Shown here piece after piece: positions 1-34,540 of a stretch of 34,540 bases of DNA. A program made the translations under genes and the position numbers. The notes below the pieces were generated by a model that searched no databases, was not told the DNA's origin, and saw only the letters and a list, made by a program, of their open reading frames with translations. Origin of the DNA: a virus. How positions within the stretch are numbered: position 1 is the first letter of the stretch; each line of letters begins with the position of its first letter. The stretch covers positions 1 to 34,540 of the IMG/VR virus record IMGVR_UViG_3300017748_000042. The stretch is one strand, 5' to 3'.

Positions 1-123
1 AATGAAGATGGATCTAAATTGCTAGATGAAAAAGGCAATCAAGTTGTAACTCCGGGGCTTCGTACAATAGCAAAACAAAAAGCAGCTACAACAGCTCATG
101 GTATGCTAAGTAGATTTAGTTGG
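1..123. repeat. Terminal direct repeat, left copy
   Basis: These 123 bases are identical to 34418-34540. A coding frame continues across the joined ends, so this is the overlap of a circular or terminally redundant genome rather than a functional internal repeat. The unique genome length is therefore 34,417 bp. Confidence 0.95.
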
Positions 124-357
124 CTAATAGAAAGAAAGATTACAGCAGATGTAGCAATACCTTCGGAAGTAACTGACTTCATGGCTAGTGTCAGGACTGC
201 ACACAAATCAATATGCGATGAAATAGATGCCTGCAATTCAATGACCAAGTTTGTTGCTGCACATACAGACGAATATAACGAAGATAATACTTTAAAAACT
301 ATTGCTAAGGTAAACGATTGGCCTGACGATTATGATATTAAAAGTTACTACAGATGA
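1..357 (+). CDS. Fibre-associated protein, C-terminal part (continuation of the gene starting at 34139)
   Basis: Position 1 is the first base of an Asn codon, in frame with the gene that starts at 34139. This segment supplies the last 118 residues and the TGA stop at 355-357. A TTG codon at 19 is not the real start: the reading frame is open on its 5' side to the contig edge and joins the upstream gene. The helical content (AKQKAATTAHGMLSRFSWLIERK) and the C-terminal aromatic cluster fit a small fibre-associated or assembly protein. The stop overlaps the ATG of the next gene (354), which points to one operon reading from the tail fibres into the lysis genes. Confidence 0.75.
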   Translation, partial: NEDGSKLLDEKGNQVVTPGLRTIAKQKAATTAHGMLSRFSWLIERKITADVAIPSEVTDFMASVRTAHKSICDEIDACNSMTKFVAAHTDEYNEDNTLKTIAKVNDWPDDYDIKSYYR

Positions 358-605
358 CAGTTGAGCCAATATTTATATGGAGCGGTATGCTGTCCGTTAT
401 TATAGGAATGTTATCTTATATGTTTACCATGCTAGTTCGTAAAGTGCAGGAGCTACAAGAGCGTCTAGTTAATACAAGAGAAATGTATTCTACTAAAGAA
501 GATCTTAAAGATTTAAAGCTAGATTTTCACCACGATATTAAACAAATAATAGATCAGCTAAAAGCATTAAACGAAAAAGTTGATAACCTAAAAGTACAGA
601 AATAA
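354..605 (+). CDS. Small membrane protein with coiled coil (possible lysis accessory)
   Basis: This is an 83-residue protein. Residues about 6-28 form one hydrophobic membrane segment (IFIWSGMLSVIIGMLSYMFT). The rest is a charged heptad-like helix with Leu, Ile and Val at regular spacing (residues 29-82). It overlaps the previous stop by four bases (ATGA), so it is translationally coupled. Small proteins with one membrane segment and a coiled coil are common in phage lysis or tail-end cassettes, and a holin-like or spanin-like accessory role is possible. It has no lipobox, so it is not an o-spanin lipoprotein. The function is unproven. Confidence 0.7.
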   Translation: MTVEPIFIWSGMLSVIIGMLSYMFTMLVRKVQELQERLVNTREMYSTKEDLKDLKLDFHHDIKQIIDQLKALNEKVDNLKVQK

Positions 606-617
606 CACATAAAAACC

Positions 618-665
618 GAGGTAGTTTAGTACCTCCAAAATCAAACTGAGCCATTTAAACGGCTC
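618..665 (+). terminator. Two consecutive hairpins, possible terminator
   Basis: The first hairpin has stem GAGGTA (618-623) with TACCTC (630-635) and a 6-nt loop. The second has stem GAGCC (648-652) with GGCTC (661-665) and an 8-nt loop, followed by gtaatttt. The U run after the second stem is short and interrupted, so termination would be weak. The element fills most of the 86-base gap between the genes ending at 605 and starting at 692. Confidence 0.45.
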
Positions 666-691
666 GTAATTTTACACATTATAGGCATAAA

Positions 692-1318
692 ATGATAGAT
701 CCAATATCAGCATTAGGTATTGCTACTGCTGCATTTAATACAATTAAAAAAGGCTTTGAGATAGGTAAAGATGTAGAGTCTATGTATGGTGATATGGGTA
801 AATGGATGGGTGCTGTCTCCGATATTAATCAAGCAGAGAAGCAAGCTAAAAATCCACCTATCTTTAAAAAGATATTTGTAGGAGCAAGTGTAGAAGAAGA
901 AGCATTAAATGCTTTTGCAGCAAAAAAAAAAGCTCAATCTATGGAAAAAGAATTGCGTGAATATATCTCGTTTACCCTAGGCCCTTCGGCATGGCAAGAG
1001 TTATTACAGATGCAGGCAAAGATAAGAAAAGATAGACAGGAGATGATTTATAAGCAGCAAGAAAAAAGAAAGAAACTTATGGAGTACTCTTTTATAAGTG
1101 TGTTTGGTCTTGTATTTATTTATTTGTTTTATTTATTTATTGCTTATCTATTAACTATAAAATCAGCAAGGTCGCATGACTGCACAATCTTTCATCCTGA
1201 CTTAGCTACCCACTATTATTTTATTTGTGTCAATGAAGGAGCTGGGATAGCTGAGAGTAAAAGAGATCAAGATAAAAAACACATTGATGACACAACCATA
1301 ATTGTAGAGGAGGACTAA
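692..1318 (+). CDS. Single-pass membrane protein in the lysis region, unknown function
   Basis: This is a 208-residue protein not recognised as a named family. The N-terminal part has a small-residue-rich helix (residues about 3-20). A charged helical region rich in Lys, Gln and Glu follows (about 50-130). Then comes one strong membrane segment (about 133-156, FISVFGLVFIYLFYLFIAYL) and a polar tail with Cys, His and Tyr. The tail ends in an acidic stretch. It lies between the small membrane protein and the holin-like gene, and its TAA overlaps the next ATG. A role in lysis or in the virion or membrane is plausible. Its start ATG at 692 has no strong Shine-Dalgarno. Confidence 0.75.
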   Translation: MIDPISALGIATAAFNTIKKGFEIGKDVESMYGDMGKWMGAVSDINQAEKQAKNPPIFKKIFVGASVEEEALNAFAAKKKAQSMEKELREYISFTLGPSAWQELLQMQAKIRKDRQEMIYKQQEKRKKLMEYSFISVFGLVFIYLFYLFIAYLLTIKSARSHDCTIFHPDLATHYYFICVNEGAGIAESKRDQDKKHIDDTTIIVEED

Positions 1319-1686
1319 TGTTACAAGCATTACTAGGGCCAATAGGAAATATTGCCACAACATTTTTAAAGAACCGAGCAGAGAAAGCAAAAGCAAAACA
1401 AAAGCTAGCAGTTGCAAAAATAGAAGCTACAACAAAGAAAGTACAGAGCGATGCGAACTGGGAAGCATCAGCTATGGATGCAAGTAAAGATAGTATTAAA
1501 GATGAGTTATGGACTATCTGTTTTATATTGTTAATCATAGCTTGTTTTATTCCAGCAGCTCAACCTTACATAGAAAATGGATTTAAGTTTTTAAGAGAGG
1601 ATTGTCCTGACTGGTTGTCATGGGGAATACTTGCAAGTATCGGTGCAAGCTTTGGTTTGAAATCTATTGGACAGTTTAAAAAGTAA
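1318..1686 (+). CDS. Holin-like protein
   Basis: This 122-residue protein starts with a weakly hydrophobic segment (LLGPIGNIATTFL). A Lys/Ala-rich helix follows, then a conserved-looking stretch ending in SIKDELWT. Two membrane segments come next (about residues 64-84 and 99-118), with a short Lys tail. The order of amphipathic N-terminus, alanine/lysine helix, W..DE.WT and two membrane helices is familiar from the holin-like proteins that sit beside lysozyme genes in many proteobacterial phages. The lysozyme gene follows 11 bases downstream, which supports the assignment. It would form the membrane lesion that lets the signal-less lysozyme reach the cell wall. The start overlaps the previous stop (taATG), indicating coupling. 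Confidence 0.75.
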   Translation: MLQALLGPIGNIATTFLKNRAEKAKAKQKLAVAKIEATTKKVQSDANWEASAMDASKDSIKDELWTICFILLIIACFIPAAQPYIENGFKFLREDCPDWLSWGILASIGASFGLKSIGQFKK

Positions 1687-1697
1687 AGGAGCAATAC

Positions 1698-2144
1698 ATG
1701 ATTAAAGAACTACTAGAAATAATTAAGAAAGAAGAAGGCAGCAAGATGCAAGATGGTAAACACATACCATATCGATGCAGCGAAAATAAACTTACATTAG
1801 GATATGGATTACTTATAGATCCAGACGTTCCCGGAGCTGGTATAACAGATGCACAAGCAATGATGTTACTAGAAACTTCTGTTAATCAATTCTTAGTAGA
1901 GCTTCACAATAATTTACCCTGGTATAAAGAACAACCAGATCCAATCAAGATAGCAATAGCAAACATGGCATACCAGTTAGGTGTACCAAAACTATTACAG
2001 TTTAAAAAAACATTAGATCATATCGAGAATGGAAGATATGCGATGGCAGCAGCAGAGTGTAAAAACTCTAGATGGTTTCAGCAAACTCCGAACAGAGCAG
2101 AGAGAGTTGCAGAAGTTTTTAATAATTATAGTAAAGGAGAATAG
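1698..2144 (+). CDS. Endolysin, GH24 lysozyme
   Basis: This 148-residue protein has a T4/P22-type lysozyme layout. An N-terminal helix carries the catalytic Glu (EEG, residues 12-14). YRC follows (25-27), with Cys27 five residues before Thr33 in LTLGYG, matching the E...C/D-x5-T active-site pattern. The spacing between Glu and Cys is longer than the usual eight residues, so there is a small insertion. The C-terminal helical lobe includes ANMAYQLG and a W-Q-T-P-N-R-A-R-R-like stretch (SRWFQQTPNRAERV), typical of the family. It would cut peptidoglycan between MurNAc and GlcNAc. No signal peptide is seen, so export depends on the holin-like protein just upstream. An aaagga Shine-Dalgarno precedes the ATG. 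Confidence 0.9.
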   Translation: MIKELLEIIKKEEGSKMQDGKHIPYRCSENKLTLGYGLLIDPDVPGAGITDAQAMMLLETSVNQFLVELHNNLPWYKEQPDPIKIAIANMAYQLGVPKLLQFKKTLDHIENGRYAMAAAECKNSRWFQQTPNRAERVAEVFNNYSKGE

Positions 2145-2145
2145 T

Positions 2146-2271
2146 ATGGCTTACGGAAAAAAAAAGAAACCTATGAATGGTGCATTAAAAGGTAAACAAA
2201 AAACTTTACCAACTGCATTAAAGAAAAAAATAGTTGCATCAAAAAAGAGAAAAAAGATGGGGAGAGCATAA
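2146..2271 (+). CDS. Tiny Lys-rich protein 1
   Basis: A 41-residue protein (MAYGKKKKPMNGALKGK at its N-terminus), extremely rich in Lys. The ATG lies one base after the lysozyme stop, with ggaga eight bases upstream. Longer in-frame versions would overlap the lysozyme gene and are unlikely. It is the first of four consecutive basic mini-genes before attP. The charge suggests nucleic-acid or cell-envelope binding, but no function is known to me. Confidence 0.65.
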   Translation: MAYGKKKKPMNGALKGKQKTLPTALKKKIVASKKRKKMGRA

Positions 2272-2414
2272 TGGCTAGAAGAGGATTATACGCAAACATA
2301 AATGCAAGAAAGAAAAAAGGAATATCCAGAACTAAAAAGAAATCAACTATTAGTCCAAAGGCATACGCAAATATGAAAGCTGGTTTTCCTAAAAAGAAAA
2401 AGAAGAAAAAGTAA
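2271..2414 (+). CDS. Tiny Lys/Arg-rich protein 2 (RRGLYANI family)
   Basis: A 47-residue protein starting MARRGLYANINARKKK and ending in seven lysines. The ATG overlaps the previous stop (taATG), and ggagag precedes it. The N-terminal motif RRGLYANI followed by a basic tail occurs in many unrelated phage genomes as a small conserved protein of unknown role, so I consider it real despite its size. The next gene starts on its stop codon (taATG), so the cluster is tightly coupled. Confidence 0.7.
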   Translation: MARRGLYANINARKKKGISRTKKKSTISPKAYANMKAGFPKKKKKKK

Positions 2415-2689
2415 TGGCTGACAAACAACCACCTAAAACTAAAAAGTATTTTAGATCTACAAAGTCTGGTGCAGGTATGACGCAGGCAGGTGTTAAAAAA
2501 TATAGAAGAGATAATCCCGGATCTAAATTAAAGACTGCTGTTACTGGCAAGGTAAAAAAAGGTAGTGCAGCAGCTAAAAGAAGAAAGTCATATTGTGCTA
2601 GAAGTGCAGGACAGATGAAGCAATTTCCGAAGGCAGCAAAGAACCCTAACTCTCGTTTAAGACAAGCAAGAAGGAGATGGAAATGTTAA
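2414..2689 (+). CDS. Basic DUF6321-like protein
   Basis: A 91-residue protein with conserved-looking segments SGAGMTQAGVKKYRRDNPGS, LKTAVTGKVKKGS, KRRKSYCARSAGQM and a C-terminal RLRQARRRWKC. This matches my memory of the DUF6321 family found in phages and some bacteria, with function unknown. It has two Cys (CARSAGQ and the terminal Cys) and very high Lys/Arg content. It is coupled to the previous gene. Being highly basic and late-expressed, it could bind DNA in the capsid or the host, but that is inference. Confidence 0.8.
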   Translation: MADKQPPKTKKYFRSTKSGAGMTQAGVKKYRRDNPGSKLKTAVTGKVKKGSAAAKRRKSYCARSAGQMKQFPKAAKNPNSRLRQARRRWKC

Positions 2690-2814
2690 TTATAAACAAA
2701 ATAAAAAACCTATATAGTAGAATAAAAAAAAGATTAGTGGGTAAGTTATGTGCGTGTAAAGATAAAGTGATTCCTAAGAAAAATAAAAGAGGTAGACCTA
2801 AAAAATCTGGTTAA
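2683..2814 (+). CDS. Tiny basic protein with AT-hook-like tail
   Basis: A 43-residue protein: MLIINKIKNLYSRIKKRL, then CACKDK, then the C-terminal KKNKRGRPKKSG. The RGRP core flanked by lysines looks like an AT-hook, which binds the minor groove of AT-rich DNA. The ATG overlaps the end of the previous gene in another frame, with an excellent Shine-Dalgarno (aaggag at 2671-2676). It is the last gene before attP, so in the prophage it would lie at the end opposite integrase. DNA binding is inferred from the motif only. Confidence 0.65.
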   Translation: MLIINKIKNLYSRIKKRLVGKLCACKDKVIPKKNKRGRPKKSG

Positions 2815-2815
2815 T

Positions 2816-2845
2816 CTTGGTACCGATTTGGTACTGTTTTGGTAC
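2816..2845. repeat. Left attP arm: three GGTAC repeats phased at 11 bp
   Basis: GGTAC occurs at 2819-2823, 2830-2834 and 2841-2845, each preceded by TT and spaced exactly 11 bp, about one helical turn. The 19-mer at 2816-2834 is repeated exactly at 2994-3012 on the other side of the tRNA-like core. Such paired, phased repeats are what integrase arm-type sites look like. The role is inferred. Confidence 0.7.
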
Positions 2846-2942
2846 GGGAAAGTATCATATAACTATGGTAATATAACCACCTATCTTGGTATCTATACTC
2901 TCTGTAACCCCTAGAAATCTAACCTTTTTATAACAAAACCTA

Positions 2943-2970
2943 ACGGGTTCGATTCCCGTAGGGGACGCCA
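2943..2970 (+). other. attP core: tRNA 3' end, best match tRNA-Glu
   Basis: The segment folds as the 3' end of a tRNA. The T arm is ACGGG (2943-2947), loop TTCGATT (2948-2954), CCCGT (2955-2959). The acceptor 3' strand AGGGGAC (2960-2966), discriminator G (2967) and CCA (2968-2970) follow. An acceptor complement GTCCCCT with G73 is characteristic of bacterial tRNA-Glu. The rest of the tRNA is absent, so this is not a tRNA gene. It sits 116 bp upstream of integrase and would restore the tRNA 3' end on integration. The tRNA identity is from memory of family sequences. Confidence 0.85.
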
Positions 2971-2978
2971 TATTTTCT

Positions 2979-2994
2979 GCACCTTTGAAGGTGC
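2979..2994. repeat. Hairpin between core and right arm
   Basis: An inverted repeat GCACCTT / AAGGTGC with a 2-nt centre lies between the core and the right arm repeats. It lacks a downstream T run, so it is not a standard terminator. It may be an accessory-protein or recombinase site. Confidence 0.4.
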
Positions 2995-3012
2995 TTGGTA
3001 CCGATTTGGTAC
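2994..3012. repeat. Right attP arm: exact copy of the left 19-mer
   Basis: CTTGGTACCGATTTGGTAC here is identical to 2816-2834, with GGTAC at 2997-3001 and 3008-3012, again 11 bp apart. The pair is asymmetric: three units on the left and two on the right of the core, as is common in attP sites. Confidence 0.7.
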
Positions 3013-3031
3013 CCTATCCACTACGGGTAAC

Positions 3032-3048
3032 TTGACTATACCTGTCAA
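3032..3048. promoter_or_regulatory. Operator-like dyad at the integrase promoter
   Basis: TTGACTATACCTGTCAA matches the dyad at 10477-10493 at 13 of 17 positions, including both outer half-sites TTGAC and TGTCAA. It overlaps the -35 box and part of the spacer, so a bound repressor would block int transcription. Binding is inferred. Confidence 0.5.
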
Positions 3049-3059
3049 TAATATATACT
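3032..3059 (+). promoter_or_regulatory. Integrase promoter
   Basis: TTGACT (3032-3037), a 16-nt spacer and TATACT (3054-3059) form a good sigma70-type promoter 27 bp before the integrase start. A strong Shine-Dalgarno GGAGG lies at 3076-3080. The -35 lies inside the operator-like dyad at 3032-3048. Confidence 0.65.
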
Positions 3060-3085
3060 AACTGTATTAATTATTGGAGGTCTGA

Positions 3086-4207
3086 ATGTTAAAAGTTGCT
3101 AAAAGAAAAGATAGAAATACTTACGTTGTTAAATTAGAAAAGATAGGTGGTGGTCGTAAGTTTTTTAAAACTTATGAAGAAGCTAGAAAGTTTGCTAATA
3201 TTAAATGGATAGAATATATTAAAGATCAGTATATACCAACTACTGTATCAGGATATAAAGCCATAGCTGAATGGTATGCTTATCAAAAAACTAGATACAC
3301 ACAAGGAGAGTTTCTAAGACAAGAGTTAAGACACAAAGAAAACATTGCTGAAAAATTAGCAAAGATTATAGTGCAAGGTAAAACTATAAAACAATGGGAT
3401 CTAGATAAACTAGTTACTCATCCAAGAAGTCCTGCTTCTATATCTCAAGAAATAATATCTCAGATATTGGCAATGGATATATCACATAAAACAATGAAGG
3501 GTTTGTATTACTCTTTTAAAAATATATTTACTTTTTTCCATGAAAGAAAGTGGACACATGAAAATGCAATAGGCTCTACAATGTTTCCAAAACAAAAACA
3601 TGGAGCAGAAGATAACAAAGCTATTCGTATATCAAAAGAAAATATAGAAAAGATTATTAGCCATGCTAAACCAGAATATAAACTTGTAATAAAGTTTGCT
3701 GCATTTACTGGTTTAAGACAAGGCGAACTTAGAGAGTTACGTTGGCAAGATATAAACTTTGATAACAACACAATAACTATATCAAGAAGCATACAAATTT
3801 TTGGAACTATCGGACATACAAAAACTAAGAATGGTCAGAGAATAGTACCTCTCATTTCTAGCATAGCACAGGAGCTTAAAGAATTGCGTATGGCTAGTGG
3901 TAGACCAGAAGATGAACAATTAGTATTTGTTGGAAAAGATGGTAAAAGAATATATGGACAAACTCTTAGAGATAATTTAGATACTGCTTGTTTATTAGGT
4001 AAGGTAGCTAGAATAAAATGGCATGACCTTAGACACTTTTATGCTTCTATACTTTTACAAACATACGGAGATGACTTGCATAAAGTAACTAGCTTTATGG
4101 GGCATGGATCTATAGAGATGACTAGAAAAGTTTATGGTCATTGGCTAGATGATAAAAAGCGTAATGCAGAAGATGCAGCAAAACTTGATGCAGCATTTAC
4201 TCTTTAA
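3086..4207 (+). CDS. int: Tyrosine recombinase (integrase)
   Basis: This 373-residue protein has an N-terminal arm-binding region (residues about 1-60, RNTYVVKL...GGRKFFKTYEEA), a SAM-like core-binding domain (about 60-170) and a C-terminal catalytic domain. The active-site residues are visible: Arg211 (TGLRQGEL), a Lys in TKTKNGQR (Lys246/248), His313 and Arg316 (HDLRH), His340 (MGHGS) and Tyr350 (VYGHW). Length and motif order fit temperate-phage integrases. It lies directly downstream of the tRNA-type attP and has its own promoter. It would insert the genome into a host tRNA gene, probably tRNA-Glu. Its 3' end overlaps the end of the convergent leftward operon by 11 bases, so leftward read-through would be antisense to it. 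Confidence 0.95.
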   Translation: MLKVAKRKDRNTYVVKLEKIGGGRKFFKTYEEARKFANIKWIEYIKDQYIPTTVSGYKAIAEWYAYQKTRYTQGEFLRQELRHKENIAEKLAKIIVQGKTIKQWDLDKLVTHPRSPASISQEIISQILAMDISHKTMKGLYYSFKNIFTFFHERKWTHENAIGSTMFPKQKHGAEDNKAIRISKENIEKIISHAKPEYKLVIKFAAFTGLRQGELRELRWQDINFDNNTITISRSIQIFGTIGHTKTKNGQRIVPLISSIAQELKELRMASGRPEDEQLVFVGKDGKRIYGQTLRDNLDTACLLGKVARIKWHDLRHFYASILLQTYGDDLHKVTSFMGHGSIEMTRKVYGHWLDDKKRNAEDAAKLDAAFTL

Positions 4208-4460
4208 AAGGATCTTTAGTATATTCAAATTCTTTATAGTGATCAAAGTTGATAGCCTTGCTTAGAAACATCTGAGCAAGGTTTAACAACTGTTCTTTAT
4301 TCACAGGCTTTTTATAAAGCTTACTGTCTACAAGAATACTAATCTCCGTTTCTGTTGCCCACAGCAGTATTCTTTTTTCCTTGTACTTTTTGGATTTCTG
4401 CTCTCGGGATATGCCATCTTCCTCTTTCTCCTGTTCTGTAGGCTTTGATATATCCGGCAT
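4197..4460 (-). CDS. Small hypothetical protein overlapping the excisionase-like gene
   Basis: An 87-residue protein with a charged, Lys/Glu-rich N-terminal third followed by ILLWATETEISILVDSKLYK and a helical NLAQMFLSKAINF segment. No family is recognised. The start at 4460 is supported by a strong Shine-Dalgarno (taaggag) eight bases upstream on the minus strand. The 3' part of the excisionase-like gene (4339-4566) shares 122 bases with it in a different frame. It is the last gene of the leftward operon and converges on int with an 11-base overlap. A role in controlling excision is possible from position only. Confidence 0.6.
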   Translation of the reverse strand: MPDISKPTEQEKEEDGISREQKSKKYKEKRILLWATETEISILVDSKLYKKPVNKEQLLNLAQMFLSKAINFDHYKEFEYTKDPFKE

Positions 4461-4566
4461 CTATAAATCTCCTTAATCTTTTACGATTAGTTTCATTAAT
4501 CTCTTCACCCCACAAAGCCTTTATCGCTTCTGCGGAATTTAAGTAACCTTTATGGGAGTAGTCCAT
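4339..4566 (-). CDS. Excisionase-like / MerR-type winged-helix DNA-binding protein
   Basis: A 75-residue protein. Residues about 6-57 read as a small winged-helix domain: GYLNSAEAIKALWG (helix), NRKRLRRFIDAGYIKAYRT (recognition helix plus turn) and RGRWHIPRAEIQKV (wing and last helix). This pattern is typical of excisionase and MerR-like N-terminal domains. Location next to int supports a recombination directionality factor that bends attP/attR DNA. Transcription is opposite to int. The C-terminal part, beyond about residue 58, is dual-coding with the 4197-4460 gene. It could instead be a transcription regulator. Confidence 0.7.
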   Translation of the reverse strand: MDYSHKGYLNSAEAIKALWGEEINETNRKRLRRFIDAGYIKAYRTGERGRWHIPRAEIQKVQGKKNTAVGNRNGD

Positions 4567-4834
4567 TTGTATCTACCTTTTCTGTTGTTGTTTCTTTAAA
4601 TGTATTAACAAACAAATTAAAACTAGCAATCTTTGTTGTGTTATATCCTTCACCAGTTCTTTTCTGTATGACTACATTTATCTTAGAGTTATTTGTATCA
4701 GAGAAATACTCAACCATTCTTTTAGCTAGTTCCTCATCCGTTACATTTAACCAACAGCTTGCAGTAACGTGATCATCAACATTCATATTACTTACAATCT
4801 TTATCTTACTATTTCCAAACTCCGGTTTACTCAT
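4550..4834 (-). CDS. Hypothetical protein downstream of the annealing protein
   Basis: A 94-residue protein starting MSKPEFGNSKIKIVSN. I chose the ATG at 4834 over an upstream ATG at 4843. It forms an ATGA overlap with the preceding stop and has aagga eight bases upstream, while the 4843 start has no room for a ribosome site. Alternating hydrophobic stretches (KIKIVSNMNVDDHV, KINVVIQKRT, KIASFNLFVNTF) suggest a small beta-rich fold. No family is recognised. Position in the recombination operon suggests an accessory DNA-metabolism role, but this is a guess. Confidence 0.65.
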   Translation of the reverse strand: MSKPEFGNSKIKIVSNMNVDDHVTASCWLNVTDEELAKRMVEYFSDTNNSKINVVIQKRTGEGYNTTKIASFNLFVNTFKETTTEKVDTNGLLP

Positions 4835-5493
4835 TCTGCACATCCTTTCATTTTAGTGTTTATAAATTGTTTAAAAACTTGGTAACTATCATTGTCTGTC
4901 TTGGAATACTCCACTAGGTATTCATTGTTAGCAGCTATCCATTTCTGGAACTCTGCTATAAACTTATACTTGCCTAGTGTCTGCATATTAATATCTCTCC
5001 ATGCTTCCCAGTTTTCTCTAGGGTGAAAAGATACATCATCTAATGGGTGTTCATCTCTTTTAGTTTCCTTAATAGTTTCTTCTACTATGGCTATCTTCTC
5101 TTGTTTCTTAACAGCATTTAACATCTCTTCTGCTGATGCGTATTCACCGCCATGCAATCCTATACTAGATAAAGCTCTACCTATTGCAGAACTCTCACAT
5201 ACTTCTACTGCTGAAGTTCTAGTAATATTAGATGAAGCTCTAACCTCTTCTGCTAATCCAGATCCGATGACTTTATTATTAGCATCTATAATCTTTGCCT
5301 GTACTCGTACAACACTATCATCTATATGTAATACAGTTGTATCTATACCAAGATTAAGACCATAGAATTTACGGAAAACTTCTACTCTATCTTTAACCAT
5401 TAAATACTTTTTATTACCTTTAACTTTTACCCCGGCAGTTGCGGTCATCTTATCTGCTTCAGCCATTACAAGTTTATGATTAATCTCAGTCAT
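4831..5493 (-). CDS. Putative single-strand annealing/recombination protein (Erf/Rad52-like)
   Basis: This 220-residue protein opens with KYLMVKDRVEVFRKFYGL. A strand-rich region follows (TTVLHIDDSVVRVQAKIID, then KVIGSGLAEEVR). The block SAVEVCESSAIGRALSSIGL (95-113) and GGEYASAEEM (115-124) come next. The alanine/glycine block ending in IGRAL, followed by a YASAEE segment, is typical of a broad group of phage annealing-type proteins (Erf/Rad52 neighbourhood). The C-terminal 90 residues are helical and lack a recognised motif. It shares its operon with a RecB-like nuclease. That is the exonuclease-plus-annealing pair used by phages for double-strand-end recombination. Its start overlaps the preceding stop. 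Confidence 0.6.
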   Translation of the reverse strand: MTEINHKLVMAEADKMTATAGVKVKGNKKYLMVKDRVEVFRKFYGLNLGIDTTVLHIDDSVVRVQAKIIDANNKVIGSGLAEEVRASSNITRTSAVEVCESSAIGRALSSIGLHGGEYASAEEMLNAVKKQEKIAIVEETIKETKRDEHPLDDVSFHPRENWEAWRDINMQTLGKYKFIAEFQKWIAANNEYLVEYSKTDNDSYQVFKQFINTKMKGCAE

Positions 5494-5692
5494 ATAAACC
5501 TGCCCAGTCTACATAGACGCATCCCATTAAATAACCAAAGATAAGAAATAATCCTGCTAAACAAATGTATTTTATAAATAGTAAATTACCTTTATGTTTT
5601 TTATGTATTGTAGTATTTTGTACGTGATCCCTTATCAAGTTGAAATTCAGACCTTCATATTCGTTAAGGGATCGTTTTAGTTTCCGCTTCAT
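5486..5692 (-). CDS. Small single-pass membrane protein
   Basis: A 68-residue protein starting MKRKLKRSLNEYEG. The ATG at 5692 is preferred over one at 5704 because GGAGG lies six bases upstream and the upstream ATG overlaps the nuclease stop. The N-terminal half is basic and cytoplasmic by the positive-inside rule. Residues about 44-63 (YICLAGLFLIFGYLMGCVYV) form one membrane helix. It lies between the nuclease and annealing-protein genes, with short overlaps. No family is recognised. Membrane proteins in early phage operons often target the host, but no specific role is shown. Confidence 0.6.
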   Translation of the reverse strand: MKRKLKRSLNEYEGLNFNLIRDHVQNTTIHKKHKGNLLFIKYICLAGLFLIFGYLMGCVYVDWAGLYD

Positions 5693-5694
5693 AA

Positions 5695-6657
5695 TTACCT
5701 CCATATCTTTTTAGCGTTATTTAAAACTGTAGGGTTTAAATCTTTCCAACCAAACATCGCACCCCATTGAGGATCACATAGTCTTAGTAAGTCCTCCACA
5801 TCCTTGGCTGTCTTTAGTAGTCGTTCTCTTCTTTGGCAACTCTCTATAATAAATGCTAGTGCATTTTGTAGTTGATCCTCTGATGGTGTAAATATTCTGT
5901 AGCCAACTCTATTTGCATAGACAATCGTTGGTATCGTCTTACCAGTTAAATGCCAATAGCCTGCAATCTGTGTCATGTGTGCAGGTCTTATCTCTTGCGG
6001 TAGACTATTTGATCTAGGAGAAATATGTACATTACCATCCCATTGGGTTTTAAGTTCTATCATTTTGCTATAGTCAGGCTTGCCATTATACATGAGGTCA
6101 CAGCCGGGTAGGGGTTTGTATAGATCCACTTCAGCTTCTAATCTATTTAATCCATTTTTACTTTGAGCTTCTTTCAATCCTTCTATGGCATGAGCAGCAA
6201 CTAGATCCATCTCACTAGCTGTGCCTTCATCAGACTTCTTCCATACCATCTCACCCTTAACCTCTTTCAGGCTGTATAATAATTTTTCTTTGTGTTCTAG
6301 TTCTGCTGTTTCTTTAGCGTGATCACGCCATGCAGGTATCTTGTATTCTCTTAACTTTTCATAACCTTGTTTTAATGCCACAGCATAGGGTATATCATCT
6401 AGTAAATGCTTATCGCATATGTCCTGGACAATCTTGCCAGAGTGCATCTTTACATTAGAGTCAAAGTATTCCTCTATAGTTTGTGATGCTAAATCTCTAT
6501 CGCCTTTAATCTCACCTTTAAGAATAGACCAAGCTTTATTGACTATTACTCTTTTTCTACACTTGTTCCAAAAAGTTTGTCCATCACTACTCGATGGATT
6601 ACTATGATGAAAATAGTATTTATCCCTTGCATACTTTGGGGTTATCTCTTCTGCCAT
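5695..6657 (-). CDS. PD-(D/E)XK nuclease, RecB/lambda-exonuclease-like
   Basis: This 320-residue protein carries the RecB-family nuclease signature in order. A Gly/Asp motif PGCDLMY (Asp187) comes first, then MIELKT (Glu201-x-Lys203), then TQIAGYW, which is the QxxxY motif (Gln230, Tyr234). These residues bind metal and DNA ends in lambda-exonuclease, Cas4 and RecB nucleases. The N-terminal 180 residues are mostly helical and charged. Paired with the annealing-type gene two genes downstream, it likely resects double-strand ends to 3' tails for annealing. A 17-base palindrome just upstream overlaps its ribosome site. Helicase motifs are absent, so it is a stand-alone nuclease. Confidence 0.8.
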   Translation of the reverse strand: MAEEITPKYARDKYYFHHSNPSSSDGQTFWNKCRKRVIVNKAWSILKGEIKGDRDLASQTIEEYFDSNVKMHSGKIVQDICDKHLLDDIPYAVALKQGYEKLREYKIPAWRDHAKETAELEHKEKLLYSLKEVKGEMVWKKSDEGTASEMDLVAAHAIEGLKEAQSKNGLNRLEAEVDLYKPLPGCDLMYNGKPDYSKMIELKTQWDGNVHISPRSNSLPQEIRPAHMTQIAGYWHLTGKTIPTIVYANRVGYRIFTPSEDQLQNALAFIIESCQRRERLLKTAKDVEDLLRLCDPQWGAMFGWKDLNPTVLNNAKKIWR

Positions 6658-6663
6658 GTTTAC

Positions 6664-6680
6664 CTCTCTAAGTTAGAGAG
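6664..6680 (-). promoter_or_regulatory. Palindrome covering the nuclease ribosome-binding site
   Basis: CTCTCTAA-G-TTAGAGAG is a perfect 8-bp dyad with one central base. It lies in the 30-base gap between the repressor stop and the nuclease start. In the leftward RNA the distal arm contains the purine-rich AGAGAGG that would serve as Shine-Dalgarno, seven bases before the ATG. It could sequester the ribosome site or be a protein-binding dyad. No T run follows. Confidence 0.55.
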
Positions 6681-6687
6681 ACAAAAA

Positions 6688-7362
6688 CTAAGTATTATGG
6701 ATCGTCATATATAGATCACTAGGATTCTGTAATGCAATCATAACATGGGTACCCCAATCTAATGCAACAGGAGCAATATGCTCAATTGAATTAGCTTGTG
6801 ATATGTATGGATTTAACAAGTGCCATTTTTGTCTAAAGTTTGGGTCGTAACTTTCTATACCAAAGTTAGCTAATGGATAAGGTATACATAATCTTATAGT
6901 TTCTTCATCTCTGACTTTACATATACTTAAATTACGTTGTATTTTATCTGACACTATTCCATCTTCAACATGCTTTCCATTAATAAATAATAATCTACCA
7001 CGCATCCAACTCTCAAGTTCTGGTGGATATTGGAAAGCTATTAAGTGTTCAGGTAAATAACAATTACCAACTATAACTTTACTATTCAGACTGTTATACA
7101 ATGACACAGTATGTGTATTATCAAGAAAACCCTTAATAGGTATTCTTTGTTCATCTACAATAAACAAATTAGGTGTTACGCCTAACACTTCTGCATACTT
7201 AGCAGCATCAACCTTACTCATATGAGTTCTGTTGTTCATGTGCCTTGACACAGTTTCAGGTGCAACACCTATTGCTTTTGCTAACTTCTTACCAGAAAAC
7301 CCTTTTTCTTCGGCTAACCTTTTTAATACACTTCCAGCCATACTACTATCACTCACAACCAT
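6688..7362 (-). CDS. CI-like repressor with XRE helix-turn-helix
   Basis: This 224-residue protein has an N-terminal XRE/lambda-repressor domain (residues about 10-62: VLKRLAEEKGFSGKKLAKAI, VAPETVSRHMNNRTHMSKVD, AAKYAEVLGV). A distinct C-terminal domain of about 150 residues follows (YLPEHLIAFQYPPELE, RGRLLFING, ALDWGTHVMIALQ). That region could be a LexA/S24-like dimerisation domain, but I see no clear Ser-Lys dyad, so self-cleavage is not supported. It is divergent from a Cro-like gene, in the usual immunity-region arrangement. The start at 7362 is supported by aggagg five bases upstream and a good promoter beyond it. It should keep lysogeny by binding the dyads at the early promoters. Confidence 0.85.
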   Translation of the reverse strand: MVVSDSSMAGSVLKRLAEEKGFSGKKLAKAIGVAPETVSRHMNNRTHMSKVDAAKYAEVLGVTPNLFIVDEQRIPIKGFLDNTHTVSLYNSLNSKVIVGNCYLPEHLIAFQYPPELESWMRGRLLFINGKHVEDGIVSDKIQRNLSICKVRDEETIRLCIPYPLANFGIESYDPNFRQKWHLLNPYISQANSIEHIAPVALDWGTHVMIALQNPSDLYMTIHNT

Positions 7363-7376
7363 TTAAACCTCCTATG

Positions 7377-7404
7377 ATAATACGTTAATAAACTGCAAAG
7401 TCAA
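7377..7404 (-). promoter_or_regulatory. Leftward promoter of the repressor operon
   Basis: On the minus strand TTGACT (7404-7399), a 16-nt spacer and TATTAT (7382-7377) form a strong sigma70-like promoter. The ribosome site aggagg (7373-7368) and the repressor ATG follow directly. Its -35 is 25 bp from the -35 of the divergent rightward promoter. Confidence 0.75.
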
Positions 7405-7429
7405 ACCCTGTCTTTCTATAATTTAGTCT

Positions 7430-7446
7430 TTGACTCTTACTGCCAA
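7430..7446. promoter_or_regulatory. Operator-like dyad at the rightward promoter
   Basis: TTGACTCTTACTGCCAA matches the dyad at 10477-10493 at 15 of 17 positions. The central CTTACTG is identical and not explained by the -35 consensus. A weaker related site (right half AAGTGGCAA) lies at 7478-7494. Repressor/Cro binding is inferred. Confidence 0.6.
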
Positions 7447-7457
7447 GCATATACAAT
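7430..7457 (+). promoter_or_regulatory. Rightward early promoter
   Basis: TTGACT (7430-7435), a 16-nt spacer and TACAAT (7452-7457) precede the Cro-like gene by about 45 bp. The -35 lies in the operator-like dyad at 7430-7446. It would drive the early right operon (7502-9767). Confidence 0.7.
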
Positions 7458-7477
7458 AACATTGACAGATGCAAATA

Positions 7478-7494
7478 ATTATACCAAGTGGCAA
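7478..7494. promoter_or_regulatory. Second, weaker operator-like site
   Basis: Read on the minus strand, TTGCCACTTGGTATAAT keeps one good half-site (TTGCCACTT) of the dyad at 10477-10493 and a degraded second half. It lies between the rightward promoter and the Cro-like gene, where a downstream operator would be expected. Confidence 0.35.
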
Positions 7495-7501
7495 TTAATT
7501 A

Positions 7502-7708
7502 ATGAAGTTAAACGAATACAGAATGAACAAAAAATGGTCTTACGGAAGGCTTGCTATGCTACTAGGTTGTAGCCACGCAACTGTATGCAGACGTTGGTGT
7601 TTACCAAATACGCACCCTAACAGTATGATACCTGACCGCAAGTTTATGAGGGCAATATTAAGATTGACAGATGGTGCAGTACAGCCAAACGATTTTTATA
7701 TGGAATAG
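7502..7708 (+). CDS. Cro-like small helix-turn-helix protein
   Basis: A 68-residue protein that is largely one DNA-binding domain. YGRLAMLLGCSHATVCRRWC (about residues 14-33) reads as a helix-turn-helix, with Gly in the turn and SHATV in the recognition helix. The C-terminal PDRKFMRAILRLTDG resembles the last helix of Cro/YdaS-type proteins. It is the first gene of the rightward early operon, divergent from the CI-like repressor. That is the position of Cro in lambdoid immunity regions. It probably represses the repressor promoter during lytic growth. No strong Shine-Dalgarno precedes the ATG. Confidence 0.75.
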   Translation: MKLNEYRMNKKWSYGRLAMLLGCSHATVCRRWCLPNTHPNSMIPDRKFMRAILRLTDGAVQPNDFYME

Positions 7709-7748
7709 ATAGAATATGAAACATTTAATGACAATAAGTATAAAAGTG

Positions 7749-7763
7749 ATTCGATGAGCGAAT
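7749..7763 (+). promoter_or_regulatory. Small inverted repeat with the start codon in its loop
   Basis: ATTCG (7749-7753) and CGAAT (7759-7763) flank a 5-nt loop ATGAG that holds the start codon of the 7754 gene. No clear Shine-Dalgarno is present. Exposure of the AUG in a hairpin loop might assist initiation. Confidence 0.35.
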
Positions 7764-8005
7764 ATCAAAGACTACGGGTAAGCTTGCAATGGCAGCCTAT
7801 TGCTTTCAAAAGACCAAACGCAAGTAAGTGGACAGAGATAGAGCCTGATGTAGTGATACAAGCAAGACAGGATTTTGATAGAGGACACATAGATATGTGC
7901 CAGAAAAAGGGTGCTAATGGGTATACGCATCTTATGGTTAAGAAAGCACAGGACATGATGAATAAACCAAAGAAGCGTAAGCCTTATTTTGGGAAGGGTA
8001 ACTAG
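7754..8005 (+). CDS. Hypothetical early protein
   Basis: An 83-residue protein starting MSEYQRLRVSLQWQ. The C-terminus is basic (KKPKKRKPYFGKGN-like). The middle (PDVVIQARQDFDRGHIDMCQ and GYTHLMVKKAQ) looks helical with polar loops. No family is recognised. It sits second in the rightward early operon. Its stop overlaps the GTG start of the next gene, showing coupling. Such small early proteins often regulate or redirect host functions, but nothing here specifies one. Confidence 0.65.
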   Translation: MSEYQRLRVSLQWQPIAFKRPNASKWTEIEPDVVIQARQDFDRGHIDMCQKKGANGYTHLMVKKAQDMMNKPKKRKPYFGKGN

Positions 8006-8166
8006 TGAAGTATGAGATTATCATAAAGCTTAATGCTAACAGAAGGCCAACCCTTGCAGAGCTAAACGACTTTCTCTTTTGCAGAATAAGGGATAACGAC
8101 TTGAAGTATACTGTAAACACTATGGGAGAACCTATGGAATTAAAGAGGGATAATGGCAAGAAATAA
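8005..8166 (+). CDS. Small hypothetical protein with GTG start
   Basis: A 53-residue reading frame beginning with GTG overlapping the previous TAG (taGTG), with ggaaggg as ribosome site about six bases upstream. The protein runs VKYEIIIKLNANRRPT, then LAELNDFLFCRIRDND, ending in KRDNGKK. Its 3' end overlaps the methyltransferase start by 14 bases. The tight packing on both sides and the good ribosome site support it as a gene. Function is unknown. Confidence 0.6.
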   Translation: MKYEIIIKLNANRRPTLAELNDFLFCRIRDNDLKYTVNTMGEPMELKRDNGKK

Positions 8167-8716
8167 GCATGACTTCTACCCAACACCCTATAGCATTGTA
8201 GATACTGTTGTAAGGCTCGTAGACGAGCAATGGGATGTCAATAGGATCTGGGAGTGCTGTGCAGGGGATATGCGTTTCAGTAATGCTTTAGGCAGGAATG
8301 ATAGGCAAATAATATCTACGGACATAAGAACAAACCAGAACTTCTACTGGTATAAGGAAACACTAGCCCCGGCTTTGGTAACTAATCCACCTTTTAACAG
8401 CATAAGAGAGTTTATCGATCATGCTTTTGCTATAGGGGTAGAGAAGATGGCATTGGTATGCCCAGAGCGTTTATGGGCGTGTGGAAGGGGTTATGCACAA
8501 TGGAACAGGCATAGGCCTAGCCATTGGTACAACCTGACATGGAGGGAGGATTATCTTGGTAAGGGTGGCAAGCCGGATAGAGCATTAGCCATAGCGATAT
8601 GGAACACGCCACACTCGGAGCAATGCCAGTATCAGGTATTGGATAAACAAAGCAATCAAGGAGATTTATATGAATTACATAGCAGCAGTGCAAGGCAAGA
8701 AGTGGGTGCAGTATAA
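8153..8716 (+). CDS. DNA adenine methyltransferase (phage type)
   Basis: A 187-residue protein with DFYPTP near the N-terminus (7-12). The AdoMet-binding motif I is IWECCAGDMRFSNAL (Glu34 to Gly38). Asp57 in STDIR may bind the ribose, and the catalytic motif is TNPPF (78-81). NPPF in place of DPPY/DPPW is seen in several phage N6-adenine and related methyltransferases. The protein is short, with a small C-terminal target-recognition part (SHWYNLTWREDY). It has no restriction partner here, so it is a solitary enzyme. It may protect phage DNA or time replication or transcription. The last residues (HSSSARQEVGAV) overlap the next small gene, so they may be unimportant. Confidence 0.8.
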   Translation: MARNKHDFYPTPYSIVDTVVRLVDEQWDVNRIWECCAGDMRFSNALGRNDRQIISTDIRTNQNFYWYKETLAPALVTNPPFNSIREFIDHAFAIGVEKMALVCPERLWACGRGYAQWNRHRPSHWYNLTWREDYLGKGGKPDRALAIAIWNTPHSEQCQYQVLDKQSNQGDLYELHSSSARQEVGAV

Positions 8717-8816
8717 GATGTATAAGCTTTTTAATGATATTAATGCAGAGATTTATTTACGCAAGAAGTACAAGGATAAGCTTTTAGCTATCTATCCTAT
8801 TGTGAGAGAGTTGTGA
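8670..8816 (+). CDS. Small hypothetical protein
   Basis: A 48-residue frame starting MNYIAAVQGKKWVQYKMYK and ending AIYPIVREL. The ATG has an excellent Shine-Dalgarno (aaggag, seven bases upstream) inside the end of the methyltransferase gene. The TGA overlaps the GTG start of the next gene. The protein is basic and helical with many aromatics. No family is recognised. The strong ribosome site and the coupled 3' end make it likely to be translated. Confidence 0.6.
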   Translation: MNYIAAVQGKKWVQYKMYKLFNDINAEIYLRKKYKDKLLAIYPIVREL

Positions 8817-9358
8817 GAGTCACTATAGATAACACTAGTGTTAACACTAGTAATAACCAGTTATCTAGAGAAGCAGTAACAACCCACCTAGATTCTTATT
8901 GTTTTAAAAGAGAGCTAATTAGAGAAGCTATATATAGCACTATAGTTAACTATAGAGTCTATACTAGTACTAGTTATTACTTGTTGTCAGAAAGGGTTGT
9001 CAAGAGGGATTTTGGAAACACTAAGGAATTAGCACGTTTTAAGAGAGAGATTGTACTTGTCAATGATTGCAGTATTGATGAAAACAATCAAGAAAGCGAA
9101 TCACTTGCAGTAGATGTTGAGGATTTACAGGATTTGTTAAGACGGACAACGCTTAACATGAATGCACAATATCGACAGGCAAAGGATAGGCGTAGAAGGA
9201 TGGATGGTATTGACTGGAGAATGCAAAGAGTGTTTAGAACCCTTCGTAGAAGATTAAGCATAGACAGGTATAATGAAACAGTAAAGTATGTGGGTGGGTT
9301 ATCCAGAGTTGATAAGAGTGATTGGCTAGACGAAGCAGAGGTATTATATGAACTCTAG
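8813..9358 (+). CDS. Unknown early protein whose 5' half holds a palindrome cluster
   Basis: This 181-residue protein starts from GTG overlapping the previous stop (GTGA), with agagag upstream as a weak ribosome site. No family is recognised. The N-terminal 60 residues are rich in Ser, Thr, Asn and Tyr (TSVNTS, STIVNYRVYTSTSYY). Much of this composition follows from perfect DNA palindromes in the coding sequence. Then comes an acidic segment (ENNQESESLAVDVEDLQDLL) and a strongly basic helix (YRQAKDRRRRMDGIDWRMQR, FRTLRRRLS) that could bind DNA. It occupies the slot that lambda O fills: early right operon, after cro. I therefore consider a replication-initiator role possible, but sequence alone does not show it. 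Confidence 0.65.
   Translation: MRVTIDNTSVNTSNNQLSREAVTTHLDSYCFKRELIREAIYSTIVNYRVYTSTSYYLLSERVVKRDFGNTKELARFKREIVLVNDCSIDENNQESESLAVDVEDLQDLLRRTTLNMNAQYRQAKDRRRRMDGIDWRMQRVFRTLRRRLSIDRYNETVKYVGGLSRVDKSDWLDEAEVLYEL
8834..8974. repeat. Cluster of perfect palindromes (candidate origin or binding array)
   Basis: Four perfect palindromes lie within 141 bp. ACTAGTGTTAACACTAGT (8834-8851, 18 bp) and CTATAGTTAACTATAG (8940-8955, 16 bp) share a GTTAAC centre. GCTATATATAGC is at 8927-8938 and ACTAGTACTAGT at 8963-8974 (12 bp each). The last three are nearly contiguous. The cluster is AT-rich and inside the gene at 8813-9358. I see no comparable concentration elsewhere in the window. Confidence 0.7.
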
Positions 9359-9767
9359 GTTGTTAGCAATGAACTGGGATATGCCTAGTCTTGATAGATT
9401 GTATATGGAAGCAGCTACTACCTTGCATCGATTGCCACCTGTTCTAAGAAAGAAGCATAGTTCGTTATGGCCTAGTTATGCCTTAGCAAATGCTTGGAGT
9501 GGGTATGGTTATGATAATGAAGTTCGATTACATCCTACTACAGAGGATATAACACGATTGGAGTTTGCTTTGGATATAGGATGGGATCTAGAGAAGGAGT
9601 ATAGGGTAATGTTATGGTATACTGCTCATAGTGCTGTTAATAGAGAGCGTGGCCCTAAGTGGAAGGCTTTATCTAAAAGATTTCATTGTGATGCCAGAAC
9701 TGTGAAGGGTAAGTATGAGAAAGCCCTTATCAAAGCATACTATCTTATCAAAGGGCTTCAGAGTTAA
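9348..9767 (+). CDS. DUF6362-like protein, possible late regulator
   Basis: A 139-residue protein. The C-terminal half (VMLWYTAHSAVNRERGPKWK, then ALSKRFHCDARTVKGKYEKA) reads as a helix-turn-helix resembling sigma region 4 or DUF6362. The N-terminal half (RLYMEAATTLHRLPPVLR, SLWPSYALANAWSGYG) is typical of the same family, which often sits just before small-terminase genes. It ends the rightward early operon. Position and fold suggest a transcription factor for the late genes, similar in role to ArpU/RinA or Q. It overlaps the previous gene by 11 bases and converges with the next gene by 4. Confidence 0.7.
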   Translation: MNSRLLAMNWDMPSLDRLYMEAATTLHRLPPVLRKKHSSLWPSYALANAWSGYGYDNEVRLHPTTEDITRLEFALDIGWDLEKEYRVMLWYTAHSAVNRERGPKWKALSKRFHCDARTVKGKYEKALIKAYYLIKGLQS

Positions 9768-9955
9768 GCGGCTAGTCGTAGTACCTTTATGGATAAACCA
9801 TTGGTAACCATACCGCAGTATATGTCATTAGCGTATCTACGCTCTGCTGTGTAGTTATTGTTAGCTACATGGTAACTCCACCAGTCAAGAGCTTGATTGC
9901 TCTTGAGATGGAATTTACATATAGAACCATGATCAGTTATTAGTACATCAACCAT
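9764..9955 (-). CDS. Small hypothetical protein of a leftward two-gene cassette
   Basis: A 63-residue protein. The N-terminus VDVLITDHGSICKFHLKSNQ reads as two beta strands and a turn. ALDWWSYHVANNNYTAERRY follows, then a helical end. Similar small proteins starting with VLI.DHGSI appear in many phages without known function. It overlaps the upstream leftward gene by one base at ATAATG, with agaggtg as ribosome site. Its stop meets that of the convergent 9348-9767 gene. Together with its partner it forms a separate leftward unit inside an otherwise rightward genome. Confidence 0.65.
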   Translation of the reverse strand: MVDVLITDHGSICKFHLKSNQALDWWSYHVANNNYTAERRYANDIYCGMVTNGLSIKVLRLAA

Positions 9956-10437
9956 TATGCACCTCTTTTCTTTTCAAGCTCTGCTATTCTTTCAGCAATA
10001 ATAGCCATTTCTTTTGTTACTAGATCCTTGTAACCATCAAAGCCACCATCGTATATAACTTCATGTCTTTGTGTAGCATCATCAAAGTTTAGTAACCATG
10101 CTTCTACTTCTATGTTTACATAACCGGCATCGTTAAAAGATACTTCATAATGATACTCTCTGTCAGCATGAGCAACAGGATCTTCTATCAATTCATAAAC
10201 TGGTTGTTCTGAACGATATTTACTAGCTTCATACTTATGGCTCATTATTATGTTAACAAACTTTTTAAAGTGCGGATGCTCTATTGACCTGCTAGCATTT
10301 GCGTTTGCATTCTTATATGCTTCTGCCAAAGCTAGCTGTATAGTTTGTCCTGCTTCAGCTATGTAACCATCATAGTGTCTATAAAAGTGAATGGTTGAGT
10401 TATCAGTTCTTATTGTTAATGTACTTCTTGTACTCAT
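9955..10437 (-). CDS. Hypothetical phage protein (MSTRS family)
   Basis: A 160-residue protein starting MSTRSTLTIRTDNSTIHFYR followed by HYDGY. This N-terminus is shared by a common group of phage and plasmid proteins of unknown function. The later part has acidic beta-like stretches (YHYEVSFNDAGYVNIEVEAW) and a C-terminal helix (MAIIAERIAELEKKRGA). The ATG has a strong ribosome site (ggaggtctgaaATG), nearly identical to that of integrase. It lies 40-56 bp downstream of an operator-like dyad, so it may be repressor-controlled. Confidence 0.7.
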   Translation of the reverse strand: MSTRSTLTIRTDNSTIHFYRHYDGYIAEAGQTIQLALAEAYKNANANASRSIEHPHFKKFVNIIMSHKYEASKYRSEQPVYELIEDPVAHADREYHYEVSFNDAGYVNIEVEAWLLNFDDATQRHEVIYDGGFDGYKDLVTKEMAIIAERIAELEKKRGA

Positions 10438-10476
10438 TTCAGACCTCCATTTGTTATGCTATATGTTTTAATAGTA

Positions 10477-10493
10477 TTGACACTTACTGTCAA
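10477..10493. promoter_or_regulatory. Operator-like perfect dyad upstream of the leftward cassette
   Basis: TTGACA-CTTAC-TGTCAA has perfect 6-bp arms around a 5-bp centre. It is the best copy of the motif also found at 3032-3048 and 7430-7446. On the minus strand its TTGACA can serve as -35, with TAAAAC (10470-10465) 17 nt downstream as a fair -10 for the leftward cassette. On the plus strand the -10 match (TTGATA, 10499-10504) is poor. Confidence 0.6.
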
Positions 10494-10522
10494 GGTATTT
10501 GATAGAAGGTGTTAATTAGTTG

Positions 10523-10551
10523 TTGCCAATGTATCGAAAACCCTTTATTTA
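10523..10551 (+). promoter_or_regulatory. Possible promoter for the terminase operon
   Basis: TTGCCA (10523-10528), a 17-nt spacer and TATTTA (10546-10551) give a moderate sigma70 match about 85 bp before the small terminase gene. It is the best candidate in this gap but not a strong one. Confidence 0.35.
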
Positions 10552-10556
10552 TAAGT

Positions 10557-10616
10557 AAAATAGGGGTGGGTTCAGACTCCAATGATTCACAACCAGAATT
10601 AAATCCCCTATTTTTT
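10557..10616 (+). promoter_or_regulatory. Structured leader before the small terminase gene
   Basis: AAAATAGGGG (10557-10566) and CCCCTATTTT (10605-10614) form a perfect 10-bp stem, followed by extra T residues to 10616. The 38-nt loop contains a weaker inner pairing (TGGGTT with AACCA). A partly complementary CCCTTTATTT (10541-10550) could pair with the same left arm. This resembles a terminator or attenuator with an alternative fold. The downstream ATG (10636) has no Shine-Dalgarno. Confidence 0.45.
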
Positions 10617-10635
10617 ACCCTTAAATGATTCGCTT

Positions 10636-11052
10636 ATGAAAAAAGTAAATAAAACAGTTATGAACAAGATTGCTGATGAATTAGCATCAGGCAAAAGCTT
10701 GTTAAAGATATGCAAAGATAACCCTGATGTACCCAGTTATAGAGCTATTACTAATGCAGTTCGTAAGAACGATGAGTATTGGGAGATCTACCGAAGAGGT
10801 AGAGTGTGTCAGGCTGAGTTATATGCAGACCATATTATAGATCTAGCAACATCACAGTTGCCGGAGAGTATGGATGTTAAGTTCTTAAATGCTGAAGTGC
10901 AACGTAGAAGGTTGGAAGTGGATAGTCTCAAGTGGACACTTGGAAGGATACAACCTTATGGATTGAAGGACAAGAAAGAGGAAGCAGGTAATACTGGTGC
11001 TGTTACTTTGAGTTGGAGTAATGGGAATGTTGAGGTTAAGACGGAGGAATAG
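10636..11052 (+). CDS. terS: Terminase small subunit (Sf6 gp1-like)
   Basis: A 138-residue protein. Residues 1-60 form the DNA-binding part (VMNKIADELASGKSLLKICK, VPSYRAITNAVRKNDEYWEI). Next is the oligomerisation helix region (RRGRVCQAELYADHIIDLAT). RRRLEVDSLKWTLGRIQPYG (about 91-110) is the conserved end segment of Sf6-type small terminases (usually RLxVDxxKWxxxKLxPxxYG). The tail is polar and probably flexible. It recognises the packaging site and hands DNA to the large subunit. The large-subunit gene follows after 242 bases of structured intergenic DNA. No ribosome site is visible at this start. A second Met (codon 9) is also without one. Confidence 0.85.
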   Translation: MKKVNKTVMNKIADELASGKSLLKICKDNPDVPSYRAITNAVRKNDEYWEIYRRGRVCQAELYADHIIDLATSQLPESMDVKFLNAEVQRRRLEVDSLKWTLGRIQPYGLKDKKEEAGNTGAVTLSWSNGNVEVKTEE

Positions 11053-11097
11053 TGTGTGTGATAAAGGCTGTGTCGATGCCGAGCTACGCACGAGTCC

Positions 11098-11127
11098 CCC
11101 CAAGAAAGCTTAGATTTCTGGGGTTTT
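11098..11127 (+). terminator. Intrinsic terminator after the small terminase gene
   Basis: CCCC (11098-11101), one bulged A and AGAAA (11103-11107) pair with TTTCT (11115-11119) and GGGG (11120-11123) around a 7-nt loop. TTTT follows (11124-11127). It lies 46 bp after the terS stop. The downstream half (TTTCTGGGG.TTTGC) is repeated at 11169-11183 without its 5' arm. Confidence 0.6.
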
Positions 11128-11137
11128 GCTAGGGGTG

Positions 11138-11154
11138 ACGGGTTACTTACCCGT
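11138..11154. repeat. Hairpin in the terS-terL gap
   Basis: ACGGGT (11138-11143) pairs with ACCCGT (11149-11154) around a 5-nt loop. A competing pairing GTTAC/GTAAC uses the same bases. There is no T run, so it is not a standard terminator. It could be part of a packaging signal or a leader RNA. Confidence 0.45.
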
Positions 11155-11189
11155 AACATAATGTTAGTTTTCTGGGGCTTTGCGTATGG

Positions 11190-11209
11190 TTGGTGCTGTT
11201 TTGGTGCTG
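11190..11209. repeat. Direct repeats TTGGTGCTG in the terS-terL gap
   Basis: TTGGTGCTG occurs at 11190-11198 and 11201-11209, 11 bp apart and so on the same helix face. With the C-rich block at 11228-11253 (CCCCCC twice), this gap is compositionally unlike the AT-rich surroundings. It is a candidate terminase-binding (cos or pac) region. Confidence 0.45.
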
Positions 11210-11269
11210 CTATTTTACAAATAGTCGACCCCCCACGCCCCCCAAAAACACCCGGCCACTGCTATAACG

Positions 11270-11275
11270 TATAAT
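11270..11275 (+). promoter_or_regulatory. Possible -10 box before the large terminase
   Basis: A perfect TATAAT lies 20 bp upstream of the terL start. No convincing -35 lies 16-18 bp upstream and there is no extended TGn, so it would need an activator or is fortuitous. Confidence 0.3.
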
Positions 11276-11294
11276 ACTAGAATAGGAGAGTGTC

Positions 11295-12587
11295 TTGCCC
11301 ACACACATCGAAATACCTTATACACCAAGACCCCTCCAAGCTAGTTTGCATAATAAATTAACCAAACACAGGTGGGGCGTAATCGTATGCCATAGAAGGT
11401 TTGGCAAAACAGTGATGGCAGTAAACCATCTGTTAAGAGAAGCGATACTATGTACTAAGCCTTCTCCAAGGTTCTCATACCTTGCACCGACATATAGACA
11501 GGCAAAGGCAGTTGCCTGGGATTACTTGAAGCAGTTTAGCTCCAAGATCCCTAATGTGAAGTTCCATGAAACGGAACTACGAGCTGACCTGCCTAACGGA
11601 GCTAGGATTAACCTGCTAGGAGCAGAAAATCCTGATAGCTTACGAGGAATATATCTAGATGGATGTATTATGGATGAGGTAGCGGATATGCCAGAGAGTG
11701 TATTCCCAGAGATTATACGACCTGCGTTGTCAGACCGTAAAGGCTTTGCATACTTTGTTGGTACACCTAGAGGACATAATGCGTTCTTTGACTTGTACGA
11801 GCAAGCAGAAGGCACTAAAGAATGGTTTAGTGTTATTTATAAAGCATCTGAAACCAAGATTGTGGAGACAGATGAATTAGAAGCTGCACAAGCGATGATG
11901 ACTGAAGATCAGTATAATCAGGAATTTGAATGTAGTTGGGTGGCTAATGTACCCGGCTCAATCTATGGCAAGTATTTAGAAGAAGCGATGGAAGATAAGC
12001 GTATTACCAAAGTACCGTATGATCATTCCTTAAAGGTAGATACATACTGGGATCTAGGAATAGGCGATAGTACAGCCATATGGTTTGCACAAAATGATGG
12101 GCGTGCCATTAATGTCATTGATTATTATGAGAATAGAAATGAGGGGTTACCCCATTATGTGGATGTGTTGCAGCGAAAAAAGTATTTATACGGAGACCAT
12201 ATAGCACCACACGATATAGAAGTACGAGAGCTTGGCTCTGGTAAAAGCAGAAGAGAAGTAGCCTACGACCTAGGCCTAGACTTTAGGGTAGCACCAAAGC
12301 TACCGCTAGAGGATGGTATACACGCAGCACAAATGTTAATACCTCGTTGTTGGTTTGATAGTGAGCGTTGTAAACTAGGGTTAGATGCACTAAGGCATTA
12401 CCATCGAGCTTATAATGAGAGAACAAGAAGTTTTAGAAATAGTCCAGTACATGATTTCTCTAGTCATGCAGCCGATGCCTTTAGGTATTTAGCTGTTGGC
12501 TTAAAAGAAAGAAGCAACTGGAATCAACCGATGCCAAGAGCGGCATCGAGTAATTATAATCCGTTTACGCATACAGGTGAATTATGA
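11295..12587 (+). CDS. terL: Terminase large subunit
   Basis: This 430-residue protein starts from TTG, with taggagag as ribosome site six bases upstream. The ATPase domain has Walker A CHRRFGKT (32-39), a YLAPTYRQAK segment, and Walker B GCIMDE (Asp127, Glu128). The coupling region FVGTPRGHN follows. The C-terminal RNase-H-like nuclease begins TYWDLGIGDS (first acidic residue Asp253) and ends with SSHAADAFRYLA (Asp394), both typical metal-binding positions. It powers DNA packaging into the prohead through the portal encoded three genes on. Length is normal for podoviral large terminases. It overlaps the next ATG by four bases. Confidence 0.95.
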   Translation: MPTHIEIPYTPRPLQASLHNKLTKHRWGVIVCHRRFGKTVMAVNHLLREAILCTKPSPRFSYLAPTYRQAKAVAWDYLKQFSSKIPNVKFHETELRADLPNGARINLLGAENPDSLRGIYLDGCIMDEVADMPESVFPEIIRPALSDRKGFAYFVGTPRGHNAFFDLYEQAEGTKEWFSVIYKASETKIVETDELEAAQAMMTEDQYNQEFECSWVANVPGSIYGKYLEEAMEDKRITKVPYDHSLKVDTYWDLGIGDSTAIWFAQNDGRAINVIDYYENRNEGLPHYVDVLQRKKYLYGDHIAPHDIEVRELGSGKSRREVAYDLGLDFRVAPKLPLEDGIHAAQMLIPRCWFDSERCKLGLDALRHYHRAYNERTRSFRNSPVHDFSSHAADAFRYLAVGLKERSNWNQPMPRAASSNYNPFTHTGEL

Positions 12588-12799
12588 GTTTTTTAAGTCC
12601 AAAGATACCAACCCCGCCACCACCGCCTCCTGCTCCACCAGCACCTGCCATTAAACCGGTAGAGCGTGATGAGATAGATAAGGAAGAAACAAGGTTAAAA
12701 AGAAGAAAAGGGGTGAGGGCTACCATGTTGACAGGATCAGCAGGTTTAACCACCGATGATGATTCTAGTTATACACCAACATTATTAGGAGGAAGTTAA
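12584..12799 (+). CDS. Proline-rich small protein, first of a paralogous pair
   Basis: A 71-residue protein. The N-terminal part is a proline tract (PTPPPPPPAPPAP). A charged linker (ERDEIDKEETRLKRRKG) follows, then a conserved tail VRATMLTGSAGLTTDDD ending TLLGGS. The tail matches that of the next gene (ATILTGTQGLT, TLLGG). Similar short Pro-rich proteins with an ILTG...LLG tail lie between terminase and portal genes in many podoviruses, and their role is unknown to me. It starts within the terL stop, and the next gene begins one base after its own stop. Confidence 0.75.
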   Translation: MSFLSPKIPTPPPPPPAPPAPAIKPVERDEIDKEETRLKRRKGVRATMLTGSAGLTTDDDSSYTPTLLGGS

Positions 12800-12800
12800 G

Positions 12801-13019
12801 ATGAGTGGCTTTTTTGGAGGAAATTCATCACCACCGCCACCACGAGCACAACCTGCTCCTCCTGTACAACCAAGAGCAGCAGTAAGAGCTAGCGATGATA
12901 GCCCGGAGTATAGAAAGAAAAGAAAAGTATCTGGTGAGCGAGCTACCATATTAACAGGAACGCAAGGGTTAACCGGTACAGGAGATAGCACTTCTGTAAA
13001 AACCCTATTAGGAGGATAG
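12801..13019 (+). CDS. Proline-rich small protein, second of a paralogous pair
   Basis: A 72-residue protein with the same plan as its upstream neighbour: MSGFFGGNSSPPPPRAQPAP, a charged middle (SDDSPEYRKKRKVSGER) and the tail ATILTGTQGLTGTGD...TLLGG. The two genes are adjacent and about equal in length, and they align over their last 30 residues, so a tandem duplication followed by divergence is likely. The tail could be a short binding motif for the portal or the head, since the portal gene follows directly (stop and ATG adjacent). This is inference. Confidence 0.75.
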   Translation: MSGFFGGNSSPPPPRAQPAPPVQPRAAVRASDDSPEYRKKRKVSGERATILTGTQGLTGTGDSTSVKTLLGG

Positions 13020-14621
13020 ATGGCTGACGATAAAAAAGCAGTTGCAATTATGCACCAGTTCAAAACATTAGTAGATCAGAGAAGTAACTGGGAAAGCCAT
13101 TGGCAACAATTAGCAGATTACATATCTCCTAGAAAAGCAGACATAACCAAAAAACGTACTGCTGGAGATAAACGCACCGAGCTAGTCTTTGATGGCACAG
13201 CTATTCATGCAGCAGAAATGTTATCTGCTAGTTTACATGGAATGCTAACCAATCCTAGTTCTGCTTGGTTTAGCTTACGTTTTAAGAATAGAGAATTAGA
13301 CGGGGATGACGAAGCAAAGGAATGGCTAGAGGGTGTTACTGATGTGATGTATAGCTCTATTAATAGATCCAACTTTGCCGAAGCAGTCCATGAAATGTAT
13401 TCTGATTTAGTAGTCTTTGGTACAGGAGTTATGGGTATTGAAGAGGATGATCAGAACGATTTACGATTTAGCACCAGGCATATAGGAGAATGTTACCTAG
13501 CCGAAGATGCAGAAGGTAGAGTAGATACCGTATATAGAAAATTTAAGATGACCTGTATTGCAATGCGTACCATGTTTGGTAATGACAACCTACCTCCAAG
13601 ATTACAGAATATGGCAAGGAATGAGCCTTATAAGGAAATAGAATTACTACACGCTGTGTTTCCAAGAGAAGCCTACGACATTACACAATTAGATTCATTA
13701 AATAAAAAGTTTGCAAGCGTGTATATCGATCCACATGATAAGATTACCATATCAGAAAGTGGTTATGATGAACTACCCTATGTTTGTCCTAGATTCCTCA
13801 AAGCTTCTTTTGAGCGTGGTTATGGCAGGTCTCCGGCCATGACTGCATTAGCTGATACTAAAATGCTCAATAAGATGGCAGAGGTTACGATCCGTTCTGC
13901 ACAAAAACAGGTAGACCCACCCTTAATGCTACCTGATGATGGCTTTATGATGCCCATTAGAACTGTGCCGGGCGGATTAAATTATTATCGATCAGGTACA
14001 AGAGATAGAATAGAACCATTAAATATAGGAGCAAACAATTCACTAGGCTTGAATATGGAAGAGCAGCGAAGGAATGCTATACGATCTGCATTTTATGTAG
14101 ACCAGTTAATTCTATCGCAAGGCCCACAGATGACAGCTACCGAAGTGATCCAAAGAACAGAAGAAAAAATGAGATTACTTGGCCCGGTTTTAGGAAGATT
14201 ACAAGCAGAGATGCTACAGCCTTTGATAGAGCGTTGTTATAATGTATTAGTGCGTAACAAGAAATTTGCACCTGCACCAGAGTTCTTAGCGAATAGCGGA
14301 GTAGAAATAGAATATATCTCACCATTAGCCAAAGCTCAAAGACTAGGCGATGTACAATCTGCAATGCGATTGTTTGAGATGCTTGCTCCATTATCACAGG
14401 TTAATCCTACTGTATTTGATTATGTGGATATGGATGGTCTAGCTAAATATATTATTAAAGTATTAGGTGTTCCTGCATCTACGATTAAAAGCGATCAACA
14501 AGTTGCACAAGAGCGAGAAGCAAGACAACAACAGCAACAACAAATGGCAGAACAACAAGAAGCCTTACAGACAGCCGAAGCTGCCGGTAAAGCTGCACCT
14601 GCCTTGAAAGCGTTACAATAA
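13020..14621 (+). CDS. Portal protein (podoviral head-tail connector)
   Basis: This 533-residue protein is of the T7-type head-tail connector family. Features include the N-terminal RSNWESHWQQLADYISPRKA, GTAIHAAEMLSASLHGMLTN, the central DLVVFGTGVMGIEED, YGRSPAMTALADTKMLNKMA, PQMTATEVIQRTEEKMRLLG (crown/clip helices) and SPLAKAQRLGD. It forms the dodecameric ring at the unique vertex. Terminase docks there, and the tail tubular proteins attach to it. The C-terminal 40 residues are Gln/Ala-rich (QQQQQQMAEQQEAL) and probably disordered or a barrel tail. The start follows directly after the Pro-rich pair with ggagg as ribosome site. The end overlaps the next ATG by one base. Confidence 0.95.
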   Translation: MADDKKAVAIMHQFKTLVDQRSNWESHWQQLADYISPRKADITKKRTAGDKRTELVFDGTAIHAAEMLSASLHGMLTNPSSAWFSLRFKNRELDGDDEAKEWLEGVTDVMYSSINRSNFAEAVHEMYSDLVVFGTGVMGIEEDDQNDLRFSTRHIGECYLAEDAEGRVDTVYRKFKMTCIAMRTMFGNDNLPPRLQNMARNEPYKEIELLHAVFPREAYDITQLDSLNKKFASVYIDPHDKITISESGYDELPYVCPRFLKASFERGYGRSPAMTALADTKMLNKMAEVTIRSAQKQVDPPLMLPDDGFMMPIRTVPGGLNYYRSGTRDRIEPLNIGANNSLGLNMEEQRRNAIRSAFYVDQLILSQGPQMTATEVIQRTEEKMRLLGPVLGRLQAEMLQPLIERCYNVLVRNKKFAPAPEFLANSGVEIEYISPLAKAQRLGDVQSAMRLFEMLAPLSQVNPTVFDYVDMDGLAKYIIKVLGVPASTIKSDQQVAQEREARQQQQQQMAEQQEALQTAEAAGKAAPALKALQ

Positions 14622-14830
14622 TGAATCACGATTATAAATTTGTATTTAAGTCTGCTGAAGGACAAAAGGTACTACAAGATTTACGAGAGCGTTTCTACGA
14701 TAGAGAAACTTTTGTAAGGGGAGAGCCAGATACCACCGCCTACAATCAAGGGGCTAGGGGTGTCTTGTTCTATATTTTTAGACAACTAGAAGATTTTAAA
14801 CCATTAGAGGAAAATGCGAAAGGAGATTAA
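14621..14830 (+). CDS. Small Bbp19-like structural protein
   Basis: A 69-residue protein with FVFKSAEGQKVLQDLRERFY at the start and QGARGVLFYIFRQLEDF at the end. This short pattern (F.t.eGq.vL.dL..rF and G.R.v...I) matches the Bbp19-like small protein often placed between portal and scaffold in podoviruses. The precise role is unknown to me, and a minor head component is likely. The ATG overlaps the portal stop (taATG). Confidence 0.7.
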   Translation: MNHDYKFVFKSAEGQKVLQDLRERFYDRETFVRGEPDTTAYNQGARGVLFYIFRQLEDFKPLEENAKGD

Positions 14831-14833
14831 GAC

Positions 14834-15676
14834 ATGGCTGAAGAACAACAGGTAGCGGAAGCTCCGGTAGAAACTGGGCAAGCTCCGTCTGAAGATTGGA
14901 AAGCAAGTTTACCAGAAGATATAAAAGGTAATCAATTAATACATAACTTAGAAAGTGTAGAAGCATTAGCTAAAACAGCAATCCATGCACAGAGTATGGT
15001 AGGAGCGGATAAAGTTCCTGTACCCGGTAAATGGGCAAATGATGATGACTGGAACTCTGTCTACACAAAACTAGGTAAACCTGATAATGCAGAAGGCTAT
15101 AAGCTAGAAGTAAAAGAAGGTGTTAAAGTAGACAAAGATATAGAAGGTTGGTATCGAGGACTAGCTCATAAAGCAGGTCTTAACGATAGACAAGCCAATA
15201 CTATCTTTCAAGAATACATGAGCAAAGAAGCAGAACTGCAATCTGCAAATGCTCCACCTAGTGAAGAACAACTAGAGATAAAAAGAGGAGAAGCAGAACT
15301 GTCTTTAAAAAAAGAATGGGGTAAGGCATACGATAATAAAATGAAAGAAGCAAAAAACGTATTAGAAGAATTTGCTCCAAAAGAATTTGATCAACTAATA
15401 ACGCAGGAAGGATTACCATTAGGTAACGATCCTGCATTTATAAAAACACTAGCCAACATAGGATCTTACATCAAAGGAAAACTAGGTGAAGATAAAATGA
15501 TTGGTGGAAAACAGGATCAACAATATACACCTGCTGATGCTGAAAAAGAAATTGCCGCCTTGCGTGGCGATCCTCGTAATGGAGGGGCATACTGGGATAA
15601 AAAACATCCCGATCATTTACGAACTGTACAACAAGTTACAGAGTTAATGGAGTATATGCACCCTGAAGAGGAATAG
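14834..15676 (+). CDS. Scaffolding protein
   Basis: A 280-residue acidic, mostly helical protein between portal and capsid genes. The N-terminus is low-complexity (EEQQVAEAPVETGQAPSE). The stretch DWKASLPEDIKGNQLIHNLE, followed by VEALAKTAIHAQSMVG and DWNSVYTKLGKPDNAEGYKL, is the usual signature of podoviral scaffold proteins. The C-terminus (EKEIAALRGDPRNGGAYWDK, then KHPDHLRTVQQVTELMEYM) is the likely capsid-binding helix-turn-helix. It directs assembly of the coat protein into a prohead and then leaves. A 154-base structured gap separates it from the capsid gene. Confidence 0.85.
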   Translation: MAEEQQVAEAPVETGQAPSEDWKASLPEDIKGNQLIHNLESVEALAKTAIHAQSMVGADKVPVPGKWANDDDWNSVYTKLGKPDNAEGYKLEVKEGVKVDKDIEGWYRGLAHKAGLNDRQANTIFQEYMSKEAELQSANAPPSEEQLEIKRGEAELSLKKEWGKAYDNKMKEAKNVLEEFAPKEFDQLITQEGLPLGNDPAFIKTLANIGSYIKGKLGEDKMIGGKQDQQYTPADAEKEIAALRGDPRNGGAYWDKKHPDHLRTVQQVTELMEYMHPEEE

Positions 15677-15830
15677 AATTTACAGAAGATCGTAAAGTAA
15701 GATAAGCGAAAGCCCTTACCGGTAGTTCCGACAACTAAAGGTGATTAACCTTAAATATAGAAGTGTCCTGCGACAGCAGGGTAGCAATTTGTTTTCTTAA
15801 TATTATTAACTTTTTTACAAGGAGAGCGTT
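15677..15830 (+). promoter_or_regulatory. Structured leader of the major capsid gene
   Basis: This 154-base gap holds AAGGT-gatta-ACCTT (15738-15752), a stronger CCTGC-gaca-GCAGG hairpin (15767-15780), an 8-bp palindrome TACCGGTA and a GCGAAAGC mini-hairpin. A pyrimidine-rich stretch, then aaggag (15819-15824) and the ATG at 15831, follow. There is no T run directly after a stem, so mRNA stabilisation or translational control is more likely than termination. Confidence 0.5.
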
Positions 15831-16691
15831 ATGAGTACGCAAATTACAACAGCTTTTGTAAACCAGTTTAGTAGCAACATTACCATGTTAAGTCAACAAA
15901 TGGGTTCTCTATTAAGAGAAGCAGTTGATGTGGAAAGTGTTACTGGTGAGAAAGCTTTTTTTGATCAAGTAGGTGCTGCCACAGCACAAGTAAGAACTTC
16001 TAGACATGGTGACACTCCATTAATGGAAACACCACACGCTAGAAGAATGGTAACAATGGCAACTTATGAGTATGCTGATTTAATTGACGATCCAGATAAA
16101 GTCAGACTACTTGTAGATCCAACATCTTCCTATGCTAGAGCAGCAGCGATGGCTTTAGGCAGATCTATGGATGACATTATTATCGCATCAGCAACCGGTT
16201 CTGCTAATACTGGCAAAGCTGGTACAACATCTACAGCACTACCATCTGGACAAAAGATTGTTCATGGAAGTGCAGGACTAACTAAAGCAAAATTACTATC
16301 TGCAAAAAAGATACTAGATGCTAATAGTGTTGATCCTTCTATTCAGAGATACATGGTTGTGTCACCTGATCAGATGGAAGATCTATTAGGTATCAACGAA
16401 GTAGCTTCAGCAGATTTTAATACTGTGAGAGCGTTAGTTCAAGGAGATGTCGACACTTATATGGGCTTTAAGTTCATTACTAGTAACAGACTAGGTACAG
16501 ATGGCGATGGCAATAGACAAGTTCTAGCCTTTGCTGGTGATGGTATCAAGCTTGCTATCGGTAAAGACATTACAAGTCGTATTGATGAGCGTGCTGACAA
16601 GTCTTACTCAACTCAAATCTATTACTGTATGGACATCGGGGCAACTCGTATGGAAGAAGATAAAGTAGTAGAAATAGCCTGTACTGAATAG
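15831..16691 (+). CDS. Major capsid protein
   Basis: A 286-residue protein of the podoviral capsid type, predicted HK97 fold. The N-terminal helical arm is MSTQITTAFVNQFSSNITML. Typical segments include VESVTGEKAFFDQVG, RRMVTMATYEYADLIDD, LLVDPTSSYARAAAMALGRS, DDIIIASATG, YMVVSPDQMEDLLG, TYMGFKFITSNRL and the final IYYCMDIGATRMEEDKVVEI. It is placed after portal and scaffold and before the tail genes, as expected. It has a strong ribosome site and its own long leader, consistent with the high expression needed for about 415 copies. No cleavage site or protease gene is seen, so maturation may not involve proteolysis. Confidence 0.95.
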   Translation: MSTQITTAFVNQFSSNITMLSQQMGSLLREAVDVESVTGEKAFFDQVGAATAQVRTSRHGDTPLMETPHARRMVTMATYEYADLIDDPDKVRLLVDPTSSYARAAAMALGRSMDDIIIASATGSANTGKAGTTSTALPSGQKIVHGSAGLTKAKLLSAKKILDANSVDPSIQRYMVVSPDQMEDLLGINEVASADFNTVRALVQGDVDTYMGFKFITSNRLGTDGDGNRQVLAFAGDGIKLAIGKDITSRIDERADKSYSTQIYYCMDIGATRMEEDKVVEIACTE

Positions 16692-16701
16692 GAGGTAAAT
16701 C

Positions 16702-17208
16702 ATGGCAAATGTTAATCAAACTTTAGTTACAAATTTTGAAGCGAAGCCTATTGTAAAAAGCCCTTCTTACCAGTTGGGTGGAACAATGAGAATTGCTCAA
16801 GGTACAATAGCATTGGCAGCAGGGGATTTAAGTGCAACTGATACAGTTATGCTTGCTCCTATACCAACCAATGCTTCAGTTGTAAGTATAAAACTTTATA
16901 ACGATGATCTTGATTCAGGATCAACCAATACTACCGATGTAGGATTGTACGCAGCAGACAGTAGCACAATTACAGCAAAAGATGATGATTGTTATGCAAG
17001 TGCAATAACCGATCTAAGAGCTGCGGTTACTACAGGTACAGAGGTTGCTTTTGAAGCAAGGAACATCAATGTTATGGGCCAAAAGGTCTGGCAGGATGCA
17101 GGAGATTCTGCTGATCCCGGTGGCTACTATTATGTAGGATTGAAGTTCGATGCTGCTGGTGATACAGCAGGCGATCTATCGTTTGTAATTACTTACATTG
17201 TTGAGTAA
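16702..17208 (+). CDS. Probable head decoration or minor virion protein
   Basis: A 168-residue protein that is beta-rich and poor in charged helices: RIAQGTIALAAGDLSATDTV, then MLAPIPTNASVVSIKLYNDD, then VGLYAADSSTITAKDDDC and YYYVGLKFDAAGDTAGDLSF. The immunoglobulin- or jelly-roll-like strand pattern and its place directly after the capsid gene (10-base gap, ggaggt ribosome site) suggest a capsid decoration or fibre protein. I do not recognise a named family. A terminator follows it, so it ends the head-gene block. The assignment is from position and fold impression. Confidence 0.65.
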   Translation: MANVNQTLVTNFEAKPIVKSPSYQLGGTMRIAQGTIALAAGDLSATDTVMLAPIPTNASVVSIKLYNDDLDSGSTNTTDVGLYAADSSTITAKDDDCYASAITDLRAAVTTGTEVAFEARNINVMGQKVWQDAGDSADPGGYYYVGLKFDAAGDTAGDLSFVITYIVE

Positions 17209-17219
17209 CTAAAACAAAT

Positions 17220-17250
17220 AAGAGGGGGTAGCGTTTTGCACTCCCTCTTT
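17220..17250 (+). terminator. Intrinsic terminator after the head genes
   Basis: AGAGGGGG (17221-17228) pairs with CTCCCTCT (17241-17248), including one G-T, around a 12-nt loop. TTTACTTT follows. It lies just after the gene ending at 17208 and before tail tubular A. This corresponds to the position of the T7 late terminator after gene 10. Confidence 0.75.
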
Positions 17251-17267
17251 ACTTTAAAGGAATTATT

Positions 17268-17852
17268 ATGACTTCAGCAGTTGATATAGCAAATTCAGCG
17301 TTAAACAATATTGGGGCAAGTACCATTAACTCTTTAACAGAGGATAGTGTTGCAGCAAGGATTGTAAACCAACGATATGTGTTTGTCAGAGATGCTGTAT
17401 TTAGATCACACCCTTGGAACTGTTTAGTAAGAAGAGCATCATTAGCTCAAAATTCTACTGCTCCAACATGGGGATATACCTATGCTTATAATTTACCTAC
17501 CGATCCATATTGTTTGCGAGTATTGCGTTTAGAAAAACTAGACTTGGATTATAAAGTAGAAGGCAGAACGATTGTAAGTGATGAGCAAACCATGAAGATA
17601 AAATTTATTGCAAGAGTAACCGATCCTAATGAATACGATACGTTACTTGTAGAATCTATTGCAGCACGATTAGCAGCAGATATATGTTATGGCATAACCA
17701 ATAGTAATGCACTAGTGGCTAACATGGTTGCCTTGTATGAATCTAAATTAAAAGAAGCAAGATTTGTTGATGCTACAGAAGGTATGCCCGGAGTAGAAGG
17801 GGCAGATCTTGGTGTAGTACAAGCAGATACATTTATAAATTCGAGATACTAA
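17268..17852 (+). CDS. Tail tubular protein A (T7 gp11-like)
   Basis: A 194-residue protein. It begins with a helical segment (VDIANSALNNIGASTINSLT, then SVAARIVNQRYVFVRDAVFR). The conserved HPWNCLVRRASLA, a YAYNLPTDPYCLRVLRLE strand region and a C-terminal helix (VESIAARLAADICYGITN) follow. This order is characteristic of the adaptor ring that binds the portal below the capsid and receives tail tubular B. Length is normal (T7 gp11 is 196). It follows the terminator after the head genes, and its stop is immediately before the next ATG. Confidence 0.9.
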   Translation: MTSAVDIANSALNNIGASTINSLTEDSVAARIVNQRYVFVRDAVFRSHPWNCLVRRASLAQNSTAPTWGYTYAYNLPTDPYCLRVLRLEKLDLDYKVEGRTIVSDEQTMKIKFIARVTDPNEYDTLLVESIAARLAADICYGITNSNALVANMVALYESKLKEARFVDATEGMPGVEGADLGVVQADTFINSRY

Positions 17853-20384
17853 ATGACTTATACCAGTCCTAGATATACCAACTGGACAGCAGGAGAGTTA
17901 AGCGACAGGCTTGATGGTAGAACTGATTTAACCAGATACTTTAATGGTGCAAAAACATTAGAGAACTTTATAGTCTATCCTGCCGGTGGTGCAGCTAGGA
18001 GACCGGGAACAAAATTTATACATGAGGTAAAAGTAAGTGCCAATGCAGCACGACTAATACCTTTTGAATTTAATACCACAACTGCCAATACCTATGTATT
18101 AGAGTTTGGTAATAACTATTTTAGAGTGTACCAAGATGGAGGTATTGTTACTGAAAGCGGTAAAACTATATCAGGTGCAACCAAAGCAAATCCTGTTGTG
18201 ATAACAGCAACCTCACATGGTTTTAATAATGGCGATCATGTAATTATAAGTAGTGTTGTAGGAATGACAGAGCTTAATGGTACAACAGGAATCGTAGCTA
18301 GTAAAACAACCAATACATTTGAACTAACCGATGTCGATGGAACAAACATAAACAGTTCTGCATTTACAACGTATGGATCTGCGGGTACTGCTAGTAAAAT
18401 AGTAGAAGTAACAACTACCTATACTACAGCACAGATACCAGAATTGAAAGTGACTCAAAGTGCCGATGTGATGTACATAACACATAGCAGCCATCCAGTT
18501 CGTAAAATATCTAGAACTAGTAATACAGATTGGACATTAACCGATGTTACATTTATTAATGGCCCATACTTAGATGAGAACGCTACTACTACAACACTTA
18601 CTCCTAATGCACGATCTGGTAGTAGCTGTACTCTAACTGCATCCAGTAGTACATTTGTTAGTACCGATGTAGGAAGGTTTGTAAAAATATATAATGGCTA
18701 TGTAAAGATTGATACATTTACAAGTGCAACTGTTGTTGTAGGAACAGTACAAACAGATGAGTTAGGTGTAGCAGAAATATTACCAAGCTATGCAAGTAAT
18801 ACGATTAGTTTTGTAGAAGGCGATCCTAGTAGTACAGGATCATCGCACAATGATTTTATACGAGATAGTAACAAACAATTTGTTATAGAAGGTTTTACTG
18901 AAGGCATGACGATTACTGCAAGTGGTGCATCGAATGGAGGTAATAATAAAGATTATGAAATTGTAAAAGTAACAAGTGATGAAATAACACTAGTGCCAGT
19001 TGATGATGTGATAGCAGAAGGTGCAAGTAATACCATTACGCTAGTTGGTAAATTAAATGCTACCGATGAATTTTCATTAGGAGCGTTTTCAGTAACGACA
19101 GGATTTCCAAGAGCCTGTGCTTTCTATGAACAGCGTTTAGTGTTTGCAGGTACAACATTACAACCGCAAACTATATTTTTTAGTGTTGCCGGTGATTTTG
19201 AAAACATGACAGAATCTACTAGCGATAGTTCTGCTATGACGTATACGATTGGTAGTAATCAGGTTAATAGAATTTTATATCTTGCATCGGCAAGAGCAAT
19301 GGTTGTAGGAACAACAGGTGGTGAATTTGTAGTAAGAGCATCTGGTACAGACGAGCCGATTACACCTACCAATGTACAGATTAAACAGCAAGCTACTTAT
19401 GGGAGTGCAGACATACAACCCGTACAAGCAGGATCATATACATTGTTTGTACAACGAGCTAAAAGAAAAGTACGAGAGTTAGGATATGTGTATGACACCG
19501 ATGCGTACCAAGCTATAGACTTAACCATCCTTGCAGATCATGTAAGTGAAACAGGTATTGTAGAATTAGCTTATCAGCAAGAACCTTTTTCTATTGTCTG
19601 GGGTACAACAACTGATGGAAGATTAATTGGTTTGACTTATCGTAGAGAAGAACAAGTTGTAGCATGGCATCAACATAAACTAGGAGGTTCTTTTACAACA
19701 GGTGGTGTTACTACTAATCATGGTATTGTAGAAAACATTGCTGTAATACCAGGAGAACTAAACCAAGATAATTTATACATGGTTGTAAAAAGAACCATCA
19801 ATGGTGCAACCAGAAGATATGTAGAAATATTATCTGCAATAGATTTTGGCACAGATATACAAGATGCTATTTTTGTAGATAGCAGTTTAACATACTCAGG
19901 ATCAAGTACATCTAGTTTATCAGGTCTAGATCATTTAGAAGGACAAACTGTTTCTATATTAGAAGAAGGATCAGCTCACCCAGACAAAACAGTTTCGAGT
20001 GGAGCTATAGCAACAGATAGAGCAACAACCAAAGCTCAAGTAGGGCTAGGTTATACCTCTACATTAAAGACTGTTCGTTTAGAAAGCGGGAGTGTAAGTG
20101 GAACAGCTCAAGGCAAAATTAAAAAAATTCATAGTGTGGTTGTTCGTTTTTTTAGGACTGTGGGTGCTTCTGTGGGAACTAGTCTCACGAATGTCGATAC
20201 CATCCCCTTCAGAGATAGTTCCGATTCAACAGACACAGCAGTACCATTATTTACTGGAGATAAGTCAATAGAAGCTGCAAGTAACTGGGAGACAGAAGGA
20301 GCTATTGTTGTACAACAAACACAACCATTGCCAATGACGATTGTGGGTATCTATCCAAGAGTGGTAGTACAAGATTTTGACTAA
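17853..20384 (+). CDS. Tail tubular protein B (T7 gp12-like nozzle)
   Basis: An 843-residue beta-rich protein that begins YTSPRYTNWTAGELSDRLDG. LENFIVYPAGGAARRPGTKF follows, which is the hallmark N-terminus of gp12-type nozzle proteins. Further typical pieces are RLIPFEFNTTTANTYVLEFG, QSADVMYITHSSHPVRKISR, PRACAFYEQRLVFAGT, GTTGGEFVVRAS, VRELGYVYD and the late VRLESGSVSGTAQGKIKKIH. It forms the hexameric nozzle through which DNA leaves. Length is close to T7 gp12 (794). It overlaps the next gene by one base. Confidence 0.92.
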   Translation: MTYTSPRYTNWTAGELSDRLDGRTDLTRYFNGAKTLENFIVYPAGGAARRPGTKFIHEVKVSANAARLIPFEFNTTTANTYVLEFGNNYFRVYQDGGIVTESGKTISGATKANPVVITATSHGFNNGDHVIISSVVGMTELNGTTGIVASKTTNTFELTDVDGTNINSSAFTTYGSAGTASKIVEVTTTYTTAQIPELKVTQSADVMYITHSSHPVRKISRTSNTDWTLTDVTFINGPYLDENATTTTLTPNARSGSSCTLTASSSTFVSTDVGRFVKIYNGYVKIDTFTSATVVVGTVQTDELGVAEILPSYASNTISFVEGDPSSTGSSHNDFIRDSNKQFVIEGFTEGMTITASGASNGGNNKDYEIVKVTSDEITLVPVDDVIAEGASNTITLVGKLNATDEFSLGAFSVTTGFPRACAFYEQRLVFAGTTLQPQTIFFSVAGDFENMTESTSDSSAMTYTIGSNQVNRILYLASARAMVVGTTGGEFVVRASGTDEPITPTNVQIKQQATYGSADIQPVQAGSYTLFVQRAKRKVRELGYVYDTDAYQAIDLTILADHVSETGIVELAYQQEPFSIVWGTTTDGRLIGLTYRREEQVVAWHQHKLGGSFTTGGVTTNHGIVENIAVIPGELNQDNLYMVVKRTINGATRRYVEILSAIDFGTDIQDAIFVDSSLTYSGSSTSSLSGLDHLEGQTVSILEEGSAHPDKTVSSGAIATDRATTKAQVGLGYTSTLKTVRLESGSVSGTAQGKIKKIHSVVVRFFRTVGASVGTSLTNVDTIPFRDSSDSTDTAVPLFTGDKSIEAASNWETEGAIVVQQTQPLPMTIVGIYPRVVVQDFD

Positions 20385-20812
20385 TGCGATTAATAAAGTT
20401 TATACCAGAACACGCAAAAGAATTAGTCGTAGAAAATAAATTATCTTTTGGAACACAAAGACCTGACCATGATTGGGAACACCACATGGAACGAGCAGCA
20501 CAACACGATGCGTGGACAGGAATAGTAAATGGACACATTATCGCAGCAGCAGGTTTTATTCCTATGTGGGATGGTGTTGCAGAATGTTGGTTTATAGGAA
20601 GCGATAGAATACAAACTAGAATTAAGTCTGTTTTAAAAACAACAAAACAAATAATAAATGAAGTTTCTTATAAAAGACTGCACGCAAATGTAAGAGCAGA
20701 TTGGATGAAAGCAATAAGATTTGCAGAAGTTTTAGGTTTTGAAAAAGAAGGTTTAATGAAAAAGTTTGGCCCGGAAGGATCAGACTATTTAGTAATGGGA
20801 AAGGTAAAATAA
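20384..20812 (+). CDS. GNAT-fold internal virion protein (T7 gp13-like)
   Basis: A 142-residue protein. IKFIPEHAKELVVENKLSFG at the start, the middle strands TGIVNGHIIAAAGFIPMWDG and AECWFIGSDRIQ, and the end ANVRADWMKAIRFAEVLGFE fit the degenerate acetyltransferase fold of T7 gp13 and related phage proteins. The usual acetyl-CoA loop (Q/RxxGxG/A) is not seen, so it is probably structural, not enzymatic. It lies in gp13's exact place, between the nozzle and the internal virion proteins. Both ends overlap neighbouring genes by one base. Confidence 0.8.
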   Translation: MRLIKFIPEHAKELVVENKLSFGTQRPDHDWEHHMERAAQHDAWTGIVNGHIIAAAGFIPMWDGVAECWFIGSDRIQTRIKSVLKTTKQIINEVSYKRLHANVRADWMKAIRFAEVLGFEKEGLMKKFGPEGSDYLVMGKVK

Positions 20813-21318
20813 TGTCAGGAGCAGAAATAGCATTAGTAGCAGCAGTAGCAGGAACAGCAATAACTGCATCATCACAATTAGCAGCAGGTAAGGCAGCACA
20901 AAAAGCTGCAAACTTTAATGCAAGTGTGAATGAAAGAAATGCACAAGCAAAAGAAATACAAGCAGAGAATATTGCAAGAACTACAGAGTTTAGTATTCAA
21001 AGAAGTAGAGAGAAATTTCAAAGACTAAACGATAGAACACAAATGGCTGTACGAGGTAATGGATGGTTAGCTACTACTGGTACACCACTTAAAATGCTAT
21101 TACAAAATGCAATGAACTTTGAAGAGGATGTTGCAGCTCAACGCTTACAATCAGAAACAAAAAGATTGGAACAATTTGAAATAGCTACCAACCAAAGATT
21201 GCAAGGACAGTTACAAAGAATGCAAGGTAAAGCTGCAAGAGAAATTTCTAAGACACAGGCAGTAGGAACTTTATTGTCTGGTGGTAGTCAATCATACGCA
21301 ACTTATAAGATGGCATAA
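20812..21318 (+). CDS. Internal virion protein B-like (T7 gp14-like)
   Basis: A 168-residue protein with a hydrophobic small-residue N-terminal helix (GAEIALVAAVAGTAITASSQ) that could insert in the outer membrane. A long Ala/Gln/Glu-rich helix follows (QAKEIQAENIARTTEF, QRSREKFQRLNDRTQMAVRG) and GNGWLATTGTPLKMLLQNAM. This plan matches T7 gp14, the first ejected protein that forms the outer-membrane pore. Its order before two large internal proteins agrees. Overlaps of one base on both sides imply strict coupling. Confidence 0.8.
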   Translation: MSGAEIALVAAVAGTAITASSQLAAGKAAQKAANFNASVNERNAQAKEIQAENIARTTEFSIQRSREKFQRLNDRTQMAVRGNGWLATTGTPLKMLLQNAMNFEEDVAAQRLQSETKRLEQFEIATNQRLQGQLQRMQGKAAREISKTQAVGTLLSGGSQSYATYKMA

Positions 21319-23150
21319 TGAAAGTACCTACATACGAAAGACAAGTTGGCGAGTCAGCTGATACAGGAAGTAGAACTATTACTGCACAGGTTAATCCTAG
21401 CAGTATGGCAGCTCCGTTTCAGGCTACAGCACAATTAGGAAATGAAATTACCAAAGCTGGTTTGCAATGGTATGGGCATGAGTTAAAACTTAAAAGAAGT
21501 ATTGAAGAAAGTAATGCTAAAAATACTTTAAATTATCAAAGTAAATTATTAGCACAAAATTTAACTACAGGATTTACAGATGAAAATGGTACGTATGTTC
21601 CTCCTGCACAACCTAAAGATATGCAAAAATTATATACAGATGGTGTTCAATCCATAGTAAGAAAATTATCTAATAAGATTGAAGATAAAGTAGCATTAAA
21701 AAGATTTATGAGTTCTGTTCCCGGCCTTATTATGGCTGATAAATTAGATGTTATTAAGTTAAGTAGAGTTGCAATGACTGATCAGGTTGAAGCTAATTAT
21801 AATAATAGAATAGACGAGTTAAAAGATATATTAACTATTGAACTTGAAGGAACAGTAAAACACAACAATGCACTATCAGAATTGTATGGCGATGATGGTA
21901 TTGTTTATAACCAAGCTGGTTTAGGAACGCAAACCAGAACACCTGTAAAAAGTATATTTCAAAAAATGGTTGAGGATGGAATACTCACACAGGTAAAATC
22001 TGATGAGTTATTAAAAAGCACAAAAGAAGATGTTGCTCAATTATATATAACAAGAGAATTAATTGAACTTGAAGATGGAAAAGATACAACGGGTTTTAGA
22101 AAGCTAGAAGATATTGTTGATAAAAATACAGATTTAGAAACACCAACAAAAGCTAGGTTGTTAGAAATAATAGATAATAGAAGAGACACATTTGTAAGAC
22201 AATTAAATACTAAAGAAGAAAGAAAAAATCGCAATGCAGAAAAGCTTATAAAGGATAATCAAAACAAAAAATTTTCAAGTTTATATTCAGATATATATCA
22301 ATGGAAAATGTCTAATGAGTGGGAAAATGGTGAAATTACATTTTCAGATTTAAATTTAGCACAAGGTAAAAGAGAATTAAGTCCTAACCAATTTGAAACT
22401 TTAGTAACATTATTATCAGCCAATGATGTAGCTGTATCAGACACTAATTATAAAGCATCTCTTTATGGTAGAATAGCAACCGCTGAAACTATTGGTGAAC
22501 TAGATGCTATTATTCAAGAAGCAGGAAATGAAATTGGTATTAAAAAAAGAGAAGGCCAAGATAAAAAAACAATAGGTAAATTAAAATTTGATGATTTTAA
22601 TAGTATTAGAAAAGCAGCAGAGGATCGTAAAGAAAATACTTATGAAGGTGAAGATGCAAAATTTCATAATGATGATTTTATAAGACAATTAGAAACTCTT
22701 ATAGATCTTAATAGAGACGATGAGTACGCTACAATTTATTCACAAGCTATACAGGAGTTTTATGCTTTACAAAGAATAACCATTAAAGATGGTGCAAAGG
22801 CTAATGAATTAAAGTATTCACCAGAAGAAGCTAAAAACAAAGTTATTAAACAAGTCAATAGTACAATAATTGGTTTTGATAGACCTCCTTTACTTCCTAG
22901 TATACTTCCATCAGCATGGAAGAATAGAGGTGTAGAAGATTTATTTAGCAAAAGCGTTATACCTGAAGGAAAAAAAGAAGCAGTATCACAAGATACAACT
23001 GAATTTATAAATGATAAAAGTGTTATAGAATTATTAGATGCAAACTCTCCTTTATATGAGGGATATGAATTACAAGAAATTGAAACTAATATTAAAAGAA
23101 TTAGACAAGCAATAGAATATGCAAAAAGGCAAATAAAAAAGGAAGATTAA
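21318..23150 (+). CDS. Internal virion protein C-like (T7 gp15-like)
   Basis: A 610-residue, mostly helical, strongly charged protein. The N-terminal segment (VPTYERQVGESADTGSRTIT, then APFQATAQLGNEITKAGLQW) is typical of podoviral internal proteins. Long helices with Lys and Glu follow up to the C-terminal ETNIKRIRQAIEYAKRQIKK. No enzymatic motif is visible. By position it corresponds to T7 gp15, which spans the periplasm in the ejected DNA channel. Its sequence is more A-rich than the head genes. The next gene begins six bases after the stop. Confidence 0.75.
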   Translation: MKVPTYERQVGESADTGSRTITAQVNPSSMAAPFQATAQLGNEITKAGLQWYGHELKLKRSIEESNAKNTLNYQSKLLAQNLTTGFTDENGTYVPPAQPKDMQKLYTDGVQSIVRKLSNKIEDKVALKRFMSSVPGLIMADKLDVIKLSRVAMTDQVEANYNNRIDELKDILTIELEGTVKHNNALSELYGDDGIVYNQAGLGTQTRTPVKSIFQKMVEDGILTQVKSDELLKSTKEDVAQLYITRELIELEDGKDTTGFRKLEDIVDKNTDLETPTKARLLEIIDNRRDTFVRQLNTKEERKNRNAEKLIKDNQNKKFSSLYSDIYQWKMSNEWENGEITFSDLNLAQGKRELSPNQFETLVTLLSANDVAVSDTNYKASLYGRIATAETIGELDAIIQEAGNEIGIKKREGQDKKTIGKLKFDDFNSIRKAAEDRKENTYEGEDAKFHNDDFIRQLETLIDLNRDDEYATIYSQAIQEFYALQRITIKDGAKANELKYSPEEAKNKVIKQVNSTIIGFDRPPLLPSILPSAWKNRGVEDLFSKSVIPEGKKEAVSQDTTEFINDKSVIELLDANSPLYEGYELQEIETNIKRIRQAIEYAKRQIKKED

Positions 23151-23156
23151 TAAATA

Positions 23157-26036
23157 ATGAGTGATGAATATAATAATTTATTTAGTCCTGATAGCGACTT
23201 TTATAAAAGCAGAGAAGCTGCACATAATTATACAAATCTAGCACCTATACTAGAAGAAAAAGGTATGGACACTTCTTTTGCAGTAGATCCTAATTTTATA
23301 CCAGAACCTATAGATGCTACCGATGAAGTTACAGATGAGGTATTAGTTAACGAAAAAAACTTTCAAACAGTTGGTCGCATTATGTATGCAATGGATAAAG
23401 AGAAAAGAGATAGAGCAAGAGAATCTCAAAAAACTTTAGCTAATATACAAGGCTTTAGCGAGCCTATAGCAAAACCTGCAAGTATACCAATAAGTGATGT
23501 AGATTTTGGAAGATATGCTTTAGAGCAAATAGGTTTTTTTAACTATAATATGGCACAGATGGGATATGATACAGTAACTATGCAAAAAGCAGAACCTTAT
23601 CAAAGGTTGGCATTTTATTATGGTATGAATGCTTATGATCGTTTAAAAAACTTTACCAAAGCTGGTACAGCTAGATTTTTTAAAGGGGTTTTAAGTGATC
23701 CATCTACTTATTTTGGGTTAGGTGCTTTAGGTTTAGTAACAAGACAATTAGCAAAAAAAGTTGGTGGTAAGAATGTATTACTTAATCTTATAAAAAACGC
23801 AGGTATTGCTGGTGCAGTTGGTGGAGTAGAAGGTGCTGCATACGGAGCTATGGATAATTACTTTCGACAGGAAATAGGATTAGAAGCTGGTGGGCGAAAA
23901 GAGTTTGATTTTAATGAATTATTAAAAACTGCTGGTTATAGTGCTGCCGCTGGTACTGTGTTAGGTGGTTCTATTCCTGTATTAGGTTCAGCAGTAAGAC
24001 AAGCAGTAGATGTAGCAAAACGAGTTGAGATAGATGATAGTGGTATGGTAGGTAGTGGGTTACCTCCAATAAAAATAATATCAAAAGAAGAAGCTCATAT
24101 TAAAAAAATAGTTAAAGATAAAACAAAAGTAAAAGAAGTTATAGATGCGGTTAATAGAATTAAAAGTAATTATAATGAAGCTGATGGATGGGCAAAGCTA
24201 GAATTAAATACAAAAGATAGTAGTATTAAAATTTTAAATAAAGATGAAGTAAAAAAACCTTTTAATCAAATACCATATAATTTTCACACACCACCAGAAG
24301 GAGTTAGTAAAGAACAACATCTTACAAATATTACTAACGAGATAGTAAAAGATATAAAAGAATTAAAAGCACAAGCTGATGCTGGTGATGTAAATGCTCA
24401 AAGTATTTTAAAAAATTCTAATTGGTACGAAACTATGCGAAAAAGATTAAGAAAAGAATATGGAGGGCTTGGTGATTTATTTGTTGATGTTTTAGGTGCA
24501 ACTTCTGCACAAACAACTGTGCAACAAAATTATAAAAATACTATAGATATTTTAAGTAGATATTCTAGAGGAGATTTTGATACAGAAATAAATGCTTATG
24601 CTAAAAGAAAGAAAGAAGGAAAGAGTTTTTCAGCTAAAGATATTTATGTAAATAAGAAACCTGTCTTTCCAATGATTACAAATGCAGCAGGTAAATTGTA
24701 TAATGCAAATAGTCCAGCAGCAGTAGCAGCTATATTAGATTTATTTAGAGAAGTTAAAAGAGGTAAAAAACCAAAAACAATAAATTTTATGAGCAATCTA
24801 TTAGGACTTAGTAATCAAGCAACTATAGATGTATGGGCAGCTAGATATTTAAGAAAAAAAGCAGGGCTTTCTAGAATACCTCCTGTAGCAGAGCAAGGTG
24901 TTGCAGGAGAAATGCTTAAAGATACTGAATTAGGAAATTTAAAAACAGGAAGTTCATTTGGTTTTGGACAACAAGTTATAGAAAATGCAGCTAACATATT
25001 AAAGAAAGAAGGAATAGACATAGGCACAGATTTAAAACCTGATGCGTTACAAGCTGTATTGTGGTTTTTAGAAAAAGATGAGTGGACACAAAATGGATGG
25101 ACATCTAAATTAGGTGAAGGTGGTAGTTTAGATTTAGAAGCAAGTTTTGGAGGATCTTCTAATCCCAAAAGAGTAGAAGAATTAAGATCTATAATAAATA
25201 AAATAGATACACCAGAAAATGTAAAGTTACAAGCACAAGAAGAACTTGATAGCTTACAAGCACCAGTAGACAGATTTATGTTAGGAGTATCAGCACAAAG
25301 ACCAGATAAAATACCTAGTAATGTAGAGCAAGCAGAAATGGCAGCATCTTTTGATGAGGTACTTAGAAATGACGAAACAGTTATTACTTATCAAGCCAAT
25401 AACAGTAGAGGAAAGTTTATGGGTGATCCAGAGAGGTCTTTAAATGTAGAATTTGTAGTTCGCTCAAACTTTAATCCAAAAGACATAACAAAAAGATTAA
25501 TAGAAATAGGTAAAGAAAAAAACCAAGATTCTGTATTTATATCTAAAGTTGTGCCAGTAAATAAGACAACAGGTAAAGAAAGACCGGGTGGTGAAATATA
25601 TTTTGTTACTAGACAAGATGAAACATTTTTAGATCAAGTAGAAGCTATCTTAAAAGCAAAAAATATAGATGGATTTACAGCTATAACAGATAATAGATCT
25701 AAAGATAGAGTTAATGTTCAAGTGCAAACTGGAGAAAAAATAGCTGGAATTACAGGGGTGCGTTTTCAATACATACCAGAATTTGATGATACTTTTGATG
25801 CTAATAATGCAGCAGCTAAGTTTGATGAAATGAGAGAATTATATTTTGATGTATTAGTAGAGATACAAAAATTAACTGGAGTTTCACAAGCTGATGTGGT
25901 AGATTATGATACTAAAGTATTTTTTAAAGGTGATTATGATGAACAACTTGGAGAGACTATATCAAAAGATGCTGAAGAAATACAGCCCGGAAGAGCCAAT
26001 GATGAAGAGCTTACAGATACAGATAAAGGAAGCTAA
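23157..26036 (+). CDS. Large internal virion protein 1 (ejection channel component)
   Basis: A 959-residue protein. The N-terminal 160 residues are acidic or mixed. Residues about 190-290 contain Gly/Ala-rich hydrophobic segments (NAGIAGAVGGVEGAAYGAMD and TAGYSAAAGTVLGGSIPVLG) that could cross the inner membrane. The central region (GGLGDLFVDVLGATSAQTTV, SNLLGLSNQATIDVWAARYL) and the C-terminal beta/alpha region (LNVEFVVRSNFNPKDITKRL) have no motif I can name. No clear lysozyme or transglycosylase active site is seen, unlike T7 gp16. By position it is one of two large ejection proteins. The C-terminus is acidic. Confidence 0.7.
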   Translation: MSDEYNNLFSPDSDFYKSREAAHNYTNLAPILEEKGMDTSFAVDPNFIPEPIDATDEVTDEVLVNEKNFQTVGRIMYAMDKEKRDRARESQKTLANIQGFSEPIAKPASIPISDVDFGRYALEQIGFFNYNMAQMGYDTVTMQKAEPYQRLAFYYGMNAYDRLKNFTKAGTARFFKGVLSDPSTYFGLGALGLVTRQLAKKVGGKNVLLNLIKNAGIAGAVGGVEGAAYGAMDNYFRQEIGLEAGGRKEFDFNELLKTAGYSAAAGTVLGGSIPVLGSAVRQAVDVAKRVEIDDSGMVGSGLPPIKIISKEEAHIKKIVKDKTKVKEVIDAVNRIKSNYNEADGWAKLELNTKDSSIKILNKDEVKKPFNQIPYNFHTPPEGVSKEQHLTNITNEIVKDIKELKAQADAGDVNAQSILKNSNWYETMRKRLRKEYGGLGDLFVDVLGATSAQTTVQQNYKNTIDILSRYSRGDFDTEINAYAKRKKEGKSFSAKDIYVNKKPVFPMITNAAGKLYNANSPAAVAAILDLFREVKRGKKPKTINFMSNLLGLSNQATIDVWAARYLRKKAGLSRIPPVAEQGVAGEMLKDTELGNLKTGSSFGFGQQVIENAANILKKEGIDIGTDLKPDALQAVLWFLEKDEWTQNGWTSKLGEGGSLDLEASFGGSSNPKRVEELRSIINKIDTPENVKLQAQEELDSLQAPVDRFMLGVSAQRPDKIPSNVEQAEMAASFDEVLRNDETVITYQANNSRGKFMGDPERSLNVEFVVRSNFNPKDITKRLIEIGKEKNQDSVFISKVVPVNKTTGKERPGGEIYFVTRQDETFLDQVEAILKAKNIDGFTAITDNRSKDRVNVQVQTGEKIAGITGVRFQYIPEFDDTFDANNAAAKFDEMRELYFDVLVEIQKLTGVSQADVVDYDTKVFFKGDYDEQLGETISKDAEEIQPGRANDEELTDTDKGS

Positions 26037-26106
26037 ACTACCGGAACAATCTTTAGAGGACACATATATAACTGGTGCTATTAAAAGAAATCAACCAGTA
26101 AAATAA
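25999..26106 (+). CDS. Possible small overlapping gene
   Basis: A 35-residue frame starting MMKSLQIQIKEAKLPEQSL and ending KRNQPVK. It overlaps the last 38 bases of the preceding gene in another frame and ends before a strong terminator. A weak ribosome site (ggaagag) lies eight bases upstream. A longer in-frame version would overlap the upstream gene much more. It may be real because it fills the remaining space before the terminator, but evidence is thin. Confidence 0.35.
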   Translation: MMKSLQIQIKEAKLPEQSLEDTYITGAIKRNQPVK

Positions 26107-26126
26107 AGTACACACATATTAATTAT

Positions 26127-26151
26127 AAGGAGCTACGGCTCCTTTTTTTTT
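26127..26151 (+). terminator. Strong intrinsic terminator within the late operon
   Basis: AAGGAGC (26127-26133) pairs with GCTCCTT (26138-26144) around TACG, followed by nine T residues in all (26143-26151). It is the clearest intrinsic terminator in the window. It stands only nine bases before the next gene's ATG (26161), so expression of the second large internal protein and the fibres needs read-through, antitermination or a new promoter. Confidence 0.85.
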
Positions 26152-26160
26152 GGAAAAATT

Positions 26161-29082
26161 ATGGCTAAACAAACACAGCTTTTCCCTGCTGAAGAGATGC
26201 AGGAAGATATTATATCTATGGAAAATGTAGAAGCACCTACAGCAGAAGTAAATGTAATAGACAATCCTAACTTACTAGAAACAGTAGATCAAGAACCTAA
26301 AGAAAGTATGGAACCTTTTGATATTGCAGGTGCAGGAAAAATAAGTGTATTTTCAAAAGACTTAGGTGATGTTTTTACATTATCAAAAGAGAAAATAAAA
26401 AAGAAAGAAGAGTTAGACGAACCAAAACCTGTTAGAGAATTTATAGGAGAAAAAGAAAAAACTGTTACTGCTAAACAAGATACAGAAATTGAAAGCCCTA
26501 TATTAGAACAAGCAGCAGAGACAACAGCAGAAACACAAGCAAGAGATAAATATATAAATCCTACTGATCAAAAAATTGCAGAGACATTAAAAGATTTATC
26601 AGAACCTAATAGAGTAGAAGTATCACCAGAAGATCTTACAGATTTTAGTGCTGTAAATAAAAAAGGTGAAACATTAATACCTAATGAAGATAATGTAATA
26701 GATGTTTTACAGGTAGCTAGTAATAAATTTGCAGGTAAAATTAATGAAGCAAAAAGAGGAGAAATTACACAAGCTGCAACTAGACAGCTTGCAGATTTAA
26801 TTGGTGTAGGAGAAAGTAAATTAAAAGCAGCTATACTAGATAGAAGGCCGGGTAATATTATACAGTTAGAGGGCATGGGTGCTGCGGAGACAATGTTAGC
26901 TGCAAGAGACTTGTTAATTACAGAAGCATCAAAGCTAGATGTGTTAGCAAAAAAAATTAATGTAGATGGAGATGACTCAGCAGCAAACTTATTAGCATTT
27001 AAAAAACAAGCTACATTACTTGCTAATTTACAAGCTAATATAAAAGGATCACAAACAGAAACAGCAAGAGCATTAGCACAATTTAATATTCCAACAAGAG
27101 AAGCTGATGCAAGCGAATTAAAAAATATAGATATTAATAATATTTTAAATGAATATGGCGGTGAGAGTAGTGTTAAACAAATGGTATCATCTTATCTAGC
27201 ATTAAAAGAAGGATCTCAAAGATTAAAATATACTAATACTTTAGGAGGGCCAGCTAAAAAAACTTTTAATGCAATGTATGAAGCATGGATAAATATTATT
27301 TTAAGCTCACCTATTAGTCATGCAAAAAACATTATTGGTGCTGCATTAACTTCATTAAATTATGTTGTAGATACTGCGGGTGCAGCAGCTATAGGAAGTG
27401 TTCGTAGAGGAATTACTGGTAAAGAAGATGGAGTGCGTTTTGGTGAAGTTAGAGCAGCATTATTTGCATCTATGGCAAATATAAATGAGAACTGGTCATT
27501 AGCAGCACAAGCTTATAAAGGAGAAAACACAACTTTACAAGGTAGTAAAATAGATTATGAAAGAACAAGAACTAGAGCATTTTCAGCAGAGGGTTTTGAA
27601 GCATCAGGATTTCTAGGACAGTTTGCAAATATTGCAGGTAACATATTTACACTAGGTAGAGTGCCAACAAAAATGCTAGGTTTTGAAGATGCTTTTTTTA
27701 AAGTATCTGCTAATAGAATGGCATTATATAAGAGAGCTTATAGAGAAGCTATTGTACAAGGTAAAGATACAGATGTAGAAACAATGTCTGATTTTATAGC
27801 AGACTATGTTTATAATCCTCCAGTTGAAGCAACAATAGAAGGAGAGACTACAGCTAAATATATAACATTGCAAAGTGAGTTAGGCCCAAATTTAAAAGCA
27901 GCACAAACATTAGCAAGAACTCCTTTTGTAAGATGGTTTGTGCCTTTCTTTAAAACACCGGCTAATGCTTTTAAATATGCAACAGAACATACTCCAGCAG
28001 GAATGTTATTAAAAAATATGAGGGATGATGTAAAAGCTGGTGGTGCTAGAAAAGACATGGCGTTAGCAAAAATGTCTATAGGTACTGCTGCTATGATGGC
28101 TACATATTCCTTAATAGCAGAAGGTAGATTAACAGGTGGTGGGCCAGAAGATAGAGATTTAAAAGCTACATTATATAGACAAGGGTGGAAACCTTACTCT
28201 GTTAAATTTGGTGATGAATATATAAGTATACGAGGGTTAGAGCCATTTTCTACAATTATGATGATAATGGGAGATATTGGTGATTTAATGAATACTGGTT
28301 TAAACGGAAAAAACCTTTTAGATTTAAACGCTGAAGAAGTTGAAAAATTAGTATATACAACTATGGCTTCTATTGGTTATTCATTAACAAACAAAACTAT
28401 GATGCAAGGCTTTGCAAATTTTATAGATACTATTCGTAATCCACAATATAAAGGTAAAAAAACATTTGAACAGTTTATAGCTTCAGCAGTACCAACTGTA
28501 ATAGCTAATGTAAACAAGTCGTATGTAGATGGTGTATTAAGAGACACACGAAGTACATTAGATGCTATAAAAGCAAGAACACCGGGATTGAGTAAAACAT
28601 TAAAACCTAGAAGAGATTTGTATGGTAGAAAAATAATTAATAGTGGTGCGTTTGGCCCAGATATAATATCACCATTTTATAAATCTACACATAAACCTAA
28701 TGCAGTTGATGAAGAGATATGGTCTTTACGAGCAAAGATTACTGAACATCCTGATGCTTTACAATTTGATAATGCTCCACCAGATAGTCCTATTGAATTA
28801 TCTGATGATGAGAGAGATTGGTTTCATCAAAGAGCAGGAGAGTTAACTTTAAAAAATTTAACAAAATTAATAGTTACAAGAAAAAACTCATGGGAAAATA
28901 AAAAAAGAAGAAAAGGTAATGAGTGGGCTATAGAAGAAATTAGAAGAGAAGTAAGAGAAGCAAGAGAAGATGCTGAAAAAGCTTTATTAAAACATCCTGT
29001 ATATGGAAGGGATTTAAAAGAAAGAATAAAGGAACTTAAATATGAAAAAAGAGAAGAAGAGCGTAACAGAAGGAGTATGTAA
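26161..29082 (+). CDS. Large internal virion protein 2 (membrane-associated ejection protein)
   Basis: A 973-residue protein. The first 250 residues are acidic and probably disordered (AEEMQEDIISMENVEAPTAE). The centre contains a conserved-looking WINIILSSPISHAKNIIGAA (about residues 376-395), continuing in hydrophobic LTSLNYVVDTAGAAAIG. Further hydrophobic stretches are KMSIGTAAMMATYSLIAEG and EPFSTIMMIMGDIGDLMN. The C-terminus is very basic and helical. The SSP..HAKN motif is common in the large internal proteins of marine podoviruses. I infer a role in the ejection channel, like the T7 gp16 C-terminal part. It starts just after a terminator, with only a weak ggaa ribosome site. Confidence 0.7.
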   Translation: MAKQTQLFPAEEMQEDIISMENVEAPTAEVNVIDNPNLLETVDQEPKESMEPFDIAGAGKISVFSKDLGDVFTLSKEKIKKKEELDEPKPVREFIGEKEKTVTAKQDTEIESPILEQAAETTAETQARDKYINPTDQKIAETLKDLSEPNRVEVSPEDLTDFSAVNKKGETLIPNEDNVIDVLQVASNKFAGKINEAKRGEITQAATRQLADLIGVGESKLKAAILDRRPGNIIQLEGMGAAETMLAARDLLITEASKLDVLAKKINVDGDDSAANLLAFKKQATLLANLQANIKGSQTETARALAQFNIPTREADASELKNIDINNILNEYGGESSVKQMVSSYLALKEGSQRLKYTNTLGGPAKKTFNAMYEAWINIILSSPISHAKNIIGAALTSLNYVVDTAGAAAIGSVRRGITGKEDGVRFGEVRAALFASMANINENWSLAAQAYKGENTTLQGSKIDYERTRTRAFSAEGFEASGFLGQFANIAGNIFTLGRVPTKMLGFEDAFFKVSANRMALYKRAYREAIVQGKDTDVETMSDFIADYVYNPPVEATIEGETTAKYITLQSELGPNLKAAQTLARTPFVRWFVPFFKTPANAFKYATEHTPAGMLLKNMRDDVKAGGARKDMALAKMSIGTAAMMATYSLIAEGRLTGGGPEDRDLKATLYRQGWKPYSVKFGDEYISIRGLEPFSTIMMIMGDIGDLMNTGLNGKNLLDLNAEEVEKLVYTTMASIGYSLTNKTMMQGFANFIDTIRNPQYKGKKTFEQFIASAVPTVIANVNKSYVDGVLRDTRSTLDAIKARTPGLSKTLKPRRDLYGRKIINSGAFGPDIISPFYKSTHKPNAVDEEIWSLRAKITEHPDALQFDNAPPDSPIELSDDERDWFHQRAGELTLKNLTKLIVTRKNSWENKKRRKGNEWAIEEIRREVREAREDAEKALLKHPVYGRDLKERIKELKYEKREEERNRRSM

Positions 29083-31598
29083 TGACAGTATCTAGTTCAA
29101 CCATTAAAAACAGCTATAGCGGAGATGGTAGCACTACCGCATTTGCTTATGCTTTTAAAATATTTGCAGCAGCAGATTTGACTGTAATTATTAGAAGCTC
29201 TACAGGTGTAGAGACAGTTAAAACTATAACGACACATTATGATGTATCTAATGTTGGTGTTGATGGTGGAGGTAATGTTACTTTTGGTTCTGCTCCTGCT
29301 AGTGGTGAGACAGTTGTTATTATTCGTAATACTGCTAATACGCAAACACTAGACTTGGTTGAAAACGATCCGTTTTTATCTGGTAGCTTTGAAGAAAGTT
29401 TAGACAAGATTACGCACCAGTTGATAGAGCAGCAAGAAGAGATAGATAGATCCTTTAAAGTTTCTCGTACTAATAGTATTACTACTTCAGAGTTTGCAGA
29501 TAATGCTGCAAGCAGAGCAAGTAAAACACTAGGCTTTGATAGCGATGGTAACTTAACAACAGTAGCAGACTTTCTACCAGCAGGAGGAGACTCTGCACAA
29601 TTTACCTACAGCACTACTACTACCGATAGTGATCCCGGTTCAGGCGTTGTACGATTTAACAATGCTAATTTAGCTTCTGCAACTATTGCATACATAGATG
29701 ATTTAGAAGCCAATGGCACAGATGTTTCTGCATGGGTTCAAAGCTTTGATGATGTTGCAGGTAACGATACTAACAGAGGTAGAATACGAATAAGTAAAGC
29801 AAACAGTCTAGTAGTATGGGCAGTCTATAAAGTAACGGGAGCTGTGGTTGATGCTTCTGGATATACGAAAGTAAATTTAGTGTATATAGATAGTGCAGGT
29901 ACATTAGCTAACAATGATAAAGTATTTATAAGCTTTGTAGCATCTGGTGAAGATGGTGCAATACCGGGTTACTATTACAAGTTTGATTCAGGTACATCGG
30001 ATGCAGATCCCGGAGCAGGTGAGATTGCATTTAACAATGGAACATACGCAAGTGCTACTGCTATTTATATAGATGATGCAGATGCAAATGGTGTTACCAC
30101 TTCTACAGATGTTTTAACTTGGGATGACAGTACAAGTTCCATAAAAGGTAGCCTGATGATTTATGATATTAATGACAGGTCAACCTATGCAAGATTTAAT
30201 ATTACAGGAAGTTCTACTGATGCTTCTGGATATAACAAACTAGCAGTTACTCATGTAGCTTCTAATAATACGTTTAGTGCAGCAGATGAATTGTCTGTTC
30301 ATTTTTCTAGATCTGGAAATGCTGGCGATACCGGGTCAACTGGATCGACAGGTTCTACTGGATCAACTGGAGCAACAGGAGCTTCAGGAACGAACTCACA
30401 ATTATCTATGACTTTTTCTAATAGCACTTCTGATGCAGATCCGGGTGCAGGTAAAATAGCTTTTAATAACGGAACTTTATCTAGTGTAAGTATTTTATAT
30501 ATAGATGATGCAGATGACGCAAGTGCAGACATTAGTGGATATGTTCAAAGTTTTGATGACGTTGTCAATTCAACTGCAAGAGGAATTATTACTATAACAA
30601 AAGAGGGAACTGCATCAACTTATGCAACATTTAAAGTGTCAGGCACAGTAACCGATGCTAGTGGTTATTCAAAAGTTCCAGTTACTCATATTGTTTCTAA
30701 TGGATCATTTTCCAACGCAGATGGTATAGGTGTACACTTTAGTTATTCTGGTACAGATGGTAGTGGTATAACAGATGTTGTATCAGATACTTCTCCAGAG
30801 TTAGGAGGAGATTTAGATGTTTTAGCAAAAGACATTGTATCATCTTCTAATAGAGATATAGATTTAGCTCCACATGGAACAGGTAAAGTTGTTGTAAAAG
30901 GAAATACCAATCCCGGCACAATAGTATTTAATTGTGAAAGTAACTCACATGGGCAAACTGTAAAATCACAACCACATTCCGCTACAGTAACTAATGTCTT
31001 AACGCTACCTCCCGGAGGTGATCAAGAGATAGTTGGTACAACAGCTACACAAACATTAACAAACAAAAGTATAGTTGCTACTCAGCTTACAGGTACAGTT
31101 GCCAATGCAAGACTAGATGCACAGTTACAGGATGTAGCAGGGCTTGCTGTAACGAATGGTAATTTTATTGTAGGAGATGGCAGTAACTTTGTAGCAGAAA
31201 GCGGAGCAACAGCAAGAACAAGTTTAGGATTAGCTATAGGATCTGATGTAGAAGCTTTTGATAGTGATAATGCAAAGACCGATGTAACACAAAGTTTTAC
31301 AGCACCGCAAAGAAATGCTTTGACTTCAGATAATGACGGATCGTTTGATTTAAACGCAACAAATAATTTTAAGTGTACACCTAGTGGAAACTTTACTTTA
31401 ACTTTTACTAACATACCAGATGGTCAGTCAGGATTCATACTATTAATAAATAGTGGAGGTCATACTGTATCGTTGCATACAAACACTAAAGGATCTGCTA
31501 CAACCGCAGCAACTTTAACAACAGCAGGAACTTATCTAGTATCGTACTTATCCGATGGCACGAATGTTTATCTAACTAACTCTGTGGTATACGCATAA
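29082..31598 (+). CDS. Tail fibre with T7-type attachment domain
   Basis: This 838-residue protein has an N-terminal 130-residue T7 gp17-type domain that attaches to the tail: STIKNSYSGDGSTTAFAYAF, FGSAPASGETVVIIRNTANT, FEESLDKITHQLIEQQEEID. Three beta-rich repeats of about 115 residues follow (about 173-288, 296-410, 439-559). Each has DADPG(A/S)G, FNN, YIDD and an ASGY segment. A collagen-like GXY stretch (412-438) lies between repeats two and three. The C-terminal part has APHGTGKVVVKG and TQTLTNKS-like motifs common in phage fibres, then a trimer-forming beta end. It recognises the host surface. Its ATG overlaps the previous stop. Confidence 0.9.
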   Translation: MTVSSSTIKNSYSGDGSTTAFAYAFKIFAAADLTVIIRSSTGVETVKTITTHYDVSNVGVDGGGNVTFGSAPASGETVVIIRNTANTQTLDLVENDPFLSGSFEESLDKITHQLIEQQEEIDRSFKVSRTNSITTSEFADNAASRASKTLGFDSDGNLTTVADFLPAGGDSAQFTYSTTTTDSDPGSGVVRFNNANLASATIAYIDDLEANGTDVSAWVQSFDDVAGNDTNRGRIRISKANSLVVWAVYKVTGAVVDASGYTKVNLVYIDSAGTLANNDKVFISFVASGEDGAIPGYYYKFDSGTSDADPGAGEIAFNNGTYASATAIYIDDADANGVTTSTDVLTWDDSTSSIKGSLMIYDINDRSTYARFNITGSSTDASGYNKLAVTHVASNNTFSAADELSVHFSRSGNAGDTGSTGSTGSTGSTGATGASGTNSQLSMTFSNSTSDADPGAGKIAFNNGTLSSVSILYIDDADDASADISGYVQSFDDVVNSTARGIITITKEGTASTYATFKVSGTVTDASGYSKVPVTHIVSNGSFSNADGIGVHFSYSGTDGSGITDVVSDTSPELGGDLDVLAKDIVSSSNRDIDLAPHGTGKVVVKGNTNPGTIVFNCESNSHGQTVKSQPHSATVTNVLTLPPGGDQEIVGTTATQTLTNKSIVATQLTGTVANARLDAQLQDVAGLAVTNGNFIVGDGSNFVAESGATARTSLGLAIGSDVEAFDSDNAKTDVTQSFTAPQRNALTSDNDGSFDLNATNNFKCTPSGNFTLTFTNIPDGQSGFILLINSGGHTVSLHTNTKGSATTAATLTTAGTYLVSYLSDGTNVYLTNSVVYA
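30315..30395 (+). repeat. Collagen-like GXY repeat in the tail fibre
   Basis: Nine consecutive G-X-Y triplets (GNA GDT GST GST GST GST GAT GAS GTN) are encoded by imperfect 9-base tandem repeats such as ggatcaact. Such stretches form triple-helical hinges in trimeric fibres. The repeat tract is prone to length variation by slippage. Confidence 0.8.
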
Positions 31599-32383
31599 TG
31601 GGAATATTACAAAACAGTAATGCAATACCTAGTGCATCAGGTGGTGGTGAATTTTATGACTATCAGATAGAACAAAGCTGTAGATTTGATGCTGCTGCTA
31701 GCAGTAATTTAAGTAGAACTTTTGGTACACCTACTTCTCAAAGAACATATACATTTAGTGCATGGATAAAAAAAGTTACACTAACAGGAGGAAGTACTTA
31801 TCCACAAATAATATGTAAAAATAATGGTTTTGATGGAAGTGGTGCATCTTTTCTTTTTGTTTCAGACTCTCTTGCAGTATATGGTTTTGGAACATCAGGA
31901 GGAAATAGAACAGATAGTGATGGTAAGTTTAGAGATATCTCAGGTTTTAATCATATTGTATTTAGATATGATACTACACAATCTACAGCAACAGATAGAT
32001 TTAAATTATATTTAAATGGAGATAGATTAACAGTAAATGGAGGTACAAACCCTAGTCAAAATTCTGATTTAAGTAGATTTAATACAGCAGATACACACAG
32101 ACTAGGTGGTGGAACATATTATTTTGATGGTTATATGGCAGAGGTAATTTTTACAGATGGACAATCATATGAACCTACACAGTTTGGTGAATCTAAAAAT
32201 GGAGTGTGGATTCCAAAAGACCCTAGTGGTACAACCTTTGGTAATAATGGTTTTCATCTTAAATTTGAAAATTCAGGAGATTTAGGTAATGACAGTTCAG
32301 GAAACAATAATGATTTTACAGCAAATAACATGGGTGCAGACCATCAAGTTCTTGATAGTCCAACTGTAGGAACAGGGAGTTAA
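31598..32383 (+). CDS. LamG/concanavalin-like fibre protein
   Basis: A 261-residue protein with a lectin-like jelly-roll domain: YTFSAWIKKVTL (strand plus Trp), FNHIVFRYDT, DRFKLYLNGDRLTV and FDGYMAEVIFTDGQSYEPTQ. A segment ending FHLKFENSGDLGNDSSGNNN follows. This is a widespread carbohydrate-binding module in marine phage fibres. The protein ends at LDSPTVGTGS, exactly where homologues as I remember them continue into a SPRY-like domain, and the next gene supplies that domain. So it may be the N-terminal half of a split fibre protein. Its ATG overlaps the fibre stop. Confidence 0.8.
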   Translation: MGILQNSNAIPSASGGGEFYDYQIEQSCRFDAAASSNLSRTFGTPTSQRTYTFSAWIKKVTLTGGSTYPQIICKNNGFDGSGASFLFVSDSLAVYGFGTSGGNRTDSDGKFRDISGFNHIVFRYDTTQSTATDRFKLYLNGDRLTVNGGTNPSQNSDLSRFNTADTHRLGGGTYYFDGYMAEVIFTDGQSYEPTQFGESKNGVWIPKDPSGTTFGNNGFHLKFENSGDLGNDSSGNNNDFTANNMGADHQVLDSPTVGTGS

Positions 32384-32384
32384 T

Positions 32385-34127
32385 ATGGGAGCTAATACAA
32401 ATTTTGGAACATGGAACTCACAACACTATCAGGGAGGCAGTAGTAGTACAACTACTTTTTCTGAGGGTAATTGTAGAGTAGGGACAACTTCTGGTGGTTA
32501 TCCAGTACAAATATCTAATTTTGCTTTTCCTGCTACTGGTAAATATTACATAGAATTAAATAATATTGTAAATAATAATTATCATTGTTTTGGAATAGTA
32601 AGACAAATAAATGTAGAATATGGTAACCATCTTTTAGATGGTACTGGAGCTTACCAATATCAAGCATGGAATGGTCAAAAAAGAGGTAATGGAGGTAGTT
32701 CTTCATCTTATGGAAGTAGTTGGACTAGTGTTGGAGATGTTATTGGATTAGCTTTTGATGCAGATAATGGTAAAATATGGTGGTCTAAAAATGGTACATT
32801 TCAAGCAAGTGGTGACCCTGCTGCAGGAAGTAATGAAGCATTCTCAGGATTAGATGCTAGTGAAACTTATTATTTTGGTTGGTCAGATTATTATACTAAT
32901 AACCCCGGTACTGTTCATATAAACTGTGGACAAGATTCTAGCTTTAGTAATTCAAAAACAAGTGGCTCTGCAAATGCTACAGATAGTAATGGATTTGGAG
33001 ATTTTTATTATACACCACCAACAGGATTTTTAGCTTTAGGTTCAGCTAGTGTACCTGTATCAGATGACATAGACCCTGCACAGACTTCAACAAATTATCC
33101 TAGTAAACAATTTGGTATAGTTACTTATACAGGTAATAGTAGCACTAATGCAGTAACAGGATTAAATCTACAACCTGACCTTTTATGGGTTAAAAAGAGA
33201 AGTGGAGCAGGAACAAATTATTTAAGTGATACATCAAGAGGTATAAATAAATTTTTATTTTCAAATGGTACTGATGCAGAACAAACTGGTGGTGGTTATG
33301 CTTCCATATATTCTGCATTTGGTACTGATGGTTTTACATTAGGTAGTAGTGCTACTGGTCCTAATGATAGTGGTGCAACATATGTAGCATGGGGTTGGAA
33401 AGCTAATGGAGGAACAACTACTTCAGATAGTTCTGGAGATATTACAGTTACAAGGCAAACAAATGATAAAAGTAAATTTAGTATATTAACTTATACAGGA
33501 AATGGTTCTTCAGGAAGCACGATAGCACATGGACTTGGAGTAAAACCTGCTATGACAATTATTAAACAAAGAAATTCTAGTAATGGGTGGAATGTTTGGC
33601 ATCAAGGATATAATAATGGTGATTATGATTCTTTTGGTGAATTAAATAGTAATTCAGGTTGGAATGCAAATCAAGGTTCTAATGGACCATATACAGCAGA
33701 CCCAACAACTAGTTTATTAACACTTTCAGCTTATGGTCAAGTAAATGGAAGTAGTAATACTTATGTATGTTATACTTGGGCAGATGTTGAAGGTATGCAA
33801 AAGTTTGGTTCGTTTGAAGGTAATTCTAATGCAAATGGACCATTTGTTTATACAGGTTTCAGACCACGTTTAGTTTTTGTTAAAGCTGCAGATGCTACAG
33901 AAAATTGGCAAGTAAGAGATACTGCTAGGTCAACCTTTAATGCTGATTCTCAAGTTAGAATTTATTGGAACTCAAATGCTGCAGAGGGTTCAGCTTCAAC
34001 TGCAAGTCCTATAGACTTTCTTTCTAATGGCTTTAAGGTAAGAGGTTCTAATACAGAAATTAATGGTGCTACAATGGTTTATGGAGCATGGGCTGACGTG
34101 CCATTCAAATATAACAATACTTTTTAG
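32385..34127 (+). CDS. SPRY- and DUF7483-like fibre protein
   Basis: A 580-residue protein. Residues about 20-190 form a SPRY-like domain (KYYIELNNIVNNNYHCFGIV, GDVIGLAFDADNGKIWWSKN). The rest has two related copies of a domain starting GIVTYTGNSST and SILTYTGNGSSG. Each contains L.P.L/M...K and a later AWGWKANGG or CYTWADVEG, similar to DUF7483. These modules occur in receptor-binding proteins of marine phages. It begins one base after the LamG stop with ggagttaat as ribosome site. The two proteins probably act together at the tail tip. A frameshift or gene fission from one fused ancestor is possible. Confidence 0.75.
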   Translation: MGANTNFGTWNSQHYQGGSSSTTTFSEGNCRVGTTSGGYPVQISNFAFPATGKYYIELNNIVNNNYHCFGIVRQINVEYGNHLLDGTGAYQYQAWNGQKRGNGGSSSSYGSSWTSVGDVIGLAFDADNGKIWWSKNGTFQASGDPAAGSNEAFSGLDASETYYFGWSDYYTNNPGTVHINCGQDSSFSNSKTSGSANATDSNGFGDFYYTPPTGFLALGSASVPVSDDIDPAQTSTNYPSKQFGIVTYTGNSSTNAVTGLNLQPDLLWVKKRSGAGTNYLSDTSRGINKFLFSNGTDAEQTGGGYASIYSAFGTDGFTLGSSATGPNDSGATYVAWGWKANGGTTTSDSSGDITVTRQTNDKSKFSILTYTGNGSSGSTIAHGLGVKPAMTIIKQRNSSNGWNVWHQGYNNGDYDSFGELNSNSGWNANQGSNGPYTADPTTSLLTLSAYGQVNGSSNTYVCYTWADVEGMQKFGSFEGNSNANGPFVYTGFRPRLVFVKAADATENWQVRDTARSTFNADSQVRIYWNSNAAEGSASTASPIDFLSNGFKVRGSNTEINGATMVYGAWADVPFKYNNTF

Positions 34128-34138
34128 GAGATAAAAAT

Positions 34139-34540
34139 ATGTGGGCTTTAATAAAGGATAATAAAATAGAGGAGATTATAAGATTTCCCAAAACAATGAT
34201 AATAGATGATGTTACTCATTCTAGGAAAATATTTACAGCATGGACTGCTGCGGAAAAGAAAGCTGTAGGAATACTACCAGTTACACCCGGCACTAAACTT
34301 GATGATAAGTATTACATATCTAACAATGAAACCTATGCTATTGCAAGTGATGGTAACTCTGTAGTTGGTACAATAACAAAAGCAAAGAATAAATCTCTTA
34401 CAGACACTAACGAAGTTAATGAAGATGGATCTAAATTGCTAGATGAAAAAGGCAATCAAGTTGTAACTCCGGGGCTTCGTACAATAGCAAAACAAAAAGC
34501 AGCTACAACAGCTCATGGTATGCTAAGTAGATTTAGTTGG
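34139..34540 (+). CDS. Fibre-associated protein, N-terminal part (gene wraps the contig ends)
   Basis: The start ATG at 34139 has a good Shine-Dalgarno (taggag) just after the preceding stop. The frame is open for 134 codons to the contig end. Joining 34417 to position 1 continues the frame to the TGA at 355-357, giving a 211-residue protein. It begins MWALIKDNKIEEII and has a short beta-rich N-terminal part, an acidic linker near the junction, and a helical C-terminal half ending near WPDDYDIKSYYR. This plan (short N-terminal domain, then helical domain, directly after fibre genes) resembles tail-fibre accessory or assembly proteins such as DUF4376-type proteins. I infer that role from position and architecture, not from a diagnostic motif. 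Translational coupling to the upstream fibre genes is likely. Confidence 0.75.
   Translation, partial: MWALIKDNKIEEIIRFPKTMIIDDVTHSRKIFTAWTAAEKKAVGILPVTPGTKLDDKYYISNNETYAIASDGNSVVGTITKAKNKSLTDTNEVNEDGSKLLDEKGNQVVTPGLRTIAKQKAATTAHGMLSRFSW
34418..34540. repeat. Terminal direct repeat, right copy
   Basis: Exact copy of positions 1-123. The duplication most likely comes from assembly of a circular or circularly permuted molecule. A true short terminal repeat cannot be excluded from sequence alone. Confidence 0.95.

Follow-up and report, generated by a model that had tools for sequence, protein, structure and literature searches.

The locus raises the question of whether the promoters of an integrase gene (int), of a Cro-like gene (cro) with the early rightward genes and of a leftward two-gene cassette are governed through one common operator and, if so, by which regulator. 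The window, that is, the whole stretch of 34,540 bases analysed here (an IMG/VR virus record), encodes an integrase, CI-like and Cro-like proteins, an Sf6-like small terminase and a podovirus tail tubular protein with 55% identity to its counterpart in Pelagibacter phage HTVC010P. In close relatives the genes are ordered int, a leftward nuclease block, cI (where present), cro, a rightward block, the leftward cassette, terS and terL. We consider it probable that the inverted repeat TTGACA-N5-TGTCAA is the lysogeny-switch operator of a marine clade of HTVC010P-like temperate podoviruses, where it would be bound by the Cro-like protein, and most likely also by the CI-like repressor (CI), to repress the int, cro and cassette promoters (Table 1). 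A tRNA 3'-end sequence (ggttcgattcccgtaggggacgcca) lies 5' of int at about 2946-2970 (within 2941-2971) and is a likely attP; ARAGORN finds no whole tRNA. Searching GTDB genomes with the Cro alignment returned only seven distant loci and no SAR11 prophage, and the phage records searched held no relatives of cI or of the cassette.

Table 1. Coordinates of the putative operators, the predicted cI promoter and the genes discussed in the text.
Feature	Position	Strand	Remarks
int promoter operator, TTGACTATACCTGTCAA	3032-3048	+	11/12 to the dyad TTGACA-N5-TGTCAA; kept upstream of int in relatives
Tyrosine integrase	3086-4207	+	under operator
CI-like repressor	6688-7362	-	224 aa; HTH_3 domain and C-terminal domain
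Predicted cI promoter, TTGACT-N16-TATTAT	7377-7404	-	promoter scan; no operator over it
cro/early rightward promoter operator, TTGACTCTTACTGCCAA	7430-7446	+	10/12; cluster statistics upstream of cro
Cro-like protein	7502-7708	+	68 aa; five helices; likely operator binder
Leftward cassette gene 2	9764-9955	-	63 aa; no assigned function
Leftward cassette gene 1	9955-10437	-	160 aa; no assigned function
Leftward cassette operator, TTGACACTTACTGTCAA	10477-10493	-	12/12, perfect dyad TTGACA-N5-TGTCAA; many relatives carry a site ahead of terS
Probable second, weaker tandem site, TTGATAGAAGGTGTTAA	10499-10515		10/12; present in L016 and, in weaker form, L043, but not everywhere

We confirmed that the three 17-bp sites proposed in a first-pass annotation stand at the positions and have exactly the sequences claimed for them. 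A gene starts 54-72 bp downstream of each (56 bp for the cassette), and no other such site occurs in 34.5 kb. What is conserved is the inverted repeat, a left and a right half-site. The half-sites of the motif that had been proposed are indeed kept in relatives, but the CTTACTG centre is present in only two of the three sites, varies across relatives and was rejected as a conserved element. The genome-wide motif search suggested at the time, run with TTGACWNNNNNTGYCAA (TTGACW-N5-TGYCAA) at zero mismatches, found these three sites and nothing else, against a mean of 0.01 matches in 100 dinucleotide shuffles, none of which reached 4 (a palindromic site is scored on both strands); the pattern was derived from these sites themselves, and an independent test lies in the relatives. 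With two mismatches the window yields 16 matches where 15.1 are expected, which is chance level, and counts with two to three mismatches stay at or near it, so that weak matches are uninformative alone and only near-perfect sites or conserved positions count. A degraded fourth site that had been placed at 7478-7494 does not hold up, since it scores 8/12, a value equalled or exceeded at 125 positions of the window, and the relative L043 lacks it. Given these chance-level counts one might read the likeness of the three promoters as accidental, but with 0.01 exact matches expected and conservation across many lineages this seems to us extremely improbable, and the comparative sequence data already refute it.

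Scans with CI, the cassette protein, the integrase and the Cro-like protein yielded related loci from IMG/VR (L004-L117). Three places in these relatives, ahead of int, of the Cro-like gene and of terS, retain the half-sites; at the first two the centre has drifted. At int the operator is conserved in L014-L021, L024, L035 and L047, in L014 despite a distance of about 340 bp to the int start, and the sites found there (including TTGACTCTATCTGTCAA, TTGACTCTACCTGTCAA, TTGACCATATCTGCCAA, TTGACTTATTATGTCAA and TTGACATTTTCTGTCAA) have constant half-sites around a variable centre: information content is 1.75 bits per column in the half-sites, compared with 0.67 in the centre and 1.04 in the flanks, in site sets chosen by hand from largely homologous places. 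The site before terS is present in L043, L016, L018, L009, L007, L078, L074 and L100, and here the centre is also more conserved. For cro, we took 22 Cro clusters at under 80% identity and scored the best TTGACA-N5-TGTCAA match in the 140 bp upstream of each. The best scores sum to 218, compared with 169 +/- 3.6 in shuffles, and 8 of the 22 clusters reach at least 11/12 where shuffles predict 0.035. Right halves are imperfect at some cro promoters (GTTAA, GACAT), and the L090 Cro group has no site at its cro promoter. Among 26 sites of at least 11/12 in 22 loci, some of them related, 22 are intergenic on a simple ORF map. The relatives share ancestry, and homologous sites are therefore not fully independent.

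In the window, a sigma-70 scan places the left half of the int operator on the -35 box of TTGACT-N16-TATACT (3032-3059) and that of the cro operator on the -35 box of TTGACT-N16-TACAAT (7430-7457). These are the two top-scoring plus-strand matches in the region, and each operator extends from the -35 box into the upstream end of its 16-bp spacer. Over its full extent the scan gives no more matches than shuffled sequence does, and the two promoter calls accordingly rest on position and conservation. A second TTGACA near 7462 was considered as the -35 box of cro and rejected, as it is not conserved. For the leftward cassette we saw no convincing -10 box in the window; TTGACA-N16-TATTTA can be read by eye at the cassette promoter of some relatives. 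The overlap with -35 boxes noted in the first-pass annotation is thus seen at the predicted int and cro promoters, and the right half, which it held to be unexplained by promoter consensus, is conserved nonetheless. An alternative is that no phage operator is involved and that the sites serve as strong -35 elements or are recognised by a host regulator; the left half is a consensus-like -35 box at int and cro, and other regulators may overlap -35 boxes. Yet the right half falls in a spacer that the promoter does not constrain and is still conserved, and among spacer lengths of 0-20 only 5 bp is enriched upstream of cro (218 against 169-184), a comparison that controls for -35 boxes because these raise the left half at any spacer. 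Furthermore, in phages isolated on SAR11 strain HTCC1062, virulent relatives whose Cro proteins are divergent, the sequence scanned has no site of at least 11/12. We therefore regard a role as promoter element or host-regulator target as very unlikely. The sites and their conservation in relatives instead support a predicted regulon of int, the cro/early promoter and the leftward cassette.

Which regulator would act at these operators is best approached through relatives that appear to lack cI. A CI profile matched none of eight such records, some of which are fragments, and all of eight positive-control records. No cI occurs in the records of L077, L078 and L079 (members of the L071 group), yet L074, L077 and L078 have three sites each at 11-12/12; L024 plus L009 show two perfect sites, and L047 has 10/12 sites only. 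In L024, L047, L071, L074, L077-L079, L007 and L011 a nuclease homologue adjoins cro. If only CI bound the operator, sites in cI-less phages would be relics of its recent loss, and this would fit with the conserved recognition helices of CI and with three of the cI-less lineages, L024, L035 and L047, where the integrase match starts only at residue 53, like a decaying lysogeny module. Relics should drift, however, and neither the three near-perfect sites of phages without cI nor the perfect ones of L024 and L009 have done so; we find this explanation unlikely. Since several cI-less phages have two or three operators, retention of the sites seems to require no more than Cro. Relatives without cI (noted at L024, 13413-13505, and L047, 9948-10000) also still have an integrase gene, and no tRNA end is present in the printed int-upstream sequence of L024 and L035; cI-less phages that bear an integrase are possibly moving from temperate to virulent life.

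The Cro-like gene has only a weak Pfam match, and its predicted structure is all-helical (pLDDT 94.7) with weak fold matches to Xfaso 1 Cro (E 0.17), P22 Cro and 434 Cro. Between close relatives with different CI proteins the Cro-like protein is 60-97% identical and CI 33-62%, and the Cro-like protein is conserved even where CI is absent. In an alignment by eye, the helix residues T, V and R coincide in CI PETVSRHM and Cro HATVCRRW. The site is missing in alphaproteobacterial Cro relatives whose recognition helices differ; L120, whose helix has RRW, carries TTGACTTATTGTGTCAA. The recognition helix also differs in virulent HTVC010P, without a site of at least 11/12, and in Skadi-4, where the roughly half that was scanned holds no such site and the chance count is likewise below 1. 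Helix and site track each other imperfectly, as L087 and L104 retain sites despite differing Cro recognition helices. Upstream of the Cro-like gene in L124 and L125, Sphingomonas Cro relatives with another recognition helix, TTGGCA/TTGCCA-type repeats are found instead, possibly reflecting another specificity. Retention in cI-less phages, conservation of Cro, the likeness of the helices and the lack of near-perfect sites in HTVC010P and the scanned half of Skadi-4 together make operator binding by the Cro-like protein, at sites shared with the CI-like repressor, the most economical and, as judged from sequence comparison, the most likely arrangement. The first-pass annotation had not chosen between the two regulators; the Cro-like protein probably suffices for binding, and CI probably uses the site too.

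The CI model (pLDDT 88.8) has the lambda-186 hybrid repressor as its top two fold matches among solved structures and 186 CI as its fourth, with TM scores of about 0.3 and about 12-14% identity to these 186-type matches. Pfam finds no S24 peptidase domain in 18 CI members, so RecA-driven self-cleavage is not indicated, and the invariant or nearly invariant columns contain no Ser or Lys outside the helix-turn-helix; CI may be induced by another route. Recognition helices remain ETVSRH-like, above C-terminal domains that are 11-35% identical, except for L018 at 62%. These domains are highly diverse beside a conserved helix-turn-helix in L015/L043, L016, L017 and L019, and may answer to different induction signals under a shared immunity.

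We infer binding, repression and the sharing of sites by both proteins as follows. The Cro-like protein, and in all likelihood CI as well, would bind as a dimer with one recognition helix in each half-site and keep RNA polymerase off int, off cro with the rightward early genes, and off the leftward cassette before terS; binding would exclude the polymerase since the -35 box forms the left half. CI would hold these promoters off in the lysogen, and in early lytic growth Cro would turn them down and limit its own synthesis.

Two kinds of additional site were absent from the first-pass annotation. The tandem copy next to the cassette operator (Table 1) and the centre of the 10477 site are 22 bp apart. 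An operator-like dyad also follows directly after the cro stop codon in L018 (at 5204), L024 (13710), L044, L043, L047 (10214), L007 and L011; in L047 and L007 the next ribosome-binding site follows immediately, so that a promoter would not fit, and in the window this position is degenerate (8-9/12). It may be, though we offer this tentatively and think it rather doubtful, that in cI-less phages the old lysogeny operators form a genome-wide regulon controlled by the Cro-like protein alone, with the post-cro copies acting as roadblocks in the early operon. Between the pre-terS operator and terS, a further element (TTGCCAATGTATCGAAAA, 10523-10545) is conserved in L004, L007 and L011 and has drifted in L043, L018, L009 and L078; it is possibly a packaging or late-gene signal.

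Taken as a whole, the operator set would be an ordinary phage repressor/Cro regulon, apparently undescribed for this group; the open-access papers searched, outside which many journals lie, contain no operator of this kind in these phages. It provides a testable control circuit with defined candidate sites for temperate relatives of HTVC010P, whose group is among the most abundant of marine phages, and the cI-less relatives offer a test case for whether operators persist after loss of their repressor because Cro still uses them. As one site is shared under diverse CI C-terminal domains, cross-immunity is predicted between phages with different repressors.

In lambda, a dyad operator on the early promoter serves two helix-turn-helix proteins encoded by divergent cI and cro genes. 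The window resembles lambda, 434 and P22 in its divergent repressor and Cro-like helix-turn-helix genes and in a dyad operator overlapping the predicted early promoter, with dual binding putative here. It departs from these lambdoid systems in its half-site, in having, at most promoters, a single strong site instead of a row of three, in placing the same operator also at int and at a leftward accessory cassette, and in a CI without a recognisable S24 peptidase domain by Pfam. With phage 186 it shares the top fold matches of CI, although global similarity is low. Mycobacteriophage L5 and other Cluster A phages have up to about 30 stoperators (PMC6550527), one motif found at promoters and within operons, and the promoterless-looking post-cro copy in our relatives recalls this; here, however, the sites of at least 11/12 number 1-4 per locus, are palindromic and not asymmetric and lie mostly upstream of genes, so that the many asymmetric promoterless sites of the L5 type are not seen. 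Although HTVC010P differs in having no annotated integrase and, like the scanned part of Skadi-4, no near-perfect operator, HTVC010P-type pelagiphages resemble the window in the tail protein (55% identity) and in a similar order of leftward block, small regulator gene, leftward cassette and terL.

Follow-up and report, generated by a model that had tools for sequence, protein, structure and literature searches.

A candidate replication origin embedded in the 5' end of an early gene of a temperate marine phage

Results

Layout of the locus

The window, that is, the whole 34,540-nucleotide stretch analyzed (IMG/VR record IMGVR_UViG_3300017748_000042), is DNA of a marine, temperate phage. One of its early genes carries two arrays of short words in its coding sequence. 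The features of the region are as follows.

7430..7446, + strand: repressor-operator-like site between the cI-like gene (6688-7362, - strand) and the cro-like gene (7502-7708, + strand); overlaps a promoter-like match at 7430-7457
8813..9358, + strand: array-bearing gene, 181 aa, with a GTG start that overlaps the upstream stop codon; probable origin/initiator gene
8821..8866, no strand assigned: word array I, ATAACACTAGTGTTAACACTAGTAATAACCAGTTATC; ACTAGT at 8834 and 8846 (12-bp step)
8867..8926, no strand assigned: spacer between the arrays, with the conserved core TTGTTTTAAAAG at about 8899-8910; GC 33%
8927..8984, no strand assigned: word array II, GCTATATATAGC, CTATAGTTAACTATAG, ACTAGTACTAGT and ACTAGTTATTAC; includes the region's least stable 50-mer (8929-8978)
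9119..9355, + strand: C-terminal domain of the array-bearing gene, about 79 aa; the only part in common with the short proteins of L097 and L098; predicted five-helix bundle
9348..9767, + strand: DUF6362 neighbor gene (PF19889, E 2.6e-12; phrog_6836), HTH-like by inspection

The CTAG cores of the words are mostly 9, 12 or 15 bp apart, 12 bp being the commonest step. By nearest-neighbor calculation, the stability of array II falls in the lowest 0.3% of 50-mers of the window and the lowest 0.2% of those of the early region. Neither DnaA boxes nor CtrA TTAA-N7-TTAA sites lie within the arrays, and Rfam and tRNA scans returned no matches. Cumulative GC skew over the window tracks gene orientation only and is uninformative on the origin.

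Relatives were collected in two ways. A protein search of IMG/VR found clade A (L001-L006 and L075), and a search with the neighboring DUF6362 gene reached clade B (L085, L088 and L090-L096) together with the divergent L087 and the GC-rich L097 and L098. No homologs of the array-bearing gene were found among INPHARED phages, PLSDB plasmids or GTDB genome contigs.

The gene holds four GANTC sites. The one in the arrays (8955) is missing from L004, L005 and L075, and a reading of the arrays as GANTC methylation sites was rejected because this site is not kept. GANTC is under-represented in the window (41 sites versus about 77 expected).

In the slot 5' of the array-bearing gene, the window has a DNA-methyltransferase-like gene (8153-8716); L005 has a different methyltransferase-like ORF there, and L088 a PAPS-reductase-like gene (L088:332-1144). 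This slot is a moron hotspot beside the putative origin.

Palindromes and selection on the DNA

The original prediction was built on four perfect palindromes, all of which are present exactly where it placed them: 18 bp at 8834-8851, 12 bp at 8927-8938, 16 bp at 8940-8955 and 12 bp at 8963-8974. The GTTAAC center that it noted is indeed common to the 18-mer and the 16-mer. A fifth palindrome, of 14 bp (8830-8843), overlaps the 18-mer. The number of palindromes of at least 12 bp in the whole window is ordinary (14 versus 12.3 expected); it is the clustering of five within 145 bp that is unusual. At most three clustered in 299 of 300 whole-window shuffles and four in the remaining one, and 5000 local dinucleotide shuffles never produced five.

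Codon shuffles, in which the protein was fixed and synonymous codons were drawn at the phage's own usage, gave a mean palindrome score of 1.7 against the 32 observed, a value that none of 5000 reached. The five clade-A lineages tested were likewise all more palindromic than their codon shuffles (score P 6e-4 to <2e-4). Random synonymous recoding almost never recreates the palindromes, which argues for selection at the DNA level and not for a by-product of Ser/Thr/Tyr codons. The earlier view that the palindromes force unusual coding is therefore half right: the same shuffles reveal that the amino acid sequence is compatible with the palindromes without requiring them.

The reading frame itself is truly coding. 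In each of the eight homologs tested, the first ~63 codons are free of in-frame stops, whereas the two alternative frames have 2-8 and 13-16. Lineages differ in length by a 3-nt indel, which preserves the frame. The start codon, GTG in the window, is ATG at the same position in L005.

Synonymous differences among clade-A genes amount to 0.8% in codons 1-60 versus 22% after codon 85, and to 28% and 25% in the neighboring DUF6362 and terS genes; the region of the spacer core is nearly free of synonymous change. The corresponding values in clade B are 5% in the first 45 codons (0% at most array codons) versus 23%. A recent exchange of the 5' segment could produce this pattern in a single clade, but is a less ready explanation for its separate occurrence in two.

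These tests also bear on the idea that the cluster has no function in cis and arose through drift of low-complexity coding or through insertion of a mobile palindrome. The coding is rich in Ser/Thr/Asn/Tyr, and block II has been exchanged for another block between lineages, both of which fit this idea. Both the codon-shuffle and the synonymous-site tests contradict it, however, and we regard this explanation, already disfavored, as hardly credible. A generic mobile palindrome was rejected too: a 17-base word found in other IMG/VR contigs is isolated there and never clustered.

Arrays in related phages

The layout is kept across the relatives: array I, a spacer with a TTGTTTTAAAAG-like core, and array II, with the same word in both arrays. 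The core is present in clades A and B, and L087 has the variant TAATGTTTTTAAG. The word is ACTAGT in clade A and CTCTAGAG/ACTAGAG in clade B; variation by clade is expected if the sites and their binder co-evolve. In 12 of 12 homologs, arrays I and II have 8-mers in common beyond the codon-shuffle null (P ≤0.021). In clade B, array II repeats array I in nearly inverted form, and in L087 it is a direct copy, a 41-bp cassette (GTGCTAGTAGAGAGCATACTAGAGAGTACACTAGAGAGTAC) occurring there in two exact copies 96 bp apart; clade A has matches of both kinds. L004, L005, L006 and L075 have another palindromic block (...TAGTTATAACTAGTAATACTAGTATTAACACTAGT) in place of the window's block II (CTATAGTTAACTATAG...ACTAGTACTAGT).

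The arrays of L097 and L098, whose genomes are 57% GC, are non-coding. Their words, CATAGC and TTAGCTAAG, lie directly 5' of the start codon of a minimal protein and flank an AT-rich stretch whose stability ranks in the lowest 0.1% among 50-mers at the locus.

The original prediction looked to related phages for palindromes kept at synonymous sites. Synonymous change is indeed very low in the first ~60 codons, but the exact palindromes are not kept. What persists is the pair of word arrays, present in every relative, so that none retains the protein having lost the sites. Judged from the sequences, the perfect palindromes are a by-product of the CTAG-centered word array and not a conserved feature.

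Folding of the transcript or of single-stranded DNA was considered as an alternative target of selection, with hairpins regulating translation or priming. In all homologs tested, the folding energy of the first 63 codons is lower than that of codon shuffles (z -2.9 to -7.8), and the clade B arrays pair with each other. Any palindromic or inverted array folds well, however, and the low RNA folding energy follows from the arrays being palindromic. Nor is a structure common to the relatives, since clade B pairs array I with array II, L087 has direct copies and the folds of clade A vary. This explanation appears improbable. In L085, L090 and L093 of clade B, the near-inverted arrays could form a stem of ~30 nt, and the folding z values are -6.5 to -7.8 versus codon shuffles.

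The encoded protein

The C-terminal domain is the one part found in every homolog, and the 77-aa proteins of L097 and L098 consist of that domain alone. The relationship to these short proteins is given by hhalign (E 4e-5, above all of 300 column shuffles) and is backed by synteny, the order being repressor, Cro-like gene, small genes, array, short gene, DUF6362, terS and terL. AlphaFold2 predicts a five-helix bundle for residues 95-181 (mean pLDDT 87); the model of the full-length protein is unusable (pLDDT 37). The domain model has no convincing relative among solved structures (best Foldseek PDB E 4.3, best VIA Z 4.0) and one match among viral models (E 0.045). A PDB sequence search with the protein gave nothing meaningful, and a profile search detected no recognized initiator or DNA-binding domain and no O, DnaD or HTH match. 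The N-terminal third, where the arrays are encoded, probably acts only as a linker.

Replication genes and the equivalent slot in pelagiphages

The original prediction stated that this genome has no recognizable replication gene, and this holds for DnaB_C, Bac_DnaA_C and phrog_270 (O-like), whose profiles gave no matches in five contigs of the family, which are metagenomic and possibly incomplete. A phage DnaA-like initiator was rejected, the Bac_DnaA_C domain having been looked for and not found. No P-like helicase loader was identified in the contigs, in which small ORFs without assignment remain. All five contigs carry a nuclease, and the window also encodes a protein resembling single-strand-annealing proteins.

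The nearest cultured relatives by virion genes are the HTVC010P-type pelagiphages, with 59% identity in TerL and 57% in portal. Between an HTH gene and a terS-like gene, in the slot of the array-bearing gene, these phages encode a lambda-O-like protein that matches phrog_270 (1.5e-7) and phrog_678 (3.7e-7) and is annotated as a putative transcriptional regulator.

L076:2783-3481, - strand; L077:22819-23511, - strand; also in L101-L108: pelagiphage O-like gene, by PHROG profile

Seven of the ten pelagiphages examined have a GATAGC(C) repeat, out of frame at 22-bp spacing, in the linker of this gene. It is read in two frames, as KIAV and QDSR, which is a mark of DNA-level selection. HTVC034P has an 18-bp repeat with a 21-bp step in its place, and the O-like genes of HTVC203P and Skadi-7 have no significant repeat. 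Codon-shuffle P values for the repeats of single pelagiphages range from <0.001 to 0.18. These repeats suggest that the pelagiphage O-like gene probably holds an in-gene origin, and the gene of the window may then be its stripped-down counterpart.

The C-terminal domain of the window protein scored 22.5 against the O-like C-termini in hhalign, whereas the highest score among 300 column shuffles was 20.1; the match is weak (E 0.005, probability 7%). A resemblance to the extreme C-terminus of the pelagiphage O-like proteins is thus suggested. HTVC034P gp20 (L076:8076-8558), a DnaA C-terminal domain on its own (PF08299, 1.6e-16), has no counterpart in the window phage.

Interpretation of the arrays

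The reading that we favor, with somewhat better than even confidence, is that 8821-8984 comprises all or the core of an iteron-type replication origin and lies within the 5' end of the gene for its own probable initiator. Two arrays of a short CTAG-centered binding word flanking an AT-rich spacer would constitute the origin. Either the protein as a whole or its conserved helical C-terminal domain would bind the arrays, melt the unstable DNA and recruit the host helicase and polymerase. Several observations point this way: the succession of array I, spacer and array II, an iteron-origin architecture with very low duplex stability; DNA-level selection within coding sequence, seen as palindromicity and as synonymous-site conservation in two clades; a word common to both arrays in all 12 homologs, with turnover of the word between clades; the non-coding arrays of L097 and L098 around unstable DNA beside a minimal protein; the lack of DnaB_C, phrog_270 and Bac_DnaA_C in the five family contigs; the lambda-O-like gene in the same slot of pelagiphages with related TerL and portal proteins, most of those examined having a repeat in its linker; and the suggestive C-terminal resemblance to those O-like proteins. 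The original prediction of an in-gene origin in the slot of the lambda origin is thus the best-supported reading, although the palindromes are not its conserved feature and the protein is no O homolog by profile, with no winged helix and no loader seen.

The main rival is an operator array. Cro, the DUF6362 protein or the product of the array-bearing gene would act as a regulator that binds both arrays and loops the DNA, and would thereby control the late genes, DUF6362 and the array-bearing gene itself. A palindromic word repeated in two separate arrays fits looping repressors, and arrays with a small protein are also compatible with this. The DUF6362 gene is immediately 3' of the array-bearing gene in homologous loci, its product being an alternative candidate binder of the arrays, and the array of L097 and L098 adjoins a start codon. 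Against an operator, promoter matches in the window are near expectation (14 versus 12.9) with none on the + strand within 8821-8984, L097 likewise has no better-than-chance promoter over its arrays on the coding strand, and the arrays of clades A and B sit inside the gene. The repressor-type sites of this phage moreover differ, being TTGACnnTTACTGnCAA near the integrase, cI/cro and 10437 genes. On balance we consider an operator array unlikely, though it deserves serious attention. The arrays as CI/Cro operators were rejected, the TTGACnnTTACTGnCAA sites between cI and cro having no word in common with them. Sites like TTGACnnTTACTGnCAA, with 0-2 mismatches, are at 3032-3048 (5' of the integrase gene), 7430-7446 (between cI and cro) and 10477-10493 (5' of the 10437 gene, - strand).

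Recognition by terminase, as a pac/cos-like packaging site or otherwise, would fit the location of the arrays 5' of terS/terL in the loci seen. The terS gene is ~1.7 kb away, however, at a distance that differs among loci, and pelagiphages with 59% identical TerL have no array-bearing gene. A role in packaging therefore seems very improbable.

If the arrays are an origin, the protein could represent a new initiator family: a helical protein of ~77 aa that is related neither to O, RepA or DnaA nor to helicases and would start replication from two arrays of a clade-specific word. The origin would lie 5' of the gene in some lineages and have been absorbed into the frame in others, where the N-terminal residues would be largely dictated by the binding sites. 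We offer this extension as a tentative possibility.

Comparison with known origins

SaPI-type satellites have two-array iteron origins, and iterons are also known from RepA_N plasmids (PMC7145576). The family studied here resembles these in its clade-specific word arrays and, in L097 and L098, in arrays around an AT-rich spacer beside a putative initiator gene; it differs in having no Rep helicase or RepA_N protein, and the arrays of the window are translated.

The origin of lambda-type phages (lambda, Stx phages) is located inside the O gene (PMC7466680). As in lambda, an early-right-operon gene in the same map slot of the window contains repeated words of partial symmetry, the presumed binding sites, within its coding sequence, and easily melted AT-rich DNA (by nearest-neighbor stability) adjoins them. 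Unlike those of lambda, which lie in the middle of the gene, the arrays are at its 5' end in two clusters, and the words step 12 bp versus ~20 bp. A P-like gene was not detected, and the protein is unrelated to O families by profile; it is not classed as O-family because the winged-helix O domain was searched for and not found. We infer that the element works like the lambda origin in O, but without membership of the O family.

The O-like gene of HTVC010P-type pelagiphages (HTVC034P gp09, Lederberg_38) occupies the same slot in phages whose virion genes are related, contains repeats in most cases and is weakly similar at the C-terminus. It differs by an N-terminal winged helix and by repeats of other sequence with a 21-22-bp step, and these phages also carry the gene for a DnaA C-terminal domain.

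No replication start has so far been known for the temperate relatives of the abundant HTVC010P-type pelagiphages, and the locus offers a testable candidate origin and initiator for them. It also predicts an origin for the HTVC010P group, in the O-like gene now labeled a transcriptional regulator. The family also provides a natural series of putative binding words that change jointly in two arrays and move between non-coding and coding DNA.

A further short sequence, GCGAATCA, lies at 9096-9103 within conserved SES codons of the array-bearing gene, in homologs of clades A and B. An inverted copy is found at 10626-10633, directly 5' of the terS start codon.
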